Assembly (NCBI RefSeq): GCF_008728835.1
Contig: NZ_CP042582.1
Coordinates: 4,452,217-4,516,216, forward strand
Length of the DNA: 64,000 nt
DNA from: Hypericibacter adhaerens
GTDB taxonomy: Bacteria > Pseudomonadota > Alphaproteobacteria > Dongiales > Dongiaceae
Direction: 5' to 3'
Shown here: piece after piece, positions 1-64,000 of the stretch
Position numbering within the stretch: the stretch's first letter is position 1
How the letters are laid out: every line of letters starts with the position of its first letter
Notes under the pieces: generated by a model
The model's database searches: none
The model's input: the letters and a program-made list of their open reading frames with translations, nothing else
What the model was told of the DNA's origin: nothing
Position numbers and translations under genes: made by a program

Positions 1-200
1 TCACGACCGCGGGCGCGACCGTCGATCCGAAGAAGCGGCTGGCGATCCTGGCGCAGGCCGAGAAGGTCTTCCTCGACGACTACGCCATGATCCCGATCTA
101 TCACTACACCACCAAGCATATGCTGAAGCCGAATCTGGTGGGCTGGGAGGCGAACGTCCTGGACATCCATCCCGGCCGCTATCTCTCGCTGAAGTCCTGA
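1..200 (+). CDS. Peptide ABC transporter substrate-binding protein, C-terminal end (partial)
   Basis: Only the last 65 codons are present, read in the frame beginning at base 3 and ending in TGA at 198-200. The peptide contains FLDDYAMIPIYHYTTK followed by a tail ending in RYLSLKS. This matches the C-terminus of family 5 (OppA/DppA-type) periplasmic solute-binding proteins, where a run of aromatic and hydrophobic residues ends the second lobe. The rest lies upstream of the window. Permease and ATPase genes of the same importer follow on the same strand, so it is almost certainly the binding component of that system, which would capture a peptide or related solute in the periplasm. The substrate cannot be told from this fragment. 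Confidence 0.8.
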   Translation, partial: TTAGATVDPKKRLAILAQAEKVFLDDYAMIPIYHYTTKHMLKPNLVGWEANVLDIHPGRYLSLKS

Positions 201-233
201 GGACCGCGGCGCCAGCCTATGGGACAGTGTTTG

Positions 234-364
234 AATCCCCTCCCCCGACTTTCGGGGGAGGGTTGGGGAGGGGGCTGCTCGGTATCGGCTCCTTCGCACT
301 CCGACGAGATCGTGGACCGAGTCATCCCCCTCCCTGCCCTCCCCCGAAGACGGGGGAGGGGATT
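234..364. repeat. Dispersed inverted G-rich repeat, copy 1
   Basis: This 131-bp element has two inverted arms. The left arm holds a C-run/G-run palindrome followed by G-tracts of 5, 3, 4 and 5 Gs at 254-274. The right arm is the mirror image, with C-tracts at 326-345. The centre carries CTGCTCGGTATCGG and GACGAGATCG. Copies with almost the same centre occur at 5816-5946 and, inverted, at 55194-55326. It fills most of the gap between the binding-protein gene and the first permease gene. Confidence 0.85.
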
Positions 365-423
365 CAGGTGCCGTCCCGCCTGCGGCCGCCCCGCCGACGG
401 CGCCCGGCTCCGATAATCCGGCC

Positions 424-1353
424 ATGCTCAGCTATGCGATCAAGCGACTGATCGGCGCGGTCCCGACGCTGCTGCTGATCGTCGCCATCACCTTCTTCAT
501 GGTGCATCTCGCACCCGGCGGACCCTTCGACAAGGAACGCAAGCTCTCGGCCGAGGTCGAGGCCAATCTGCGCAAGGCCTACCACCTGGACGAGCCGGTC
601 CCGGTCCAGTTCGGCCGCTATGTCGGGAACCTGCTGCAGGGCGATTTCGGCCCCTCCTTCCAATACAAGGATTACAGCGTCACCGAGCTGATCCTCGGCG
701 GCTTCCCCACCTCGCTGACGCTGGGCGCCATCGCCATGACGGCGGCGCTCCTGCTGGGCATCGGCGCCGGCATGATCGCGGCCTTGCGCCAGAACAGCCT
801 GCTCGATCACGCGCTGATGGGCGGCGCCGTTCTGGGCGTGGCGGTCCCCAATTTCGTCGTGGCGCCGCTGCTCACGCTCGTCATCGGCCTGCAGCTCCGC
901 TGGCTGCCGGTGGGCGGCTGGGGCGAGGGCGGCTTCTCGATCCGCCACATGGTCCTGCCGGTGATAGCGCTGGCCCTCCCGCAGATCGCCACCATCGCGC
1001 GGCTCATGCGCGGCAGCATGCTCGAGGTGTTGCGCACCAACTATATCCGCACCGCGCGCGCCAAGGGCCTGCCGGAGCGCCTGCTGCTGCTGCGCCACGG
1101 CGTCAAGGCGGCCCTGCCGCCGATCGTCTCCTATCTGGGGCCCGCGATCGCCAACATCATCACCGGCTCGATCGTGATCGAGCAGATCTTCGGCATCCCC
1201 GGCATCGGCCGCTATTTCGTGCAGGCCGCGCTCAACCGCGACTACACCCTCGTCATGGGCGTGGTCGTGTTCTATGGCGCCCTCATCATCCTGCTGAACC
1301 TGCTGGCCGACCTCGCCTACGGGCTGCTCGATCCGCAGGTCCGCTATGACTGA
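424..1353 (+). CDS. oppB: Oligopeptide/dipeptide ABC transporter permease (OppB/DppB type)
   Basis: A 309-residue inner-membrane permease. The N-terminus (YAIKRLIGAVPTLLLIVAIT) and the extracytoplasmic segment with HLAPGGPFDKE are typical of OppB/DppB proteins. The EAA-like cytoplasmic loop is visible around residues 200-225 (NYIRTARAKGLPE), the contact for the ATPases. About six membrane helices are expected. It forms a heterodimeric channel with the next permease. The start is the ATG at 424; no strong Shine-Dalgarno is seen, and a repeat element sits just upstream, so expression may depend on read-through from the binding-protein gene. The substrate is not resolved: Opp, Dpp and nickel-type systems share this fold. 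Confidence 0.9.
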   Translation: MLSYAIKRLIGAVPTLLLIVAITFFMVHLAPGGPFDKERKLSAEVEANLRKAYHLDEPVPVQFGRYVGNLLQGDFGPSFQYKDYSVTELILGGFPTSLTLGAIAMTAALLLGIGAGMIAALRQNSLLDHALMGGAVLGVAVPNFVVAPLLTLVIGLQLRWLPVGGWGEGGFSIRHMVLPVIALALPQIATIARLMRGSMLEVLRTNYIRTARAKGLPERLLLLRHGVKAALPPIVSYLGPAIANIITGSIVIEQIFGIPGIGRYFVQAALNRDYTLVMGVVVFYGALIILLNLLADLAYGLLDPQVRYD

Positions 1354-1377
1354 GCCCCGATCCCTTGAGGCCCGCCC

Positions 1378-2259
1378 ATGACCGACCTCGCCCTCGATGC
1401 CGCCCCCGCCCCCTCGCGCAGCCTCTGGGCCGATGCGCGCCGCCGCCTGTTCCGCAACCGCGCGGCGGTGGCGAGCCTCGTCTTGCTGGGCCTCATCACG
1501 CTCGCCTGTATCTTCGCGCCGCTTCTCGCCCCCCATCCGATGGACGATGTGAACTGGGACCGGATCATGGCGCCGCCGGACTGGTCGCTGGGCTACTATT
1601 TCGGCACCGACGAGAACGGTCGCGACCTCTTCGCGCGCGCGCTCTATGGCGGCCGGGTGTCGCTCTCGATCGGCTTGGTCGCGACCCTGGTGAGCCTCGT
1701 GATCGGCGTGGCCTGGGGCGCCGTCGCCGGCTTCGTCGGCGGCCGCGTCGATGCGGTGATGATGCGCATCGTCGACATCCTCTATGCGCTGCCCTTCGTC
1801 TTCTTCGTGATCCTGCTGACGGTGGTGTTCGGACGCGACGTGATCCTGATGTATATCGCGATCGGCGCCGTTTCCTGGCTCGACATGGCGCGCATCGTCC
1901 GCGGCCAGACCCTGAGCCTCAAGCGCAAGGAGTTCATCGAGGCGGCCCATGCCTCAGGCGTCGGCACGCTCGCCATCCTGCGCCGGCATATCGTCCCCAA
2001 CACGCTGGGGCCGGTCATCATCTACACGACGCTGACCGTGCCGCAGGTGATCCTGATCGAATCCTTCGTGAGCTTCCTGGGCTTGGGCGTGCAGGAGCCC
2101 GATGCGAGCTGGGGCACGATGGTGAACGAGGGGGCGCGGGTGATGGAGCATTCCTACTGGGTCCTGGTCTATCCCGCGGCGATGCTGGTCGTGACGCTGC
2201 TCTGCCTCAACTTCATCGGCGACGGCCTGCGCGATGCGCTCGACCCGAAGGATCGCTGA
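1378..2259 (+). CDS. oppC: Oligopeptide/dipeptide ABC transporter permease (OppC/DppC type)
   Basis: A 293-residue permease with the long cytoplasmic N-terminal tail of OppC/DppC proteins (WADARRRLFRNRAAVASL) before the first helix. The conserved periplasmic stretch FGTDENGRDLFARALYGGR follows, where OppC and DppC families have GTDxxGRDxxSR. The EAA-type loop is at about residues 180-195 (EFIEAAHASGVG), and FLGLGVQEPDASWGTM is the usual C-terminal motif. It follows the OppB-type gene after 24 bases and ends one base before the start of the first ATPase gene, so the four genes form one operon. It pairs with OppB in the inner membrane. Confidence 0.92.
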   Translation: MTDLALDAAPAPSRSLWADARRRLFRNRAAVASLVLLGLITLACIFAPLLAPHPMDDVNWDRIMAPPDWSLGYYFGTDENGRDLFARALYGGRVSLSIGLVATLVSLVIGVAWGAVAGFVGGRVDAVMMRIVDILYALPFVFFVILLTVVFGRDVILMYIAIGAVSWLDMARIVRGQTLSLKRKEFIEAAHASGVGTLAILRRHIVPNTLGPVIIYTTLTVPQVILIESFVSFLGLGVQEPDASWGTMVNEGARVMEHSYWVLVYPAAMLVVTLLCLNFIGDGLRDALDPKDR

Positions 2260-2260
2260 G

Positions 2261-3295
2261 ATGAGCGCGCAACCCGCCCTCCGGCCCGGCACGGCCCCGG
2301 TCTTCGAGATCGAGAACCTCCATGTGCGCTTCAAGATGGAGGGCGGCGGCGAGATCGCGGCGCTCGACGGCATCAGCTTCGCGATCGCGCCCGGCGAGAC
2401 CGTCGGCATCGTCGGCGAATCGGGCTCGGGCAAGACCCAGACCTTTCTCGCGGCCATGGGGCTGCTCGCGCGCAACGGGCGCGCCAGCGGTCATGTGCGC
2501 TTCGCCGGCACCGAGATCCTGGGCCTGCCGCCGGCCGAGCTCAACCGGCTGCGCGGCGCCCGCTTCGCCATGGTGTTCCAGGACCCGATGACCTCGCTCA
2601 ATCCCTTCCTGACGGTGGAGCGGCAGCTGACCGAGGTGCTGGTGACCCATCGCGGCTTCGACGGCGCCCAGGCGCGCAAGGCGGCGATCGCGATGCTGGA
2701 GCGGGTGCAGATCCCCGAGCCCGAGCGGCGCATCGGCATGTATCCGTTCGAGTTTTCGGGCGGGATGCGCCAGCGGGTGATGATCGCGATGGCGCTGCTC
2801 TGCGGGCCCGAGTTCCTCATCGCCGACGAGCCGACCACGGCGCTCGACGTCACGATCCAGGCGCAGATCCTGACGCTCCTGGCCGAGCTCAAGCGCGACA
2901 GCGGCATGGCGCTCGCCCTCATCACCCACGATCTGGGCGTGGTCGCCGGCCTCTGCGACCGGGTGCTCGTCCTGTATGCGGGCCGGATCGTCGAGGAAGC
3001 GCCGGTGCACGAGCTCTTCCGCGACCCGCGCCATCCCTACAGCGCGGGCCTGCTGGCCTCGGTCCCGCGCGCCGACCCCGCGGCGGACGACGCCGACGAG
3101 CCGCCGCTGATCGCGATCCCCGGCCAGCCGCCCAACCTGCAGCATCTGCCCTCGGGCTGCGCCTTCCGCACGCGCTGCCCTCATGCCTTCGAGCGTTGCG
3201 TGCGCGAGACGCCCCCGCTCCGCGCCGTGGGTCCTGGGCGCACCAAGGCCTGCCATCTCGAGGTCTCGCCCGCCGAGGCGGAGCGCCGGCCATGA
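2261..3295 (+). CDS. oppD: Oligopeptide ABC transporter ATP-binding protein (OppD type)
   Basis: A 344-residue ATPase. The Walker A motif GESGSGKT is near residue 54, the ABC signature FSGGMRQR near 165, and Walker B with LIADEPTTALDV near 186. The C-terminal extension has the oligopeptide-transporter cysteine motif GCAFRTRCPHAFERC, characteristic of OppD/DppD. The ATG at 2261 was chosen because it begins one base after the stop of the OppC-type gene and the conserved sequence starts soon after; an in-frame ATG at 2234 lies inside the permease gene. It overlaps the next ATPase gene by the four bases ATGA, a sign of translational coupling. It powers uptake through the two permeases. Confidence 0.93.
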   Translation: MSAQPALRPGTAPVFEIENLHVRFKMEGGGEIAALDGISFAIAPGETVGIVGESGSGKTQTFLAAMGLLARNGRASGHVRFAGTEILGLPPAELNRLRGARFAMVFQDPMTSLNPFLTVERQLTEVLVTHRGFDGAQARKAAIAMLERVQIPEPERRIGMYPFEFSGGMRQRVMIAMALLCGPEFLIADEPTTALDVTIQAQILTLLAELKRDSGMALALITHDLGVVAGLCDRVLVLYAGRIVEEAPVHELFRDPRHPYSAGLLASVPRADPAADDADEPPLIAIPGQPPNLQHLPSGCAFRTRCPHAFERCVRETPPLRAVGPGRTKACHLEVSPAEAERRP

Positions 3296-4299
3296 CCGCG
3301 CTCGCGCATGCGCTCTGGACCCGGCGCGCGCCGATCCTGTCGGTGCGAGATCTCCATGTGACCTTCCGCATCCGCCGCGGCCTCTTCAGGCCCGAGGCCG
3401 TGTTGACGGCGGTCGACGACGTGAGCTTCGAGCTGAGGCCGGGCGAGACGCTGGGGCTGGTCGGCGAATCGGGATCGGGAAAATCGACGCTGGGCCGCGC
3501 GGTGTTGCGGCTTCTGCCGCATGTCAAAGGCCGCGTCACCTGGCTCGGCCAGGACCTGGCGAAGCTGACGCCCGAGGCGCTGCGGCGCCTGCGCGCCGAC
3601 ATGCAGATCGTGTTCCAGGACCCGCTGGCCTCGCTCGATCCGCGCATGACGGTGGGCGAGATCGTGGCCGAGCCCTTGCGCACCTTCCAGCCGGACCTGC
3701 CGAAGAAGGAGCTGCGCTCGCGCGTCGTCGGCATGCTGACCCGCGTCGGGCTCGGCCCTGAGCATCTCGACCGCTATCCGCACGAATTCTCGGGCGGTCA
3801 GTGCCAGCGCATCGGCATCGCGCGCGCCATGATCAACCGGCCGAAGCTCGTCGTCTGCGACGAGCCGGTCTCGGCCCTCGACGTCTCGATCCAGGCGCAG
3901 ATCATCAATCTCCTGATGAAGCTGCAGCGCGAGGACGGGCTCGCCCTCATCTTCATCTCGCACAACCTGTCGGTGGTCCGACATATCAGCCACCGCATCA
4001 TGGTGCTCTATCTGGGCCGTGTGGCGGAGGTGGCCGAGCGGCGCGCCCTCTTCCGCGAGCCGCGCCATCCCTATACCCAGGCGCTGATCTCGGCGGTGCC
4101 GCTGCCCGATCCCGAGCTCGAGCGCGCGCGCCGGCATCTGGTCCTCAAGGGCGAGCTGCCCTCGCCGCTCAACCCGCCCTCGGGCTGCGCCTTCCGCACC
4201 CGCTGCCCCAAGGCGACCGCGATCTGCGCCGCCGAGCGCCCGGCGCTCGAGATCACCGAGGACGGCCACAGCGTGGCTTGCCATCACTGGCGCGGCTAG
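3292..4299 (+). CDS. oppF: Oligopeptide ABC transporter ATP-binding protein (OppF type)
   Basis: A 335-residue ATPase, the partner of OppD. Walker A GESGSGKST is near residue 60, the signature reads FSGGQCQRIGIARAM near 165, with Cys where Arg is usual in SGGQRQR, and Walker B with VVCDEPVSALDV is near 186. The C-terminal Cys motif GCAFRTRCPKATAIC is present. The start ATG at 3292 overlaps the stop of oppD (ATGA). A longer in-frame reading from 3196 would overlap oppD by 100 bases and is not needed. It ends the operon; a palindrome pair follows within about 90 bases. Confidence 0.92.
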   Translation: MTALAHALWTRRAPILSVRDLHVTFRIRRGLFRPEAVLTAVDDVSFELRPGETLGLVGESGSGKSTLGRAVLRLLPHVKGRVTWLGQDLAKLTPEALRRLRADMQIVFQDPLASLDPRMTVGEIVAEPLRTFQPDLPKKELRSRVVGMLTRVGLGPEHLDRYPHEFSGGQCQRIGIARAMINRPKLVVCDEPVSALDVSIQAQIINLLMKLQREDGLALIFISHNLSVVRHISHRIMVLYLGRVAEVAERRALFREPRHPYTQALISAVPLPDPELERARRHLVLKGELPSPLNPPSGCAFRTRCPKATAICAAERPALEITEDGHSVACHHWRG

Positions 4300-4310
4300 C
4301 GGCCCTGGAT

Positions 4311-4391
4311 TGCCGGATCAAGTCCGGCAATGACGGAAGAAGAAGGAGCGCCCCGTATTTTCAGCCTGTCATCGCCGGGCCTGACCCGGCG
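4311..4391. repeat. Pair of short intergenic palindromes
   Basis: Two hairpin-forming units lie between oppF and the gapR-like gene. The first is TGCCGGA-tcaag-TCCGGCA at 4311-4329, followed by ATGACGG. The second is CGCCGGG-cctga-CCCGGCG at 4373-4391, preceded by GTCAT. The pair is oriented head to head, as in BIME-type repeats. It separates the convergent genes and could also act as a transcript end, although no T-run follows. Confidence 0.6.
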
Positions 4392-4411
4392 ACCCAGGAC
4401 CAGGGACGCGC

Positions 4412-4654
4412 CTACTCCAGATCGAGCGCGCGCTTGTAGAGCGCGAGCAGCTCTTCCTGTTCCTGGCGGTCGGCCTTGTCCATGCGGCGGATGCGGATGA
4501 TCTGGCGCATGATCTTGGTGTCGAAGCCGGTGCCCTTGGCTTCGGCATAGACCTCGCGAATATCGGCCGCCAGCGCCGCCTTCTCCTCCTCGAGCCGCTC
4601 GATGCGCTCGATGAAGGATTTGAGCCGGTCGGCCGCAATCCCGCCTTTCGCCAT
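4412..4654 (-). CDS. gapR: GapR-like DUF2312 nucleoid-associated DNA-binding protein
   Basis: An 80-residue, highly charged, helical protein. The core RLKSFIERIERLEEEKAAL followed by EAKGTGFDTKIMRQIIRIRR is the hallmark of DUF2312, the family of Caulobacter GapR. GapR is an abundant nucleoid-associated protein that forms clamps on overtwisted DNA ahead of replication and transcription and stimulates topoisomerases. The length is typical for the family, and a coiled coil is expected in residues 10-35. It is read toward oppF and stands alone. The alphaproteobacterial restriction of this family supports the taxonomic placement. Naming it gapR assumes that this DUF2312 copy is the GapR orthologue. 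Confidence 0.88.
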   Translation of the reverse strand: MAKGGIAADRLKSFIERIERLEEEKAALAADIREVYAEAKGTGFDTKIMRQIIRIRRMDKADRQEQEELLALYKRALDLE

Positions 4655-4908
4655 TCGCAGAAACTCCCCGTCGGATCAGCCTGTTCTTGAAGCAGCCCGC
4701 GGGCCTTCGGGGGCCTGCGGAGCCCGCGGACGATAAAGGGCGCCGTTGGGGCCGGCAAGACCGTCGAGAACGGCGACGGGAGCGGCGGAACAATTGACGC
4801 AGGGAGCGGGAATGATTCGGCGTCAAATCCATTGAGTCGGCGAGGGGAGCGGGTATCGGGCTTCCCCGGATCTCCGCTCCCCATGATCGAATCAGCAGGA
4901 GATCACGC

Positions 4909-5358
4909 ATGATCGCCGATCTTTCACGGAACTTTTCGCGCCGAGCCGCAACGGCTCCACGGTTCCGGCCGGCGTTTCGTCTCGGAGTCGCGGCGCTGGT
5001 CGCATGGCTGCTGCCGATCGCGTGCGGCGGATGGCTCGCGGTCGCCCAGGCCCAGACCAACAACGGCACGACGATGCCCCAGGGTCAGACGCCCAGCACG
5101 GCCATCCCCGAGATTCCAGGCCCGGGTTCGACGCCCGGCGTTCCCGGAACGAATGGCGCCGGCGTCACCAACCCGGGGACCCAGGGCAACCCCGGCGGCC
5201 TGATTAACCCGGGCACGACAGGCACGCCCGGCGGCATCACCAATCCCGGAACGACCAACGCGCCGGGCGGCCTCACGAGCCCGGCCACCCCGGGCACTCT
5301 CCCGACACCCGGAACCCTGCCCAGCCCGAGCGGCACCGGCGGCTCGACCAAGCCGTAA
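4909..5358 (+). CDS. Secreted low-complexity Pro/Gly/Thr-rich protein
   Basis: A 149-residue protein of unknown function. Residues 1-48 look like a long signal peptide: an Arg-rich start, a hydrophobic stretch (LGVAALVAWLLPIAC) and an AQA cleavage site. The mature part is almost entirely degenerate repeats of the type NPGT-x-G-x-PGGL, ending in Ser/Gly/Thr. There is no catalytic motif. Such tails are usually disordered, exported or wall-associated. The ATG at 4909 is preceded by CAGGAGATCACGC, which gives a good Shine-Dalgarno. A strong hairpin follows the stop. I cannot name a family; the repeats also make chance similarity likely in searches. Confidence 0.7.
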   Translation: MIADLSRNFSRRAATAPRFRPAFRLGVAALVAWLLPIACGGWLAVAQAQTNNGTTMPQGQTPSTAIPEIPGPGSTPGVPGTNGAGVTNPGTQGNPGGLINPGTTGTPGGITNPGTTNAPGGLTSPATPGTLPTPGTLPSPSGTGGSTKP

Positions 5359-5378
5359 TGCGCGCCGCCCCGGCGGCA

Positions 5379-5412
5379 GAAAGGGCGTCTCCCTCGAGGG
5401 AAGCGCCCTTTC
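5379..5412. terminator. Hairpin terminator candidate between convergent genes
   Basis: GAAAGGGCG at 5379-5387 pairs with CGCCCTTTC at 5404-5412, and the inner TCCC/GGGA around TCGA extends the stem. It lies 20 bases after the secreted-protein stop and 30 bases before the end of the convergent DUF1244 gene, so it may stop transcripts from both sides. The T/A tracts are short (three each). Confidence 0.6.
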
Positions 5413-5441
5413 CCGTTGTCACCGGAACGGTGAGCGGCCGT

Positions 5442-5744
5442 TCAGTGCGAATGCGGCTTGGCCTGCGCCGCCAGTTCCTTCAGGGCCGGAATTCCATCGC
5501 CCTTCTGGTGCTTCGCCTTCCATTCGTCATAGGACATGCCATAGACGATCTCGCGGGCTTCAGGATCGCTGAGCGCGATCCCGCGCTCCTCGGCCGCCGC
5601 GCGGTACCATTTCGACAGGCAGTTGCGGCAGAAGCCCGCCAGGTTCATCAGGTCGACATTCTGCACGTCCTTGCGCTCGCGCAGATGCTCGACCAGCTTG
5701 CGGAACGCGGCGGCTTCGAGCTCGGTCCGGGTCTTGTCGTTCAT
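5442..5744 (-). CDS. DUF1244 domain-containing protein
   Basis: A 100-residue cytoplasmic protein. It contains VDLMNLAGFCRNCLSKWY in the middle and IVYGMSYDEWKAKHQ in the C-terminal half, the conserved blocks of DUF1244, a small alpha-helical family common in alpha- and gammaproteobacteria. Its biochemical function is not established. The two cysteines in GFCRNCL could bind a metal, but that is inference. The start at 5744 was chosen because AGAAGGAG lies at the right distance upstream and the protein then matches the usual family length. A longer in-frame reading would run into the repeat element upstream. Confidence 0.85.
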   Translation of the reverse strand: MNDKTRTELEAAAFRKLVEHLRERKDVQNVDLMNLAGFCRNCLSKWYRAAAEERGIALSDPEAREIVYGMSYDEWKAKHQKGDGIPALKELAAQAKPHSH

Positions 5745-5815
5745 GAGGCCAACTCCTTCTCTTGGACCCAAATATGCGACCGCCGCTGCCGCGGCACCAG
5801 GGGGCAGGCTTTTCA

Positions 5816-5946
5816 ATATCCCCTCCCCCGGAACGGGGGAGGGTTGGGGAGGGGGCTGCTCGGTATCGGCCGCTTCGCACCCCGACGAGATCGCAGACCG
5901 AGCCATCCCCCTCCCTGCCCTCCCCCAAAAGTCGGGGGAGGGGATT
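5816..5946. repeat. Dispersed inverted G-rich repeat, copy 2
   Basis: This has the same architecture and nearly the same centre as the copy at 234-364: a C-run palindrome, G-tracts (GGGGGAGGGTTGGGGAGGGG), CTGCTCGGTATCGG, GACGAGATCGCAGACCGAG, then the mirrored C-tracts. It occupies the gap between the DUF1244 gene and the racemase gene. Confidence 0.85.
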
Positions 5947-6031
5947 GAAGGCCCGACGGATTGACCCGGCCCGGAGGACGGGCCTAAAACCGGGCCCGAC
6001 ACCCCATTTCCCGCGTCGAGGAACCGAGCTC

Positions 6032-7033
6032 TTGGCCACCCATACCTTCTTCTGCGTCGACGGCCATACCTGCGGCAACCCGGTGCGCCTCGTGGCCGGC
6101 GGCGGCCCGATCCTCGAGGGCGCCAGCATGAGCGAGCGGCGCCAGCATTTCCTCAAGCAGTACGACTGGATCCGCACCGGCCTGATGTTCGAGCCGCGCG
6201 GCCACGACATGATGTCGGGCTCGATCCTCTATCCCTCGACCCGCCCCGATTGCGATATCGGCGTGCTCTTCATCGAGACCTCGGGCTGCCTGCCCATGTG
6301 TGGCCACGGCACGATCGGCACCGTGACCTTCGCGCTCGAGCGCGGCCTCGTCACGCCGCGCCAGCCGGGCAAGCTCAATCTCGAGACGCCGGCGGGCTTC
6401 GTCGAGGCGACCTACCGGCAGGAAGGCGCCTATGTCGAGGCGGTGCGCATCCGCAATGTCGGCTCCTATCTCGCGGCCGAGGGCATCGAGGTCGATTGCC
6501 CGGGCCTGGGCCGCTTGAGCTTCGACATCGCCTATGGCGGCAATTTCTACGCGATCCTCGAGCCGCAGAAGAACTATCGCGACCTCGAGGACATGACGCC
6601 GGGCGACATCCTCCGGCTCTCGCCGATCCTGCGGAAGCTGCTGAACGAGGCGGTCGATCTCGTCCATCCCGAGAACCCGACCATCAAGGGCGTGAGCCAC
6701 ATCCTCTGGACCGGCAAGCCGAAGAACCCGAAGGCCCATGCGCGCAACGCCGTCTTCTATGGCGAGAAGGCGATCGACCGCAGCCCCTGCGGCACCGGCA
6801 CTTCGGCGCGCATGGCCCAGCTCGCCGCCAAGGGCAAGCTCAAGGTCGGCGACGATTTCGTGCATGAGAGCATCATCGGCAGCCTCTTCAACGGCCGCGT
6901 CGAGGCCAAGACCAAGGTCGGCAATCACGAGGCGATCCTCCCCTCGATCGAGGGCTGGGCGCGGCAGACTGGCTACAACACGATCTTCATCGACGACCGC
7001 GACCCCTATAAGCACGGGTTCCAGTTGGTGTGA
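6032..7033 (+). CDS. 4-hydroxyproline 2-epimerase-type proline racemase family protein
   Basis: A 333-residue cytoplasmic, cofactor-independent racemase/epimerase. The two active-site cysteines are visible in CLPMCGHGTIGTV (near residue 90) and DRSPCGTGTSARMAQ (near residue 253), which is the Cys/Cys pair of the 4-hydroxyproline 2-epimerase and proline racemase group; a Thr in the second position would indicate a dehydratase. HTFFCVDGHTCGNPVRLV is the standard N-terminus, which places the start at the TTG at 6032, preceded by GAGGAA. The enzyme would convert trans-4-hydroxy-L-proline to cis-4-hydroxy-D-proline, the first catabolic step. A DapA-family lyase gene nearby fits the same pathway. 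Proline racemase activity cannot be fully excluded. Confidence 0.88.
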   Translation: MATHTFFCVDGHTCGNPVRLVAGGGPILEGASMSERRQHFLKQYDWIRTGLMFEPRGHDMMSGSILYPSTRPDCDIGVLFIETSGCLPMCGHGTIGTVTFALERGLVTPRQPGKLNLETPAGFVEATYRQEGAYVEAVRIRNVGSYLAAEGIEVDCPGLGRLSFDIAYGGNFYAILEPQKNYRDLEDMTPGDILRLSPILRKLLNEAVDLVHPENPTIKGVSHILWTGKPKNPKAHARNAVFYGEKAIDRSPCGTGTSARMAQLAAKGKLKVGDDFVHESIIGSLFNGRVEAKTKVGNHEAILPSIEGWARQTGYNTIFIDDRDPYKHGFQLV

Positions 7034-7042
7034 GGAAATGTT

Positions 7043-7190
7043 TTCTTTCCTCTCCCCCTGCGAAGCGGGGGGAGAGGGTGGGGTGAGGGGGGCCTCGATG
7101 GCGGGCGACATGTCGAAGGACGCGTTCGTTCCTGCAACCACCCCCTCACCCTACCCTCTCCCCCACGTTCGTGGGGGAGAGGAAGAAAAA
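7043..7190. repeat. Dispersed inverted G-rich repeat, copy 3
   Basis: A left arm TTTCCTCTCCCCC with G-tracts (GGGGGGAGAGGGTGGGG) is mirrored by CCCCCTCACCCTACCCTCTC and GGGGGAGAGGAAGAAA at the right. The centre differs from copies 1 and 2. The copy at 62172-62315 has the same arms and a related centre, so these two form a second subfamily. Confidence 0.8.
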
Positions 7191-7208
7191 AGCGGAACCA
7201 GGTAGCGG

Positions 7209-8030
7209 GTGTCCCTGCCTCCCCTCCTCCTGCTCGGCGGCACCGACCCCGTCGGGCGCTTCGTTATCGAACGCGCAGCGCCGCAACGCACCGTCATCGT
7301 CATCGGACGCTCGAAGCCGCGGCGGGAAGGGGTCGAATGGCACCGGGCCGATCTCGGCCATGGCGCGATCGAGTTGCCGAGGGTCGCCGCACGCCACGCC
7401 ATTGCGACCCTGCCCGTCTGGCTCCTGGCGCCGCATCTGCCGGCGCTGGCGCGCCTCGGCGTCGAGCGCCTGGTGGCCTTCTCGTCGACCTCGGTGGAAG
7501 CCAAGCGCGACAGCCGCGATCCGGCCACGCAAGCCATCGTCACGGCCCTCGTTGAAGGCGAGGCCGCCGTCGCGGCCGCCGCCGCCAGGGCCGGCATCGG
7601 CCTCACCATCCTGCGCCCGACCCTGATCTACGGCACGGGCGAGGATGCGAATGTCGGCCGCGCCGCGCGCTTCATCGAGCGCTTCGGCTTCTTCCCCGTC
7701 GCCTGGCAGGCAGAAGGAAAGCGCCAGCCCGTGCATGCGGAGGATCTGGCGCTGGCAGCGCTCGCGGCCCTCGACCGACCGCAAGCGATCGGCCGAACCT
7801 ACGCGCTGCCGGGCGGCGAGACCCTCTCCTACCGGGCCATGATCGAGCGGATCTTCGCGGCCCTCGGCCGCCCGCCGCGGCTTATCCGCGTTCCCGGCCT
7901 TGCCGCCGTTTCCGACCTCGCCAAACGAATGGCGCGCGACCAGGCCTTCGATATCGGCCCGGCCGCGCGCGATCTGGGCTACGCGCCGCGCCGCTTCCTC
8001 AGCGGCGGACGGCGCGATCTGGGGCTCTAG
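7209..8030 (+). CDS. NAD(P)-binding epimerase/SDR-like protein
   Basis: A 273-residue Rossmann-fold protein. The nucleotide-binding turn is LLLLGGTDPVGRFV at the N-terminus; a strand ending in LVAFSSTSVE, the motif ILRPTLIYGTG near residue 140, and RQPVHAEDLA near residue 175 are the usual landmarks of atypical and extended SDRs such as NmrA-like proteins and NAD-dependent epimerases. The canonical YxxxK active-site pair is not apparent: the region before LRPTLIYG is Ala-rich with EGEAAV. It may therefore be an atypical SDR with a regulatory or reductase role. The GTG start at 7209 begins just after a repeat element, and no strong Shine-Dalgarno is seen. The substrate is unknown. Confidence 0.75.
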   Translation: MSLPPLLLLGGTDPVGRFVIERAAPQRTVIVIGRSKPRREGVEWHRADLGHGAIELPRVAARHAIATLPVWLLAPHLPALARLGVERLVAFSSTSVEAKRDSRDPATQAIVTALVEGEAAVAAAAARAGIGLTILRPTLIYGTGEDANVGRAARFIERFGFFPVAWQAEGKRQPVHAEDLALAALAALDRPQAIGRTYALPGGETLSYRAMIERIFAALGRPPRLIRVPGLAAVSDLAKRMARDQAFDIGPAARDLGYAPRRFLSGGRRDLGL

Positions 8031-8034
8031 GCCC

Positions 8035-8946
8035 TTACTCCGCCGCCAGCGCCTGCAGCTTCGGCCGCTTGGCGACGGCGGCGCGGATGATGCCGAGCAC
8101 GCGCTCGCGCTCCTCGCCCGCGAGCGGCATGCGCGGCATGCGCACCGTCTCGGTGCCGAGCCCGACCTCGGCCTGCACCAGCTTGATGTACTGGACGAGC
8201 TTGACCGAGACATCGAGGTGCAAGAGCGGCATGAACCAGCGATAGAGCGCGCGGGCTTCCTCGTAGCGGCCCTTCTGCGCCAGACGGTAGAGCTGCACCG
8301 TCTCGTCGGGGAAGGCGTTGACCAGGCCCGCGACCCAGCCCACGGCGCCCAGCATCAGGCTTTCCAGGATCAGGTCGTCGACGCCGCAGAAGAGGATGTA
8401 GCGGTCGCCGCAGAGATTCACGATGTCGGTGATGCGCCGGACATTGTCGGAGGATTCCTTGATCGCGACCAGCGTCTTCTCGTCGGCGAGCTCGGCGAAC
8501 ATCTCCGGCGTCACATCCACGCCGTAGGCCGGCGGGTTGTTATAGACCATGATCGGCAGGTCGGTCGCCCGCGCCACGGTGCGGTAATGCGCCAGCGTCT
8601 CGCGGCGGTCCGACTTGTAGATCATGCCCGGCAGCAGCATGAGGCCGCCGCCGCCGATCTTGGCGACGTCCTCGGCGAACTTGCAGGCGTTCCTGGTGGT
8701 GGCCTCGGCGGTGCCGGCCAGGACCGGGACCCGTCCCTTCACCGTGTCGAGCGCGAGCTTCACCATCGCGCGCTTCTCCTCGCCATCGAGCGTCGAGGCC
8801 TCGCTCAGCGAGCCGCACATGATGACGCCGTTCACGCCGGCCTTGACCTGCCGCTCGATCGAGGCGGCCGTCGCCGCCATGTCGATCGATTGATCGGGTT
8901 TGAACTGCGTGGTGATCGCCGGGAATACGCCGCGCCAGCCGGTCAT
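8035..8946 (-). CDS. DapA-family lyase, candidate 1-pyrroline-4-hydroxy-2-carboxylate deaminase
   Basis: A 303-residue class I aldolase-type (beta/alpha)8 barrel of the dihydrodipicolinate synthase family. The Schiff-base lysine is in LVAIKESSDN, the catalytic tyrosine in IMVYNNPPAYG, and the usual GTTGE carboxylate-binding loop is replaced by MCGSLSEAS. That replacement speaks against true DapA. In bacterial hydroxyproline clusters a DapA homologue deaminates pyrroline-4-hydroxy-2-carboxylate to 2-oxoglutarate semialdehyde, and the hydroxyproline-epimerase-type gene 1 kb away suggests that role here. The start at 8946 is preceded by GGAGG. It runs convergent with the SDR gene, four bases apart. 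N-acetylneuraminate lyase-like and other specificities remain possible. Confidence 0.8.
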   Translation of the reverse strand: MTGWRGVFPAITTQFKPDQSIDMAATAASIERQVKAGVNGVIMCGSLSEASTLDGEEKRAMVKLALDTVKGRVPVLAGTAEATTRNACKFAEDVAKIGGGGLMLLPGMIYKSDRRETLAHYRTVARATDLPIMVYNNPPAYGVDVTPEMFAELADEKTLVAIKESSDNVRRITDIVNLCGDRYILFCGVDDLILESLMLGAVGWVAGLVNAFPDETVQLYRLAQKGRYEEARALYRWFMPLLHLDVSVKLVQYIKLVQAEVGLGTETVRMPRMPLAGEERERVLGIIRAAVAKRPKLQALAAE

Positions 8947-9076
8947 GGGCAAAGCCTCCTCTGGAGGGCCGATGCGGCCCGAAGCGGCGGGAGGCTGGCA
9001 CCGGCCTCGCCTCCCGTCAATCGGCGGATTGACCGCCCCGAAACTGAAGCGATTCGAGACGGTTAACCCTCGCGGG

Positions 9077-10927
9077 TCAGAGGTCGAGCTGGACGTCATA
9101 GGCCTTCACCCAGGCCCCGATCGAGCGGGCGCGCTCGAGGCCGGCGCGGCCGGGGAGCGAGCTGCTGTTGCCCAGAGGCTGCGCCAGCAGACCTCGGATC
9201 GCCGCCCGGTCGAACAAGGGAGCGGCCGGATGCGAGCGGTCCTCCAGCATCTCCGCCACCTCCTCGCGAACCGCCTGCTCGTAAGCCGGATCCTGCGTCG
9301 AGGGATAGGGGCTCTTGACCCGCTCGAGGATCGATCGCGGCAGGAGCCCGCGCGCCACGGCCCGGAGGATGCTCTTCTCGCGCCCGTCGAAGGTCTTCAT
9401 CTCCCAGGGGATGTTGAAGACATACTCGACCAGGCGATGGTCGCAGAACGGCACCCTAACCTCGAGGCCCACCGCCATGCTCATGCGGTCCTTGCGGTCG
9501 AGCAGGAACTGCACGAAGCGCGTCAGGTGCAGATAGCTGATCTCGCGCATGCGCCGCTCGGCGGCGGATTCGCCCGCGAGCTGCGGCGTCTCGGCGATGG
9601 CGCTGGCATAGCTGTCGGCCTCGAACCCGGCCAGATCGAGCCGCTCGCGCAAGCCCGGATCGAGCACCTGCGTGCCGTCGAAGGCCTTGCTGATATTGGC
9701 GGCAATCCAGGGGAAGGTCCCCGCATTGACGGTCTGCGGATCGTGGAACCAGGAATAGCCGCCGAAGACCTCGTCCGCCGATTCGCCCGACAGGGCCACG
9801 GTCGAGTTCTGGCGCACCGCCTGGAACAACCGATAGAGCGACGCGAACATGTCGCCCGAGACGCTGAGCGGAAAGTCGGCGGCTTCCAGCACGGCCCGAC
9901 CGAGATCGCGATCCGCCAGGCTCCGGCTGTCGAGCACGACCTCGGTATGGTCGCAGCCGATATGGTCGACGAAATCCCGCACGAAGGGCGTATCGGGGGT
10001 CTTGTGGAAATCGCCCGCGACGAAGGCCGAACCGTGCTCGGCGAAATCCACGGAGAAGGAGCGGATCCGCCCGCCCTCCCGGTCGGCGATCGCCCGGTTC
10101 GCCATCGCCGTGACGGTCGAGGAATCGAGCCCGCCCGAGAGCAGGCTGCAGAGCGGCACGTCGGACACGATCTGCCGCTGGACGATGTCCTCCATGAGCC
10201 CGGCGACATTGTCGACCGTCCGCAGGAGATCGTCGTCATGTTCCTGCGCCGTCAGCGCCCAGTAGCGATGCTTGGTCAGGCCGCGCCGGCTCACCCGCAC
10301 GATCTGTCCCGGCCGCACCTCGTGCATGCCGGCATAGACGGTGGCCTCGGGATTCTTGGCGAAGGTCAGGAGCTCGCAGAAGCCCTCGCGGTTGACGCGG
10401 GGCTGGACCTTGGGATGGGCGAGGATGGCCTTCGGCTCGGAGCCGAACAGGACGCCGTCGGCGGTCGGATAATAGTAAAGCGGCTTGACGCCCATCCGGT
10501 CGCGGATGAGGAACAGCTCCTCGCTGCGGACATCCCAGATCGCGAAGGCGAACATCCCGTTGAGCCGCTCGACGACCCTCTCGCCCCACTGCAGGTAGCC
10601 GCGCAGCACGACCTCGGTGTCGCTGCGCGTCCTGAAGCCATGGCCCAGCCCTCGCAGCTCGTCGCGCAGCTCCACGAAGTTGTAGACCTCGCCCGTATAG
10701 ATGAGCGAGGCGACCGTGCGGCCCTGTTCCTCCGCCTGCATCGGCTGCACGCCGCCGGCGAGATCGATGACGGCCAGCCGGCGATGGCCCAAGGCGACAT
10801 GGCGATCGATCCAGACCCCGCCCGCATCCGGACCCCGGCGCGCCATGGTCGCTGTCATCCGCGCGATGACAGCCTCCTGCGTGGTGAGATCGCGCCGATA
10901 GCTCACCCAACCTGCAATTCCGCACAT
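9077..10927 (-). CDS. asnB: Asparagine synthase (glutamine-hydrolysing)
   Basis: A 616-residue two-domain enzyme. Residues 1-215 are a class II glutamine amidotransferase that begins MCGIAGWVSY, so Cys2 is the N-terminal nucleophile after Met removal; RRGPDAGGVW and TYNF-like landmarks (YTGEVYNFVELRDE) follow. The synthetase domain has the PP-loop SLLSGGLDSSTVTA near residue 262. It would make asparagine, or amidate another carboxylate, with glutamine and ATP. The start at 10927 is fixed because Cys must be residue 2. It is shaped like bacterial AsnB paralogues, some of which modify natural products or cell-wall peptides. It stands alone and divergent from an exporter gene. Confidence 0.92.
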   Translation of the reverse strand: MCGIAGWVSYRRDLTTQEAVIARMTATMARRGPDAGGVWIDRHVALGHRRLAVIDLAGGVQPMQAEEQGRTVASLIYTGEVYNFVELRDELRGLGHGFRTRSDTEVVLRGYLQWGERVVERLNGMFAFAIWDVRSEELFLIRDRMGVKPLYYYPTADGVLFGSEPKAILAHPKVQPRVNREGFCELLTFAKNPEATVYAGMHEVRPGQIVRVSRRGLTKHRYWALTAQEHDDDLLRTVDNVAGLMEDIVQRQIVSDVPLCSLLSGGLDSSTVTAMANRAIADREGGRIRSFSVDFAEHGSAFVAGDFHKTPDTPFVRDFVDHIGCDHTEVVLDSRSLADRDLGRAVLEAADFPLSVSGDMFASLYRLFQAVRQNSTVALSGESADEVFGGYSWFHDPQTVNAGTFPWIAANISKAFDGTQVLDPGLRERLDLAGFEADSYASAIAETPQLAGESAAERRMREISYLHLTRFVQFLLDRKDRMSMAVGLEVRVPFCDHRLVEYVFNIPWEMKTFDGREKSILRAVARGLLPRSILERVKSPYPSTQDPAYEQAVREEVAEMLEDRSHPAAPLFDRAAIRGLLAQPLGNSSSLPGRAGLERARSIGAWVKAYDVQLDL

Positions 10928-11104
10928 CTTCGTGACCCTTTCCAGTTTGCAATCGGAAGTCCGGCCGCGCTCGGTGGTTTGCGTTGCGGCCGGGCCTTCG
11001 CAGGGCAGATCGGGGGCCGATGTTTCGGAACCATGTCGGTCGACGCGAAATCGCGTTGCTGATGTGACGCGACAGCGCCAAGGACGCCGCAACTGCAGCT
11101 TCGC

Positions 11105-11260
11105 CTTCTTCCCCTCCCCCCTTGAGGGGGAGGCTGGGATGGGGGGGGGTGGCCGCAGATTCGTTTTAGATGCGAATGACGCGATCAAGTGCTCTTGCCG
11201 CACTACGTCCTACGATCACCCCCCACCCTGACCTCCCCCTCAAGGGGGGAGGGGAAGAAA
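11105..11260. repeat. Dispersed inverted G-rich repeat, copy 4
   Basis: CTTCTTCCCCTCCCCCCTTG with G-tracts to 11150 at the left is mirrored by CCCCCACCCTGACCTCCCCC and GGGGGAGGGGAAGAAAG at the right. It lies in the 440-bp gap between the divergent asnB and DMT-transporter genes. Outside the repeat I see no clear regulatory motif in that gap. The arms resemble the copy at 44563-44712. Confidence 0.8.
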
Positions 11261-11367
11261 GTGAAACCGCGGTCCGCTCCTCCGCATGGGTGACCTGTCG
11301 CGGACGCAGGGGGTCCATGTCGCGGCGGACATGGTTCCGCCGCCGGCCCGCCCCTATAAAGAGCGCC

Positions 11368-12282
11368 ATGACGCTCGCCGATACGACGACGCCCGCGGCC
11401 GCCCCAGGCCGCGCCGCCCTGGCCGTGCTGCTGCTCGGCGCGGTCGCGGTTTCCTTCTCCGGCATCTTCGTCAAGATTTCCGAGCTGGGGCCTTCGGCCA
11501 CCGGCTTCCATCGCCTGTTCCTGGCCCTGCCGCTGCTCCTCCTCTGGCAGGGTGTCGAAGCCCGTCACCAGACAAAGGCCCCCGCGAGGCCGCAGGCGCT
11601 GCGCGATTTCTGGATCCTCGCGCTTCCCGGCCTCTATCTCGCGGCCGATCTCGTCTGCTGGCACTGGTCGATCCGCCTGACCACGGCCGCGACCGCGACC
11701 CTGCTCGGCAACACGGCGCCGATCTTCGTGACGCTGATCGCCTGGCTGGTCTATGGGCAGCGCTTCCGGCCGGGTTTCGTCCTGGGCCTCGCCGTGGCTC
11801 TGGGCGGTGTAGCGGCGCTCATCGGCGCAGTCCATCTCGACATGACCCACATTATCGGCAATCTCGCCGGTATCGGCGCCGGCATCACCTATGCCGGCTA
11901 CATCATCACCATCAAGGCCGCCCGCGAGCGCTTCTCGACGGCGCAGGTCATGACCTGGACCGCCGTCTCGGGGCTGGTGGTGATGCTGGTCGCGGCGCTG
12001 GTCTCGGGCGAGAGCCTGGTGCCCATGAGCCTGCGGGGCTGGGCCATCCTGGTCGGGCTGGCCTGGATCTCCCAGGTCGGCGGCCAGAGCATGATCGCCT
12101 GGGCGCTGCGCCACCTGCCGGTCGCCTTCTCCTCGGTCAGCATGCTGGTCAATCCGGTGGCAACCTTCTTCCTCGCCTGGTTCCTGGTCGGCGAGCGGCT
12201 GACCCCGTGGCAGATCCTGGCCGGCGTCGTGGTGCTGGCCGGCATCCTGATCGCGCGGCTTTACAGCGAGCGCCGCGGCTGA
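11368..12282 (+). CDS. DMT-superfamily (EamA) transporter
   Basis: A 304-residue inner-membrane protein with two EamA repeats and about ten helices. The first repeat starts with AVAVSFSGIFVKISELGPSA, where substrate-facing residues of this family lie, and the second ends in FFLAWFLVGERLTPWQILAG. EamA proteins are drug/metabolite transporters, often exporters of amino acids or their derivatives. The ATG at 11368 fits the usual short N-terminus; longer in-frame readings start in the repeat element. It is followed 35 bases later by the glycerate kinase gene on the same strand, so the two could be co-transcribed. The substrate cannot be predicted. Confidence 0.85.
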   Translation: MTLADTTTPAAAPGRAALAVLLLGAVAVSFSGIFVKISELGPSATGFHRLFLALPLLLLWQGVEARHQTKAPARPQALRDFWILALPGLYLAADLVCWHWSIRLTTAATATLLGNTAPIFVTLIAWLVYGQRFRPGFVLGLAVALGGVAALIGAVHLDMTHIIGNLAGIGAGITYAGYIITIKAARERFSTAQVMTWTAVSGLVVMLVAALVSGESLVPMSLRGWAILVGLAWISQVGGQSMIAWALRHLPVAFSSVSMLVNPVATFFLAWFLVGERLTPWQILAGVVVLAGILIARLYSERRG

Positions 12283-12317
12283 TTCTCTGGTCTCCCCTTC
12301 ACGAAACCGCGTCCCCG

Positions 12318-13589
12318 ATGCCTCAAGCCCCCCGTGACCTGCTGCTGAGCCTGTTCCGCGCCGCGCTGTCGGTGGTGGATCCGATGCAGGCCGTGCCGAA
12401 ACATCTGCCCCCGCCGCCCAAGGGCCGCACCATCGTGGTCGGTGCCGGCAAGGCCTCGGCCGCCATGGCGGCGGCGGTCGAGCGTCATTGGCGGGGGCCG
12501 CTCGAGGGGCTGGTGGTGACGCGCTACGGTCATGGCGCGCCCTGCCGGCAGATCGAGGTCGTCGAGGCCTCGCATCCGGTGCCCGACGAGCGCGGCCGCG
12601 ACGCGGCGCGGCGGATCCTCGAGAAGGTCCAGGGCCTCACGCCCGACGATCTGGTGCTGTGCCTGATCTCGGGCGGCGGCTCGGCGCTGCTGTCGCTGCC
12701 GGCACCCGACATCACGCTCGCCGACAAGCAGGCGATGAACAAGGCGCTGCTCAAATATGGCGTCACCATCGCCGAGATGAATTGCGTGCGCAAACATATG
12801 TCGGCGATCAAGGGCGGAAGGCTCGCCGCGGCCGCCTACCCGGCCGAGCTGGTGACGCTGCTGATCTCCGACGTGCCGGGCGACGATCCTTCCGTGGTCG
12901 CCTCGGGTCCCACCGTGCCCGATCCGACCAGCTTCGCCGACGCGCTCGCCGTGATCGAGAAATACAGGATCACCGAGGCACCCGCCGTGACCGAGCGCTT
13001 CCGGCGCGGCCAGGACGAGACGCCCAAGCCCGGCGATCCGCGCTTCGCCCGCGCCCGAACCATCATGATCGCACGGCCGCAGGACGCGCTCGAAGCCGCC
13101 GCCAAGGCGGCGCGCGCTTCCGGCATCGCGCCCATGATCCTCGGCGATTCGATCGAGGGCGAGGCACGCGACGTGGCGCTCGTCCATGCCGGCATCGCGC
13201 GCCAGGTCGCGCGCCACGGCCAGCCCGGCGAGCCGCCGCTCGTCCTGCTGTCGGGCGGCGAGACCACGGTCACGGTCCGGGGCCAGGGGCGCGGCGGGCG
13301 CAATGCCGAGTTCCTGCTGGCGCTGGCGGTGGCGCTCGACGGGCATCCGGGCATCCATGCCATCGCCTGCGACACCGACGGGATCGACGGCACCGAGGAC
13401 AATGCCGGCGCGCTGATGGCGCCCGACAGCCTGGCCCGGGGCTGGGCCAAGGGCGTCAATGCCAAGGCCCTGCTCGCCAACAATGACGGCTATGGCTTCT
13501 TCGAGGCACTTGGCGATCTGGTCAAGACCGGCCCGACCCTGACCAACGTGAACGATTTCCGCGCCATCCTGATCGAGAAGCGGCGCTGA
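12318..13589 (+). CDS. Glycerate 2-kinase, MOFRL family (GckA/TtuD type)
   Basis: A 423-residue enzyme. Landmarks of the MOFRL glycerate kinase family in order: VVGAGKASAAMA near residue 41, LISGGGSALLSLP near 117, VRKHMSAIKGGRLA near 158, DVPGDDPSVVASGPTV near 185, LLSGGETTVTVRG near 312 and GTEDNAGAL near 360. The family phosphorylates D-glycerate to 2-phosphoglycerate; older literature names some members hydroxypyruvate reductase TtuD. A pyruvate kinase gene follows, as in the ttuD-ttuE pair of tartrate-utilising rhizobia. With enolase, the pair would move glycerate from glyoxylate or tartrate metabolism to pyruvate. The start ATG at 12318 follows the exporter gene closely. Confidence 0.9.
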   Translation: MPQAPRDLLLSLFRAALSVVDPMQAVPKHLPPPPKGRTIVVGAGKASAAMAAAVERHWRGPLEGLVVTRYGHGAPCRQIEVVEASHPVPDERGRDAARRILEKVQGLTPDDLVLCLISGGGSALLSLPAPDITLADKQAMNKALLKYGVTIAEMNCVRKHMSAIKGGRLAAAAYPAELVTLLISDVPGDDPSVVASGPTVPDPTSFADALAVIEKYRITEAPAVTERFRRGQDETPKPGDPRFARARTIMIARPQDALEAAAKAARASGIAPMILGDSIEGEARDVALVHAGIARQVARHGQPGEPPLVLLSGGETTVTVRGQGRGGRNAEFLLALAVALDGHPGIHAIACDTDGIDGTEDNAGALMAPDSLARGWAKGVNAKALLANNDGYGFFEALGDLVKTGPTLTNVNDFRAILIEKRR

Positions 13590-13641
13590 GCGCCGACCGG
13601 TCCGCCGGCCAGGGAAAACATGACAAAACCGAAAGAGCCCG

Positions 13642-13677
13642 GAGCGCTTCCCGATTCCCTCGGATCGGGAAGCGCTC
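13642..13677. repeat. Perfect 14-bp inverted repeat (hairpin)
   Basis: GAGCGCTTCCCGAT at 13642-13655 is exactly mirrored by ATCGGGAAGCGCTC at 13664-13677, with an 8-base loop. It lies between the glycerate kinase and pyruvate kinase genes. No T-run follows (CTAGGCTAGG), so it may be an intergenic palindrome, an RNA-stabilising hairpin or a weak terminator. Confidence 0.7.
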
Positions 13678-13857
13678 TAGGCTAGGCATCTTCGTCGGCG
13701 GATCCCGCCCGGGATCGATCCTCGGGAGCCCCCAGCTTCCGAGCCGGGCATGGGTCCGCCCCTGCGCACCCGGAACGTTCCTGCCAGCGCCCGCCTTGAG
13801 ACAAGACGACCCCGAGACGCTTTCAGCGGTCATGAAGCCGAAGGTAGAGTTGCGAGC

Positions 13858-15276
13858 ATGAGACGTGAACGACTGGCCAAGATCGTCGCCACCCTGGGGC
13901 CCGCCAGCTCGACCCGCGAGCAGCTTCTCAGCCTCTTCCACGCCGGCGTCGATGTGTTCCGGCTCAATCTGAGCCATGGCACGCACGAGGATCACCGCGC
14001 GCGCCACGCCGTCATCCGCGAGATCGAGGCGGAGACGGGGCGGCCGATCAGCATCCTGGTCGATCTGCAAGGCCCCAAGATCCGCGTCGGCCAGCTCGCC
14101 GGCGGCGAGGCGCAGATCGAGCGCGGCCAGCCCTTTCGCCTCGATCTCGAGGACCGGCCGGGCGACAGCACGCGCGTGCGCCTGCCCCACCCCGAGGTGC
14201 TCGAGGCGCTGACGCCGGGCGCCGACCTGCTGATCGACGATGGCCGCCTGAGGCTCAAGGTCGAGCGCGTCGGCCAGGGCTATGCCGACACCACGGTTCT
14301 GCTCGGCGGACGGATCAAGGACCGCAAGGGCGTCAACCTGCCGGGCATTTTGCTGCCGGTCTCGCCCCTCACGGAGAAGGACCGCCGCGATCTCGCCTTC
14401 GCCCTCGATCTCGGCGTCGACTGGATCGCGCTCTCCTTCGTGCAGCGGCCCGAGGACGTGGCCGAGGCCCGCCGCCTGGTGCAGGGCCGCGCCGCGATCC
14501 TGGTCAAGCTCGAGAAGCCCTCGGCCATCGACCGGCTGGAAGAGCTGCTCGATCTCGCCGACGCCGCCATGGTCGCGCGCGGCGACCTCGGCGTCGAGAT
14601 GCCGCCAGAGGACGTGCCCTCGATCCAGAAGCGCATCGTCGCCACCTGCCGCCTCAAGGGCAAGCCGGTGGTGGTCGCGACCCAGATGCTGGAATCGATG
14701 GTGATGGCGCCGGCGCCGACCCGCGCCGAGGCCTCGGACTGCGCCACCGCCGTCTATGACGGCGCCGATGCGCTGATGCTGTCGGCCGAGACCGCGTCGG
14801 GCAACTATCCGATCGAGGCGGTCTCGATCATGAACCGGATCATCGAACGGGTGGAGCGCGACCCGCTCTATCGCCGCATCCTGGCCGCGCAACGCCCCGA
14901 GCCCGAGGCGACTGCGGCCGACGCGATCACCTATGCCGCGCAGCAGGTGGCCCACACGATCTCCGCCGCGGCCATCGTGACCTACACCACCTCCGGCTCG
15001 ACCACCTTCCGCGCCGCGCGCGAGCGGCCCGAGGTGCCGATCCTGTGCCTGACCTCGAAGCGCGAGACCGCGCGGCGCCTGGCGCTCGTCTGGGGCGTCC
15101 ATTGCATCGAGACGCCGGATGTCCGCAGCTTCTCCGAGATGGTCGACAAGGCCTGCCGCATCGCGCTCGCGGAAGGCTTCGCCAAGGCCGGCCAGCGCCT
15201 CGTCGTCACCGCCGGCGTCCCCTTCGGCACGCCCGGCTCCACCAACGTCCTACGGATCGCCTGGGTGGATGGCTGA
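13858..15276 (+). CDS. pyk: Pyruvate kinase
   Basis: A 472-residue cytoplasmic enzyme that converts phosphoenolpyruvate and ADP to pyruvate and ATP. It begins RRERLAKIVATLGPAS, with RLNLSHGTHEDH near residue 37, AMVARGDLGVEMPPEDV near 240 (the active-site and metal segment), ATQMLESM near 276 and LSAETASGNYPIEAV near 311. The C-terminal domain is complete. The start at 13858 was chosen because the conserved N-terminus begins right there, after AAGGTAGAG. It lies 268 bases behind glycerate 2-kinase and may be a pathway-specific isozyme, comparable to TtuE, rather than the only pyruvate kinase of the cell. Confidence 0.95.
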   Translation: MRRERLAKIVATLGPASSTREQLLSLFHAGVDVFRLNLSHGTHEDHRARHAVIREIEAETGRPISILVDLQGPKIRVGQLAGGEAQIERGQPFRLDLEDRPGDSTRVRLPHPEVLEALTPGADLLIDDGRLRLKVERVGQGYADTTVLLGGRIKDRKGVNLPGILLPVSPLTEKDRRDLAFALDLGVDWIALSFVQRPEDVAEARRLVQGRAAILVKLEKPSAIDRLEELLDLADAAMVARGDLGVEMPPEDVPSIQKRIVATCRLKGKPVVVATQMLESMVMAPAPTRAEASDCATAVYDGADALMLSAETASGNYPIEAVSIMNRIIERVERDPLYRRILAAQRPEPEATAADAITYAAQQVAHTISAAAIVTYTTSGSTTFRAARERPEVPILCLTSKRETARRLALVWGVHCIETPDVRSFSEMVDKACRIALAEGFAKAGQRLVVTAGVPFGTPGSTNVLRIAWVDG

Positions 15277-15323
15277 CGCAGCGACGCCATCGCTCCCTTC
15301 CTGATCGTCACTGTTTCTCTACC

Positions 15324-15403
15324 GTCACTCCCGCGAAAGCGGGGATCTACCGTGACGTTTGGCGCGTTGGATCAGGATGGATCCCCGCTTTCGCGGGGAT
15401 GAC
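15324..15403. repeat. 80-bp REP doublet
   Basis: Two inverted hairpin units, GTCACTCCCGCGAAAGCGGGG at the left and ATCCCCGCTTTCGCGGGGATGAC at the right, are separated by about 35 bases including GTTGGATCAGGATGGATCC. This is the intact form of the element that surrounds the larger elements at 40944-41323 and 56616-56996. Its right unit also encodes the C-terminal residues of RarD. Confidence 0.85.
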
Positions 15404-16331
15404 GTATTGCGCGCCTCCGTTGCCCCCGCAAGCTGTCCAGGCTGTAGATCACGATCGCGATCCACACGCAGCCGAAGGTGACGAGGTGGGCCGGGGTGAA
15501 GGGCTCGCCATAGACGGCGACCGCCAGCAGCAGCTGGAGCGTGGGCGAGAGATACTGGCAGAAGCCCAGCGCGGCCAGCCGCAGCTTGCGGGCGGCGGCC
15601 GCGAACAGCAGCAGCGGCACCGCCGTCACCGGCCCTGCCAGGATCAGCATGAGATCGAGATGGGTGGAGACAGTGCCGAAGCTGCCGGCGTCGATGACGG
15701 CAAGATAGACCAGCAGCGCCAGCGCTACGGGCAGCAGCAGGAGCGTCTCCACCATGAGCCCGTCGAGGCTCTCGGCCGCCACGATCTTGCGCAGCAGGCC
15801 ATAGACCCCGAAGGTCACGGCAAGGCTGACGGCAAGCCAGGGGAACTCGCCATAGGCGATGGCGAGATTGAGCACGCCGGCCGCGGCCAGCGCCACCGCC
15901 GCCCATTGCCAGGGCTTGAGCCGCTCGTGCAGCACCAGCGTGCCCAGGAGCATGTTGACCAGCGGGTTGATGTAGTAGCCGAGGCCCGATTGCACGATCT
16001 GCGCGCTCGCCACCGCCCAGATATAGAGCGACCAGTTGGTGGCGAGGATGAGTGCCGTCAGCATCAGGATCGAGCGGGCGCGCCGGTTGCGCAGCACGTC
16101 GGCCACATGCGGCCAGCGGCGCGACAGCGCCACCAGGATCGCGAGGAACGGCACCGACCAGACCACGCGATGGGCCAGCACCTCGATCACCGGCACCGTG
16201 GCGACGGTCTTGAAATAGACCGGATTCAGGCCCCAGAGGCAGAAGCAGCCCAACGCATAGAGGGCGCCGGTCAGCGTCTTGCGCTCGAGATGGGGATCAC
16301 GGGTCAAGGGCGGAAATTCGCGTCGGGCCAA
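15372..16331 (-). CDS. rarD: RarD/EamA-family permease
   Basis: A 319-residue membrane protein with about ten helices. It follows RarD in order: GALYALGCFCLWGLNPVYFK at the N-terminus, LAHRVVWSVPF near residue 52, TNWSLYIWAV near 98, QSGLGYYINPLVNMLLG near 113 and LGFCQYLSPTLQLLLAV near 255. RarD is named for chloramphenicol sensitivity; its natural substrate is unknown. The last ten residues (RHPRESGDPS) are translated from the REP doublet into which the gene runs, so the original C-terminus was probably slightly different. The start at 16331 gives a slightly extended cytoplasmic N-terminus; no clear Shine-Dalgarno decides it. Confidence 0.88.
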   Translation of the reverse strand: MARREFPPLTRDPHLERKTLTGALYALGCFCLWGLNPVYFKTVATVPVIEVLAHRVVWSVPFLAILVALSRRWPHVADVLRNRRARSILMLTALILATNWSLYIWAVASAQIVQSGLGYYINPLVNMLLGTLVLHERLKPWQWAAVALAAAGVLNLAIAYGEFPWLAVSLAVTFGVYGLLRKIVAAESLDGLMVETLLLLPVALALLVYLAVIDAGSFGTVSTHLDLMLILAGPVTAVPLLLFAAAARKLRLAALGFCQYLSPTLQLLLAVAVYGEPFTPAHLVTFGCVWIAIVIYSLDSLRGQRRRAIRHPRESGDPS

Positions 16332-16518
16332 AGGCTCTGGAATGAAGGGCCGGGCGGCCGCGGCTCACCAATCCTGAGCCGCTTTCGCCAAGAGCGCCGA
16401 TTCTAATCGAGATGCGCGAGGCTGGCGAGCCGGCTTGCCGGCCCGACCGTTCGGGCACTAGAGTCCATATCGGTATCCGTCAACGGTGCCGCACGAAACG
16501 GCGGGAGAGGGCCGTTCC

Positions 16519-18585
16519 ATGGCCGGTGAGAAGACCATCATCCGCACCACCTGCCCGCGCGACTGCTATGACAGCTGCGGCATCGCGGTCGTCAAGCGCG
16601 GCGACCATGCGAAGGTGCTGGGCGATCCCGATCACCCGGTGAGCCGCGGCGCGCTCTGCGGTAAATGTGCGATCGCCTATAACGGCGCCTGGCGCGACCC
16701 GCATCAGCGCCTGCTGCAGCCGCTGAAGCGCGTGGGTCCCAAGGGCCAGGGGCAATTCCAGCCGATCTCCTGGGACGAGGCGCTGGCGACCATCGCCGCG
16801 CGGCTCAAGGGCATCGTCGCCAAGAGCGGCCCCGAGCCGATCTATCACTGCCATTACACCGGCACCTGCTCGCTGCTCGCGACCGCCTTCCCGATGCGTT
16901 TCTTCAACAAGCTCGGGGCCAGCGAGATCGAGCCGGATTCGATCTGCAATCTCTCGGCCCATGTCGCCTTCGGCTATCTCTACGGCACCTCGGCCGTGGG
17001 TTTCGATCCGCGCATGGCGAAGGACGCCGCCTGCATCCTGGTCTGGGGCGCCAACCCCTCGCACTCGGCGCCGCACGCGCACAAGCACTGGCTCAAGGAG
17101 GCGCCGGGCCAGGTGATCGTGATCGATCCCGTCCGCCATGCGACCGCCGCCGAGGCCGATCTCCATCTCCAGCCCTTCCCCGGTAGCGACGCGGCGCTCG
17201 CTTTCGCGATGCTGCATGTGATCCGCCGCGAGGGGCTGCTCGACCGCGCCTATCTGGCCCAGAACAGCATCGGCTGGGAGGCGATCGAGGCGCAGCTCGA
17301 TCGCTGCACCCCCGCCTGGGGCGAGGCGCAGACCGGCGTGCCGGCCGCCCTCATCGAACAGGCCGCGCGAATCTATGGGCGCGGCCCCTCCCTGCTCTGG
17401 CTCGGGCAGGGCCTCTGCCGCCAGCCGCAGGGCGGCAACATCTTCCGCGCCGTGGGGCTGCTGCCGGCAGCGACGAGCAATATCGGCAAGCCCGGTGCCG
17501 GTTTCCTCTTCCTCAATGGCGGTGCGCGCAAGGGCATCGACGGCGAGGATATCGAGCGCCCCGGCCTGCGCACCCGGCCGCGCCATGCAATCAGCCATAT
17601 GGATCTTTGCACCGCCCTCGAGACCCGCGACCGGATCCAGGCGCTGATCTGCTGGAACATCAACATCGCCGCCTCCAATCCCGACCAGGCGCGGCTCCAT
17701 CGGGCGCTCGCCCGCGAAGACCTCTTCACGGTGGTGATCGACCTCTTCCGCACCGACAGCGCCGAGTTCGCCGACATCGTGCTGCCGGCGGCGAGCTTCC
17801 TCGAGTTCGACGACATCGTCTCTTCCTACTTCAACCTGACGCTCTCGGCGCAGAGCCGCGCCTTCGCGCCGATGGGCGAAGCCCTGCCCAACCAGGAGAT
17901 CTTCCGCCGCCTCGCACTGGCGATGGGCTTCACCGAGCCCGCCCTCACCGAGCCGGACGCGCCGATCCTCGATCGCGCCGCCAAGGCTTGCGGGGTCGCC
18001 GGCGGTTTCGCCGAGCTCCAGGCCAAGGCGACGGTGGATGTGTGGAACGAACCGGTCGCCCAGTTCGCCGACGGGAAGTTCCCGACGCCCTCGGGCAAGA
18101 TCGAGATCGCAAGCGAAGCAGCCGCGGCCGACGGCCATCCGGCAGCGCCGCAAGCGACGGTCGATGCGCGGCCGGCGCCCGGCCTTTATCGCTTGCTCTC
18201 GCCCGCCAATCTCTGGCTGATGAATTCGAGCTACGGCAACGATCCCGCCATCCAGGCCAAGCTCGGGCCGGAGCGGATCGCGATCCACCCGCAGGACGCG
18301 GCGAAGCTCGGCCTCCAGAGCGGCGACCGGGTGCGGCTCGAAAACGAGACCGGGCGCCTGGAGATGGATGTGGAGGTGGCGGCCCTGGTCCCGCCCGGCG
18401 TGCTGCTCGGCTCCAAGAGCCGCTGGCCCAAGGCGCTCGCCGGCCACGCCAACATCAACGCGCTCAACCCCGGCCACAAGAGCGACATGGGCGAAAGCTC
18501 GGCCGTGCATGGTGTCGAGGTGCGGCTGGTGCCGCTGGGGCGTGGCGTCGCGTCGCCCGCGAAGGCGGCCGTGCCGGCAAAGTAG
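16519..18585 (+). CDS. Molybdopterin-dependent oxidoreductase with N-terminal [4Fe-4S] site
   Basis: A 688-residue protein of the DMSO-reductase family. Cysteines at about residues 12, 16, 20 and 47, in TTCPRDCYDSCG and GALCGKC, form the N-terminal Fe4S4 site. Molybdopterin-binding segments follow (ILVWGANPSHSAPH near 190, WNINIAASNPDQ near 390, FRTDSAEFADIVLPAAS near 425), and the C-terminal cap domain has RLENETGRLEMDVEV. No Tat signal is present, so it is likely cytoplasmic, as in the assimilatory and formate-dehydrogenase-like branches. The start at 16519 is preceded by GGGAGAGGG. The substrate is unknown; this subgroup is often annotated simply as molybdopterin oxidoreductase. No partner subunit lies beside it. 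Confidence 0.88.
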   Translation: MAGEKTIIRTTCPRDCYDSCGIAVVKRGDHAKVLGDPDHPVSRGALCGKCAIAYNGAWRDPHQRLLQPLKRVGPKGQGQFQPISWDEALATIAARLKGIVAKSGPEPIYHCHYTGTCSLLATAFPMRFFNKLGASEIEPDSICNLSAHVAFGYLYGTSAVGFDPRMAKDAACILVWGANPSHSAPHAHKHWLKEAPGQVIVIDPVRHATAAEADLHLQPFPGSDAALAFAMLHVIRREGLLDRAYLAQNSIGWEAIEAQLDRCTPAWGEAQTGVPAALIEQAARIYGRGPSLLWLGQGLCRQPQGGNIFRAVGLLPAATSNIGKPGAGFLFLNGGARKGIDGEDIERPGLRTRPRHAISHMDLCTALETRDRIQALICWNINIAASNPDQARLHRALAREDLFTVVIDLFRTDSAEFADIVLPAASFLEFDDIVSSYFNLTLSAQSRAFAPMGEALPNQEIFRRLALAMGFTEPALTEPDAPILDRAAKACGVAGGFAELQAKATVDVWNEPVAQFADGKFPTPSGKIEIASEAAAADGHPAAPQATVDARPAPGLYRLLSPANLWLMNSSYGNDPAIQAKLGPERIAIHPQDAAKLGLQSGDRVRLENETGRLEMDVEVAALVPPGVLLGSKSRWPKALAGHANINALNPGHKSDMGESSAVHGVEVRLVPLGRGVASPAKAAVPAK

Positions 18586-18592
18586 ACGATAG

Positions 18593-19312
18593 CTACTCCT
18601 GGATCTCCAGCTCGTCGATGCGGTGCTTGAACTCGTCGTTGCGGCTGGTGCTGCCATAGCCGCTGACGATGGTGCCCTCGGTCAGCTTGGCCGGATCGAC
18701 GCCCATGGCCTTGAGCTTCGCCTTGGGCGGCAGGAACAGGTCGTGCTCCTCGTCGAGCACGCGGATCACGATCAGCGTGTAGTCCTTCTGGTAATCCACG
18801 CGGATGACCGGCCCGCCGATATTGAGCGAGCTGTCCGTATCATAGGCGTCGTCGGGTTCGGGATCGTCGTTGGCGGCGCGTTTGATGGCGTCGCGGTTCA
18901 TGCCATAGACCACGCCGGTGATGACCCAGTCGCCGCCTTCCTTGGCGAAGTCGGTCTGCATCTCGACATGGGCGAGGTTGCCCTCGTCCATCACCTCGTT
19001 GACGGTATGGAGGCTGACGGTGCCGGCGGATTTGTCTTCGGTCATCTTCTCGACCGTAAAGCTCCGGGGCGCGGTCTTCTGCATCCACTCCGTCGCCATC
19101 TTCTTCTTGTCGGGATCGTTGCCGACCTCTTCGTTGTAGAGCTTGCGCTGCTCCTGGCCCATGAACTGGAGCACCTTGTCGAGATCGCCCGCGCGCTGCG
19201 CGTCGTAATAGGCCTCGAGCCGCTGGGTCAGGGTCGCTTGCACGTCGTCGGCCTCCGCTTGGCGGGTTGCGCAGAAGAGAAGCATGGCGACGGCGATGAA
19301 AATGTGACGCAT
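18593..19312 (-). CDS. Exported protein of unknown function
   Basis: A 239-residue protein with a signal peptide (MRHIFIAVAMLLFCATRQAEA) and a mature N-terminal segment TLTQRLEAYYDAQRAGDLDKV that resembles the opening helix of SnoaL/NTF2-like domains, where a long helix is followed by a curved sheet (VSLHTVNEVMDEGNLAHVEM, GDWVITGVVYGMN). The second half has acidic linkers (DDPEPDDAYDTD) and a beta-rich region. I cannot assign a family. It is convergent with the molybdoenzyme gene, with only seven bases between stops. It would act in the periplasm. Confidence 0.65.
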   Translation of the reverse strand: MRHIFIAVAMLLFCATRQAEADDVQATLTQRLEAYYDAQRAGDLDKVLQFMGQEQRKLYNEEVGNDPDKKKMATEWMQKTAPRSFTVEKMTEDKSAGTVSLHTVNEVMDEGNLAHVEMQTDFAKEGGDWVITGVVYGMNRDAIKRAANDDPEPDDAYDTDSSLNIGGPVIRVDYQKDYTLIVIRVLDEEHDLFLPPKAKLKAMGVDPAKLTEGTIVSGYGSTSRNDEFKHRIDELEIQE

Positions 19313-19411
19313 GAGCTCCTCCGGTCGGGGCCGGAGTGTGGCATGGGCGCGCGCCGGGCGGCAAGGCGGCGTTGGGAATCGCGGCCTAGGAACGGCCAGA
19401 GCCGGAGCCTG

Positions 19412-20008
19412 TCAGATTCCCTTGTCCTGCAATTCCTTCCGCAGAGTCTCGGCGTTGATCCGCGCACCCTGCATCATCGGATAGACATCGAGCGCGCGCT
19501 CGAAGGCGTCGAGCGCCTGCTCGGTATGGTCGAGCTGCGCCTGCACCAGCCCGAGCCCCGAAAGCGCGCCGAAATGGCGCGGCTCGAGTTCGAGCGTATG
19601 GCCGATCTCGTCCAGGGAATCCTGGTAGTCGCCGACCAGGTAATGGACCGTCGCCAGCTTGTTCCAGCCTTCGGCGAAATCGGGCGCGATCTCGGTCACA
19701 TGATGGAAGGCCTCGATCGCGCGCTGGAAGTTCGACTGGGACATGGCGGTGACGCCGGTGTTCATCGTCTTGACCACCTCCGGATCGTCGGAGTGGAACC
19801 AGAGAGCCCAGATCAGCTGCTCGACCTGCTGGGCCGATCCGGGATCGGGCGCCTTCTTCAGCAGATCGAATAGCTCCGGCAGGCGCGGATCCTTCTGATC
19901 GGCGAACGCGCCCGCGGAATTTGCCGCAGCGAGCGCGACGGCCAGGCCCAGCCCGGCTGCCCACCGCTGCGCGCCCCAGAGCCGACGAAGCCATGAACCG
20001 GTTGTCAT
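19412..20008 (-). CDS. Exported TPR protein
   Basis: A 198-residue protein with a signal-peptide-like N-terminus (WAAGLGLAVALAAANSAGAFA), then a helical segment that resembles the start of periplasmic TPR lipoproteins (RLPELFDLLKKAPDP), and three tetratricopeptide repeats from about residue 85 to 185, with landmarks NFQRAIEAFHHV, AEGWNKLATVHYLVGDY and HTEQALDAFERAL. TPRs mediate protein-protein contacts, and in the periplasm such proteins often scaffold envelope complexes. The ATG at 20008 gives a normal signal peptide; an in-frame start at 20041 would add a basic extension. Confidence 0.75.
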   Translation of the reverse strand: MTTGSWLRRLWGAQRWAAGLGLAVALAAANSAGAFADQKDPRLPELFDLLKKAPDPGSAQQVEQLIWALWFHSDDPEVVKTMNTGVTAMSQSNFQRAIEAFHHVTEIAPDFAEGWNKLATVHYLVGDYQDSLDEIGHTLELEPRHFGALSGLGLVQAQLDHTEQALDAFERALDVYPMMQGARINAETLRKELQDKGI

Positions 20009-20158
20009 CGTTCGATGCCTTATGCGCCGCCGCCCTATCATGACGACCCATTATAGTATGGTGCGCGCTGGGTTCCGCTCCAATGGCGGCGGGGCTCTTG
20101 CCGGCCCGGCGATGCGGGATGAAAGTGGCGCGATCCTGCTCTCTTTTGGAGGTCGCCC

Positions 20159-21244
20159 TTGTCGGCATCGGTTTACTTTTCAGCCCGTTATGGCGAAGCC
20201 CGCGCCAAATTCCTGGCCGCGGCGGAGGCCGCGGGCGCCCGGCTCGCCCATCATCAAAACCCCGCGAGCGGTCCCGATGGCGAAGGGCTCTTCACCGACA
20301 CCGCCCGATTCGGGCCCGAGCGCGCGGAGCGGGTCCTGCTGATCAAGTCGGGAACCCATGGGGTCGAAGGGTTCCTGGGTTCCGGCATCGAGACCGGGTT
20401 GATCGAGAGCGGTGTCCTGCGGTCGCTGCCGGCCGGCGTCGGCTGCGTCATGCTCCACGCCCTCAATCCCTACGGCTTCGCCTGGCTGCGGCGCACCAAC
20501 GAGGACAATATCGATCTCAATCGCAATTTCGTGGATCACGCCCGGCCGCATCCGCGCAATCCCGGCTATGACGCGCTGAAAGACTCCATCTGCCCGAGCG
20601 CCTGGACGCCTTCCGGACGCCGCGAGGCCGATGCTCGGCTCCAGGCCTATGGCGCCGAGCATGGTCCTGCCGCGCTCCAAGCCGCGGTCACGGCCGGGCA
20701 ATACAACCACGCCGAGGGCGTGTTCTATGGCGGGCGGGCGGCGAGCTGGTCGAACCGGCTCCTGACCCGGCTCTCGCAGGAGATCGCCCGCGAGGCGCGG
20801 CAGGTCGCCGTCATCGACCTCCATAGCGGGCTCGGGCCCTATGGCTATGGCGAGATCATGAACGGCCATGTGCCGGAGGCGCCCGGGTTCGCCCGGATCG
20901 AGGATTGGTTCGGCGGCGAGGCCACGTCCTACGCCACCGGCGATTCCTCCTCCTCGGTCACCACCGGCGACACGCTCAGCGGCATCGAGCGCGCCATGCC
21001 GGACGTCGCCGTCAGCGGCGTCACGCTCGAATACGGCACCCTGCCGCTCAAGGCGATGATCGACGCGGTCAGGGCCGACAACTGGCTCCATACCCATGGC
21101 CGGCTCGATTCACCGCAAGGCCGCGAGATCAAGCAGCAGATCCGCGATGCGTTCTACCCCGACAAGGACGACTGGAAGGCGATGGTCTGGGAGCGCGGCG
21201 AGGATGTGGCGCGCAGGATGCTGAAGGGATTGAGCGAGAGCTAA
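20159..21244 (+). CDS. DUF2817 family protein (M14 carboxypeptidase-like)
   Basis: A 361-residue enzyme with zinc-carboxypeptidase landmarks: IKSGTHGVEGFLGSGI near residue 63 (HxxE ligands), NEDNIDLNRNFVD near 118, DLHSGLGPYGYGE near 220 (third ligand His) and VTLEYGTLP near 290 (catalytic Glu). DUF2817 belongs to the succinylglutamate desuccinylase/aspartoacylase branch of the M14 clan, so hydrolysis of an amide or peptide bond is likely, but no substrate is known. The start is TTG at 20159, chosen because TTTGGAGG lies at ideal distance. The gene stands alone, divergent from the TPR protein. Confidence 0.85.
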   Translation: MSASVYFSARYGEARAKFLAAAEAAGARLAHHQNPASGPDGEGLFTDTARFGPERAERVLLIKSGTHGVEGFLGSGIETGLIESGVLRSLPAGVGCVMLHALNPYGFAWLRRTNEDNIDLNRNFVDHARPHPRNPGYDALKDSICPSAWTPSGRREADARLQAYGAEHGPAALQAAVTAGQYNHAEGVFYGGRAASWSNRLLTRLSQEIAREARQVAVIDLHSGLGPYGYGEIMNGHVPEAPGFARIEDWFGGEATSYATGDSSSSVTTGDTLSGIERAMPDVAVSGVTLEYGTLPLKAMIDAVRADNWLHTHGRLDSPQGREIKQQIRDAFYPDKDDWKAMVWERGEDVARRMLKGLSES

Positions 21245-21253
21245 GCCCCCGAC

Positions 21254-21369
21254 GTCATCCCCGCGAAAGCGGGGATCCACCTCGATCCAACGCGCCGAGC
21301 CGAACCAGGGACCCCCGCTGGAGTTTACGCTTGGGCCGGCCTACGGCCGGACCCGGGCGCGGGGGTGAC
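21254..21369. repeat. REP doublet with an enlarged right unit
   Basis: The left unit GTCATCCCCGCGAAAGCGGGG is intact. The right unit starts ACCCCCGC and ends GCGGGGGTGAC, but its loop is replaced by about 40 bases containing a further palindrome (GGGCCGGCCTACGGCCGG). It lies between the convergent DUF2817 gene and glcF. Confidence 0.75.
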
Positions 21370-21371
21370 AA

Positions 21372-22700
21372 TCATGGTTGCAACCCCGCCGGCTTCGGTC
21401 CACCGGTCGCCCAGTCGAGCAGCTCGACCGTATGGACCACGGGCTGCGTGCCGTGGCGGGCGATCTGGGCGATGCAGCCGATATTGCCGGTGGCGACGAT
21501 GGCGGCACCGGTGGCGGCGAGATGGCCGGCCTTGCGCCGGCCGAGCTGGGTGGCGATCTCCGGCTGCAGCAAATTGTAGGTGCCGGCCGAGCCGCAGCAG
21601 AGATGGCCCTCGGCCGGCTCCTTGACCGCGAAGCCCGCGGCGGCCAGGAGCTCGACCGGCGGACGCTTCACCCGCTGGCCATGCTGCATCGAGCAGGCCG
21701 AGTGATAGGCGACCTCGAGCCCCGGCTGGTAGTCGGGCGCCGGCATCGCGGTGTCGAGCCCGAGCTCGGCCATGAACTCGGTGATGTCGCGCGTGAGCGC
21801 GCTGACCCGGGCCGCCCGCTCCTTCCAGGCGGGATCGGTGCGCAGCATGAAGCCGTAATCCTTGACCACGGTGCCGCAACCGGACGCGTTGACCAGGATC
21901 GCATCGAGCGGACCCGTCTCGATGAGCCGCTCCCAGGCCGCGATGTTGCGCCGCGCGCGCGACTTGGCCTCGCCCTCCTCGCCCAGATGATGCGCAAGCG
22001 CCCCGCAGCAGCCCGAGCCCGGTGCCGCCACCAGCTCGACGCCATGGCGCGCGAGCAGCCGCTCGGTCGCCGCATCGATCTCGGGCGCCATGGCCTGCTG
22101 CACGCAGGAACCCAGCAGCGCCACGCGCTTGCGTACGGCCCCGCCTTCCCTCTGCGCCGCTTCCATCCGCGCCTGGCCCAGATCGCGCGCCGACGAGGCC
22201 GGCGCGGTTTGCCGCCGGCGCGAGGGGATCATCTCGGCCCAGCTGTCGAGGGGCGCGGGCAGCCGCTTCAGGAGCGGCTTCATCCAACGGCCCAGCATCA
22301 AGGCAGGCCCGAAGAGCCAGGGCCGCGGCAGGAGCCAGCGCAGGGCCGCGCGCATCCAGCGCTCGCGCGGCGGCCGCTCGTAGGTCTCCTCGACATGGGC
22401 GCGCGCCACATCGACGAGATGCATGTAATGCACGCCCGAGGGGCAGGTCGTCATGCAGGAGAGGCACGAAAGGCAACGGTCGATATGGAGCGCCGTGTCC
22501 TTGTCGGCCGGCTTGTCGTTCTCCAGCATGTCCTTGATGAGGTAGATCCGACCGCGCGGACTGTCGAGCTCGTCGCCCAGCAGCACATAGGTCGGACAGG
22601 TCGCGGTGCAGAAGCCGCAATGGACGCAAGCCCTGAGGATCGGCTCGGCGGCCGCGATGTCCGGATTGGCGAGCTGCGCCAGGGTGAAGTTGGTCTGCAT
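21372..22700 (-). CDS. glcF: Glycolate oxidase iron-sulfur subunit GlcF
   Basis: A 442-residue subunit with two [4Fe-4S] clusters: Cys25, 28, 31 and 35 in CVHCGFCTATCP, and Cys76, 79, 82 and 86 in CLSCLSCMTTCP. Two CCG domains follow (SGCCGALAHH near 226 and LCCGSAGTYN near 385). These features, and the length, match GlcF. It transfers electrons from the flavoprotein subunits toward the membrane quinone pool during glycolate oxidation to glyoxylate. It is the last of three genes read in the order glcD-glcE-glcF, starting eight bases after glcE. The gene ends beside a REP doublet. Confidence 0.95.
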   Translation of the reverse strand: MQTNFTLAQLANPDIAAAEPILRACVHCGFCTATCPTYVLLGDELDSPRGRIYLIKDMLENDKPADKDTALHIDRCLSCLSCMTTCPSGVHYMHLVDVARAHVEETYERPPRERWMRAALRWLLPRPWLFGPALMLGRWMKPLLKRLPAPLDSWAEMIPSRRRQTAPASSARDLGQARMEAAQREGGAVRKRVALLGSCVQQAMAPEIDAATERLLARHGVELVAAPGSGCCGALAHHLGEEGEAKSRARRNIAAWERLIETGPLDAILVNASGCGTVVKDYGFMLRTDPAWKERAARVSALTRDITEFMAELGLDTAMPAPDYQPGLEVAYHSACSMQHGQRVKRPPVELLAAAGFAVKEPAEGHLCCGSAGTYNLLQPEIATQLGRRKAGHLAATGAAIVATGNIGCIAQIARHGTQPVVHTVELLDWATGGPKPAGLQP

Positions 22701-22708
22701 CGAAGGAC

Positions 22709-23950
22709 CTAGCCCATCCGCCCGCGATTGAGGATCGAGAGCGGATCGAAGGCGGCTTTCACGCGCCGGCTCAAGGCCGCGAGCGCCGGCGCTTCCGGCT
22801 CGAACACGGGCACCGCGCGGCGCACCGATGCCTCGGCGCGGATCAGGGTCGCATGGCCAGCCTGGGAACCCGCCTGCGTCTGGAGCGCGCCGCGCACCAG
22901 GCCCGCGTGGGCATCGGGCGCGTGCGGCAGCGCCAGCCAGACGAGCCCGCCGCCCCAGTCATAGAGATGGCGCGCGCCGGGCCTTGCCGCCTGGATCGCG
23001 GCCACGATGCGAGGCCCCTCGCTGGGCGGGACCGAGAGCCGCCAGAGCGGCATGCGCGGATCGAGCCGCGCTGCGGCGAAGCTGCGCACGTCGCGGATCT
23101 CGCGCCACAGGATCGCGGATTCGGCGGGATCGAGGGTGAGGCTCGGCACCCCGAAGCGCCGCAGCCAGGCCTCGAGCGCACCGACGCGATAGCTCACCGA
23201 GGCCGGAGGCCCTTCGACGCGCAGCGCCGTGACGCCCGTGCCGGTCTCGGCGATGCGATCGACCGCGCTCGAGCCCGCCTCGCCCGGCGGCAGATGCGCA
23301 GCGCCCGAGATCTCGTGCGGGCTGCCGAGCGCCACGGCCATGGCCTCGACCGCGCGCGCATCGTCGAGCCCCACCAGGATCAGGGTACGCACCGTTTCGG
23401 GTGCGGGATGCACGCGCAGCGTGACCTCGGTCATCACCGCGAGCGTGCCATGCGAGCCCGCGAGCAGCTTCGGCAGATCGTAGCCGGTGACGTTCTTCAC
23501 CACGCGCCCGCCGGCCTTGAAGATCTCGCCGCGACCCGACACGGCGGCGAAGCCCAGGAAATGATCGCGCGCGGCGCCCGCCTTGAGGCGGCGGGGCCCC
23601 GCGAGATTGCAGGCGATGGTGCCGCCGATGCTGCCGCTGCCGGCGGCCCCGCCATAGAGCGGCGCCAGGTCGGGCGGCTCGAAGGCGAGCACCTGGCCGC
23701 GCTGCGCGATCACCGCCTCGATCTCGGCCATGCTGGTGCCGGCACCGGCCTTCAGCACCAGTTCCTCCGGCTCATAGAGCCGGATGCCGGCCAAGCGCGA
23801 CAGGTCGATCACGGCCTGGGCCTCCACGGGGCGGCCCAGATCGCGCTTGCTGCCGCGTCCCAGGATCTCGAGCGGCAGGGCGCGCTCCGCCGCACCCGCC
23901 ACAGCGGCGCGCAGCTCCTCGATATTCAGGGGCCGGATGGTCTCGATCAT
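22709..23950 (-). CDS. glcE: Glycolate oxidase FAD-binding subunit GlcE
   Basis: A 413-residue FAD-linked subunit. The PCMH-type FAD domain is clear: LEILGRGSKRDLGRP near residue 29, the flavin-pyrophosphate segment GGAAGSGSIGGTIACNLAGP near 100, and GGRVVKNVTGYDLPKLLAGS near 147, a stretch highly characteristic of GlcE. The C-terminal part is less conserved, as usual for this subunit. It starts six bases after the glcD stop. GlcE is required with GlcD and GlcF for glycolate dehydrogenase activity at the inner membrane. Confidence 0.94.
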   Translation of the reverse strand: MIETIRPLNIEELRAAVAGAAERALPLEILGRGSKRDLGRPVEAQAVIDLSRLAGIRLYEPEELVLKAGAGTSMAEIEAVIAQRGQVLAFEPPDLAPLYGGAAGSGSIGGTIACNLAGPRRLKAGAARDHFLGFAAVSGRGEIFKAGGRVVKNVTGYDLPKLLAGSHGTLAVMTEVTLRVHPAPETVRTLILVGLDDARAVEAMAVALGSPHEISGAAHLPPGEAGSSAVDRIAETGTGVTALRVEGPPASVSYRVGALEAWLRRFGVPSLTLDPAESAILWREIRDVRSFAAARLDPRMPLWRLSVPPSEGPRIVAAIQAARPGARHLYDWGGGLVWLALPHAPDAHAGLVRGALQTQAGSQAGHATLIRAEASVRRAVPVFEPEAPALAALSRRVKAAFDPLSILNRGRMG

Positions 23951-23956
23951 GCGGGA

Positions 23957-25450
23957 TCAGAAACGCGGCAGATCGGGATGGGGCAGCCGACCGCCATGGA
24001 TATGCATCTTGCCGAGCTCGGCGCAGCGATGGAGCTCGGGAAAGACCTTGCCGGGATTGAGCAGCCCGCCCTCGTCGAAGGCGCATTTGAGACGCTGCTG
24101 CTGGGCGAGATCCGCCTCGTCGAACATGACGCCCATCAGGTCGCGCTTCTCGACGCCCACGCCATGCTCGCCCGTGAGCACGCCGCCGACCTCGACGCAG
24201 AGCTTGAGGATGTCGGCGCCGAAGGCCTCGGCCCGCTCCAGCTCGCCGGGCTTGTTGGCGTCGTAGAGGATCAGCGGATGGAGGTTGCCGTCGCCCGCAT
24301 GGAACACGTTGGCGCAGCGCAGGCCGTAATGCTCCGACAGGCGGCGCATCTCGGTCAGCACGCGCGACAGCTCGCGGCGCGGGATGGTGCCGTCCATGCA
24401 GTAATAATCGGGCGAGATGCGCCCCACGGCGGGGAAGGCCGCCTTGCGGCCGGCCCAGAAGCGCAGACGTTCCTCCTCGGTCCGGCTGATGGCGATCGAG
24501 GTGGCGCCGCGCGCGCGCGCCAGCGCCTCGACCCGCTCCAGCAGCTCGTCGACCTCGGCCTTGGGCCCGTCCAGCTCGATGATCAGCAGCGCCTCGCATT
24601 CGAGCGGATAGCCGGCCTGGCAGAAGGCCTCGGCGGCATGGATCGCGGGGCGGTCCATCATCTCCATGCCGGCCGGCACGATGCCGGCGGCGATCACGGC
24701 CGAGACGCAGTCGCCGGCCTGCTCGTTGGTGGGGAAGGAGACCAGGAGGGCGCGGGCCGTCTCGGGCCGCGGCAGGAGGCGCACCGTGACCTCGGTCACG
24801 ACGCCCAGGAGCCCCTCCGATCCGATCACGACGCCGAGGAGATCGTAGCCCGCGGCATCCAGATGCTTGCCGCCCAGCCGGATCACGGTGCCGTCGATCA
24901 GCACCATCTCGACACCCAGCACATTGTTGGTGGTGAGGCCGTATTTGAGGCAATGCACGCCGCCCGAATTCTCGGCCACATTGCCGCCGATGGTGCAGGC
25001 GATCTGGCTCGAGGGATCGGGCGCGTAATAGAAGCCCAGCGGCCTGACCGCCTCGCTGATGGCGAGGTTGGTGACGCCGGGCTGCACCACGGCGCAGCGA
25101 TTGACCGGATCGATGTCGAGCACGCGGTTGAAGCGCGCCATGCCGAGCAGGATGCCGTCGGCGAGCGGCAGGGCGCCGCCGCTGAGGCTGGTGCCCGCCC
25201 CGCGCGGCACCACCTTGATGCCTTCGCGCTGGCAGAAGGAGAGGATCGCCGCGACCTCGGCCGTGGTGCGGGGCAGGGTCACGAGCAGCGGCAATTGCCG
25301 GTAGGCGCTGAGCCCGTCGCTCTCATAGGCGCGGCGCATCGATTCTTCGACCACGATGGCGTCCGGCGGCAGGAAGCGGCCCAGCGCCGCGGCGATCTCG
25401 CGCCGCCGCTGGATGATGGCCGCATCGGGCTCCGGCATCTTCAACGACAT
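23957..25450 (-). CDS. glcD: Glycolate oxidase catalytic subunit GlcD
   Basis: A 497-residue flavoprotein. KVVPRGAGTSLSGGALPLAD near residue 78 and the FAD-binding segment SQIACTIGGNVAENSGGVHC near 135 are classical for GlcD and D-lactate-type dehydrogenases; the vanillyl-alcohol-oxidase C-terminal domain includes NVFHAGDGNLHPLI near 385 and GGVLTGEHGVGVEKRDLM near 430. The ATG at 25450 gives the normal N-terminus; an upstream in-frame start would add 20 residues. It oxidises glycolate, or possibly D-lactate, but the glcE and glcF genes downstream make glycolate the better call. No GlcC-type regulator gene is adjacent. Confidence 0.95.
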   Translation of the reverse strand: MSLKMPEPDAAIIQRRREIAAALGRFLPPDAIVVEESMRRAYESDGLSAYRQLPLLVTLPRTTAEVAAILSFCQREGIKVVPRGAGTSLSGGALPLADGILLGMARFNRVLDIDPVNRCAVVQPGVTNLAISEAVRPLGFYYAPDPSSQIACTIGGNVAENSGGVHCLKYGLTTNNVLGVEMVLIDGTVIRLGGKHLDAAGYDLLGVVIGSEGLLGVVTEVTVRLLPRPETARALLVSFPTNEQAGDCVSAVIAAGIVPAGMEMMDRPAIHAAEAFCQAGYPLECEALLIIELDGPKAEVDELLERVEALARARGATSIAISRTEEERLRFWAGRKAAFPAVGRISPDYYCMDGTIPRRELSRVLTEMRRLSEHYGLRCANVFHAGDGNLHPLILYDANKPGELERAEAFGADILKLCVEVGGVLTGEHGVGVEKRDLMGVMFDEADLAQQQRLKCAFDEGGLLNPGKVFPELHRCAELGKMHIHGGRLPHPDLPRF

Positions 25451-25643
25451 GAATCGGCGCTCCGCGTCTCTCCCGCCGGGCACTCTGGCCCCAGCTTGGT
25501 TGGGCTGCAAGCCGATCCGGACCGGTCCCCGTGATATCCGAAAGCCCGGAACGGAACGCGGAACCGTTCGTCGGACGGCAGAATCGACAACGGCCGCTGA
25601 AGCGGCCGCGCGAGACAGTCTGGAACGGAAGGAAAGCGCCGGC

Positions 25644-25661
25644 GCCCTCGCTAAAGAGGGC
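25644..25661 (-). terminator. Hairpin downstream of rpmJ
   Basis: GCCCTC-tttagc-GAGGGC forms a hairpin 22 bases after the rpmJ stop, within a larger GC-rich palindromic context (CCGGCGC...GCGCCGG). There is no T-run after it, so it is a weak terminator candidate. A second palindrome, CGGCCGCT-ga-AGCGGCCG, lies further on, at about 25590-25610. Confidence 0.4.
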
Positions 25662-25682
25662 AGCCGCGAAAAAGCGCCGGGT

Positions 25683-25808
25683 TCAGCCCTGGCGCGCCTT
25701 GAAGCGCGGGTTCGTCTTATTGATGACGTAGACGCGCCCCTTGCGCCGGACGATGCGGCAGTCCTTGTGGCGCTTCTTGGCCGACTTCAGCGAATTGACG
25801 ACCTTCAT
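25683..25808 (-). CDS. rpmJ: 50S ribosomal protein L36 (bL36)
   Basis: A 41-residue basic protein. [20 protein letters not shown] followed by [17 protein letters not shown] is the bL36 signature. Only one cysteine remains, so the CxxC/CxxxxH zinc site of the C+ form is absent; this is the zinc-independent (C-) type usual in alphaproteobacteria. It stands apart from other ribosomal genes, as is common for this group. It sits in the large-subunit 23S rRNA contacts near the stalk base. GGACCGCC, a weak Shine-Dalgarno, precedes the ATG. It lies outside the standard spc operon context. Confidence 0.95.
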
Positions 25809-25960
25809 GATGGCGGTCCTTTGGGCAACGTCTCGAGGTTTCCGGAGCGCGATCGAACCGGCCGTCAGGGCCATGCCGTCCCACGCGAGGCGCCGGAACA
25901 TAGTGGGGCCGAGGGGGCTCTGTCAACCGTTCCGGGCGGCGGCGGGGGACAGGCCCTAAC

Positions 25961-26926
25961 CTACCAGTCCGACAGCATTTTATCGACGCCGGTCTTGAAG
26001 GCGTGGAAGCGGAAGCAGGCGATGTCGCCGCTGTCGATCGCGGCCACCCGCCGGGTCCAGAGCGCGACATGCTCGGCCAGGGGCTCGGCCATGCGCGGAT
26101 CCTCCCTGATGACCTCGGCCTTCTCGAGCAGATCGGCCAGGCTCTTGATGACGGTGCCGCGCAGCTGCTTGGTGATGTCCTCGACGACCCGCAGATCCAG
26201 CCGTCGTTCCGAGCAGGCGGTCTTGTATTTCGGGAGGGTCCAGGGATCGGTGCCATCCGGCTCGCCGGCCTGCCAGGCCATGTAGGTGGGCCGCATCTCG
26301 TCGGTCGGGCCGACGCGGATGAAATCGGTGAAGAGCAGCTGGCCGCGGGGCTTCAGCGCCTTCTCGACGGTCTGCAGCAGCTTGTTCTTGTCCTCGACGC
26401 GGTAGAACAGGTCCCGCGCGAAGATACAGTCATGGCCGGATTCCCGGAGCTCGATCAGCTCGGGATCGAAGCCGAAGATCGGCGCTTTCTTGCCCAGCCC
26501 CGCCATCACCGAATATTCCTGGGCCGCCCGGGCCAGCTCCGGATCCTGCTCGAAGCCCGAGATCCAGAGCCCGAATTCCTCGTGCAGCGCCCGGGCGAAG
26601 CCGCCGAGACCGGCCCCCAGCTCGGCGACCGTCATGGTCGGGTTGAGCCCGGCGGGCTTGGCCAGCCACAGGCAGAATTCCTTGTCGCCCGGCATGGCGA
26701 AGCCGGGGCCCCAGATCGTCTGCAGGAGCTTCACCCGCGGGGTCTCCCATTCGAGGGCGGGCTTCTTGTCGATCTTGACCTTGCGGACCGTGTCTTTCTG
26801 CTGCGGCCCGCGCTTGGCCAGCTCCGCCGGGTCGAGCTCGTCCACCTCCACGCCTTCCCACCACGCCATGAAGCGCTGCTTGAAGGGCGGCTTGGGAGCT
26901 CGTGCGGTGGCGGTGCGGGCGGTCAT
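25961..26926 (-). CDS. SAM-dependent class I methyltransferase
   Basis: A 321-residue protein. The SAM-binding motif I is TVAELGAGLGGFARALHE near residue 99, followed by an acidic residue after the second strand (ISGFEQDPELARAAQ). A motif-IV-like segment, HDCIFARDLFYRVEDKN, and a post-motif, GQLLFTDFIRVGPTDEMRP, follow. The N-terminal 90 residues, containing FMAWWEGVEVDELDP, are not part of the fold and may confer specificity. The pattern DLFYRVEDK and the overall length resemble phosphoethanolamine or sterol-type methyltransferases only loosely. The substrate is not assignable. Confidence 0.78.
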   Translation of the reverse strand: MTARTATARAPKPPFKQRFMAWWEGVEVDELDPAELAKRGPQQKDTVRKVKIDKKPALEWETPRVKLLQTIWGPGFAMPGDKEFCLWLAKPAGLNPTMTVAELGAGLGGFARALHEEFGLWISGFEQDPELARAAQEYSVMAGLGKKAPIFGFDPELIELRESGHDCIFARDLFYRVEDKNKLLQTVEKALKPRGQLLFTDFIRVGPTDEMRPTYMAWQAGEPDGTDPWTLPKYKTACSERRLDLRVVEDITKQLRGTVIKSLADLLEKAEVIREDPRMAEPLAEHVALWTRRVAAIDSGDIACFRFHAFKTGVDKMLSDW

Positions 26927-27279
26927 GACGGGATCCTTGGGAATTCCTGTATCCCTTGGACCCGTTTAAACCTGGGTTAAGGCTACCGGCCATTTCACCG
27001 GAAACCCTGCGTATTACACCTTTGGATAGAGGAGTCGATCGATTGATTCGTTGCCCAACAAACGCTTGGCGATACCGGTTCACCGGCGGCTCCCGATCCG
27101 CGGCCTCGCGTCGCAGGCCGGCGCACGGGACAGCGCCGCTTTCTCCGGCGGCGCGGTGAGATAAGGGTGCCCCATTCGTCAGGCCGGCCGGCACCGTGAT
27201 AGTGTCGGCCCCCCGCACCGATGGCCTGTCGCGGGCAAGCCGCCCCCGATCGCAACCCCACCCCCGGAGCCCCCGCCTG
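26927..27279. other. Divergent intergenic region
   Basis: This 353-bp gap lies between the divergent methyltransferase and DAO-type genes. Its left third is the least GC-rich part of the neighbourhood, with GTTTAAACCTGGGTTAAGG at about 26964-26982 and ATTACACCTTTGGATAGAGG near 27012-27031, where promoters for both genes may lie. I could not define a convincing -35/-10 pair, RNA gene or short coding sequence. Confidence 0.4.
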
Positions 27280-28422
27280 ATGCCCCGTTCTTTCGACGCC
27301 ATCGTGATCGGCGCCGGCATTTCCGGCGCGGCCGCCGCTTACGAGCTGGCCGAGGGACGGCGGGTGCTGATGCTCGAGGCGGAATCGCGGCCGGGCTACC
27401 ATTCGACCGGCCGCTCGGCCGCCCTCTACACGCCCAATTACGGCAACGCGGTCGTGCGGGCCCTGATCCTGGCGGGCCGCCCGTTCCTGGATCGCCCGCC
27501 CGCGGGCTTCACCGACCAGCCTATGACGAAGCCGCGCGGCGCGATCACCATCGCCGGGCCCGCCGACGATGCCATCTTCGAGGAGCGTCTGGCCCTCTCG
27601 GGACCGGGTCATGAGATCCATGAGATTTCGCCCGACGAAGCGGTGCGCCGCGTGCCGATCCTCCGGCGCGAGGTCGTCGCCCGCGCGCTTTACGAGACCG
27701 ACATCGAGGATATGGATGTCGCGCGCATCCATCAGGGCTTTCTCACCGGTTTCCGCCATCGTGGCGGCGAGCTCGTCTGCGACGCGCGGGCCGATCGGAT
27801 CGAGCGCCGGCCGGACGGATGGGAGATCCGCGCCGGCGATGTCGTGGCGACGGCACCCGTCCTCGTCAATGCGGCCGGCGCCTGGGCCGACGAGGTCGCG
27901 ACGCTCGCCGGCCTGCCGCCGGTCGGGCTCGTTCCCAAGCGGCGCACCGCCATCCTCGTCGATCTCCCGCCGGGTGCCGATCCCGCGTCATGGCCGGCGC
28001 TCGACGATTGCAGCAACGAGCATTATTTCCGGCCGGACAGCGGCACCCGGCTGATGGTCTCGCCGGCCGACGAGACACCCTCGCCGCCTTGCGATGCGCA
28101 GCCGGACGAGATGGACGTGGCCTATCTGGTCGACTGGCTCGAGCGCACCACCACGCTCCAGGTCCGGCGCCTGCCGCATCAATGGGCCGGCTTGCGCAGC
28201 TTCGTGGCGGACCACAGCCCCGTGGTCGGCCCCGACCCGCTGGCCCCGGGCTTCTATTGGCTCGCCGGGCAGGGCGGCTACGGCATCATGCTGGCGTCGC
28301 CCCTGGCGCGCGGCCTCAAGGGCCTGATCGATGCCGATGCGCTGCCGGCCGACCTGATCGAGCAGGGCGCCACGGCCGCGGCCCTGGCGCCGCGCCGGCC
28401 GGGGCTCGCATCGGCAAGCTGA
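27280..28422 (+). CDS. FAD-dependent oxidoreductase of the DAO (D-amino-acid/glycine oxidase) family
   Basis: A 380-residue flavoenzyme. The Rossmann dinucleotide fold is DAIVIGAGISGAAAAYELAE at the N-terminus, followed by LEAESRPGYHSTGRSAA, with the conserved HSTGRSA region where the flavin contacts the substrate site. The second FAD segment, LVNAAGAWADEVATLAG near residue 196, and the C-terminal GFYWLAGQGGYGIMLASPL complete the DAO fold. It would oxidise an amine or D-amino acid to an imine and pass electrons to O2 or a carrier. Cis-4-hydroxy-D-proline is a possible substrate given the hydroxyproline genes 20 kb upstream, but this is speculative. The start at 27280 was preferred to an upstream GTG or ATG. 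Confidence 0.85.
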   Translation: MPRSFDAIVIGAGISGAAAAYELAEGRRVLMLEAESRPGYHSTGRSAALYTPNYGNAVVRALILAGRPFLDRPPAGFTDQPMTKPRGAITIAGPADDAIFEERLALSGPGHEIHEISPDEAVRRVPILRREVVARALYETDIEDMDVARIHQGFLTGFRHRGGELVCDARADRIERRPDGWEIRAGDVVATAPVLVNAAGAWADEVATLAGLPPVGLVPKRRTAILVDLPPGADPASWPALDDCSNEHYFRPDSGTRLMVSPADETPSPPCDAQPDEMDVAYLVDWLERTTTLQVRRLPHQWAGLRSFVADHSPVVGPDPLAPGFYWLAGQGGYGIMLASPLARGLKGLIDADALPADLIEQGATAAALAPRRPGLASAS

Positions 28423-28534
28423 TCCCTCGGCGGTTCGGGCCTTCCGGCCCCGACGCCCGATCCCTATGATCCGGCGCAGGATGGACGGTCCGGAACGCAA
28501 GGCTCCGGCCGCAACGAACGGGAGTGCGAAGGCG

Positions 28535-29464
28535 ATGGCGCAGCTGGCCAATGAACGGGTCGCTTATTTCAACGGCCGGATCGTCCCCGAAAGCGACGTG
28601 CTGATCCCGTTCCGCGATCGCGGCTTCATCGCCGGCGACGCCGCCTTCGACACGGCGCGCTCCTTCGGCCACAAGATCTTCCGCCTCAAGGAGCATATCG
28701 ACCGTCTCTACCGCTCGCTGCGCTATCTGCGGATCGATCCGGGCCTCTCGCCGAAGGAGATGACGGCGATCACCGAGGATGTGTTCGCGCGCAACCGCCA
28801 TCTGCTCGACCGGGACGACGATTACTGGGTAAGCCAGCGCATCTCGCGCGGCGTGCCGGCCGACGATCTCACGGTGAAAAGCGACGCCACGCCCACCGTG
28901 ATCGTCGAATGCAAGCCCCTGCCGCTGAAGCAGCGCGCCAAGCTCTTCCGCGACGGAATCGAGGTGGTGGTGCCCTCGGTGCGCCGCGCGGCCCCCGACA
29001 TGCTGAGCCCGCGCGCCAAGACCCACAACTATCTCAACCTCACCATGGGCGATATCGAGGCCCGCGAGCGCAACCCGAACGGCTGGGCGATCCTGCTCGA
29101 CGAATCCGGCAACATCGCCGAGGGCACCGGCAGCAACTTCTTCATGGTGCGCGACGGCGTGGTGATGACGCCGCAATCGCGCTATGTGCTGCCCGGCGTG
29201 TCGCGCGCCGTGACGATCGAGCTCGCGGCCAAGCTCGGGATCGCTTGCGAGGAGCGCGACATCGATCTTTACGACGCCTACACGGCCGACGAGGCCTTCC
29301 TCACCTCGACCAGCCTCTGCATCTGCCCCGTGCGCAGCATCAACGGCCGCGCGGTCGCCGAGGCCGCCATCCCGGGCCCCGTCACCCAGAAGCTCATCGA
29401 CGCCTACGCCGAATTGGTTGGCATGGATTTCGTCGGCCAATATCTGCGTCGCATCGAGGGCTGA
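28535..29464 (+). CDS. Class IV aminotransferase (branched-chain/D-amino-acid type)
   Basis: A 309-residue PLP enzyme of fold type IV. AYFNGRIVPESDVLIPFRDR at the N-terminus and FIAGDAAFDTARSFGHKIF are usual. The PLP-binding lysine is in AKTHNYLNLTMG near residue 160, with the SGNIAEGTGSNFFMV block near 195. The family includes branched-chain aminotransferase, D-amino-acid transaminase and aminodeoxychorismate lyase; residue patterns do not settle which. An in-frame ATG at 28466 would add 23 residues; I chose 28535 because the conserved sequence starts just there and GAAGGCG precedes it. It lies 112 bases after the DAO gene on the same strand. Confidence 0.85.
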   Translation: MAQLANERVAYFNGRIVPESDVLIPFRDRGFIAGDAAFDTARSFGHKIFRLKEHIDRLYRSLRYLRIDPGLSPKEMTAITEDVFARNRHLLDRDDDYWVSQRISRGVPADDLTVKSDATPTVIVECKPLPLKQRAKLFRDGIEVVVPSVRRAAPDMLSPRAKTHNYLNLTMGDIEARERNPNGWAILLDESGNIAEGTGSNFFMVRDGVVMTPQSRYVLPGVSRAVTIELAAKLGIACEERDIDLYDAYTADEAFLTSTSLCICPVRSINGRAVAEAAIPGPVTQKLIDAYAELVGMDFVGQYLRRIEG

Positions 29465-29483
29465 GACTCCGGCTCCCGCCCCG

Positions 29484-31307
29484 GTGTCCGGCTCCCCTCC
29501 CGGGACGAAGGCGACGGACGAGACATTGCCGTCGATCGAGCAGGGCCTGGCGCTGCATCGCGCGGGCCGGCTCGACGATGCGGCGGCGCTCTATGCGCGC
29601 CGGCTGGCGCAGCGGCCGGACGACGCGGAGAGCCTCCATCTCCTGGGACTGATCCGCCAGCAGCAGGGATCGCCGCAGGCGGCGGTGCCGCTGATCGAGC
29701 GCGCCTGTGCGCTCGAACCCAGGGTCCCGCTCTTTCGCGCCAACCTCGCCATCGTGCTCAGCGCCGCCGGCCGATCCGCCGAAGCGATCGCGGCCGCTTC
29801 CGAAGCGGTGGCGCTGCAGCCCGGCAATGCCGATCTTCTCTTCACCCTTGCCACCATGCTGGAGCAGGGCGGCCGGCTCGCGGAGGCCGAGGCCAGCTAT
29901 CGCGCCGCCTTGGAACGCCGGCCCGACCATGCCGACGCCGCCTACAATCTCGCGCGCCTGCTGCATAAGCGCGAGGCGCTTGCCGACTCCGTGCCCTTCT
30001 ATCGCCGGGCGCTGGCGAGCCGGCCCGGTTTCGTCAGCGCGCTGATGAATCTGGGCTCGGCCCTCGGGCGGCTCGGCGAGATCGAGGAAGCCACCTCGCT
30101 GCTGGCGCGCGCCCGACAGCTCGAGCCGCAGAACCCGCATCCGGTCGCGGCGCAGGGACTGCTCGCGGCCGATCGCGGCGACCTCGCGGAAGCGACGGCG
30201 ATCCTGGCGCGGCTCGCCCATGCGCCCATGGATCCGGTCCTGCTTCACCAGCTGGGCACGCTCGCCCGGCAGACCGGCCGCTTCGAGGAGGCCATCGGCT
30301 ATTTCGAGAAGGTCCTCGCCCGGGCGCCGGACAGCACGGACGCCCGGCTGTCGATCTCGCTGATGCGGCTCACGCTCGGCCGGTTCGCCGACGGATGGCG
30401 CGACTACCGCTCGCGCTGGTATCTCGCGCCTCACACCAATCTCGCCAGGCGCTATCCGGGTCCCGCCTGGGCCGGCGAGCCGTTTCCGGACCGAACCGTG
30501 CTGGTCTATCCCGAGCAGGGCATGGGCGACGTCATCCAGTTCGCGCGCTATTTGCCGCTGGCCGCCGCGCGCGGCGGGCGCGTGATCTTCGAATGCCCGG
30601 CCGCCCTGCGACGGCTGTTCCAGCCCTTTCACGAGAACGTCACGGTCGTCCCGCAAGGATCGCCGCTGCCGGCCGCCGATCTCTCGGTGCCGCTGCTGGA
30701 CCTGCCGATCCTGTTCGACACGAGGCTCGAGACCGTGCCGCCCCTGCTCCCGAACCTCGCGCCCGATCCCGGACTGGTCGCAAGCTGGGCCGCGAAGCTG
30801 GAGCCGGGCCGGCAGCGGGGCTTGCGCATCGGCCTCGTCTGGCGCGGCAATCCCGGCTTCGCCAACGATCGCAACCGTTCCCTCGATCTGGCGCACCTGC
30901 GCCCCTTGATCGAGGGTTCGAGGGCGCAATTCATCTCGCTGCAGAAGGGCCCGGCCGCGGCCGAGATCGCCGCCAACGGCTGGCAAGACCGCATCCTCGA
31001 TCTGGGTCCTGAGCTCGGCGACTTCGCCGACACGGCGGCCGTGATCGCGGGGCTCGATCTGGTCCTCAGCGTCGACACCGCGGTCGCCCATCTCGCCGGC
31101 AGCCTCGGCCGGCCCGTCTGGATCCTGATTCCGTTCATTCCCGACTGGCGCTGGCTCTTCGCCCGCGCCGACAGCCCCTGGTATCCGAGCGCGCGCCTGT
31201 TCCGGCAGAAGAGCCCGGGAGATTGGGCGCCGCCCGTCGCCGAGATCGGCGCGGCGCTGCAGCGCGTCTCGCCGCCGGTCGACGGGCCGGGAGCGGCACC
31301 GCGATGA
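29484..31307 (+). CDS. TPR protein with GT9-like glycosyltransferase C-terminal domain
   Basis: About 607 residues from the GTG at 29484. Residues 15-320 are a series of roughly nine tetratricopeptide repeats (for example AEASYRAALERRPDHADAA). The C-terminal half resembles the heptosyltransferase (GT9)/TPR fusion family: LVYPEQGMGDVIQFARYLPL near residue 338, GLRIGLVWRGNPGFANDR near 446 and LSVDTAVAHLAGSLGRPVW near 527, the usual sugar-nucleotide-binding end. An upstream ATG at 29418 overlaps the aminotransferase gene and encodes no family-like sequence. The gene overlaps the following GT41 gene by ATGA. It is predicted to transfer a sugar, possibly onto a protein bound by the TPR superhelix. 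Confidence 0.8.
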   Translation: MSGSPPGTKATDETLPSIEQGLALHRAGRLDDAAALYARRLAQRPDDAESLHLLGLIRQQQGSPQAAVPLIERACALEPRVPLFRANLAIVLSAAGRSAEAIAAASEAVALQPGNADLLFTLATMLEQGGRLAEAEASYRAALERRPDHADAAYNLARLLHKREALADSVPFYRRALASRPGFVSALMNLGSALGRLGEIEEATSLLARARQLEPQNPHPVAAQGLLAADRGDLAEATAILARLAHAPMDPVLLHQLGTLARQTGRFEEAIGYFEKVLARAPDSTDARLSISLMRLTLGRFADGWRDYRSRWYLAPHTNLARRYPGPAWAGEPFPDRTVLVYPEQGMGDVIQFARYLPLAAARGGRVIFECPAALRRLFQPFHENVTVVPQGSPLPAADLSVPLLDLPILFDTRLETVPPLLPNLAPDPGLVASWAAKLEPGRQRGLRIGLVWRGNPGFANDRNRSLDLAHLRPLIEGSRAQFISLQKGPAAAEIAANGWQDRILDLGPELGDFADTAAVIAGLDLVLSVDTAVAHLAGSLGRPVWILIPFIPDWRWLFARADSPWYPSARLFRQKSPGDWAPPVAEIGAALQRVSPPVDGPGAAPR

Positions 31308-33679
31308 ACGCGAAGGCACCCCCGCCCGAAACCAAGCCCGTCAGCGGCGATCCGTCGGCGCTGTTCGATGCGGCGGTCAGGGCCTTCTCGGAAGGCCGGG
31401 CCGCGGATGCCTGCCGGCAATGCAAGATCCTGCTCGAGGTCGCCGCCGACAATCGCGACGTGCTGCATCTCTATGCCGCCGCCGCCGCGATGAGCGGCGA
31501 TACGCGCACCGCCATCGCCGCCAGCGAGCGCCTGATCAAGCTGGCGCCCGACCATGCGGAGGGGCGCCGCAACCTGGGGGCGCTGCTCGCGAACCAGAAC
31601 CGCCATGCGGAGGCGCGCGCTCATCTGGAGGCGGCGGCGAAGCTCGCCCCCGGCCATATCGGCGGACGGCTGATGCTGGCCCGCAGCCTGCGCAGGCTGG
31701 GACTGGCCGAGGAGGCGAAAGCGGAGGTCGAAACCGCGACGCAAGCGGCGCCGGACAATGCCGAGGCGCAGCTCCTGCTCGGCAATCTGCGTCTCCAGAG
31801 CGGTGACCGGGAGGGCGCGTTGCGCGCCTTCGCCCGCGCGCTGGCCCTGCGTCCGGACCATGTCGAGACGCTGGTCAATCTCGGCGTCGCCCTGCGCGCA
31901 AGCCGGCGCAGCGACGAGGCCCGGCTCGTGCTGCGCCGCGCGCTCGCCCTGCAGCCCGGATCGGCCTCGGCCCATTTCAACCTCGGCACCCTGGCGCTCG
32001 ACGGCGGCGCCCATGAGGAGGCGATCGGCCACTACCGGACGGCGCTCGAGAATGGCGGCGACGCCACCAGCCTCCATCGCAGCATCGGACTGGTCCATCT
32101 GCTGCGCCGCGACCGCGAGGCGGCCATCGCCGAGTTCAAGCTCGCGCTGGCCGCGGCGCCCGAGGATCCCGACACGCTGGTGATGATGGGCGATGCCCTG
32201 TCGGAGCTGCGCCGCGTGGCGGAAGCGACGGACTGCTTCCGCCGCGCCTTGGCCAAGGTGCCGCGCCATCCGCAGGCGATCCCGCGCCTGTTCCACCAGG
32301 CGCTGCAGGCTTGCGACTGGGAGGAGGCACAACGCCTGAAGCCGTTGGTGGATGCCCTCACCGACGAGGCGCTGGCCCGGGGCGACGCGCCCGAGGAGGC
32401 CGCCTTCCTCAGCCTCGCCCATGCCGAGGATCCGGCCCGCCATGCCGCGATCGCACGGGCCTTGAGCGCGCAGGCCGCGCGGCGGGCCGGAACGCCCCTG
32501 GTTCTCGCCGATCGGTCGCGTTCGGAGGGCCAGCGCCTGAAGCTCGGCTATCTCTCGGCCGATTTCCGCAACCATGCGGTCTCGCAGCTCCTGGTCCGCA
32601 CGCTGGAGCTGCATGACCGGTCGCAGTTCGAGGTCTGGGCCTATTCGACCGGCCCCGAGGACCGCAGCGCGCTGCGCGAACGCGTGCGCGACGGGGTCGA
32701 CGCCTTCATCGATATCCGCGAGCTCGACCATCGCTCGGCGGCCGAGCGGATCGCCAAGGACCAGGTCGATATCCTGATCGACCTGACGCTGCATACGACG
32801 GGTGCGCGCCTGGAGATTCCGGCCCTGCGCCCGGCGCCGGTCCAGATGGGATGGCTCGGATTTCCCGGCAGCAGCGGCGGCGACTTCTTCGACTATCTCC
32901 TGACCGACAGGATCGTCACGCCGCCGGAGCAGGCGCCGCTCTATAGCGAGCAGCTGGCCTATCTGCCGGAGATCTTCCAGCCCAACGACGACCGCCAGCC
33001 GATCGCGCCCGGCCGGGCCAAACGCAGCGAATACGGCCTGCCCGAGGAGGGTTTCGTGTTCTGCTCCTTCAACCAGGCCTACAAGATCGAGCCCGTGCTG
33101 TTCGATCTCTGGATGGAGCTCCTGCGCGAGGCGCCGGATTCGGTGCTCTGGCTCCATCGCCACAACGAGACGGCGCCGGCCAACCTTCAGCGCGAAGCGG
33201 CGAAGCGCGGCGTGGCGCCCGAACGGCTGGTCTTCGCCGACCGGCCCGAGAAACCCGTTCATCTGCGCCGCCTCGCGCTGGCGGATCTCGCTCTCGACAC
33301 CCGTCTCTATAACGGCCACACCACCAGCAGCGACGCCTTGTGGGCGGGCGTGCCGGTGCTGACGATCCGCGGCGGCCATTATGCGGCGCGTGTCTCGGCC
33401 AGCGTCCTGGCCGCGATCGGCCTGCCCGATCTCGTGGCGGGCGATCTCGAGACCTACCGCGCCACGGCCCTCAAGCTGGCCCGCGACCCGGCGGCGCTCG
33501 CCAACGTCAAGGCGCGCCTGGCGCGCAACCGCACGAGCCTGCCGCTCTTCGACAGTCCCCGCTTCACGCGGCATCTCGAGGCGGTCTATCGGGCGGCCTG
33601 GCAACGCCGTGAGGCAAATCTGCCGCCGGCACCGATCGATGTGAAGCCCTTGCCCAGAACTCCCGCCCGCCATGGCTGA
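31304..33679 (+). CDS. TPR-GT41 protein O-GlcNAc-transferase-like glycosyltransferase
   Basis: A 791-residue protein. Residues 15-330 are TPRs (for example AHFNLGTLALDGGAHEEA). From about residue 410 it has the GT41 catalytic module (SPINDLY/OGT type): LGYLSADFRNHAVSQLLV with the conserved His near 421, LEIPALRPAPVQMGWLGFPG near 505, VFCSFNQAYKIEP near 586 with the Lys that contacts UDP, and YNGHTTSSDALWAGVPVL near 670. The family transfers GlcNAc, or fucose in plant SPY, to Ser/Thr of proteins. It overlaps the upstream gene by ATGA and the downstream one by eight bases, so all three are translationally coupled. The cytoplasmic target is unknown. Confidence 0.9.
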   Translation: MNAKAPPPETKPVSGDPSALFDAAVRAFSEGRAADACRQCKILLEVAADNRDVLHLYAAAAAMSGDTRTAIAASERLIKLAPDHAEGRRNLGALLANQNRHAEARAHLEAAAKLAPGHIGGRLMLARSLRRLGLAEEAKAEVETATQAAPDNAEAQLLLGNLRLQSGDREGALRAFARALALRPDHVETLVNLGVALRASRRSDEARLVLRRALALQPGSASAHFNLGTLALDGGAHEEAIGHYRTALENGGDATSLHRSIGLVHLLRRDREAAIAEFKLALAAAPEDPDTLVMMGDALSELRRVAEATDCFRRALAKVPRHPQAIPRLFHQALQACDWEEAQRLKPLVDALTDEALARGDAPEEAAFLSLAHAEDPARHAAIARALSAQAARRAGTPLVLADRSRSEGQRLKLGYLSADFRNHAVSQLLVRTLELHDRSQFEVWAYSTGPEDRSALRERVRDGVDAFIDIRELDHRSAAERIAKDQVDILIDLTLHTTGARLEIPALRPAPVQMGWLGFPGSSGGDFFDYLLTDRIVTPPEQAPLYSEQLAYLPEIFQPNDDRQPIAPGRAKRSEYGLPEEGFVFCSFNQAYKIEPVLFDLWMELLREAPDSVLWLHRHNETAPANLQREAAKRGVAPERLVFADRPEKPVHLRRLALADLALDTRLYNGHTTSSDALWAGVPVLTIRGGHYAARVSASVLAAIGLPDLVAGDLETYRATALKLARDPAALANVKARLARNRTSLPLFDSPRFTRHLEAVYRAAWQRREANLPPAPIDVKPLPRTPARHG

Positions 33680-36600
33680 AGCCGGCCCCTCCGACAAGCC
33701 TGCGGCAGCGGCCTCCCCGACATTGGCCGCGGCCGTGGCCGCCTTCCAGGCCGGCAGGCGCTCGGAAGCGAAGGCGCTCTGCGAGGCGATCCTCGCGCGC
33801 GCGCCCGACGATGTCGAAACGCTGCATCTGGCCAGCGTGATCGCGGCCGCGCAGAACGATGTCGAGACGGCCGTCGCCATGGCGCGCCGCGTCATCGCGA
33901 TCGATCCGCACCATAACGAGGCGCAGCACAATCTGGGATCGCTGCTCGCGACCCAGGGCCGGCTGGCGGAAGCTCTGCCGTTCCTGGAGCGGGCCGCCGC
34001 CCGCGACCCGTTCGGCCCCACCACCATCGTCAATTTCGCCTCCGCCCTGCGCGAGCTCGGCCGCCATGAGGAGGCGATCACGGCCCTCGACCGCCTGCTG
34101 CACCGCACGCCCGATCATGCGGAGGCGCTGCGTCAGAAGGGGCTGGCTCTGATGGCGCTCTCCCGCGTGCCTTCGGCGGTGGCCCTGTTCCAGCGCTCGG
34201 CCGAGATCGAGCCGCGCGCGCAGACCTTCAACGATCTCGCCGGCGCGCTCTGGCTCAAGGGCGAGCTGACCAACGCGCTGGCCGCCGCCCGCGAGGCGCA
34301 GCGGCTCGAGCCCCATAACGAGATGATCGCGGCCCGGCTGCTGCAGCAGCTGAGCCAGGCCTGCGACTGGCGCGAGACCCCGGCCCTGCTCCGGCAGGTC
34401 CGGCGGCAGCGCGCGAACGCGCTGGCCCTGAACCGGCCGCTCTACGAGACGCCCCTCTCCATGGTCGGCTATGACGACGACCCGGGCGCCAATCTGCGCA
34501 TCGCGGCGCTCCATGCGCGCGCGGCCGAGCGCCGGGCGGGAACGCCCCTGGTTCTCAGCCGCGGCCCGCGCCGCGAGGGGCCGATCACCGTCGGCTATCT
34601 GTCGCGGGATTTCCGCGAGCATGCGGTGGCGCAGCTCATGGTCCGCTGCCTCGAGCGCCATGACCGGCAGGCGGTGCGCGTCCATGCCTATGCCTACGGA
34701 TCGCCCGACGACAGCGCGATGCGCCAGCGCGTTCGCGCGGCGGCCGACAGCTTCGTCGATCTGGGCGCGCTGGATCATCGCCGCGCGGCGGAGCGGATCG
34801 CCGCCGACGAGGTCGACATCCTGGTCGAGCTCACCGGCCATACCTCCGGGACGCGGCTCGAGATCGCGGCGCTGCGCCCGGCGCCGATCCAGGTCGCCTG
34901 GCTCGGATTCCCCGGCACGATCGGCAGCCGCTATCACGATTACATCCTGGCCGACCGCACCGTGGCGCCGCCCGCCGATGCCCGCTATTTCAGCGAACGG
35001 CTGGTCTGGCTGCCGGACAGCTATCAGCCCAACGACGAGACGCGGACCATCGCCGCGGAGCCCGCTTCGCGCCGCGAGGTCGGCCTGCCGGACGATGCCT
35101 TCGTCTTCTGCTCCTTCAACCAGGGATACAAGATCGAGCCCGTCATGTTCGGGCTCTGGATGGAGCTCCTGAAGACGCTGCCGCAGGCTGTGCTCTGGCT
35201 CTGGCGCCCGAACGACATGAGCGACGAGAACCTCCGGCGCGAGGCGGCCGAGCGCGGCGTCGATCCCGCCCGGCTCCATTTCGGCCTGCGCCTGCCCAAG
35301 GAGCAGCATCTGCGCCGGCTGCAGCTCGCCGACCTGGCGCTCGACACGCGCATCTATAACGGCCACACCACCACCAGCGACGCGCTCTGGGCGGGCCTCC
35401 CGGTGGTGGCGCTCGAGGGCCGCCATTTCGCGAGCCGCGTCTCGGCCAGCCTCCTGCGCGCCATCGGCCTGCCGGAGCTGGTGGCCGGCAGCCTCGACGC
35501 CTATCGCGACCTGGCGCTGGAGCTCGCGCGGCATCCTCGCAAGCTCGCGGCGCTGCGCGCCCGGCTCGCGGCCAACCGCACCGCCGCGCCGCTCTTCGAC
35601 AGCGCCCGCTTCGCGCGCGGTCTCGAAGCGGCCTATAGCGCGATGATGTCGCGCCTGCGCGTGGGCTTCCCGCCGGCGGCGACCGCCATCCGTTTCGAGA
35701 GCGACGGGCGGACCGTGGCGACCTATGACGAGCTGGCCTTGCCCGCCCGGACGGCCGACGCGCTCGATCATATCGCCAGGGCCGCCGCGCATTATCAGTC
35801 GCGGCGCTACGATCAGGCCCTCGTCGCCCTCGACCGGGCGCTGTTCGACGATGCGAGCTTCCTCGAGGCGCGGATCCAGAAGGGCGTGATTCTGGCGGCG
35901 AAGGGCGACCGCGCCGGCGCGCTGAAGAGCTTCGAGGCCGTGCGTGCCGAGCAGCCGGACCATCCGCTGCTGGCCTCGCGCCTCGGAAGCCTTCTGATCG
36001 ATCTCGAACGCCATGACGAGGCGCAGCGCCTGCTCGATGCGGCGCTGGCGGCCGACCCCGAGGATCTGGATGCACTCGCGGAGCGGTCGCGCCTCTCGCG
36101 CCAGAACGGACGCCTGGCGGAGGCGCTCGCCTTCGCCGATCGCGCCCTGGCGCTGCAGCCCTTCCACGCCGCCGCGCTGACCGCGCGCGGCGATGCGCTG
36201 ATGGCGCTAGGGCGCGCCGAAGAAGGGGCGGTGGCGCTTCAGACCGCGATCGCGCGCGATCCCAACACGCGCCACGCCCATCGGCTGCTCGGCAATCTCG
36301 CGCGGGCGCAGAAGAACCTGCCGCAGGCGGTCGAGTACTACCGGCGCGCCATCGCGATCGATCCGCTGGACGAGGTCGCGACCGCCAATTGCGCGCTGGA
36401 GCTGGGCTATCTGGGCGACTGGGCGCGGCTCGAGGAGATCAAGCCGCGCCTCAAGGCCCTGGCGAGCCGCGCGCTGGCGAACGGACGGCAACCGGGGATC
36501 ACGCCCTTCGCGGTGCTGGCTTTCGTCGAGGAGCCCGAGATCTGCACCGCGGTCGCGCGCGCCTGGGCCGAGGCGATGGAGCGTCGTATGGCGCCTTATC

Positions 36601-37763
36601 GCCAGACCTATCCGTCCGTGCCGCGCCCTAGTCCCGAGGGGCGCCTCAGGATCGGCTATCTCTCCGGCGATTTCTCGGCCCACGCCACGATGCAGCTCAT
36701 GCGCGGCCTGATGCGCCGCCATGACCGGCGCGCGATCGAGGTCTTCGCCTATGCGACCAATCCTTCCGACAATTCCGACTATCGGCGCGCCGCCGAGCGG
36801 GAGCCGGATCATTTCCGCGACCTCTCGGCGCTCGATCCCGGCCGCGCCGCTCAGGCCATCGCCGGGGATTGCATCGACATCCTGGTCGACCTGAAGGGAT
36901 GGACCAACGGCGCGCGGCTGGAGATCCCGGCACTGAGGCCCGCCCCGCTGCAGGCGACCTGGCTGGGATTCCCCGGCAGCACCGGCGCGCGGTTCTTCGA
37001 TTATGTGCTGGGCGACGCGATCGTGACGCCGCCCGAAGCTCAATCCTATTTCACGGAACAGATCGTCCGCCTGCCCGGTTCCTACCAGGTCAATGACCGC
37101 GACCGGCCGATCTGGCCCGAACCGACCAGCCGCGCGGCCGAGGGCCTGCCGGAGAACGCGCTGGTGCTGGCGAGCTTCAACCAGGGTTACAAGATCGAGC
37201 CCGTCATGTTCGGGCTCTGGATGGAGCTGCTGCAGGCGCTGCCGCAGGCCGTGCTCTGGCTCTGGCGCGGCAATGACGGCATCGAGCCCAACCTCAAGAA
37301 GGAAGCCGCCCTGCGCGGCGTCGATCCGGCGCGGCTGATCTTCGCCGGCCGCGCCACCACGCAGCGCCATCTGCGCCGGATCGGGCTCGCCGACCTGGCG
37401 CTCGATCCGCGCATCGTCAACGGCCATACCACCACCAGCGACGCGCTCTGGGCGGGCCTGCCGGTGGTGACGCTCAAGGGCGCCTATTTCCCGGCGCGCG
37501 TCTCCGCGAGCCTGCTGCAGGCCGTGGGGCTGCCGGAGCTGGTCGCCGAAAGCCTCGGGCACTACCGCGAGATCGTGCTGCGCTACGGGCGCGATCCGGC
37601 GGCGCTCGCGGGCCTCAAGGCGAAGCTCGCCGCCAACCGGCTGACGGCACCGCTGTTCGATACCGATCGCTTCGCCCGCAAGCTCGAAGCCGCCTATCGC
37701 GCGATGTGGCGGCGCCATTGCGCCGGCCTCGCGCCGGCACCGATCGATGTCCCGGAGCCCTGA
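33672..37763 (+). CDS. Giant protein with two tandem TPR-GT41 (OGT-like) modules
   Basis: A 1363-residue protein with no break in frame. Module 1: TPRs at about residues 15-240, then GT41 from about 300 to 660 (VGYLSRDFREHAVAQLMV near 307, FCSFNQGYKIEPVMFGLWME near 478, YNGHTTTSDALWAGLPVV near 562). Module 2: TPRs at about 690-900, then GT41 from about 985 to 1360 (IGYLSGDFSAHATMQLM near 991, SFNQGYKIEPVMFGLWMELL near 1166, NGHTTTSDALWAGLPVVTLK near 1249). Both keep the DFxxHA histidine, the YKIEP lysine and the GHTTTSDALWAG loop, so both may be active. The two halves are similar enough to suggest duplication and fusion. It overlaps the preceding gene by eight bases. Confidence 0.9.
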   Translation: MAEAGPSDKPAAAASPTLAAAVAAFQAGRRSEAKALCEAILARAPDDVETLHLASVIAAAQNDVETAVAMARRVIAIDPHHNEAQHNLGSLLATQGRLAEALPFLERAAARDPFGPTTIVNFASALRELGRHEEAITALDRLLHRTPDHAEALRQKGLALMALSRVPSAVALFQRSAEIEPRAQTFNDLAGALWLKGELTNALAAAREAQRLEPHNEMIAARLLQQLSQACDWRETPALLRQVRRQRANALALNRPLYETPLSMVGYDDDPGANLRIAALHARAAERRAGTPLVLSRGPRREGPITVGYLSRDFREHAVAQLMVRCLERHDRQAVRVHAYAYGSPDDSAMRQRVRAAADSFVDLGALDHRRAAERIAADEVDILVELTGHTSGTRLEIAALRPAPIQVAWLGFPGTIGSRYHDYILADRTVAPPADARYFSERLVWLPDSYQPNDETRTIAAEPASRREVGLPDDAFVFCSFNQGYKIEPVMFGLWMELLKTLPQAVLWLWRPNDMSDENLRREAAERGVDPARLHFGLRLPKEQHLRRLQLADLALDTRIYNGHTTTSDALWAGLPVVALEGRHFASRVSASLLRAIGLPELVAGSLDAYRDLALELARHPRKLAALRARLAANRTAAPLFDSARFARGLEAAYSAMMSRLRVGFPPAATAIRFESDGRTVATYDELALPARTADALDHIARAAAHYQSRRYDQALVALDRALFDDASFLEARIQKGVILAAKGDRAGALKSFEAVRAEQPDHPLLASRLGSLLIDLERHDEAQRLLDAALAADPEDLDALAERSRLSRQNGRLAEALAFADRALALQPFHAAALTARGDALMALGRAEEGAVALQTAIARDPNTRHAHRLLGNLARAQKNLPQAVEYYRRAIAIDPLDEVATANCALELGYLGDWARLEEIKPRLKALASRALANGRQPGITPFAVLAFVEEPEICTAVARAWAEAMERRMAPYRQTYPSVPRPSPEGRLRIGYLSGDFSAHATMQLMRGLMRRHDRRAIEVFAYATNPSDNSDYRRAAEREPDHFRDLSALDPGRAAQAIAGDCIDILVDLKGWTNGARLEIPALRPAPLQATWLGFPGSTGARFFDYVLGDAIVTPPEAQSYFTEQIVRLPGSYQVNDRDRPIWPEPTSRAAEGLPENALVLASFNQGYKIEPVMFGLWMELLQALPQAVLWLWRGNDGIEPNLKKEAALRGVDPARLIFAGRATTQRHLRRIGLADLALDPRIVNGHTTTSDALWAGLPVVTLKGAYFPARVSASLLQAVGLPELVAESLGHYREIVLRYGRDPAALAGLKAKLAANRLTAPLFDTDRFARKLEAAYRAMWRRHCAGLAPAPIDVPEP

Positions 37764-37828
37764 CCGCGCGGCGCTCCGACGATCGGCCGCGATCCGTCTC
37801 GTCCCCCGGCGCCAAGGAGGCCGGTCCC

Positions 37829-38251
37829 ATGCATTACCGCCGCAGCCGTTTCAGCCATTTCGCCAACTGGATCGCCCGCGCCTCGGGCCATCCGCTCGCC
37901 TTCATGACCGCTTGCGCGATCATCGTCGTCTGGGCCGTCACCGGGCCGATCTTCGCCTGGTCCGACACCTGGCAGCTCGTCATCAATACCGGCACGACCA
38001 TCGTCACCTTCCTGATGGTGTTCCTGATCCAGAACACGCAGAACCGCGATTCCCACGCGGTGCAGCTCAAGCTCGACGAGCTGATCCGCGCGGTCGAGGG
38101 CGCGCATAACGCGCTGCTCGACATCGAGGAGCTGAACGAGGAGGAGCTCGCGCATATGCGCCGGCGCTATGCGGCGCTGGCGGCCCGCGCGCGCGAAGCG
38201 GTCAGGCAGGGCCGGAAGGACACCGATGCCCTGGAGCTCGATGCGGATTAG
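37829..38251 (+). CDS. Low-affinity iron permease family small membrane protein
   Basis: A 140-residue protein with two membrane helices in the N-terminal half (PLAFMTACAIIVVWAVTGPI and NTGTTIVTFLMVFLIQNTQN) and a charged helical C-terminus with LKLDELIRAVEGAHNALLDI. This is the pattern of the bacterial low-affinity iron permease (Fet4-like, PF04120) family; NTGTTIVTFLMVFLIQNTQNRD is its strongest signature region. Iron transport is not demonstrated for most bacterial members. The ATG at 37829 follows a strong AAGGAGG. It lies 65 bases after the double-GT41 gene, and its last four bases overlap the convergent regulator gene. Confidence 0.85.
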   Translation: MHYRRSRFSHFANWIARASGHPLAFMTACAIIVVWAVTGPIFAWSDTWQLVINTGTTIVTFLMVFLIQNTQNRDSHAVQLKLDELIRAVEGAHNALLDIEELNEEELAHMRRRYAALAARAREAVRQGRKDTDALELDAD

Positions 38252-39168
38252 CGCGCGCGCCGCGCGTCGGCCGCTTCCTCGAGCAGCCAGTCGCGGAAGG
38301 CGGTCGCATCCGCGGTCGGCGTGCGGCCTTCGGCCGAGACCAGGTAGAAGGCCTCGTCGGTCGGCAGCCGGATGTCGAAGGGAACGATGAGCCGGCCGGC
38401 CGCGATCCGTTCGGCGGCATAGCAGGTCCGGCCCAGCGCCACGCCGACGCCGCGCTCCGCCAGATCGAGCGCCGCGAGGCCCAGATCGAACTCGAGCCCG
38501 CTGGCACCGTCGACCTTGTCGGTCAGCCCCGCCTTCGCCAGCCATTCGGGCCATCCGTCGCGGAAGCCGAAGGCATGGAGCAGCGTGCAGCGCGCGAGGT
38601 CCTCGGGCTTCTCCAGCTTCTGCGCCCCCCGCGCCCAGTCGGGGCTGCAGACGGGGAAGAGCTCGTCCCAGGTGAGCCGGTCGGCGCGCAGCCCCGACCA
38701 GCGGCCCGTGCCGTAGCGGATCTCCAGATCGACCGCGGGATCGGGATAGTCGGCGGGCCAGATCGAACTGGTCAGGCGGAACTCGATCTCGGGATGGCGG
38801 GCGCGGAAGCGGCCCAGCCGCGGCACCAGCCAGAGCGCCGCGAAGCTGGTGGTGGCGCGCACCAGGAGCCGGACCCGGTCGATATCGCCGAAGATCTCGG
38901 CCGTGCCCTCGGCGATGCGGGCGAAGGCGTCGCCCAGGAGCGGCAGCAGCGCGTCGCCCGCCTCGGTCAGCCGGAGGCCGCGCGGCAGGCGGTGGAACAG
39001 GGGCCGGCCGAGATGGCTTTCCAGCAGGCGGACCTGCTGGCTGACGGCCGATTGGGTGATCCCCAGCTCGCGGGCCGCGGCGGTGAAGCTCATGCTGGTC
39101 GCCGCGGCCTCGAAAGTCCGTAACCAATTGAGTGGCGGTAATTTTTTTGCCATGAATAATCGACCCAT
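38248..39168 (-). CDS. LysR-type transcriptional regulator, GcvA-like
   Basis: A 306-residue regulator. The winged helix-turn-helix is at residues 12-70: LPPLNWLRTFEAAATSMSF, then AARELGITQSAVSQQVRLLE. The effector-binding domain has the GcvA-group pattern: LARCTLLHAFGFRDGW, then GVGVALGRTCYAAERIAAGRL near 250. GcvA-like proteins commonly control amino-acid or amine catabolism. It is divergent from the MttB-family gene, which it probably regulates; a hairpin lies in the shared 178-bp region. An alternative start at 39153 gives MAKKLPPLN; no Shine-Dalgarno separates the two. It ends overlapping the iron-permease-like gene by four bases. Confidence 0.9.
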   Translation of the reverse strand: MGRLFMAKKLPPLNWLRTFEAAATSMSFTAAARELGITQSAVSQQVRLLESHLGRPLFHRLPRGLRLTEAGDALLPLLGDAFARIAEGTAEIFGDIDRVRLLVRATTSFAALWLVPRLGRFRARHPEIEFRLTSSIWPADYPDPAVDLEIRYGTGRWSGLRADRLTWDELFPVCSPDWARGAQKLEKPEDLARCTLLHAFGFRDGWPEWLAKAGLTDKVDGASGLEFDLGLAALDLAERGVGVALGRTCYAAERIAAGRLIVPFDIRLPTDEAFYLVSAEGRTPTADATAFRDWLLEEAADARRAR

Positions 39169-39266
39169 TAGCCAGACTTGGTCTGAGAGCGAACATTAGT
39201 CGTTTGTGAGCGACAGCGCAAAGCCGCATCATCCGGGAACGGCAGGACCTGAAGAGAGCATCGGCA

Positions 39267-39295
39267 AAAGGGCATCCCGAAGGGGGCTGCCCTTT
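39267..39295. promoter_or_regulatory. Hairpin in the divergent lysR-mttB region
   Basis: AAAGGGCA at 39267-39274 is exactly mirrored by TGCCCTTT at 39288-39295, with a 13-base loop. It lies 52 bases upstream of the mttB-like start, within the probable 5' untranslated region. It could be an operator, an attenuator-like hairpin or a conserved intergenic palindrome. Confidence 0.45.
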
Positions 39296-39346
39296 ATGTT
39301 TATGGGAAGCCGGACCGGGGCCCTTGGGCGAAACGAGAGAGCGAGC

Positions 39347-40924
39347 ATGAGCGAGACGGAAACGAGGTCGGGACGGCGTGGCGGACGCGAGGCGCGGCGC
39401 GCGATGCGGGCGGCCCCCTTGCCGGAGAATCAGCGTCCCGTCTGGCCGGGCCTCGAGGGCGGCCGCTACAAGCCGCTGACCGATGCCGACATCCAGAAGA
39501 TCCATCACGCGGCGCTCGACGTGCTCGAGAATGTCGGCATGGCCGACGCGATCCCGAGCGGGATCGAGGTCATGACGGCCGCGGGCGCCAAGCTCCAGGG
39601 CAATGGCCGCCTCACCTTCCCGCGCGCCCTCATCGAGGACACGATCGCCAAGGCCGCGCGTAAGTTTCCGCTCTATGCGCAGGATCCGCGCTACGACATG
39701 GAGCCCTGGGGCAGCAAGGTCTATTTCGGCACCGCCGGCGCCGCCGTCCACATGGTCGATCCGATCACCGGCGAATATCGCGAATCCACGACGAAGGACC
39801 TCTACGACATCGCGCGTATCGTCGACACGCTCGACCATATCCATTTCTTCCAGCGCGCGATCGTCTGCCGCGAGCTGACCGATCCCTTCGAGATGGATTT
39901 CAACACCTGCTATGCCAGCGTCTTCGGCACCACCAAGCATGTCGGCACGAGCTGGGTGGCTCCCGAGCAGCTCGAGGCGTCGCTGCAGATGCTGCATGCG
40001 ATCGCGGGCGGCGAGGACAAGTGGCGCGAGCGCCCCTTCGTCAGCCAGTCGAACTGCTTCGTCGTGCCGCCGCTGAAGTTCGCGGCCGATGCCTGCCGCT
40101 GCCTCGAGGTCGCGGTGCGCGGTGGCATGCCGGTGCTGCTGCTCTCGGCCGGCCAGGCCGGCGCGACCGCACCCGCCTCGCTCGCCGGCGCCATCGTGCA
40201 GGAAGTGGCCGAGGTGCTGGCGGGGCTCGTCTATGTCAACGCGATCAAGCCCGGCGCGCCCGCGATCTTCGGCACCTGGTGCTTCGTCTCGGATCTGCGC
40301 ACCGGCGCCATGTCGGGCGGCAGCCCGGAGCAGGCGCTGCTCTCGGCGGGTGCCGCCCAGATGGGCCAGTTCTACGACCTGACCGCCGGCACGGCCTCGG
40401 GCATGACGGACTCCAAGGTGCCCGACGCACAGGCCGGCTATGAGAAGGCCTACAACCATGCGCTGGTCGGCAATGCGGGCGCCAACCTGATTTATGAATC
40501 GGCCGGCATGCATGCCAGCCTGCTGGGCTATTGCCTGGAGAGCCTGCTGATCGACAACGACATCATCGGCGCCGTCCAGCGCACGATCAAAGGCATCGAG
40601 GTGACGGACGAATCGATCGCGCTCGAGACCATCCGCCAGACCTGCCTCGAAGGCCCCGGCCATTATCTGGGCGCCGACCAGACGCTGCAGCTGATGCAGA
40701 CCGAGTATGTCTATCCGCTGGTCGGCGACCGCACCACGCCGAAGGAATGGGTCGAGCAGGGCCGCCCGGGAATCGTCGATCGCGCCGTGCGCAAGACCAG
40801 GCACATCCTCGCCAACCATTTCCCCGCCCATATCTCGACCGCGGTCGACGATTCGATCCGCCAGCGCTTCCCCGTGCGCTTGCCGCGCGACGCGATGCGC
40901 AAGACGGCGGCCGCCGCGGAGTGA
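39347..40924 (+). CDS. Trimethylamine methyltransferase (MttB) family protein, non-pyrrolysine type
   Basis: A 525-residue protein of COG5598. Landmarks: ALDVLENVGMADAIPSG near residue 60, then FGTTKHVGTSWVAPEQLEAS, PPLKFAADACRCLEVAVRGG near 243, and GAMSGGSPEQALLSAGAAQM near 323, where archaeal MttB has its pyrrolysine region. The frame is open with sense codons throughout, so it is a non-Pyl homologue, the group that contains glycine-betaine methyltransferase MtgB and relatives acting on quaternary amines with a corrinoid protein. No corrinoid protein gene is adjacent, so the methyl acceptor is unknown. ATG at 39347 follows AACGAGAGAG. A GcvA-like regulator gene is divergent. Confidence 0.88.
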   Translation: MSETETRSGRRGGREARRAMRAAPLPENQRPVWPGLEGGRYKPLTDADIQKIHHAALDVLENVGMADAIPSGIEVMTAAGAKLQGNGRLTFPRALIEDTIAKAARKFPLYAQDPRYDMEPWGSKVYFGTAGAAVHMVDPITGEYRESTTKDLYDIARIVDTLDHIHFFQRAIVCRELTDPFEMDFNTCYASVFGTTKHVGTSWVAPEQLEASLQMLHAIAGGEDKWRERPFVSQSNCFVVPPLKFAADACRCLEVAVRGGMPVLLLSAGQAGATAPASLAGAIVQEVAEVLAGLVYVNAIKPGAPAIFGTWCFVSDLRTGAMSGGSPEQALLSAGAAQMGQFYDLTAGTASGMTDSKVPDAQAGYEKAYNHALVGNAGANLIYESAGMHASLLGYCLESLLIDNDIIGAVQRTIKGIEVTDESIALETIRQTCLEGPGHYLGADQTLQLMQTEYVYPLVGDRTTPKEWVEQGRPGIVDRAVRKTRHILANHFPAHISTAVDDSIRQRFPVRLPRDAMRKTAAAAE

Positions 40925-40943
40925 GGCAGGCAGCCGCTCTTTA

Positions 40944-41323
40944 GTCATCCCCGCGAAAGCGGGGATCCACCTCAACGCTTGGCGACCTGGATCAAGATGG
41001 ATCCCCGCTTTCGAGCGTGTGAAGAAATCGGCGATGCCAAAGAACTCTCTCGCCCCCTCCCCTTGCGGAAGGGGGTAGGGGGAGGGGCGATGCCGTGCGA
41101 GATCCTGGCAAATAAGCGGAGCCTGATCTGCTCGGGCTCGCTCGCTTGGCACCCTGTCTAGGCCTTCTGCCTCCAGAGCGGTGATTGATCGCAGGGATGC
41201 CCCCAGCTGCGTCCGTGGCACCCCTCCCCCCAACCCCTTCCCGCAAGGGGAGGGGGCTTGAGTGTTTGCCACGCCCTTGCGTGGTGCTCTCGATTTCTTC
41301 ACGCGCTCTTTCGCGGGGATGAC
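40944..41323. mobile_element. Non-autonomous composite element, copy A (nested in a REP doublet)
   Basis: A 380-bp element between the MttB-like and GGDEF/EAL-like genes. The outside is a REP doublet (GTCATCCCCGCGAAAGC ... GGGGATGAC). Inserted in the right REP unit is a 294-bp inner element, 41014-41307, bounded by imperfect 17-bp inverted repeats AGCGTGTGAAGAAATCG and CGATTTCTTCACGCGCT. It is flanked by a direct CTTTCG at 41008-41013 and 41308-41313; removing the inner part and one CTTTCG restores the intact REP sequence seen at 15375-15403. Inside are two mirrored G-rich arms and a non-coding centre. No transposase is encoded. A near-identical inverted copy is at 56616-56996. Confidence 0.8.
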
Positions 41324-41357
41324 GCCGAAGGCTGTCTTCCGCCGGCGGAGCCGGCAA

Positions 41358-43121
41358 TCATCGCTTGAGGCTGCGATTGGCCGAGGCGCCGCGCGACAGA
41401 TGCGCCGCGTCGAGCGGCACCACGCCCACGGGCTCGGGGATCTCCGGCGAGACGGCGCTGCCCGCGAGATAGTCGAACCCGGCCGCGATCGCGGCGATGG
41501 CGAGCGGCGGCGTGTTGATACCAAGAACGTAGCTTCTCAGGCCCGCCGCGCGCGCCGCCTTGCCGAACTCGGCCAGGCCCCGCATGGCCCGCGCATGAGG
41601 CCAGGCCTGCTCGCGCAGGTCGCCGCCGACCGTGCGCGCGCCCGCCGCCAGCACGCGGCTGAAATCGGTATGGTCCAGCGACAGCCGCAGCACGACCTCG
41701 CGGCTGACGCGGCGCAGGCCTCCCACCAGCGCCGGCAGCAGCGCCCAGTCGCCGGCATAGGCGTCGAGCAGGTCGAGCAGCACGAGCTGGCGCATCGGCA
41801 CGGGTGCCGCCGACAGCAAGGCCAGGAGCTCGGCGCGCGCCACCGGCATGTCGAGCAGCGCGCGGTGCAGCGGCAAGGAGAGGATCGCCTTGGTGCCCTG
41901 GCGCATCATGGTGGCGAGATCGGCCAGCGACTTCTTCACCATCAGCAGATCGACGGCGGCCGCGACCTCGGAATCGCTCTCCCAATCCATGAGCTCGTTC
42001 ACGGAGAGCTGGGCGTCGCCCACCAGGAAGCGGAGATTGAGGCTGTAGGAGGTGATCGCTTGGGTCTCCCGGTGCCAGATCGGCTGGTAGCGGAAGCTGG
42101 CGCCGCGCAATTGCGAGACGATCAGGTCGCGGCCGCTTTCGTCCGGCGCGGCGCCGGCTGCCGCGGCGACGGGAACCGTCATGCCGCTCGCCGCCGCCTC
42201 GATCTGGCGCAGGGTTTCCTGGCGCCGCACGCTCTCCGCGATCTGGCGCTGCTGCTCCGCGGCATCGAAGATCACATGCTCCGCCGGTCCCTCGACCTGG
42301 CGCCAGTCGCCGACCGCCTGGCCCAGCGTCTTGATGAGATCGTTGAGCGCGCGGGAGCTGATCCGAATGGGCACGCTGCGCGGGGTCCCCTCGGCGCCGG
42401 GTTCGCGCGGAATGCGGACCTCGCGCCAATCGGGGTCCTTCTGGACCTTGCCGGTGGTCGGGGTCCAGGACGCCATCGATTCGTCCGCAGGACCGTGCTC
42501 CGTGACGGCGGGCGCCGCATCGAGCAGCTTCGTGACGGTGGCGATCGGATCGATCGGATCGAGCGTCATGCGTCCGTCGACCTGGATGGTGGCCGTCGCC
42601 AGCTTGATATGCGCCAGATCGCGCTCGATCCCGAAGAGCTTCTGCTTGATCTCGGCGGCGACGAGGCTGCAGATCGCCGCGGCCTGCTCGCCGTCCTGCT
42701 GGGTGAACAGCAGGACGAAATGCGCCTCGTCGAGACGGATGAAGGCGTCGTTGGGGCCGAGCCGGCTTTTCATCACCGACGCGATCGTGGTCGCGACGCG
42801 CGGTGCGATCTGCGTCCAGCGGTCGCCGAACTCGCGCTTGAGCTCGTCGAGATTGATGAGCTTCACCCGGCCGGCCGAGATCGCCTGGCCGTAGCTCAAG
42901 GCGCTGTTCAGCCTCTGGCCGAACTCGATCCGCGTCGCGGCTTCCTGCGGCGCGGGCGGCTTGGTACTGCCGTCGGCTTGCGGGAGATCGATGACGGGCG
43001 GGATGGGAGGGCTTTCGGAGGCTGCCGGCAAGGCCTCGCCCGTGGGGCTGGCGGAACCGGCAGCGACACCCTGCCCGCCCAGTCCCAGCATCGAGGCGAT
43101 GTTGCCCCAGAGACGTGCCAT
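41358..43121 (-). CDS. Degenerate GGDEF/EAL-like regulatory protein
   Basis: A 587-residue cytoplasmic protein. The N-terminal half (residues 65-190) has the alternating pattern of a cyclase-like domain, with VKLINLDELKREFGDRWTQI and DAFIRLDEAHFVLLFTQ where GGDEF proteins have the I-site and signature, but no GGDEF motif is present. The C-terminal half (about 350-570) starts FRYQPIWHRETQAITSY, comparable to the FQPIVD...L start of EAL domains, with ELMDWESDSEVAAAVDLLMV and repeated LLDLLDAYAGDW segments; the EAL motif and metal ligands are absent. I infer a catalytically dead c-di-GMP-type sensor. The start at 43121 is preceded by GAGGATC. Confidence 0.6.
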   Translation of the reverse strand: MARLWGNIASMLGLGGQGVAAGSASPTGEALPAASESPPIPPVIDLPQADGSTKPPAPQEAATRIEFGQRLNSALSYGQAISAGRVKLINLDELKREFGDRWTQIAPRVATTIASVMKSRLGPNDAFIRLDEAHFVLLFTQQDGEQAAAICSLVAAEIKQKLFGIERDLAHIKLATATIQVDGRMTLDPIDPIATVTKLLDAAPAVTEHGPADESMASWTPTTGKVQKDPDWREVRIPREPGAEGTPRSVPIRISSRALNDLIKTLGQAVGDWRQVEGPAEHVIFDAAEQQRQIAESVRRQETLRQIEAAASGMTVPVAAAAGAAPDESGRDLIVSQLRGASFRYQPIWHRETQAITSYSLNLRFLVGDAQLSVNELMDWESDSEVAAAVDLLMVKKSLADLATMMRQGTKAILSLPLHRALLDMPVARAELLALLSAAPVPMRQLVLLDLLDAYAGDWALLPALVGGLRRVSREVVLRLSLDHTDFSRVLAAGARTVGGDLREQAWPHARAMRGLAEFGKAARAAGLRSYVLGINTPPLAIAAIAAGFDYLAGSAVSPEIPEPVGVVPLDAAHLSRGASANRSLKR

Positions 43122-43265
43122 GATCCTCGCCCGAGGTGATCGGAAGGGCACCGGCCGAACGCACCGGTCCCCTCGCAGGGCCGCATCGGCGACGCGACGC
43201 CTGCGCCCGCGATCCAACGCCAGGAAGGTGAAGGGCTGATTAAGACCGCTCCGCGGCAGCCAAAC

Positions 43266-44462
43266 TCATGCCGGCACAGGGATTTCCGGCCGCGATTCGC
43301 GCAAGGGCGGTGCGGCTTTGAGCTCGCGGTTGCGCCGCGCCACGGTTCCCGGCTCGGGAGCCGTCTCGAGGCCCGCCACCGGCACGGCCGCGCGGATCAG
43401 GGTCTGGAACTGCTGCACCCTGACCTCCTTGGCCGACAGGATGCCGCTGCGATAGCCGCCGGAGCCGAGCCCCGCCTGCACGCCCTCGACCAGCCCCTTG
43501 TCCTCGCGTCCGACCAGGAGATTGATCCGCTGGTTGAGCCAGCGCGCCGCCCTCATCTCGCGCCGCGCATCGGGCAGCGCATAGGCACGCGAGCGCGCGA
43601 CACATTTGCCGGGCGCCAGCGGCAGGATCTGGAAGTAGTCGATCTGGTCCGGGTAGATGTCGAAGGCGAGGCTCGGGAACAGGCTGTAATAGAGCCAGGC
43701 GCGCTGCCGCTCCTCTGGCAGATGCTCGACCGGCGGCAGGAACTTCAGGTAGTGGCGCTCGCTCCAGCTGGGCGAAGGACGGTCGATCAGCCGGCCGCCG
43801 CCATGCGACACGCCCAAGGGCTTCACCTCGTAGCGATAGGTGGCGCCGTAGAGCCGCTGCAGGCCGGGATGGCCCACCGGCACGTGATAGGCCTCGATAT
43901 TGTTCTCGACCGCGACCTTCCAGTCGGCGGCGATCGGCGTATGGCCGTGCTTCCCGAGCGGCTCCATCTCCGCGATGCGGTAGAAGCCGAGCGCTTCCCG
44001 ATAGGGTGCGAGCTGCTCGGCGATCGAGGGGCCGTCGCCGCCGAAGCGGATGAAGACCAGCCCCATGAAGATCTCCATCTCGAGCGGCCGCAGGCCATAC
44101 TCGCTCTTGTCGAGACCGGGGAAGCTGTCCTCGCTCGGCACCGCCTTCAGGGCGCCGTCGAGCTCATAGACGAACCCGTGATAGCGGCAGCGGACATTGC
44201 GGCCGCAATTGCCCGCATCGCCCTCGAGCAGGCGATAGGCGCGGTGGCGGCAGACATTGTGGAAGGCGCGCAAGGCGCCGTCACGGTCGCGCAGCAGGAT
44301 GGCGCTCTCGCCCAGCAGGTCGAAGCGCAGGAAATCGCCCGGCTGCTTCAGCTCGTTCACATGGCCGACGAGCTGCCAGGTCCTGAGGAAGATCGCCTCG
44401 CGCTCGAGCGCGAAGATCTCCTGGTTGTTGTAGATCCAGGCGGGCAGGGTCGTGGGGATCAT
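43266..44462 (-). CDS. Rieske aromatic-ring-hydroxylating/demethylating oxygenase, alpha subunit
   Basis: About 398 residues. The Rieske [2Fe-2S] ligands are Cys71-x-His73 in VCRHRAYRLLEG and Cys92-x-x-His95 in RCRYHGF. The mononuclear iron site follows in VENNIEAYHVPVGHPGLQ, with the N-x-x-E-x-Y-H-x4-H pattern. The C-terminal domain has YYSLFPSLAFDIYPDQIDYF. This layout is shared by aromatic oxygenases and by demethylases of quaternary amines (choline, carnitine and stachydrine monooxygenases); the adjacent MttB-family gene favours a methylated amine, but this is inference. No reductase or ferredoxin gene is beside it. A GTG at 44477 would add five residues; no Shine-Dalgarno decides. Confidence 0.85.
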   Translation of the reverse strand: MIPTTLPAWIYNNQEIFALEREAIFLRTWQLVGHVNELKQPGDFLRFDLLGESAILLRDRDGALRAFHNVCRHRAYRLLEGDAGNCGRNVRCRYHGFVYELDGALKAVPSEDSFPGLDKSEYGLRPLEMEIFMGLVFIRFGGDGPSIAEQLAPYREALGFYRIAEMEPLGKHGHTPIAADWKVAVENNIEAYHVPVGHPGLQRLYGATYRYEVKPLGVSHGGGRLIDRPSPSWSERHYLKFLPPVEHLPEERQRAWLYYSLFPSLAFDIYPDQIDYFQILPLAPGKCVARSRAYALPDARREMRAARWLNQRINLLVGREDKGLVEGVQAGLGSGGYRSGILSAKEVRVQQFQTLIRAAVPVAGLETAPEPGTVARRNRELKAAPPLRESRPEIPVPA

Positions 44463-44562
44463 GGCGGCGCGCTTCACGCTGTGAGGGACCGGCGCCGACT
44501 GTAAGGGAAATCGAGGCGGGGTGAAAACGGTCTCGGCCGCTCTCGGAGCAGAGCGACCGCTT

Positions 44563-44712
44563 CAATTCCTTCTCCTCCCCCTCGAGGGGGCCGGGGTGGG
44601 GGCCGGCCACAGGCTCGCTGGACACCAGTACCGGAGCGCTCGAGAGCCCTTCAAGGTCGCGTCCTTCGATCACCCCCACCCTAACCTCCCCCTCAAGGGG
44701 GAGGGGATTGGA
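44563..44712. repeat. Dispersed inverted G-rich repeat, copy 5
   Basis: AATTCCTTCTCCTCCCCCTC and G-tracts (GGGGGCCGGGGTGGGGGCCGG) are mirrored by ACCCCCACCCTAACCTCCCC and CAAGGGGGAGGGGATTGGAG. It occupies the middle of the 383-bp gap between the Rieske oxygenase and TetR genes. The rest of the gap (44713-44860) shows no feature I can support. Confidence 0.8.
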
Positions 44713-44860
44713 GTGAACGTCCTCGGCTCGGATAGATTCGGACAGAGACGCCGCCGTTGCCTTGCAAAACGGCGCAAGGCCGTTCACGCCGCCGGCCGTG
44801 ACGGATGCCATCTTCCCGCCAACGCTGCCACGGGAGGAGGCGATGGCTCTTTCTGATCCG

Positions 44861-45472
44861 CTATCGACGCGACGCCTGCGGCGGCGCCTTGATGCCCTCG
44901 AGCACCATGTCGATGAGGCGATCGATCGCCGCGTCGTCGCCCGGATTGTCCCGGACCATCAGCCGCAGATAGAGCGGCCCGTAGAGCGCGTCGCAGACGG
45001 TCTCGATATCGAGATCCGGGCGCAGCTCGCCATCGGCCATGCCGCGCTGGAGGATCCGCGCGGCCGCGGCGCGGCGCGGCTTGAGATAGCCGTCGATGAA
45101 GGCCTTGCGCGCCTCCGGGTCGCTATGGGCCTCGGTGATGATGCCGGCCACGAGCCGCCCGGTACGGCCGCGAAAGAGCTTGGCCAGCGCCTTGAGCTGG
45201 ACGCGGAGTCCCGCCACCGCGGAACCGGTCTCGGGGAAGGCGCTCCGCTTCTCGGCGATGGTGAGGAAGGCTTCGGTCGCGAGCGCGCCCTTGGTCGGCC
45301 ACCAGCGATAGATCGTGGTCTTGGCGGCGCCCGAGCGCCGGGCGACCGCCTCGATGGTGAAGGGCTGGTCTCCGCCTTCGTCGAACAGCTCGTAGGCCGC
45401 GCGGAGGATCGACTGGCGCGTGTCCTGGCAGCGCGGCCGTCCGGGCCCGCGTTCCTCGGTAACAGCAGTCAT
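44861..45472 (-). CDS. TetR-family transcriptional repressor
   Basis: A 203-residue regulator. The helix-turn-helix is at about residues 20-65: SILRAAYELFDEGGDQPFTI, then EAVARRSGAAKTTIYRWW, the classic TetR recognition region. The C-terminal ligand-binding domain has AGIITEAHSDPEARKAFIDG, which groups it with the TetR_C_33/AcrR-like types. The start at 45472 begins MTAVTEERGPGRPRCQ, typical for this family. It is divergent from the EmrAB-type operon, and two matching operator-like sites cover the facing promoters, so it very likely represses both the pump and itself. Confidence 0.92.
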   Translation of the reverse strand: MTAVTEERGPGRPRCQDTRQSILRAAYELFDEGGDQPFTIEAVARRSGAAKTTIYRWWPTKGALATEAFLTIAEKRSAFPETGSAVAGLRVQLKALAKLFRGRTGRLVAGIITEAHSDPEARKAFIDGYLKPRRAAAARILQRGMADGELRPDLDIETVCDALYGPLYLRLMVRDNPGDDAAIDRLIDMVLEGIKAPPQASRR

Positions 45473-45504
45473 GATGGGTCTCTTTCTGCTCACGCTCCTT
45501 AAAT

Positions 45505-45532
45505 AGGATACGGTGCGTTGCGTTTTTTGCAA
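45505..45532 (-). promoter_or_regulatory. Candidate promoter of the TetR gene
   Basis: On the minus strand, TTGCAA (45527-45532) and TATCCT (45505-45510) are separated by 16 bases. This is a reasonable sigma-70-type promoter 33 bases upstream of the TetR start. The operator-like site 45507-45526 fills the spacer and overlaps the -10. Confidence 0.55.
45507..45526. promoter_or_regulatory. Operator-like site 1 for the TetR repressor
   Basis: GATACGGTGCGTTGCGTTTT matches site 2 at 45569-45588 (GATACGGATCGTAGCGTATT) at 16 of 20 positions. Each has partial inverted symmetry around ATACG...CGT(A/T)T. It overlaps the -10 of the minus-strand promoter. Confidence 0.6.
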
Positions 45533-45544
45533 GACTGCCACGCC

Positions 45545-45572
45545 TTGTTTCGCCACATTCTAAGTTTAGATA
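45545..45572 (+). promoter_or_regulatory. Candidate promoter of the efflux operon
   Basis: TTGTTT (45545-45550), a 16-base spacer and TAGATA (45567-45572) give a plausible plus-strand promoter about 50 bases upstream of the small protein gene. The -10 overlaps operator-like site 2. Confidence 0.45.
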
Positions 45573-45588
45573 CGGATCGTAGCGTATT
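45569..45588. promoter_or_regulatory. Operator-like site 2 for the TetR repressor
   Basis: GATACGGATCGTAGCGTATT is the more symmetric of the two sites: ATACG and CGTAT are inverted around an 8-base centre. It lies at the -10 region and expected transcription start of the efflux operon, 62 bases from site 1 in the same orientation. Confidence 0.65.
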
Positions 45589-45620
45589 TAACGCCTCTGG
45601 AACATGACGGGAACTTCATC

Positions 45621-45812
45621 ATGAGCGACTGGCACAGCGAACCGAGGCTGGACGATCTCCTGGCCGACCCGACCACCCGGCTGGTGATGTCGGGCGACCA
45701 TGTCCAGGAATCGACGCTGCTCGGCCTGCTCGCCCGGATCCGGAATGTCCTCGGGCAGCGCCGGGCGGACAGCGCCGCGCCGGCAGATCGGGGAACCGGC
45801 AAGGGCCGGTAG
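45621..45812 (+). CDS. Small hypothetical protein, first gene of the efflux operon
   Basis: A 63-residue protein (MSDWHSEPRLDDLLADPTTR...) with acidic N-terminal and basic C-terminal parts. It has one predicted amphipathic helix (TLLGLLARIRNVLGQ), no signal peptide and no recognised family. It begins right after the operator region and ends six bases before the HlyD-type gene, so it would be translated from the same mRNA. The LLxLLxDPxTRxVM pattern in its first half looks like a short helical peptide. It may be a leader or accessory peptide; the call rests on position and open frame. Confidence 0.5.
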   Translation: MSDWHSEPRLDDLLADPTTRLVMSGDHVQESTLLGLLARIRNVLGQRRADSAAPADRGTGKGR

Positions 45813-45817
45813 GGACG

Positions 45818-46924
45818 ATGACCATGTCGATCAGGCATTTCTTGACCGGGCACGCCGCCAAGCGCGGCGGCCTCGCCGTCGCGGCGGTGGCCCTCATCGC
45901 CGCCGGCGGGTTCTATGGTTACGGCTATTGGACCTCGGGCCGCTTCGTCGAGACCACCAACGACGCCTATGTGAAGGCGGACTACACGATCGTCGCGCCG
46001 AAGATCTCGGGCTATATCGCCGAGGTCATGGTGGACGACAACCAGCCGGTCAAGGCCGGCCAGGTGCTGGCGCGCATCGACGAGCGCGATTTCAAGACCG
46101 CGCTCGACCAGGCCAACGCCGATGTCCAGGCGGCGCAGGCCGCGATCAGCAATCTCGATGCCCAGCTCGCCTGGCAGCAGTCGATCGTCGACCAGGCCAC
46201 GGCCGATATCGCGTCGGCCGAAGCCGCGGTCAATTTCGCCAAGCAGGACCATTCGCGCTACCAGGACCTGATGAAGACCGGCTATGGCACGGTGCAGCGC
46301 GCCCAGCTCGCCGAATCCGACCTGCGCCAGCAGACGGCGCTTCTGGAGCATAACCGCGCGGCGCTGGTCGCCGCCCGCAAGCAGATCGACGTGCTGACGA
46401 CCCAGCGCAGCGAGGCCGACGCCCAGCTCGCCCATGCCCAGGCGGTGGCGCAGCAGGCGACGCTCAACCTCGCCTATACCTCCATCACCGCGCCCATCGA
46501 CGGCGTCGTCGGCGCGCGCTCGCTGCGTCCCGGCCAGTATGTCCAGGCCGGCACGCAGCTCATGGCGGTGGTGCCGCTGCAGGCGGCCTATGTCGTCGCC
46601 AACTTCAAGGAGACCCAGCTTACCCAGATGCGCGACGGCCAGCCCGTCACCATCGAGGTCGACAGCTTCCCGGACGCCGTGATCCATGGCCGCATCGACA
46701 GCCTGGCGCCGGCGAGCGGGCTCGAATTCAGCCTGCTGCCGCCCGACAACGCCACCGGCAACTTCACCAAGATCGTCCAGCGCATCCCGGTCAAGATCAC
46801 GCTCGACCCGAACGATCCGCTGGTCGGGCTGCTGCGGGCCGGCATGTCGGTCGAAGCCTCGGTCGACACCAAGGCGACGGTGCTGGCCGAGAAGCAGATG
46901 GAAACGCAGGTCGCCGAGCACTGA
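45818..46924 (+). CDS. HlyD/EmrA-family membrane-fusion protein
   Basis: A 368-residue periplasmic adaptor anchored by one N-terminal helix (GGLAVAAVALIAAGGFYGYG). TNDAYVKADYTIVAPKISGYI near residue 48 is the EmrA/HlyD lipoyl half-motif, followed by a long coiled coil (about 90-205), then SITAPIDGVVGARSLRPGQ near 227, the second lipoyl half, and the beta-barrel PVTIEVDSFPDAVIHGRIDS near 275. It would link the DHA2 pump encoded next to an outer-membrane channel, giving tripartite export of toxic compounds. It lies in an operon with the MFS gene 42 bases downstream and is under the divergent TetR. Confidence 0.92.
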   Translation: MTMSIRHFLTGHAAKRGGLAVAAVALIAAGGFYGYGYWTSGRFVETTNDAYVKADYTIVAPKISGYIAEVMVDDNQPVKAGQVLARIDERDFKTALDQANADVQAAQAAISNLDAQLAWQQSIVDQATADIASAEAAVNFAKQDHSRYQDLMKTGYGTVQRAQLAESDLRQQTALLEHNRAALVAARKQIDVLTTQRSEADAQLAHAQAVAQQATLNLAYTSITAPIDGVVGARSLRPGQYVQAGTQLMAVVPLQAAYVVANFKETQLTQMRDGQPVTIEVDSFPDAVIHGRIDSLAPASGLEFSLLPPDNATGNFTKIVQRIPVKITLDPNDPLVGLLRAGMSVEASVDTKATVLAEKQMETQVAEH

Positions 46925-46966
46925 TCGGCCTTGGCCGAACCTTCCGCACAGCCCGGACCGCACGCC

Positions 46967-48598
46967 ATGTCCGCCGTCGAAACCTTTGAATCCTCCCCGC
47001 GCCTCGTCCTGCCGGCGCCGGCCGCCAAGCCCGCCAGCAACGAGAACGACGGGGCCTCGGTGTCGGCCAAGACCTGGCTCGCGGTCGTGGGCTCGGCGCT
47101 CGGCGCCTTCCTCGCCGTGCTCAACATCCAGGTCGTGAACTCGGCGCTGGCCGACATCCAGGGCGCCATCGGCGCCGGCATCGACGACGGCGGCTGGATC
47201 TCGACCGCCTATCTCATCAGCGAGATCATCGTCATTCCCCTGAGCGGCTGGCTCTCCAAGGTGTTCTCGACGCGCCGCTACCTGCTGGTCAACACCCTGC
47301 TCTTCCTGCTCTTCTCGGCCGCCTGCGCCCACGCCGAGAATCTGGGCCAGATGATCGTGCTGCGCGCGCTGCAGGGCTTCGCCGGCGGCGTGCTGATCCC
47401 GATGGCCTTCACCATCATCATCACCATGCTGCCGCGCGCCAAGCAGCCGATCGGCATGGCGCTCTTCGCCGTCTCCGCCGTGTTCGCGCCGGCGATCGGC
47501 CCCACCATCGGCGGCTATCTCAACGAGAATTTCGGCTGGCAGTACATCTTCTACGTCAACCTCGCGCCGGGCATCGTGATGCTCGTCATGCTGTGGTTCT
47601 CGCTCGAGCGCGAGCCGATGCAGCTCAGCCTGCTCAAGGGCGGCGACTGGCTCGGCGTCATCACCATGGCGATCGGGCTGGGGTCGCTCCAGACCGTGCT
47701 CGAGGAAGGCAACAAGGACGACTGGTTCGGCTCGACCTTCATCACCCGGCTCTCCGTCATCGCCGCGATCTCGCTCACGGCCTTCATCGCGATCGAGCTC
47801 ACCGTCAAGAAGCCGCTGCTCCATCTGCGGCTCCTGCTGCGGCGCAATTTCGGCTTCGCGACCCTCGCCACCATGCTGCTCGGCATGGTGCTCTACGGCT
47901 CTGTCTTCGTGCTCTCGCTCTATCTCTCGCAGATGCAGGGCTACAATGCGGAGCAGATCGGCGAGGTCCTGGCCTGGGTGGGCCTGCCCCAGCTCCTCTT
48001 GATCCCGCTGGTGCCCAAGCTGACGAAATGGATCGACACCCGGCTCCTGATCGCAGGCGGTCTCGCCCTCTTCGCCGCCAGCAACTTCATGAACATCCAC
48101 CTGACCGACGATGTCGCGGGGCCCGAGCTCTTCCTGCCCAACATCGTGCGCGCCATCGGCCAGGCCGTCACCCTGGCGCCGCTCTCCGCGATCGCGGTCG
48201 CCGGCATCGAGCGGCAGTTCGCGGGATCCGCCTCCGCCATCTTCAACATGACGCGCAACCTGGGCGGCGCCATCGGCATCGCCCTGCTGCAGACCGTGCT
48301 GACCAACCGGGAGAAGTTCCACTCGGAGATCATCACCAGCGACGTCACCCTGTTCGATGAGGCGACGCGCCAGCGGCTCCACGATCTCACGCAGTATTTC
48401 CTCGCCCATGGCGTCTCCGATCCCGCCACCGCCTGGCGCGAGGCGGTCGTCGCCATCGGCCGCAGCGTCCACCAGCAGGCCTCGATCATGGGCTATGGCG
48501 ACGCCTTCTACCTCCAGGGCGTCATCCTGGTGCTGGCGCTCGTCTGCACCTTCTTCATGAAAAAGGTCCTGGTCGAGGGTGGCGGCGGGGGGCATTGA
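46967..48598 (+). CDS. DHA2-family (EmrB/QacA) multidrug MFS transporter
   Basis: A 543-residue inner-membrane pump with 14 predicted helices. LNIQVVNSALADIQGAIGAG near residue 46 is motif D1, WISTAYLISEIIVIPLSGWL near 68 marks the second helix, and FAVSAVFAPAIGPTIGGYLN near 165 is antiporter motif C, typical of drug/H+ exchangers. The protein ends in a short hydrophilic tail. The ATG at 46967 gives the usual EmrB start; a TTG at 46931 would add 12 residues. With the preceding EmrA-type adaptor it forms a tripartite exporter. The substrates are unknown. Confidence 0.93.
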   Translation: MSAVETFESSPRLVLPAPAAKPASNENDGASVSAKTWLAVVGSALGAFLAVLNIQVVNSALADIQGAIGAGIDDGGWISTAYLISEIIVIPLSGWLSKVFSTRRYLLVNTLLFLLFSAACAHAENLGQMIVLRALQGFAGGVLIPMAFTIIITMLPRAKQPIGMALFAVSAVFAPAIGPTIGGYLNENFGWQYIFYVNLAPGIVMLVMLWFSLEREPMQLSLLKGGDWLGVITMAIGLGSLQTVLEEGNKDDWFGSTFITRLSVIAAISLTAFIAIELTVKKPLLHLRLLLRRNFGFATLATMLLGMVLYGSVFVLSLYLSQMQGYNAEQIGEVLAWVGLPQLLLIPLVPKLTKWIDTRLLIAGGLALFAASNFMNIHLTDDVAGPELFLPNIVRAIGQAVTLAPLSAIAVAGIERQFAGSASAIFNMTRNLGGAIGIALLQTVLTNREKFHSEIITSDVTLFDEATRQRLHDLTQYFLAHGVSDPATAWREAVVAIGRSVHQQASIMGYGDAFYLQGVILVLALVCTFFMKKVLVEGGGGGH

Positions 48599-48760
48599 AT
48601 CCATGCCCCAGCGGCACTCGCGCCGGCGCCGGCCGGGCTCTATGACGGCTCTCCGATAACGATGACGTGTTCCGGAACGGTTTGATCCTTCGGCGGCAGG
48701 GCCCATATTCTGCGGCAGCCGGTCCGAAGAGGTCCGGCCGTGCCTTGGAGAAAGACCCCG

Positions 48761-49369
48761 ATGGTAACGCGTGGATTCACCGGCCGGCGGCCGGCGCCGG
48801 AGCTTGCCGACCGGATTCCGCCGGGTCAGTCCCTGACCCAGGACTTCCCGGTCCTCTCCGCCGGCCCGACGCCGCGGATCCGGCTCGAGGACTGGTCCTT
48901 CACGCTCAAGGTCGGACCCAAGCCGGTCATGCGCTGGAATTGGGCCGAGTTCAACGCGCTGCCTCAGACCAAGCTGACGCGCGACATCCATTGCGTCACC
49001 AAATGGTCCAAGCTCAACACGCCTTGGCAGGGAGTGACGATCGACGACATCCTGCTGGCCGCCGGCCTCGAGGCGCCGCCCACCGGCTTCACCCTCGCCC
49101 ATTCCTATGACGGCTATTCCACCAACCTGCCGACCGCCGATCTCGTCGGCGGCAGGGCGATGGTGGCGACGCAGTACGAAGGCAAGCCGCTGACGCCCGA
49201 TCATGGTGGGCCGGCGCGCCTGCTGGTGCCGCATCTCTATTTCTGGAAATCGGCCAAATGGGTGAACGGCCTCCAGTTCACCGAGACCGACGTGGCGGGC
49301 TTCTGGGAGCTGCGCGGCTACCATATGCGCGGCGATCCCTGGAAAGAGCAGCGTTTCACCGGTGACTGA
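48761..49369 (+). CDS. Sulfite-oxidase-like molybdopterin-binding protein (YedY/SuoX fold, COG2041)
   Basis: A 202-residue, single-domain oxidoreductase_molyb protein. TRDIHCVTKWSKLNTPW near residue 77 contains the conserved Cys that coordinates molybdenum, and GVTIDDILLAAG, ARLLVPHLYFWKSAKWV and FTETDVAGFWELRGYH are the other family blocks. It lacks a dimerisation domain, a heme domain and a Tat signal, so it is a minimal, probably cytoplasmic member. Its stop overlaps the start of a flavin reductase gene by eight bases, so the two are a likely enzyme/electron-donor pair. An upstream GTG at 48740, after AGAGG, is an alternative start. The substrate is unknown. Confidence 0.88.
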   Translation: MVTRGFTGRRPAPELADRIPPGQSLTQDFPVLSAGPTPRIRLEDWSFTLKVGPKPVMRWNWAEFNALPQTKLTRDIHCVTKWSKLNTPWQGVTIDDILLAAGLEAPPTGFTLAHSYDGYSTNLPTADLVGGRAMVATQYEGKPLTPDHGGPARLLVPHLYFWKSAKWVNGLQFTETDVAGFWELRGYHMRGDPWKEQRFTGD

Positions 49370-50126
49370 CGCGGTCGCCCCGGCGGCATCGGCGCCTCTG
49401 GCGCTGCCCTGGCAGCCCGCCACCCTCGCCGCCATCGCCAAGCAGACGGCGCGCGTCTCGAGCTTCTTCCTGGCGCCCCAGCGGCCCTTCGCCTTCGAGG
49501 CCGGGCAGCATGTCGACTTGCGGCTGACGGCGCCCGACGGCTATCAGGCGGAGCGCAGCTATTCGATCGCCTCCGCGCCCGAAACGACCGGGCCGATCGA
49601 GCTCGCGATCGAGCGGCTCGATGACGGCGAGGTCTCGCCCTATTTCCACGATGTCGCGGCCGTCGGCGACGAGATTGAATTGCGCGGGCCGGTCGGCAGG
49701 CATTTCGCCTGGAACGTCCGCGATGGCGGGCCGCTCCTGCTGCTGGGCGGCGGCTCGGGCGTGGTGCCGCTGGTCTCGATGATCCGCCACCGCGCGGCGC
49801 AAGCGTCGCGCCCGCCGGCGCTGCTGCTCTATTCCGCCCGGCGCTGGGACGAGCTCGTCTTCCGCGACGAGCTCCTGGCGCTGCAGGGCCGGCGCGACGG
49901 CTTCGATCTCGCCCTCGCGCTCACGCGCGACCGCGTTCGGCGACCCGGCAACTATGCGCGCCGCGTCGACAAGGCGATGATGACCGAGCTTCTGGCCCGC
50001 CTGCCGCAACGCCCGGCTCAGGTCTTCGTCTGCGGCGGCAATCCGTTCGTTTCGGCGGCGGCCGATGCCGCCATCGCCGCCGGCATCGAGCCCCGGCTGA
50101 TCCGCACCGAACGCTATGGGCAATGA
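49362..50126 (+). CDS. Ferredoxin-NADP reductase-fold oxidoreductase
   Basis: A 254-residue protein of the FNR superfamily. The FAD domain has AERSYSIASAPE near residue 64 (RxYS motif) and the NAD domain has PLLLLGGGSGVVPLVSMIRH near 125, LLYSARRWDELVFRDEL near 150 and QVFVCGGNPFVSAAAD near 222. No [2Fe-2S] domain is attached. It would pass electrons between NAD(P)H and the sulfite-oxidase-like protein with which its start (GTG at 49362) overlaps, but the direction of electron flow cannot be told from sequence. Confidence 0.88.
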   Translation: MTDAVAPAASAPLALPWQPATLAAIAKQTARVSSFFLAPQRPFAFEAGQHVDLRLTAPDGYQAERSYSIASAPETTGPIELAIERLDDGEVSPYFHDVAAVGDEIELRGPVGRHFAWNVRDGGPLLLLGGGSGVVPLVSMIRHRAAQASRPPALLLYSARRWDELVFRDELLALQGRRDGFDLALALTRDRVRRPGNYARRVDKAMMTELLARLPQRPAQVFVCGGNPFVSAAADAAIAAGIEPRLIRTERYGQ

Positions 50127-50180
50127 AAGGCCGCCGCACAGCGTGCTTCCGACCGTCACATTTCCATCCCGGTGATTCCC

Positions 50181-51464
50181 ATGCGCAGCGCTTCGAGACC
50201 TGACATCTGGCTTGCCGCCGGCGTCCGCACGCCCTTCGCCAAGGTGGACGGACCGCTCGCGGGCTATGACGCGATCGGCCTCTCCGTTCCCGTTGTTCGC
50301 CACATGCGGGCGCAGCTCGGCGGCGCCGAGCCCGATTTCGCCGTCTGGGGCGCCGTCGTGCCCAACCTCACCTGGAGCAACCTCGCGCGCGAGGTGCTGA
50401 TGGAGGCGGGCCTGCCGCCGACCATCCCCGCCTTCTCCACCGTCATGGCCTGCGCCACCAGCATGATCGGCGCCTTCGAGGCGGCCGGCATGATCGACGG
50501 CGAGACCCGCAACCTGGCGCTGGTCGGCGGTGTGGACAGCCTCAGCAAGATCCAGATCGGCCTCGGCCAGCGCCTCTCCGACTGGCTGCGCCAGTTCCAG
50601 CAGGCGCGCTCGCTGGGCCAGAAGGTCTCGCACCTGGCCGAGCTCAAGCCCGGCGATGTGCGGCTCTATGTGCCGGGCATCGCCAACCGGACCACGGGCC
50701 TGAGCATGGGCGAGCATACCGAGATCACCGCCAAGGAATGGCAGATCGGGCGCGCCGACCAGGACGCCCATGCGCTGGAAAGCCACCAGCGCGCGGTCGC
50801 CGGCTGGGAGCACGGCTTCTTCGACGATCTCGTGATTCCCCTGGGCGAGGTCCGGCGCGACAGCATCCCGCGCCAGGACAGCTCGCTCGAGAAGCTGGCC
50901 CGGCTGCCGCCCGCCTTCGACCGCACCAGCGGCAAGGGCAGCCTCACCGCCGGCAACTCCTCGCCGCTGACCGACGGCGCCGCGGGCCTCTGGGTCGCCT
51001 CGGAAAAGGGCCTATCCAAGCTGCCGATCGGCACGCCCAGGGCGAAGCTCGTCGATTGGGAGATCACCTCGGTCGATTTCCGTATCGAGGGCCTGTTGAT
51101 GGCGCCGGCCTTCGCGATCCCGCGCCTGCTGGCGCGCCAGGGCCTCGCCTATGACGATATCCATCTCTGGGAGATCCACGAGGCTTTCGCCGCGCAGGTG
51201 CTGTTCCACATCAAGGCGCTCGAGAGCCCCGACTTCCTCAAGACCAAGGCCGGCGTCGAGACGAGCCTCGGCCGCTTCCCGCGCGAGCGCCTCAACCCCA
51301 ACGGCGGCAGCGTGGCCCTGGGCCATCCCTTCGGCGCCACCGGTGCGCGCATCCTGAGCCAGGCGGTGAAGGAGCTCGCCGCGCACAAGCCCGGCGAACG
51401 CGCCATCGTCAGCATCTGCACCGACGGCGGCCAGGGCGGCGTGGCGCTGCTGGAAGCGGCGTGA
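50181..51464 (+). CDS. Thiolase family protein (acetyl-CoA acetyltransferase, FadI-like)
   Basis: A 427-residue cytoplasmic thiolase. The acyl-accepting Cys is in STVMACATSMIGAFEAA near residue 91, the active-site His in EIHEAFAAQVLFHIKALE near 335 (HEAFAA rather than NEAFAA, as in FadI/trifunctional-type thiolases) and NPNGGSVALGHPFGATGARI near 373. The second Cys is in SICTDGGQGGVALLE. It condenses or cleaves beta-ketoacyl-CoA. An in-frame GTG at 50172 would add three residues. It lies 54 bases after the reductase gene on the same strand, but no hydratase/dehydrogenase partner is adjacent. Confidence 0.92.
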   Translation: MRSASRPDIWLAAGVRTPFAKVDGPLAGYDAIGLSVPVVRHMRAQLGGAEPDFAVWGAVVPNLTWSNLAREVLMEAGLPPTIPAFSTVMACATSMIGAFEAAGMIDGETRNLALVGGVDSLSKIQIGLGQRLSDWLRQFQQARSLGQKVSHLAELKPGDVRLYVPGIANRTTGLSMGEHTEITAKEWQIGRADQDAHALESHQRAVAGWEHGFFDDLVIPLGEVRRDSIPRQDSSLEKLARLPPAFDRTSGKGSLTAGNSSPLTDGAAGLWVASEKGLSKLPIGTPRAKLVDWEITSVDFRIEGLLMAPAFAIPRLLARQGLAYDDIHLWEIHEAFAAQVLFHIKALESPDFLKTKAGVETSLGRFPRERLNPNGGSVALGHPFGATGARILSQAVKELAAHKPGERAIVSICTDGGQGGVALLEAA

Positions 51465-51542
51465 TGAAATTGGACGGTGCGATGCTCGTCGCGCAATCGC
51501 GCGCGGCGTCGCGTGACCAACTGAGAAGCGTCTGGTGAAAAG

Positions 51543-51617
51543 TGGTGGGCGCGACAGGGATTGAACCTGTGACCCCTACCATGTCAAGGTAGTGCTCTCC
51601 CGCTGAGCTACGCGCCC
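51543..51617 (-). tRNA. tRNA-Val (anticodon GAC), CCA encoded
   Basis: Read on the minus strand, GGGCGCG pairs with CGCGCCC as acceptor. The D-arm is AGCTCAGCGGGAGAGC, and the anticodon stem CTACC/GGTAG holds loop TTGACAT with anticodon GAC. The T-arm CAGGTTCAATCCCTG has the usual TTC. The 3' CCA is encoded. All stems pair perfectly. Confidence 0.97.
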
Positions 51618-51784
51618 ATTCACTGTCCGGAGCCGTCCGGGCCGAAGGCTTTCGCCTGTCAGGTCCGACGGGATCTTGTTCCGACCCCGGCAAAGAGGCG
51701 TGGCATTACCATTGCCCGACCCCGCTTGGCAAGGCCCGGAAAGGTCTCAGGCTGCCAAGCCCGGAGACCGCAAGCCGCAGGGCC

Positions 51785-52144
51785 TCAGGCCGCCAGGATC
51801 GAATCGACCTCGGCCACCAGATCGCGCAGATGGAACGGCTTGGAGAGGACGCGGGGCGCGCCCGGCAGGCCGTCGCGCTGGCGCAGCGCCACCGCGGCGA
51901 AGCCGGTGATGAACAGCACCTTCAGCTCCGGGTCGCGCGCCGAAGCGCGGCGCGCCAGCTCGATGCCGTCGAGACCCGGCATGACCACGTCGGCCAGCAG
52001 GAGATCGAACACATTGCCGTCGAGCTTCGCCTCCGCCTCGCTGCCATCGGGCGCGGCCTCGACCCAATGACCGGCACGACGCAGCGCCTTGGCGAGGAAC
52101 TCACGCAAGGAATCGTCATCTTCGGCCAACAGAATACGCGCCAT
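51785..52144 (-). CDS. cpdR: CpdR-like single-domain response regulator
   Basis: A 119-residue receiver domain with no output domain. The acidic pocket is in ILLAEDDDSLREFLAKALRR, the phosphoacceptor Asp in LLLADVVMPGLDGIELARRA near residue 52, and the conserved LKVLFITGFAAVALRQ and VLSKPFHLRDLVAEVD (Thr and Lys switch residues). The FITGFAAVAL and SKPFHLRDL strings are diagnostic for CpdR. In Caulobacter, unphosphorylated CpdR delivers substrates to ClpXP at the cell pole; phosphorylation through CckA-ChpT blocks this. The ATG at 52144 starts MARILLAEDD. Confidence 0.95.
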   Translation of the reverse strand: MARILLAEDDDSLREFLAKALRRAGHWVEAAPDGSEAEAKLDGNVFDLLLADVVMPGLDGIELARRASARDPELKVLFITGFAAVALRQRDGLPGAPRVLSKPFHLRDLVAEVDSILAA

Positions 52145-52464
52145 CGGAACTCCAACCCTCCGTCAGCGGGGTTCTCAAGGATAGGAGCCAAGCCTGAAGC
52201 AATGGTTAGCATAACCCCGTTGCGTGAGGCCAACCCCTTGAGCTGTGCCCCTTTTCGGGCGATCGCGCGATTTTCGGACAATTGCGCGTCGTTGGCCAAG
52301 CGGCAAATTCCGCCCGGAATCGCGCTCCGCCGGGGCCCTTCGGCGGCGGCGGGCCGACCCCCGAGGATGTGGCGCGCCGGGGCGCGGGAACGATCCCCAG
52401 GCACCGCTCCCGGACCCCATGCAACCCATGGCAGACGACAGATTTTTCGACTACATCAAATTCC
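52145..52464. other. Divergent intergenic region upstream of cpdR
   Basis: This 320-bp region separates cpdR from the formylglutamate-amidohydrolase-like gene. It contains a perfect 13-bp palindrome GGTTAGCATAACC at 52204-52216, 60 bases upstream of cpdR. The remaining sequence shows no clear hairpin, promoter or further gene that I can support. Confidence 0.4.
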
Positions 52465-53385
52465 ATGAAATCGACACCCGCGAGCGCCAAGCCGGCCGCT
52501 CCCCTCTCCGCCGGCCGGCCGGCCGGGAGCGGTGCCGCCTTCGAGATTCTGGCACCGGCCGCGCAGACCGTGCCGCTGGTGTTCTCCTCGCCGCATAGCG
52601 GGCGCGACTACGCGCCCGAGCTCCTGGCCCAGTCGCGGCTCGATCCCCTGACGCTCCGCCGCTCCGAGGATTCCTACGTCGACGAGCTCTTCGCGGCGGC
52701 GCCGGAGCATGGCGCGCCGCTGCTGCGGGCCCTCTTCCCGCGCGTCTTCGTCGATCCCAACCGCGAGGCGCTCGAGCTCGACCCGGCGATGTTCTCGGAC
52801 GCGCTGCCGGCCGAGGCGAACGCCACCTCGCCGCGCGTCGCGGCCGGCCTCGGCTCCATCGCGCGGGTGGTGGCGTCGGGCGAGGAGATCTACGGGCGCA
52901 AGCTGACGCGCGCCGAAGCCGAAGCGCGGCTCGACCGCTATTGGCGGCCCTATCACACGGCCCTCCAGGAGCTCCTCGCCGGCACGCGCCGGCGCTTCGG
53001 CCATGTGCTGCTGATCGACTGCCATTCGATGCCCTCGGTGGGCGGACCGATGGAGCGCGATGCGGGCGACCGGCGGCTCGATTTCGTGCTGGGCGACTGC
53101 CATGGCCGCTCCTGCGCGCCGGCCCTCACCGACCGCGTCGAGGCGATCCTCAAGGCCGACGGATTCCGCGTCGAGCGCAACGCGCCCTATGCCGGGGGCT
53201 ATGTCACGCAGCATTACGGCCGGCCCGCCGAGGGGCTCCATACACTGCAGATCGAGGTCAACCGCGCGCTCTACATGGACGAGGCGACCTACGAACGCCG
53301 CCCCGGCTTCGCGGCGCTCCAGCGCGCGATCGGCCGGCTGATCGGCGAGCTGGCCCGGATCGAGCGGACGGCCTTCGCGGCATGA
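52465..53385 (+). CDS. N-formylglutamate amidohydrolase family protein
   Basis: A 306-residue enzyme of PF05013 (HutG/FGase type). LVFSSPHSGRDYAPELLAQS near residue 39 holds the zinc-binding His, RRSEDSYVDELFAAAPEHG follows, and LIDCHSMPSVGG near 176 provides the next ligand His, as in the M14-like hydrolase clan. GYVTQHYGRPAEGLHTLQIE near 236 ends with the catalytic Glu region. It would hydrolyse N-formyl-L-glutamate or a related acyl amino acid, as in histidine degradation, but no other hut genes are nearby. The ATG at 52465 gives the conserved start; no Shine-Dalgarno is visible. Confidence 0.85.
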   Translation: MKSTPASAKPAAPLSAGRPAGSGAAFEILAPAAQTVPLVFSSPHSGRDYAPELLAQSRLDPLTLRRSEDSYVDELFAAAPEHGAPLLRALFPRVFVDPNREALELDPAMFSDALPAEANATSPRVAAGLGSIARVVASGEEIYGRKLTRAEAEARLDRYWRPYHTALQELLAGTRRRFGHVLLIDCHSMPSVGGPMERDAGDRRLDFVLGDCHGRSCAPALTDRVEAILKADGFRVERNAPYAGGYVTQHYGRPAEGLHTLQIEVNRALYMDEATYERRPGFAALQRAIGRLIGELARIERTAFAA

Positions 53386-53409
53386 GCCCCCTTTCATGAG
53401 CGCCCCCCC

Positions 53410-53964
53410 TTGAGCGCCATTTCGACGTTTCCTTCGCCTTCCATCCTGGTGCGCGATGCGCGCGCCGACGACATGCCGGCGCTGCAGGCGATCTATGCCC
53501 ATCACGTGCTGAACAGCGTCGCCACCTTCGAGGAGGTGCCGCCGGACCTGGCCGAGATGAACCGGCGGCGCGAGGAGATCCAGGCCCGCGGGCTTCCCTA
53601 CGTGGCGGCGGAGCGCGACGGCGTGGTGCGGGGCTACGCCTATTGCAACAGCTTCCGGCCGCGCTCGGCCTACCGCTTCACGGTCGAGGATTCGGTCTAT
53701 GTGGCCCCCGACGCGACCGGCCAGGGGTTCGGGCGCTCGGCCCTGCGCGAGGTCATCCGCCGCGCCACGGCGCTCGGCATGCGCCAGATGGTGGCGGTGA
53801 TCGGCGATTCCGCCAACAGCGCCTCGATCGGCATGCATGAGAGCCTGGGCTTCCACCGCGAGGCGGTGCTGCATGCGGTGGGCTTCAAGCATGGCCGCTG
53901 GATCGACGGCGTGATCATGCAGCTGGCGCTGGGCGAAGGCGACAGCACCCCGCCGGCGCGCTGA
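53410..53964 (+). CDS. GNAT N-acetyltransferase, phosphinothricin/methionine sulfoximine type
   Basis: A 184-residue acetyltransferase. It matches the Bar/Pat/MnaT subgroup: VRDARADDMPALQAIYAHHV at the N-terminus, VATFEEVPPDLAEMNRRREE near 36, GYAYCNSFRPRSAYRFTVED near 75, the CoA pocket VAPDATGQGFGRSALREVI near 100 (Q/RxxGxG/A), and HESLGFHREAVLHAVGFKHG near 142. It N-acetylates glutamate-analogue amines such as methionine sulfone. The TTG at 53410 lies 24 bases after the amidohydrolase gene on the same strand, so they may be co-transcribed. Confidence 0.9.
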   Translation: MSAISTFPSPSILVRDARADDMPALQAIYAHHVLNSVATFEEVPPDLAEMNRRREEIQARGLPYVAAERDGVVRGYAYCNSFRPRSAYRFTVEDSVYVAPDATGQGFGRSALREVIRRATALGMRQMVAVIGDSANSASIGMHESLGFHREAVLHAVGFKHGRWIDGVIMQLALGEGDSTPPAR

Positions 53965-54008
53965 AGCCGGCCATCCGCCCCCTGGGGCCGGCCGGGTCCC
54001 GAAAAGCC

Positions 54009-54037
54009 AAAAAAAAGGGCCGTGCGTTGCACGGCCC
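54009..54037 (-). terminator. Rho-independent terminator of the sRNA candidate
   Basis: A nine-base-pair GC stem (GGGCCGTGC/GCACGGCCC) with a three-base loop is followed by eight T on the minus strand. It is the strongest intrinsic terminator in the window and points away from any annotated protein gene. Confidence 0.85.
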
Positions 54038-54116
54038 AAGTTCTGGGAGGAAACGCCCATGAGGCGTTCATGCAAGAAGAGGCGCTGTCAGGGGGACAGG
54101 ACAGCCTCATCTCGCA
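54009..54116 (-). ncRNA. Candidate trans-acting small RNA, AbcR/alpha-r15-like
   Basis: A minus-strand transcript of about 108 nt is predicted between the GNAT and transglycosylase genes. It ends in a strong intrinsic terminator (GGGCCGTGC at 54029-54037, GCACGGCCC at 54017-54025 on that strand, then eight U). Upstream is a first stem-loop GAGGC-TGTC...GACA-GC-GCCTC with a C-rich loop (TCCCCC), a second hairpin AACGCC-tcat-GGGCGTT, and a single-stranded TCCTCCCAGAA just before the terminator. The size, three-hairpin layout and exposed CUCCC anti-Shine-Dalgarno motifs are those of the AbcR/alpha-r15 Hfq-dependent sRNAs that repress ABC-transporter mRNAs. Ends are estimated. Confidence 0.65.
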
Positions 54117-54122
54117 ACGCAA

Positions 54123-54151
54123 CATATGGCCCCATGGCGCACCGAAATCAA
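54123..54151 (-). promoter_or_regulatory. Candidate promoter of the sRNA
   Basis: On the minus strand TTGATT (54146-54151) and CATATG (54123-54128) are spaced by exactly 17 bases, about 7 bases upstream of the estimated RNA start at 54116. The region just upstream (54157-54180) is the most AT-rich stretch nearby. Confidence 0.55.
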
Positions 54152-54388
54152 TGGGCGAATTGTGAAAATAATATGTTGATTTCCCAGGAGATGCGACGTT
54201 CGGACGCAGCGTGAGCAATAGTTGTGCGTCGCACAAGAAGAGCTTTCGGACGCTGGTCGGGCACCCAGTGAAACCACACCCGGGCGCTATCTTATTGACG
54301 GGCTGGCAACCCATTCCTGGCATAGCTCTTGCTCTCCCGACAGCGAGGCCCCTGACGGGCCTGTCGAAACCGACGACCGAGGAGAGCG

Positions 54389-55150
54389 ATGAGGACGCCC
54401 ACCGCCGACCGCCGGATCACCGCGCCCTGCGCCCTGGCCGCGAGCCTGATGCTCGCGCTGGCCCTCCTGGCGCGCCCGGCCGCCGCCAGCAACCAGGTTC
54501 CCGCCCCCGATACGGCGGCCGAAACCGCGCCCGACAGCCCCGCCGAGGCGGCCGAGATGCCGTCGGACGACTGGAAGCTCTGCTCGACCCAGATCAGCCG
54601 GGTCGAGGAACAGGAGCAGATCCCGAGCCTCCTGCTCCATGCCATCTCCAAGATCGAATCCGGCCGGACCTCGCCCGAGGGCACGGCAAGAATTGCCTGG
54701 CCCTGGACCGTCATGGCCGAGGGCAGGGGGCGTTATTTGCCGACCAAGGCCGCGGCCATCGCCGAGGTGAAGAAGCTGCGCAAGGCCGGGGTGAAGAGCA
54801 TCGATGTCGGCTGCATGCAGGTGAACCTCATGTATCACCCCGACGCCTTCGACAGTCTCGACGACGCCTTCGACCCGGCGCAGAACGTCGCCTACGCGGC
54901 CCAGTTCCTGAAGGCGCTCAAGGACGAGCTCCATTCCTGGATCAAGGCGGTCGGCAGCTACCATTCGCGCACGCCGGCCTATTTCTCGGTCTATCGCTCC
55001 AAGGTCTTCGCCGCCTGGCGCCAGGAGCAGAAGGACCAGCGCTCGGCCCTGCGCAACGATATCGCCGCCGCCCAGGAAGGTCGCATCGAGAACCTCGCCT
55101 TCCGCCACGCCGGTCCGGTCTCGGCGGTGATCGCGGCGTTCAACGAGTAG
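54389..55150 (+). CDS. Exported lytic transglycosylase (SLT domain)
   Basis: A 253-residue periplasmic enzyme. A signal peptide (LAASLMLALALLARPAAA) ends before a Pro/Glu-rich linker. The SLT domain starts near residue 72: IPSLLLHAISKIESGRT holds the catalytic Glu, DVGCMQVNLMYHPDAF near 146 is the G-x-M-Q motif, and AVGSYHSRTPAYFSVYRSK near 192 is the third block. It cleaves peptidoglycan glycosidic bonds, often to open the wall for a secretion or motility machine; no such genes are adjacent. ATG at 54389 follows GAGGAGAGCG. Confidence 0.9.
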   Translation: MRTPTADRRITAPCALAASLMLALALLARPAAASNQVPAPDTAAETAPDSPAEAAEMPSDDWKLCSTQISRVEEQEQIPSLLLHAISKIESGRTSPEGTARIAWPWTVMAEGRGRYLPTKAAAIAEVKKLRKAGVKSIDVGCMQVNLMYHPDAFDSLDDAFDPAQNVAYAAQFLKALKDELHSWIKAVGSYHSRTPAYFSVYRSKVFAAWRQEQKDQRSALRNDIAAAQEGRIENLAFRHAGPVSAVIAAFNE

Positions 55151-55193
55151 CGAAGGACGAGACCGACACGAAGGCCGAGAACTTCTTCTTTCT

Positions 55194-55326
55194 TATCTCC
55201 TCCCCCGTCTTCGGGGGAGGGCAGGGCGGGGGATGACTCGATCTCAGATCTGGTCGGGATGCGAAGGGGCCAATACCGAGCAGCCCCCTCCCCAACCCTC
55301 CCCCAAAAGTTGGGGGAGGGGATATG
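55194..55326. repeat. Dispersed inverted G-rich repeat, copy 6
   Basis: It is the inverted-orientation relative of copies 1 and 2. The arms are TCTCCTCCCCCGTCTTCGGG and CCCCAACCCTCCCCCAAAAG, and the centre has CGATCTCAGATCTGGTCGGG and GGGGCCAATACCGAGCAG, the reverse complement of the CTGCTCGGTATCGG block. It sits between the transglycosylase and aminotransferase genes. Confidence 0.8.
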
Positions 55327-55401
55327 TGAAAAAGAAAATCTGCAGCAACGCAGCCGCCGTCCCGTCTTGCGACCCTCGGCGCTTCGCCCTAGCGTCGCCT
55401 C

Positions 55402-56586
55402 ATGTCGATCGATCTCGCCAGGGCCCGCGCCGACACGCCGGCGACCGCGCGGCTGATCCATCTCAACAATGCCGGCGCCGGCCTGATGCCGACCCCGGTG
55501 CTCGAGACCGTGGTCAGGCATCTGCAGCTCGAGGCGGAGATCGGCGGCTACGAGGCAGCGGGCGTGACGGCGGCGCGCCACGAGCGGGTCTATGATTCGA
55601 TCGCGACGCTGCTCGGCTGCCATCGCGACGAGGTGGCGCTGGTCGAGAACGCGACCGTCGCCTGGCAGCTCGCCTTCCATTCGCTGAAGCTCGGGTCCGG
55701 CGACCGCATCCTCACCGCCGAGGCCGAGTACGCCAGCAACTATATCGGCTTCCTCCAGGCCTCCCGGTCGCGCGGGGTCGAGGTGGCGGTGGTGCCGAAC
55801 GATCCCGACGGCGCCTTCGACGTGGCGGCGCTGGAACGGATGATCGATCCGCGCGTCAAGCTCATCGCCGTCACCCATGTGCCGACCAATGGCGGGCTGG
55901 TCAATCCGGCGGCCGCCATCGGCAAGGTCGCGCGCGCCCACAAGATCCCGTTCCTGCTCGATGCCTGCCAGTCGGCGGGACAGCTGCCGCTCGATGTCGA
56001 TGCGGTCGGCTGCGACATGCTTTCCGCCACGGGCCGCAAATATCTGCGCGGGCCGCGCGGCACGGGCTTCCTCTATGTCCGTCGCTCGCTGCTGGAGGGG
56101 CTCGAGCCGCCCTTCATCGATCTCCAGGGCGCGCGCTGGGTGGCGCCCGACCGCTACGAGCTGAGACCCGATGCGCGCCGCTTCGAGAACTGGGAGAACT
56201 ATATCGCGGGCCAGCTCGGGCTGGGTGCCGCGGTCGACTATGCGCTGGGCTGGGGCCTGCATGCGATCGCGGCGCGCGTGGGCGCGCTCGCCGACATGCT
56301 GCGCACGCGCCTCGCCGCCATTCCCGGCATCGGCTTGCGCGATCTCGGGCGCCAGCGCTGCGGCATCGTGAGCTTCACCGTCGCCGGGCGCGAGCCGCGC
56401 GAGCTGGTGCCCCTGCTGCGCCAGCAGCACATCAACGTCTCGGCCTCGGGCCCCTCCTCGACCCTGCTCGACGCGCTGGCGCGCCGTCTCCCCGACCTGC
56501 TGCGCGCCTCGGTGCATTACTACAACAGCGAAACCGAGATCGACCGCTTCGTGCAGGCGATTGCCGCGATCGCGCGGGGGCGGTGA
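55402..56586 (+). CDS. Class V aminotransferase family PLP enzyme
   Basis: A 394-residue fold-type I PLP enzyme. HLNNAGAGLMPTPVLETV is the N-terminal substrate loop, ENATVAWQLAFHSLKLGSGD near 79 and AVTHVPTNGGLVNP near 157 follow, and LLDACQSAGQLPLDVDAVG near 190 carries the Asp that pairs with the pyridine nitrogen. The PLP-binding lysine is in SATGRKYLRGPRGTGFLYVR near 213. The GRKYLRGPRGTGFL string is shared with EgtE-like (hercynylcysteine sulfoxide lyase) and isopenicillin-N-epimerase-like members, so a lyase or desulfurase is as likely as an aminotransferase. No other egt genes are adjacent. Confidence 0.85.
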   Translation: MSIDLARARADTPATARLIHLNNAGAGLMPTPVLETVVRHLQLEAEIGGYEAAGVTAARHERVYDSIATLLGCHRDEVALVENATVAWQLAFHSLKLGSGDRILTAEAEYASNYIGFLQASRSRGVEVAVVPNDPDGAFDVAALERMIDPRVKLIAVTHVPTNGGLVNPAAAIGKVARAHKIPFLLDACQSAGQLPLDVDAVGCDMLSATGRKYLRGPRGTGFLYVRRSLLEGLEPPFIDLQGARWVAPDRYELRPDARRFENWENYIAGQLGLGAAVDYALGWGLHAIAARVGALADMLRTRLAAIPGIGLRDLGRQRCGIVSFTVAGREPRELVPLLRQQHINVSASGPSSTLLDALARRLPDLLRASVHYYNSETEIDRFVQAIAAIARGR

Positions 56587-56615
56587 CCGAAGGCTGGCGC
56601 TCCCGTCCCCTTCAC

Positions 56616-56996
56616 GTCATCCCCGCTTTCGAGCGTGTGAAGAAATCGAGCGGCACCACGCAAGGGTGTCGCAAACACTCAAGCCCCCTCCCCTTGCGGG
56701 AGGGGGTTGGGGGAGGGGTGCCACGAGTGCATTTGGGGGCATCCCTGCAATCAATCACCGCTTTGGAGGCAAGAAGGCCTGAACATGGCGCCAAACGAGC
56801 GGACACGAGCAGATCAGGCTCCGCTTTTTTGCCGGGATCTCGCACGGCATCACCCCTCCCCCAACCCCCTCCCGCAAGGGGAGGGGGCGAGAGAGTTCTT
56901 TGGCTTCGCCGATTTCTTCACACGCTCGAAAGCGGGGATCCATCCTTCCCCTGCACACCAAGCTTGACGTTGGATCCCCGCTTTCGCGGGGATGAC
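56616..56996. mobile_element. Non-autonomous composite element, copy B (inverted relative to copy A)
   Basis: Its reverse complement aligns end to end with 40944-41323 with scattered mismatches. The inner part, 56632-56926 (295 bp), is bounded by AGCGTGTGAAGAAATCG and CGATTTCTTCACACGCT, here a perfect inverted repeat. The flanks are CTTTCG and CGAAAG rather than a direct repeat. The two G-rich arms and the non-coding centre are kept. It fills the 461-bp gap between the aminotransferase and the lipoprotein gene. Confidence 0.8.
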
Positions 56997-57047
56997 GGCA
57001 GGAGCAATGAGCGAGGGCGTTGCTTTTCGGTCGGCGCTTCTTGCGCC

Positions 57048-57548
57048 TCAGCTCTGCGGCGCCTGCCCCTGCGCCAGCGCCTGCTTGCAGCGCACGGCGT
57101 CGACGAAGGACTGGTTGATGGTGATGCCGTCGCGCACCGAGCTCAGATAGAGATCGATCCAGGCATCGTCCTTACCCATCGCCTTGTATTCCGCGCGGGT
57201 GCCGCCCTCGTCGGCGAGAATGGTGTTGTATTCCTGCACATATTTCTCGCCCGAGGCGATCGAGGGCTCGAAGCCGCCGCCATGCGCGATCATCTCGTCG
57301 ATCGGCTTGGTCAGCGTGTTCTCCAGCTCCTCCGGACCGATGAAGCCCGCGAGCTGATCGTAGGGCGTCACCAGCTTGGCCTTCACCGCCGAGAGATTCT
57401 CGGGGCAGCTCTGCGGCGGGGCCGGCGGCGGCACAGGTGCCGGGCCGGCGGTGGTGCAGGCGGCGAGCAGCGCCAGCAGGAGCAGGCCTGCGAGCCGCGT
57501 TCCCATGCGGCCCGCTCTCCCTGTCGCCGCGGCCATCGTCATGTCCAT
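57048..57548 (-). CDS. Lipoprotein of unknown function
   Basis: A 166-residue protein. A signal sequence ends in the lipobox LLALLAACTTAG near residue 32, so it should be lipidated at that Cys and anchored to a membrane. A Pro-rich linker (GPAPVPPPAPPQ) and a helical domain (LTKPIDEMIAHGGGFEPSIA, DAWIDLYLSSVRDGITINQ) follow. The start at 57548 was chosen because AAGGATGA lies upstream; it gives a normal signal length. It begins 30 bases after dgcA on the same strand, so it may be the third gene of that operon, but its role there is unknown. Confidence 0.7.
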   Translation of the reverse strand: MDMTMAAATGRAGRMGTRLAGLLLLALLAACTTAGPAPVPPPAPPQSCPENLSAVKAKLVTPYDQLAGFIGPEELENTLTKPIDEMIAHGGGFEPSIASGEKYVQEYNTILADEGGTRAEYKAMGKDDAWIDLYLSSVRDGITINQSFVDAVRCKQALAQGQAPQS

Positions 57549-57578
57549 GCGCTCATCCTTCTGTCGCGACAGCAAAGC

Positions 57579-58571
57579 TCAGCCCCAGAGCGCCGCCGGC
57601 GGCGGATCGACCCGGCTGCCATGGTAGGCGAGGCCGGGCACGCGATCCTTGGCCAGCAGCAGCGGTCCGTCGAGATCGACCCAGCGCGCGCTCTGCCCGG
57701 CCAGCAGCGCCGGCGCCATGGAGAGCGAGGTGCCGACCATGCAGCCGACCATGATGGCGAGCCCCGCCTCTTGCGCCGCCGCCACCATCGCCAGCGCCTC
57801 GGTGAGGCCGCCGGTCTTGTCGAGCTTGATGTTGACCGCGTCATACCGGCCCACGAGCCCCTTGAGGCCGGCGCGATCATGGCAGGATTCGTCGGCGCAG
57901 ACCGGCACCGGATGCGGCAGGCTCGCGAGTGCTTCATCGGCGCCCGCCGGCAGCGGCTGCTCGATCAGCTCGACGCGCAGCTCGCGCAAGGCGGGCGAGA
58001 GCTCGGTGAAGATCGCAGGCGTCCAGGCCTCGTTGGCATCGACCACGAGCCGCGCCTTGGGCGCGCCTTCGCGCACGGCGCGCACCCGCTCGAGATCGCC
58101 GGGACCGGAGAGCTTGAGCTTCAAAAGCGGGCGGTCGGCCGCGGCGCGCGCGGCCGCCCCCATCTCCCCGGTGCTGCCGAGCGAGAGCGTATAGGCGGTC
58201 TCGAGCGGCTTGGGCGCAGGCAATCCGGCGATCTCCCAGACGCGCCGGCCCGTTCGCTTGGCCTCGAGGTCCCAGAGCGCGCAATCGACCGCGTTGCGCG
58301 CGGCGCCCGGCTTCATGCGCCGCTGCAGGGCGGCGCGATCGGGCGCGCGCTCCAGCGCCGCGCGCTCGGCCTCGATCTGGGCCGTGACGCTTTCGATGCT
58401 TTCGCCATAGCGCGCATAGGGGACGCATTCGCCATGGCCCCGCACGCCGTCCGCCTCGATCGTGACCACCACCACCCGCGCTTCGGTCTTGGAGCCGCGC
58501 GAGATGGTGAAGCGGCCGGCGAGCGGCCAGGTCTCGACCGCGATCCCGAGCGTCGCCGTGGAACGGGTCAT
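57579..58571 (-). CDS. dgcA: Enolase-superfamily dipeptide epimerase/N-acetyl-glutamate racemase DgcA
   Basis: A 330-residue muconate-lactonising-type enzyme. The KxK base is in LLKLKLSGPGDLER near residue 147, and metal ligands are in VVDANEAWTP near 174, LIEQPLPAG near 200 and CADESCHD near 225; the second base Lys is in AVNIKLDKTGG near 248. This is the pattern of L-Ala-D/L-Glu epimerases. The adjacent DgcN-type gene points to DgcA, which racemises N-acetyl-D-glutamate in the D-glutamate catabolic pathway known from marine bacteria. It lies five bases after the dgcN stop in the same direction. Confidence 0.9.
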   Translation of the reverse strand: MTRSTATLGIAVETWPLAGRFTISRGSKTEARVVVVTIEADGVRGHGECVPYARYGESIESVTAQIEAERAALERAPDRAALQRRMKPGAARNAVDCALWDLEAKRTGRRVWEIAGLPAPKPLETAYTLSLGSTGEMGAAARAAADRPLLKLKLSGPGDLERVRAVREGAPKARLVVDANEAWTPAIFTELSPALRELRVELIEQPLPAGADEALASLPHPVPVCADESCHDRAGLKGLVGRYDAVNIKLDKTGGLTEALAMVAAAQEAGLAIMVGCMVGTSLSMAPALLAGQSARWVDLDGPLLLAKDRVPGLAYHGSRVDPPPAALWG

Positions 58572-58576
58572 GGGGC

Positions 58577-59578
58577 TCAGAGGAGAAGCTGGTCGACGAT
58601 GGGGCCGACTCCGGTGCGCAAGGGGTCGACCGCCGGCAGCGCGAACTTCACCGCGGTCTCCTTGAGATAGCGCTCGGAAGCGGCCGCATCGAGGGCCGAG
58701 GTGTTGATCGAGAACCCCACCAGCTTCACGTTCGGGTTGGTCAGCCGCGCCGCCGCGATGTTGGCGTCGATGCAGGCCTGGAGGTCGGGCAGCTTGTAAT
58801 GCGGCAGGCCCCGCATATGGGCGCGCGTCGGCTCATGGCACATGACGAGCGCGTCCGGCTGGGCGCCATGGAGCAGGCCCAGCGACACGCCGGCATAGGA
58901 GGCGTGGAACAGCGAGCCTTGCCCCTCGATCAGGTCCCAGTGATCGGCGTCGTTCTCGGGCGACAGCCACTCGACCGCGCCCGACACGAAGTCCGAGACC
59001 ACCGCATCGATCGAGACGCCGTCGCCGGCGATGAAGATGCCGGTCTGGCCGGTGGCGCGGAAATCCGCCTTGAGGCCGCGGCGCTTCATCTCGGCCTCGA
59101 GCGCCAGGGTGGTGTACATCTTGCCGATCGAGCAGTCGGTGCCGACCGCGAGCAGCCGCTTGCCGCGGCGCTTCTTGCCATTACCGACCGAGAACTCGCG
59201 GGTGGGGTGGCGCACGTCGGCCAGTTGCCGCCCCAGCTTGTCGGCCGCCGCCTTCAGGGCCGGCACGTCGCTGAGCCGCTTATGCAGCCCGCTCGCCAGG
59301 TCCATGCCGCGCTCGAGCGCCTCGACCAGCCCCGGGATCCAGCTCTCGTCGAGCAGGCCGCCGCGGTTGGCGACGCCGACGATCACCGTCTTGACGCCCG
59401 CCTTCTCCGCCTCGGCGATCGTCATGTCCTTGATCCCCAGATCGGCCTTGCAGCCCGGCAGGCGCAGCTGCCCCAGGCACCAGTCGGGCCGCCAATGCAC
59501 GATGCCCTGGGCGGTCTTGGCGGCAAGCTGATCGGGTGCCGTGCCGAGGAACATGAGATAGGGCCGCCGCAAGGACAT
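58577..59578 (-). CDS. dgcN: DUF1611 protein, D-glutamate N-acetyltransferase DgcN
   Basis: A 333-residue P-loop-like protein of the DUF1611 family. RLLAVGTDCSIGKMYTTLAL near residue 140 contains the GxxCxxGKxxT nucleotide/CoA-binding motif; the N-terminal domain has MFLGTAPDQLAAKTAQGI, then DLGIKDMTIAEAEKAGVKT. DgcN acetylates D-glutamate, and DgcA then racemises the product so that it can enter L-glutamate metabolism. Gene order, with the epimerase gene immediately downstream, is that of the described dgcN-dgcA pair. It starts at 59578 after GGAGTG. Confidence 0.9.
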   Translation of the reverse strand: MSLRRPYLMFLGTAPDQLAAKTAQGIVHWRPDWCLGQLRLPGCKADLGIKDMTIAEAEKAGVKTVIVGVANRGGLLDESWIPGLVEALERGMDLASGLHKRLSDVPALKAAADKLGRQLADVRHPTREFSVGNGKKRRGKRLLAVGTDCSIGKMYTTLALEAEMKRRGLKADFRATGQTGIFIAGDGVSIDAVVSDFVSGAVEWLSPENDADHWDLIEGQGSLFHASYAGVSLGLLHGAQPDALVMCHEPTRAHMRGLPHYKLPDLQACIDANIAAARLTNPNVKLVGFSINTSALDAAASERYLKETAVKFALPAVDPLRTGVGPIVDQLLL

Positions 59579-59723
59579 GGCTGGAACACTCCGTCGGATG
59601 GAGGCGGCAGGCCCCGGGCGGGGCGCCGCGGAAGAAGGGCGAATGGCCGGCGATCCTACCCAAGCCCCGGCGGCCTGTCGGCAGGGAAAATATGCGTAAG
59701 GGTCATGCGTGGTACTGGAAAAC

Positions 59724-59868
59724 CAATCCCCTCCCCCGCTCAGGGGGAGGGTTGGGGAGGGGGCTGCGCTGCCGTTAGATGCCGTGACCCGGAGCGAAAG
59801 ACCGCAGCGCTCGTGACGACGAGCGAGTCAGCCCCCTCCCTATCCCTCCCCCTGAACGGGGGAGGGGA
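59724..59868. repeat. Dispersed inverted G-rich repeat, copy 7
   Basis: AATCCCCTCCCCCGCTCAGG, then GGGGGAGGGTTGGGGAGGGG, a centre with TGCCGTTAGATGCCGTGACC, and the mirrored CCCCCTCCCTATCCCTCCCC with GGGGGAGGGGACA. It is in the 350-bp gap between the divergent dgcN and MATE genes. Its centre is unlike the other copies. No other feature is seen in the gap. Confidence 0.8.
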
Positions 59869-59928
59869 CATCTTCACGCGCTCGCCGCTATAGTCCCCTC
59901 GCCTCCTCGCTGGTCCCGCGGAAGCGTC

Positions 59929-61287
59929 ATGTCCGTCTCGCCTGCCGATCTCGCCGGCCGCAGCGCCGGGCGCCACGCCCGCGTCTGGCGGCTGGCGGCT
60001 CCCATCATCCTGTCGGGCCTGTCGGTGCCGCTCCTGGGCGCCGTCGACACCGCCGTGGTCGGACGGCTGCCCGATGCCGCCTATATCGGCGGCGTGGCGC
60101 TGGGCGCCATGATCTTCGACTTCCTCTATTGGGGCTTCGGTTTCCTGCGCATGGCCACCAGCGGCTTCGCGGCGCAGGCCCATGGGGCAGGCGATGCAGT
60201 GGAGATGGCGGACACGCTCGACCGCAGCCTGATCCTGGCCTTCGCGCTGGGCGCCGCCATCTTGGCTCTGCAATGGCCGGCCGGCCGCCTCGCCTTCTCG
60301 CTCCTGAGCGGCAGCCCGGAGGTCGAGGCCCAGGCCCATCTCTATTTCACGATCCGTGTCTGGAGCGCGCCCGCCACGCTCGGGGTCTATGCGCTGCTGG
60401 GCTGGCTTCTCGGGCGCCAGCGGACCGACCTGGTGCTGGCGATCGAGCTCGCCCTCAACGCCACCAACATCCTGCTCGATCTCCTTTTCGTGCTGGGCTT
60501 CGGCTGGGGTGTGGCCGGCGTGGCAACGGCCTCGGTGCTGGCGGAATATGCGGCACTGGCGGCGGGGCTGGGGCTGATCGGACGGCTCGGCCACCGCTTC
60601 GCCTGGCGCCAGGCGCGGGTGCGGCTCTTCGCGCGCGACCGGCTGACGGCGCTGCTCAGCGTCAACGGCAACGTCTTCCTCCGCACCCTGTCGCTGGTCT
60701 TCGCCACGGCCCTGTTCACCGCGATCGGCGCCCGGCTCGGCGACGAGACGCTGGCGGCCAACGCCATTTTGATGAACTTCTTCGCCTTCATCTCCTACGG
60801 GCTCGACGGCTTCGCCCACACCGCCCAGGCGATGGTGGGTTCGGCGATCGGCGCCCGCAGCCGCCTGGCCTATCGCCAGGCGGTCCGGGACACGACGCTC
60901 TGGGCGGTCATCCTGGCCGCAGGGGCAGCCCTGCTGCTGGCCCTGGCCGGCTCCCGGCTGATCGAGCTCTACAGCGTCAACGAGGCCGTCCGCGGCACCG
61001 CCAAGGCCGCCCTGCCCTGGATGGTCGCCATGCCCCTGCTGGCGGTCTGGTGCTTCCAGCTCGACGGCATCTTCATCGGCGCCACCCGCAGCCGGGAGAT
61101 GCGCAACGGCATGATCCTGGCGCTCCTGGGCGAGCTCGCCGCCCTCTGGATTCTGGTCCCCTTGTGGGGCAATCACGGGCTGTGGTTGTCTATGACCCTG
61201 TTTGTCGCCCTGCGCGGGATCACCCTCGGGCTCTGGCTGCCGCGCATCGAGCGTTCCCTGCCGCCCGAGGCCCGAACCAGCCCCTGA
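59929..61287 (+). CDS. MATE-family efflux transporter (DinF-like)
   Basis: A 452-residue inner-membrane exporter with 12 predicted helices in two six-helix halves. LAAPIILSGLSVPLLGAVDT at residue 17 with VVGRLPDAAYIGGVALGAMI, and in the second half VNGNVFLRTLSLVFATALFT and FISYGLDGFAHTAQAMVGSA, are the MatE blocks. The FLYWGFGFLRMATSGFAAQA string in helix 3 is typical for the DinF group. MATE proteins export cationic drugs or metabolites with Na+ or H+. It precedes yajQ by eight bases. Confidence 0.92.
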   Translation: MSVSPADLAGRSAGRHARVWRLAAPIILSGLSVPLLGAVDTAVVGRLPDAAYIGGVALGAMIFDFLYWGFGFLRMATSGFAAQAHGAGDAVEMADTLDRSLILAFALGAAILALQWPAGRLAFSLLSGSPEVEAQAHLYFTIRVWSAPATLGVYALLGWLLGRQRTDLVLAIELALNATNILLDLLFVLGFGWGVAGVATASVLAEYAALAAGLGLIGRLGHRFAWRQARVRLFARDRLTALLSVNGNVFLRTLSLVFATALFTAIGARLGDETLAANAILMNFFAFISYGLDGFAHTAQAMVGSAIGARSRLAYRQAVRDTTLWAVILAAGAALLLALAGSRLIELYSVNEAVRGTAKAALPWMVAMPLLAVWCFQLDGIFIGATRSREMRNGMILALLGELAALWILVPLWGNHGLWLSMTLFVALRGITLGLWLPRIERSLPPEARTSP

Positions 61288-61295
61288 ATCCGGAC

Positions 61296-61781
61296 ATGCC
61301 CTCCTTCGACATCGTTTCCAAGACCGAGCTCGCCGAGATCGACAACGCCCTCAACGGCATGACCCGCGAGATCGGCACGCGCTTCGACTTCAAGGGCTCG
61401 AAATCGACCGTCGAGCGCAAGGAGAACGCGATCACCATCTTCGCCGACGACGATCTCAAGCTGAAGCAGATGCAGGAGCTGCTGAAGGGCTATGTGACGC
61501 GGCGCAAGCTCGATGCCGGCTGCCTCGAGTTCAAGGACCCGGAGAAGGCCACCGGCAATGCCGTGCGCCAGCAGGTGCTGATCAAGCAGGGGATCGAGCA
61601 GGTCCTGGCCAAGAAGATCGTCAAGGCGATCAAGGACAGCAAGCTCAAGGTCCAGGCCTCGATCCAGGGCGACGAGCTCCGCGTCACCGGCAAGAAGCGC
61701 GACGATCTGCAGGAGGCGATCCAGCTGGTGCGCGGCCTCAAGATCGAGCAGCCGCTGCAATATGTGAACTTCCGCGACTAG
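61296..61781 (+). CDS. yajQ: YajQ family nucleotide-binding protein
   Basis: A 161-residue cytoplasmic protein with the YajQ pattern: PSFDIVSKTELAEIDNALNG, then GTRFDFKGSKSTVERKENA, KQGIEQVLAKKIVKAIKDSK near residue 95, and LRGLKI-like VRGLKIEQPLQYVNFRD at the end. YajQ has two ferredoxin-like domains; the Xanthomonas member binds cyclic di-GMP and acts with a regulator, while other members bind GTP or tRNA. It starts eight bases after the MATE stop, so the two may be co-transcribed, without known functional link. Confidence 0.95.
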   Translation: MPSFDIVSKTELAEIDNALNGMTREIGTRFDFKGSKSTVERKENAITIFADDDLKLKQMQELLKGYVTRRKLDAGCLEFKDPEKATGNAVRQQVLIKQGIEQVLAKKIVKAIKDSKLKVQASIQGDELRVTGKKRDDLQEAIQLVRGLKIEQPLQYVNFRD

Positions 61782-61821
61782 CTTTCCACCCTCTCGAGGC
61801 CAAACACGAGGATCGCCGCCG

Positions 61822-62169
61822 ATGCCGCCGAAGAAGAACCCGCTGGGCCTGAACCCGCTGCAGCTCAAGACCCTGACCCTGCTGCAGGCCATGGCCAAGC
61901 TCGACGATTACAGCCAGCCCGGCGAGACCGAAGGCGAGCGCACCATCATCGCGCTGCCCCACGCCCATGGCGACCACTTCCATCTGGGCGATGCCACCGT
62001 GCATGCGAGCGACGCCACCGGCCTCAACAACCAGGCGGTCTGGACCGTGCTGGAGCGCAAGGGGCTGGCCCGGACCAACTTCCCGCAATCGGCCACCATC
62101 ACCGCCGAGGGCCTCGCCTACGATACCGGCATGGCGGACGAGATCCTGCATCACCACGCCCATCATTGA
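61822..62169 (+). CDS. Small conserved-looking protein with His-rich loop and tail
   Basis: A 115-residue soluble protein. The first half has a helix-rich segment NPLQLKTLTLLQAMAKLDDY and the loop ALPHAHGDHFHLGDATVHAS; the second half looks like a winged-helix fold (NNQAVWTVLERKGLARTNFP). It ends in LHHHAHH. The two His-rich stretches suggest metal binding, perhaps Zn, Ni or Fe, but no family is recognised. It follows yajQ by 40 bases in the same direction, with CACGAGGATCGCCGCC before the ATG. Confidence 0.7.
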   Translation: MPPKKNPLGLNPLQLKTLTLLQAMAKLDDYSQPGETEGERTIIALPHAHGDHFHLGDATVHASDATGLNNQAVWTVLERKGLARTNFPQSATITAEGLAYDTGMADEILHHHAHH

Positions 62170-62171
62170 CG

Positions 62172-62315
62172 TCTTCCTCCTCTCCACCCGCGAAGCGGGG
62201 GGAGAGGGTAGGGTGAGGGGGGACGTGCGGACAGACTCGGCATCGAAAGCCAATGCGCCATCGCCGCCCCCTCACCCTGCCCTCTCCCCCACGTTGTGGG
62301 GGAGAGGAAAGAAAA
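62172..62315. repeat. Dispersed inverted G-rich repeat, copy 8
   Basis: TCTTCCTCCTCTCCACCCGC, then GGGGGGAGAGGGTAGGGTGA with a G-run, and the mirrored CCCCCTCACCCTGCCCTCTC and GGGGGAGAGGAAAGAAAAA. The same arms occur at 7043-7190. It starts directly after the stop of the His-rich protein gene. Confidence 0.8.
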
Positions 62316-62344
62316 ACGGTGACAGCAGCACATAGGGCAGATCG

Positions 62345-62974
62345 ATGGGCGCCGGCGGTCAACCGCTCCTGGACCTCGCCGCCTACGTCGCGGATCTCGC
62401 CGTCACGTTCCCTGAGGCCGGGAGCCATGACACACCCTGGGCCATCATCGGCGATCTCGACCGCATCCTCCGCGCGCGCTTGGCGCGGATCGGCGCCGGC
62501 TACGAGGTCCAGGGCGAGATCGCGATTCATCACACGGCGGTGGTCGAGCCTCATGCCGTCCTCAAGCCGCCCTGCATCGTCGGCCCCGGCTGCCTCGTCG
62601 CCGCGCAAGCTTACTTGCGTGGCGGCGTGCTGCTGGGCGAGGGCGCGGTGGTGGGTCCCTCGGTCGAGGTGAAGACCTCGCTGCTGCTCGAGGATGCCCG
62701 CATCGCCCATCTGAGCTTCGTCGGCGATTCCATCCTCGGCAGCGGCGTGAACATCGAGGCCGGCGCCATGATCGCCAACCACCGCAACGAGCGGGCCGAC
62801 AAGGCGATCCATGTGCGGATCGCGGGTGCCCGCCATCCGACCGGCGTCGAGAAGTTCGGCGCGCTCGTCGGCGACCGCAGCCGCATCGGCGCCAACGCGG
62901 TGCTGGCGCCCGGCACGATCCTCGCGCCCGACAGCATCGTGCCGCGGCTCGCCCTCGTCGATCAGGACGCGTGA
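62345..62974 (+). CDS. Left-handed beta-helix (hexapeptide-repeat) transferase-like protein
   Basis: A 209-residue protein. From about residue 57 it consists of hexapeptide turns: AIHHTAVVEPHAVLKPPCIV, then GPGCLVAAQAYLRGGVLLGE, and a GlmU-like end ARIAHLSFVGDSILGSGVNI with AGAMIANHRNE. The N-terminal 55 residues are helical and may cap the trimer. Such proteins are acyl- or acetyltransferases, or nucleotidyltransferase partners; the second half resembles the C-terminal domain of GlmU and related sugar-nucleotide enzymes. The substrate is unknown. ATG at 62345; no close operon partner. Confidence 0.8.
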   Translation: MGAGGQPLLDLAAYVADLAVTFPEAGSHDTPWAIIGDLDRILRARLARIGAGYEVQGEIAIHHTAVVEPHAVLKPPCIVGPGCLVAAQAYLRGGVLLGEGAVVGPSVEVKTSLLLEDARIAHLSFVGDSILGSGVNIEAGAMIANHRNERADKAIHVRIAGARHPTGVEKFGALVGDRSRIGANAVLAPGTILAPDSIVPRLALVDQDA

Positions 62975-62987
62975 GCCGCCACGCCTG

Positions 62988-63857
62988 CTATTGCGCGGCC
63001 TTGCTGTCGGCGCCGGCGACGTAGCCCTCGAGCCAGGGCGTGCGATAGCCGTCCTCGCGCCACAGGATCGGGAAGAAGCTCTCATCCATGGTGAGGTCGC
63101 CGACGCGCTTGTAGCGGTTATAGATGTAGCTGACCTGGCTCGGATGGAACTTCGCGTCGGCCGACATGCAATGCGTCACCGCCGAGCGGCGCGGGCGGGT
63201 CGCACGGTTGGTATCCGAGCCGTGCCAGGTGCCGCCGTGATGGAAGGCACAGCCGCCGGCCGGCACCTCGACGGGCACGAGATCGATCCTGTCGATGCCG
63301 ACGGCGGCGGCGGCCTCCTTCAGCTCGCGGCGATAGTCGTCGGGCGCATGGAACTGCTTGATCGGCGGCGAGACCGGCCATTTGTGCGAACCGCGCACAT
63401 ATTCGATGGTGCCGCCCGCGGCCGAGGTCGGATCGAGCGCCATCCAGCAGGTCAGCATGAAGGGCGGATCGATCCAGCCGGTGTAGCTGTTGTCCTGGTG
63501 GAAGCCGAGCGGCTTCGCGCCGGGCGGCTTCCAGATGACATTGTCCTGCGCGATGCGGGCACCCGGCCAGCCGGCGAGCTGGGCGCAAAGCCGCCCCACC
63601 TCGGCGCGCAGCACAAGGCCCGCCACCGTGCGGTCCGACTTCCAGCCGTTGCAGATCTGCCGCGTGCGGTCGGCCGGATCGCGGCCCTCGCGCCAATTCC
63701 ACTCGTCGGGATAGAGTCCGGTCTCGAACTGCCCGCGGAACAGCGGCTCGAACCGCGCCGCCACCCGCGCCACCTCGTCGGGCGCGACGAAGCGGTCGAG
63801 GATCAGGAACCCGTCCTCGGCAAAACGGCGGCGCTGCTCCTCGGTGAGCTGGATCAT
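62988..63857 (-). CDS. Phytanoyl-CoA dioxygenase (PhyH) family protein
   Basis: A 289-residue Fe(II)/2-oxoglutarate oxygenase. The HxD ligands are in KPLGFHQDNSYTGW near residue 117, and the distal His is in AFHHGGTWHGSDTNRA near 210, followed by an Arg that would bind 2-oxoglutarate (TRPRRSAVTHCM). FAEDGFLILDRFVAPDEV at the N-terminus is typical. The family hydroxylates diverse small molecules, including ectoine and halogenated or lipid substrates; no specificity is evident. It is convergent with the hexapeptide protein, with 13 bases between stops. Confidence 0.88.
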   Translation of the reverse strand: MIQLTEEQRRRFAEDGFLILDRFVAPDEVARVAARFEPLFRGQFETGLYPDEWNWREGRDPADRTRQICNGWKSDRTVAGLVLRAEVGRLCAQLAGWPGARIAQDNVIWKPPGAKPLGFHQDNSYTGWIDPPFMLTCWMALDPTSAAGGTIEYVRGSHKWPVSPPIKQFHAPDDYRRELKEAAAAVGIDRIDLVPVEVPAGGCAFHHGGTWHGSDTNRATRPRRSAVTHCMSADAKFHPSQVSYIYNRYKRVGDLTMDESFFPILWREDGYRTPWLEGYVAGADSKAAQ

Positions 63858-63962
63858 GCGGCTCTCATCCCCCTGCTCGATCCTGGCGGGCTCTCGACGG
63901 CGGTGCTGCGCGGGTCCGTCATGTTCTGGCCTTCAACCGACGCGGGGTGAGGAGGACTGATC

Positions 63963-64000
63963 TGATCCCCTCCCCCCTTGAGGGGGAGGGCTAGGGAGGG
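63963..64000. repeat. Dispersed inverted G-rich repeat, copy 9 (cut by the window end)
   Basis: TGATCCCCTCCCCCCTTGAG then GGGGGAGGGCTAGGGAGGG matches the left arm of the other copies. The rest lies beyond the window. Confidence 0.65.

Follow-up and report, generated by a model that had tools for sequence, protein, structure and literature searches.

A single gene of Hypericibacter adhaerens encodes a protein in which two TPR arrays alternate with two GT41 catalytic domains in the order TPR-GT41-TPR-GT41. The gene lies in a window of 64,000 nucleotides, the whole stretch of DNA that was analysed (contig NZ_CP042582.1, positions 4,452,217 to 4,516,216 of the forward strand). The reading that we favour, and to which we give a probability of about one half, is that the gene arose by fusion of two diverged neighbouring GT41 paralogues, both of which brought a TPR array of their own, and that both halves work and use different donors. 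The sugar choice and the targets of bacterial GT41 members are largely unsettled; TtOGT is reported to have no O-GlcNAc activity in vitro, and XcOGT none on bacterial lysates (PMC9715652). A protein with two intact predicted sites and a different residue at each proposed donor gate offers an internal control for the side-by-side comparison of donors.

Two GT41 modules in one frame

The frame at 33672-37763 on the + strand runs from an ATG to a stop codon with no internal stops and encodes 1363 residues. The Pfam family Glyco_transf_41 (PF13844) matches the protein in four stretches with 657.6 bits (cut-off 25, E 1.5e-197), a scan of the genome gives PF13844 matches above the cut-off from each module separately, and many TPR families match ahead of each catalytic domain. 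The bounds of the catalytic domains, residues 303-655 and 990-1342, were counted after removing nine frame residues that precede the ATG. The motif DFREHA begins at residue 313 and its equivalent DFSAHA at residue 1000, supplying His 317 and His 1004; FNQGYKIEP begins at residues 482 and 1169, supplying Lys 487 and Lys 1174; and the GHTTTSDALWAG loop motif begins at residues 564 and 1251. A reading of this DNA made earlier from its letters, here called the sequence-only reading, had described two complete GT41 modules within one frame, as the open frame, the four PF13844 stretches and the two conserved cores confirm. It had placed the motifs near residues 307/478/562 and 991/1165/1249, correct to within about 2-13 residues, and its view that the halves carry different TPR arrays agrees with an identity of 28% between the arrays, against 62% between the catalytic domains. 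The protein fails the NCBIfam profile NF049992 (HMW1C-like N-glucosyltransferase), scoring 38.1 bits against a cut-off of 1000.

Neighbouring genes in the cluster share a few bases at their ends, and a small sequencing or assembly error could therefore have joined two of them into one frame. Against such an error stands another species of the same genus (G001), which encodes a full-length orthologue of 1369 residues with no stops; its gene has the same neighbours, and the protein shares 78% identity across query residues 4-1362. The ratio dN/dS between the window and G001 is 0.27 for the complete frame; the catalytic domain of module 1 has 0.24, that of module 2 has 0.19, and the linker that joins the modules (residues 660-692, 45% identical) has 0.49. 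Because G001 encodes the same protein at 78% identity, the double gene is not a sequencing error; we reject that cause, its chance being very small, and the uninterrupted frame of the sequence-only reading holds. The ratios of 0.24 and 0.19 between two species indicate that both modules are kept by purifying selection.

Both modules are predicted to fold like OGT, as a GT-B enzyme with two Rossmann lobes behind a TPR superhelix. A model of residues 1-671, built from a 31-row alignment, has a mean pLDDT of 92.7 and a pTM of 0.90, and its best structural match is XcOGT (2xgs; Z 50.9, rmsd 1.6 over 474 residues). A model of residues 225-1363, built from a 29-row alignment, has a mean pLDDT of 85.9 and a pTM of 0.65 and does not fix the placement of one module relative to the other; module 2 within it best matches XcOGT (2vsn; Z 52.0, rmsd 2.2 over 530). 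XcOGT (2jlb, 2vsn, 2xgs), with Z about 50 to each module, and TtOGT (5djs) resemble each module in combining TPRs and a GT-B domain without the eukaryotic intervening domain and in having the same core, but they are single-module proteins. Crystal structures of human OGT, which contain the intervening domain that is absent here and have one module rather than two, give Z about 42 against module 1 and about 45 against module 2 (range about 41-45). The best rows for SPINDLY give Z 41 and 43, respectively, with a large rmsd over the TPRs and 23-26% identity in the structural alignments.

Table 1. Features of the double gene and its neighbours, in coordinates of the window
Feature	Coordinates	Strand	Basis
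FAD-dependent oxidoreductase (DAO), left syntenic anchor; 85% identical in G001, 62% in G002	27196..28422	+	neighbour scan
Class IV aminotransferase, upstream neighbour; in G001 too	28466..29464	+	neighbour scan
TPR + GT9-like glycosyltransferase gene; 4-base overlap with U; TTG ORF start, true start unsure	29418..31307	+	Pfam
Single-module TPR-GT41 gene upstream ('U', 791 aa); 8-base overlap with double gene	31304..33679	+	ORF list, Pfam
TPR-GT41-TPR-GT41 gene, 1363 aa (P0001)	33672..37763	+	ORF reading + Pfam
TPR array of module 1 with seven predicted helix pairs (residues 16-252)	33717..34427	+	Pfam + predicted structure
Module 1 GT41 catalytic domain, residues 303-655	34578..35636	+	Pfam, domain scan, model
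His317, module 1 (human OGT H558 position)	34620..34622	+	alignment to human OGT
Lys487, module 1 (human OGT K842 position)	35130..35132	+	alignment to human OGT
Tyr562, module 1 donor-gate residue (human OGT C917, SPY Y744 position)	35355..35357	+	alignment
Inter-module linker, residues 660-692; predicted beta hairpin about 670-686	35649..35747	+	model
TPR array of module 2 with seven predicted helix pairs (residues 693-936)	35748..36479	+	Pfam + predicted structure
Module 2 GT41 catalytic domain, residues 990-1342	36639..37697	+	Pfam, domain scan, model
His1004, module 2 (human OGT H558 position)	36681..36683	+	alignment to human OGT
Lys1174, module 2 (human OGT K842 position)	37191..37193	+	alignment to human OGT
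Val1249, module 2 donor-gate residue	37416..37418	+	alignment
Right syntenic anchor, a gene of the low-affinity iron permease family	37706..38251	+	Pfam

Genomic setting and origin of the double gene

The double gene is the third of three tightly packed glycosyltransferase genes, following the TPR-GT9-like gene and U, and successive members of the trio overlap by 4 and 8 bases. The trio is also surrounded by a LysR regulator and an MttB-family gene, and a scan of 10 neighbouring ORFs recognised neither a sugar-nucleotide gene nor an evident acceptor gene. The iron permease family gene downstream is 83% identical to its G001 equivalent over 145 residues; since that match starts at residue 37, its true start is probably nearer 37814-37826. 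Across the genome, one contig of 5,865,246 bases, 15 GT41 domains are spread over 14 ORFs, and the double gene is the only ORF with two.

The sequence-only reading attributed the double gene to duplication and fusion, and it took duplication from a close likeness of the halves. That likeness does not single the halves out: they are 47% identical to each other, and modules 1 and 2 are 48% and 45% identical to U, each half being as near to the upstream gene as to the other half. A member of another genus of the same family (G002) has two separate single-module GT41 genes, a and b, which lie 2 bases apart (locus L103; the stop ends at 12534 and the ATG is at 12537). The oxidoreductase (62% identical) and permease (81% over 91 residues) genes that bound the cluster in the window also bound this pair. 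Because two separate adjacent genes occupy the syntenic place in G002, the origin that fits best is a fusion of paralogues that were neighbours, which we read as members of a local expansion.

How the unfused genes correspond to the two halves is less plain. The best matches of the G002 pair in the query are residues 11-671 (53%) and 933-1358 (57%), and the TPR array of gene a is 44% identical to that of module 1 against 30% for module 2. The catalytic domain of gene b, at 59% to module 1 and 60% to module 2, favours neither, and its TPR array favours module 1 (35% against 26%); gene b is for this reason the counterpart of module 2 by place and not clearly by descent, and the pairing of each G002 gene with one window half is weak.

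Phylogenetic trees of the catalytic domains were compared as well. Three partial domain matches were left out, the L105 row was taken out of alignment A1 to give A2, and the fragment G238_C313_1863 was left out of the 75-row tree and retained in the 76-domain residue table used below; the 29-row trees, like a 78-row tree made by a quick method, represent chosen subsets. In the 75-row catalytic-domain tree both modules fall into one group of 16 rows (support 98/96), all from H. adhaerens (G000), G001 and G002, whose inner order the tree does not resolve. The 29-row tree of the whole catalytic domain joins the modules with support 72/75, and it does not reject the alternatives of module 2 with G002 gene b (p-AU 0.344), module 1 with G002 gene a (0.092) or both modules with gene b (0.089). 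The tree of the C-lobes joins the modules at 92/94. In the best N-lobe tree the pair is absent, and a tree that holds the modules together is not rejected there either (p-AU 0.212). The sister relationship of the halves, which the sequence-only reading named as the support to be sought in a GT41 tree including U, is neither shown nor rejected by these trees.

These results bear on a second origin, direct internal duplication of one module within one gene rather than fusion of older paralogues. The joining of the modules in the whole-domain and C-lobe trees speaks for it, as does the uncertain descent of the second G002 gene, and at four-fold degenerate sites over residues 500-590 the modules agree at 37/43. 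That agreement is a small excess over the 36/50 of the orthologous module 1 pair, and local gene conversion could explain the C-lobe signal, whereas the two separate genes that G002 has at this locus, the equal nearness of each half to U, the unlike TPR arrays and the N-lobe tree all count against a duplication within the gene. We consider internal duplication unlikely, if still a serious competitor; a simple tandem duplication is not accepted as the proven origin, since the trees leave sisterhood neither shown nor rejected. With fusion of neighbouring paralogues as the preferred account, a later exchange between the C-lobes of the modules possibly took place. The four-fold sites give a hint of gene conversion between the modules, which we do not claim. 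An extra G001 gene, with a TPR part nearest to module 1 (51%) and a catalytic domain nearest to U (76-78%), is a sign of exchange among neighbouring genes.

Active sites, donor gate and proposed function

Positions of human OGT were carried over to the modules from a phmmer alignment to chain 7ntf_A, the common number being the chain number minus 40. Among 12 catalytic and donor-site positions, human OGT is matched at 10 by both modules, which have D, H, R, Q, K, H, H, T, T and D at D554, H558, R637, Q839, K842, H901, H920, T921, T922 and D925; K898 is matched by module 1 also and C917 by neither. The core comprises D313, H317 and K487 in module 1 and D1000, H1004 and K1174 in module 2, and the retention of UDP-site and catalytic residues by both halves, as the sequence-only reading proposed, is borne out at these positions. 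The numbers H558, R637, Q839, K898, H901, H920, T921, T922 and D925 are those in common use. K842 is named in PMC4683255 and C917 in PMC9715652, and D554 appears in the title of entry 5hgv.

The K898 position is Lys543 in module 1 and Thr1230 in module 2, and it varies widely, with Lys in 21 of 76 domains. The threonine would suit a protein in which one module is catalytic and the other a binding or regulatory part, and a GT41 paralogue of the same genome that has lost the Asp/His/Lys core (L011:10355-13708) indicates that such loss happens here. Since both modules of the double protein keep that core, and the catalytic domain of module 2 has the lower dN/dS of the two, we find a single active module quite improbable.

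The residue at the C917 position has been argued to set the size of the GT41 donor pocket (PMC9715652, section 12). Human OGT has Cys there, SPINDLY, XcOGT and TtOGT have Tyr, and ApHMW1C has Phe; replacement of SPY Y744 by Ala or Cys strongly lowers activity (PMC9715652). The double protein has Tyr562 in module 1 and Val1249 in module 2, as does its G001 orthologue. The Cys that marks OGT proper is absent from both modules; the Tyr of SPINDLY, a plant protein O-fucosyltransferase of GT41, is present in module 1, which has it in common with XcOGT and TtOGT as well, and absent from module 2. The gates of the unfused G002 pair are Tyr and Cys; the Q839 position is Arg in gene a, and the K898 position is Ala in gene a but Lys in gene b. 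Across 76 domains the gate is Tyr in 40, Val in 11, His in 9, Phe in 5, Cys in 5 and Trp in 2, with four others or gaps, and among the 15 GT41 domains of this genome it is Tyr in 11, Val in 2, Phe in 1 and Trp in 1. A gate difference between two modules is therefore not rare in itself, for the gate varies among single-module paralogues too. The contrast of Tyr562 and Val1249 was absent from the sequence-only reading and is new here. Like the Cys at the human gate, valine is a small residue.

Given their unlike gate residues, the Tyr-gated module 1 and the Val-gated module 2 most likely take different donor sugars, so that two kinds of sugar may be attached by one protein; the gate rule is drawn from a small number of enzymes and may fail to carry over to bacterial donors. 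Each half is probably a working cytoplasmic GT41 glycosyltransferase, in which the TPR superhelix would bind an acceptor protein, as in FlmG, and the GT-B domain would glycosylate that protein with the sugar of a nucleotide sugar. One chain could in this way make two different modifications, or add sugars one after the other if the acceptor is shared; unlike TPR arrays together with unlike gates point to two different actions, probably, on one acceptor or two.

Two active modules might instead share the same donor, the fusion serving to tether two enzymes whose unlike TPR arrays would recruit either separate acceptors or separate sites on a single acceptor. The core residues kept in both modules are compatible with this, the arrays have diverged far more than the catalytic domains, and the modules group together in their C-lobes, where SPINDLY binds nucleotide. 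A common donor is harder to reconcile with a gate difference that is kept in G001 and, as Tyr against Cys, in the unfused G002 pair, and we think it rather unlikely beside the preferred reading of two working halves with different donors.

FlmG, the flagellin glycosyltransferase of Caulobacter, offers an analogy for the arrangement of each module: it is cytoplasmic and has an N-terminal TPR domain, which binds flagellins, and a C-terminal GT-B-like domain, which transfers the sugar (PMC7591256). It differs in having 596 residues and one glycosyltransferase domain, and that article nowhere uses the word GT41. Adjacency to flagellin genes, a FlmG-type trait that is a hint and not a definition, does not extend to the double gene: it lies at 4.486-4.490 Mb, and the Flagellin_N matches of the genome fall within 3.89-3.91 Mb and near 4.533 Mb. 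The GT41 ORF that does adjoin a flagellin gene is another one (L016:4508-7246), and it contains the second Val-gate domain of the genome.

Multi-module GT41 proteins in other genomes

The idea that the double gene is rare or unique was dropped, as its own family and a sample of the phylum hold more. Within the order (17 genomes, all of one family) doubles occur in at least H. adhaerens, G001 and G011; the G011 ORF, of 2149 residues, also has FkbM methyltransferase matches, and its modules lie in another part of the GT41 tree. A scan of the class (385 genomes, two candidates each, E at most 1e-80) turned up no other double at the loci read: 29 of these were short, with flanks of at most 1.5 kb that can miss a second module, and five longer ones came from G017, G059, G305, G068 and G331. 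A long frame of G017 (1694) is actually two ORFs of 885 and 756 residues, and apparent doubles in G059, G444, G457, G481 and G720 are adjacent single-module ORFs. No relative was found on viral contigs. Plasmids gave 67 records matching at 1e-40, the best 40 places spanning about 1.1-2 kb with one module each, where a query coverage above 80% arises from both modules matching the same place; other genome contigs gave one weak match, to residues 78-834. In the literature searched, which covered few subscription papers, we found no description of tandem GT41 modules; sequence and domain databases may list such architectures.

The phylum sample (398 genomes including H. adhaerens) contains, besides H. 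adhaerens, at least 14 ORFs with two to four modules in at least 10 genomes, all outside the family: G427, G450, G467, G470, G485, G496, G506, G513, G520 and G531. Two candidates were scored per genome, 19 stretches were taken, and ORFs were counted only when read from stop to stop; 10 of 398 is a lower bound, since the sample has further long frames, for example in G478, G460, G553, G431 and G453. Together with the G011 ORF, these ORFs span 1426-3781 residues, and three of the 14 run off a contig end. Pfam found six, eight and four GT41 stretches in three of them, corresponding to three, four and two modules. In the family of G506 (18 genomes), a multi-GT41 ORF is present in all seven genomes of genus g364 and in at least two of 11 of genus g351. 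Like the window protein, the ORFs of these 10 genomes and of G011 string several TPR-GT41 modules in one frame; each module of the window protein is an ordinary GT41, and the tandem is a variation on a known theme.

The modules of the 10 genomes outside the family keep the D554, H558, K842 and T922 positions in 37 of 37 cases and R637 in 36 of 37. None of the 14 multi-module ORFs has the same seven donor-loop letters in all of its modules; some of the differences are of one or two letters, and two modules of one G531 ORF have identical letters. The three-module proteins of G450, G470 and G496 have nearly the same letters place by place. It is tempting, though we hold it tentatively and as improbable on balance, to view poly-GT41 proteins (two to four TPR-GT41 modules, of several origins) as assembly-line-like cytoplasmic protein glycosyltransferases, each module of which would combine a full active site with its own position-conserved donor pocket and the chain of which would attach several different sugars, in a fixed sequence, to the protein it binds; the double protein described here would be a two-module case, with one Tyr-gated and one Val-gated site. 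If multi-module GT41 chains act in sequence, they would be ordered builders of protein glycans in the bacterial cytoplasm.

Since the modules of these proteins fall on other branches of the GT41 tree, the multi-module proteins of the window and G001, of G011, of the G506 family and of G531 apparently have separate origins. In the 78-row tree, the lineage of G450, G470 and G496 groups its modules by place and not by protein, and the modules of G513 and G531 group within their own genome.

The surroundings of the double gene and a mosaic relative

With its listed start, the iron permease frame overlaps the 3' end of the tandem TPR-GT41-TPR-GT41 gene (the double gene). Because the match to this frame in G001, another species of the genus, begins only at residue 37, the true permease start probably lies downstream of the double gene's stop. 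G001 also carries an additional single GT41 gene between the double gene and the counterpart of U, the upstream single-module TPR-GT41 gene. The TPR part of this additional gene is closest to module 1, the first half of the double gene (51%), and its catalytic domain is closest to U (76-78%); on these similarities, it is a mosaic.

Other GT41 frames in the genus

Judged from its domain matches, a 1354-residue single frame in Hypericibacter adhaerens, with a TPR-GT41-TPR arrangement and a GT9-family match close to its end, is another fused glycosyltransferase of this genome. The GT9-like and GT41 units are joined there in one frame, whereas in the window they occupy separate adjoining genes. 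A further GT41 ORF, which directly adjoins a flagellin gene and has Val at the donor gate (the position of hOGT C917), is a candidate FlmG-like flagellin glycosyltransferase. In both species a GT41-like ORF has lost the Asp/His/Lys core; it forms a long branch in the tree and is possibly a pseudoenzyme or a decayed copy.

Coordinates of the permease frame and of GT41-related features
Feature	Genome	Coordinates	Strand
Iron permease frame	H. adhaerens	window 37706-38251	
Mosaic GT41 gene	G001	L102:9831-11903	
GT41-GT9 fusion	H. adhaerens	L011:7197-11258 (G000:C1:1295196-1299257)	
Flagellin gene	H. adhaerens	G000:C1:3906428-3906832	
Flagellin-adjoining GT41 ORF	H. adhaerens	L016:4508-7246	-
Core-less ORF	H. 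adhaerens	L011:10355-13708	
Core-less ORF	G001	L106:9962-12721	
Two-module ORF	G011	L105:2936-9382	-
Four-module ORF	G485	L122:1253-12595	-
GT41 gene array	G427	L133	

Multi-module frames and arrays in other genomes

Another genome of the family (G011) encodes a 2149-residue ORF with two GT41 modules and FkbM methyltransferase matches in two stretches. Elsewhere in the phylum, a 3781-residue ORF of G485 contains four GT41 modules, all four with the catalytic core. In G427, one double and five single-module GT41 ORFs form a same-strand row, with one further GT41 ORF on the opposite strand; an array of this kind could be a source of fusions.
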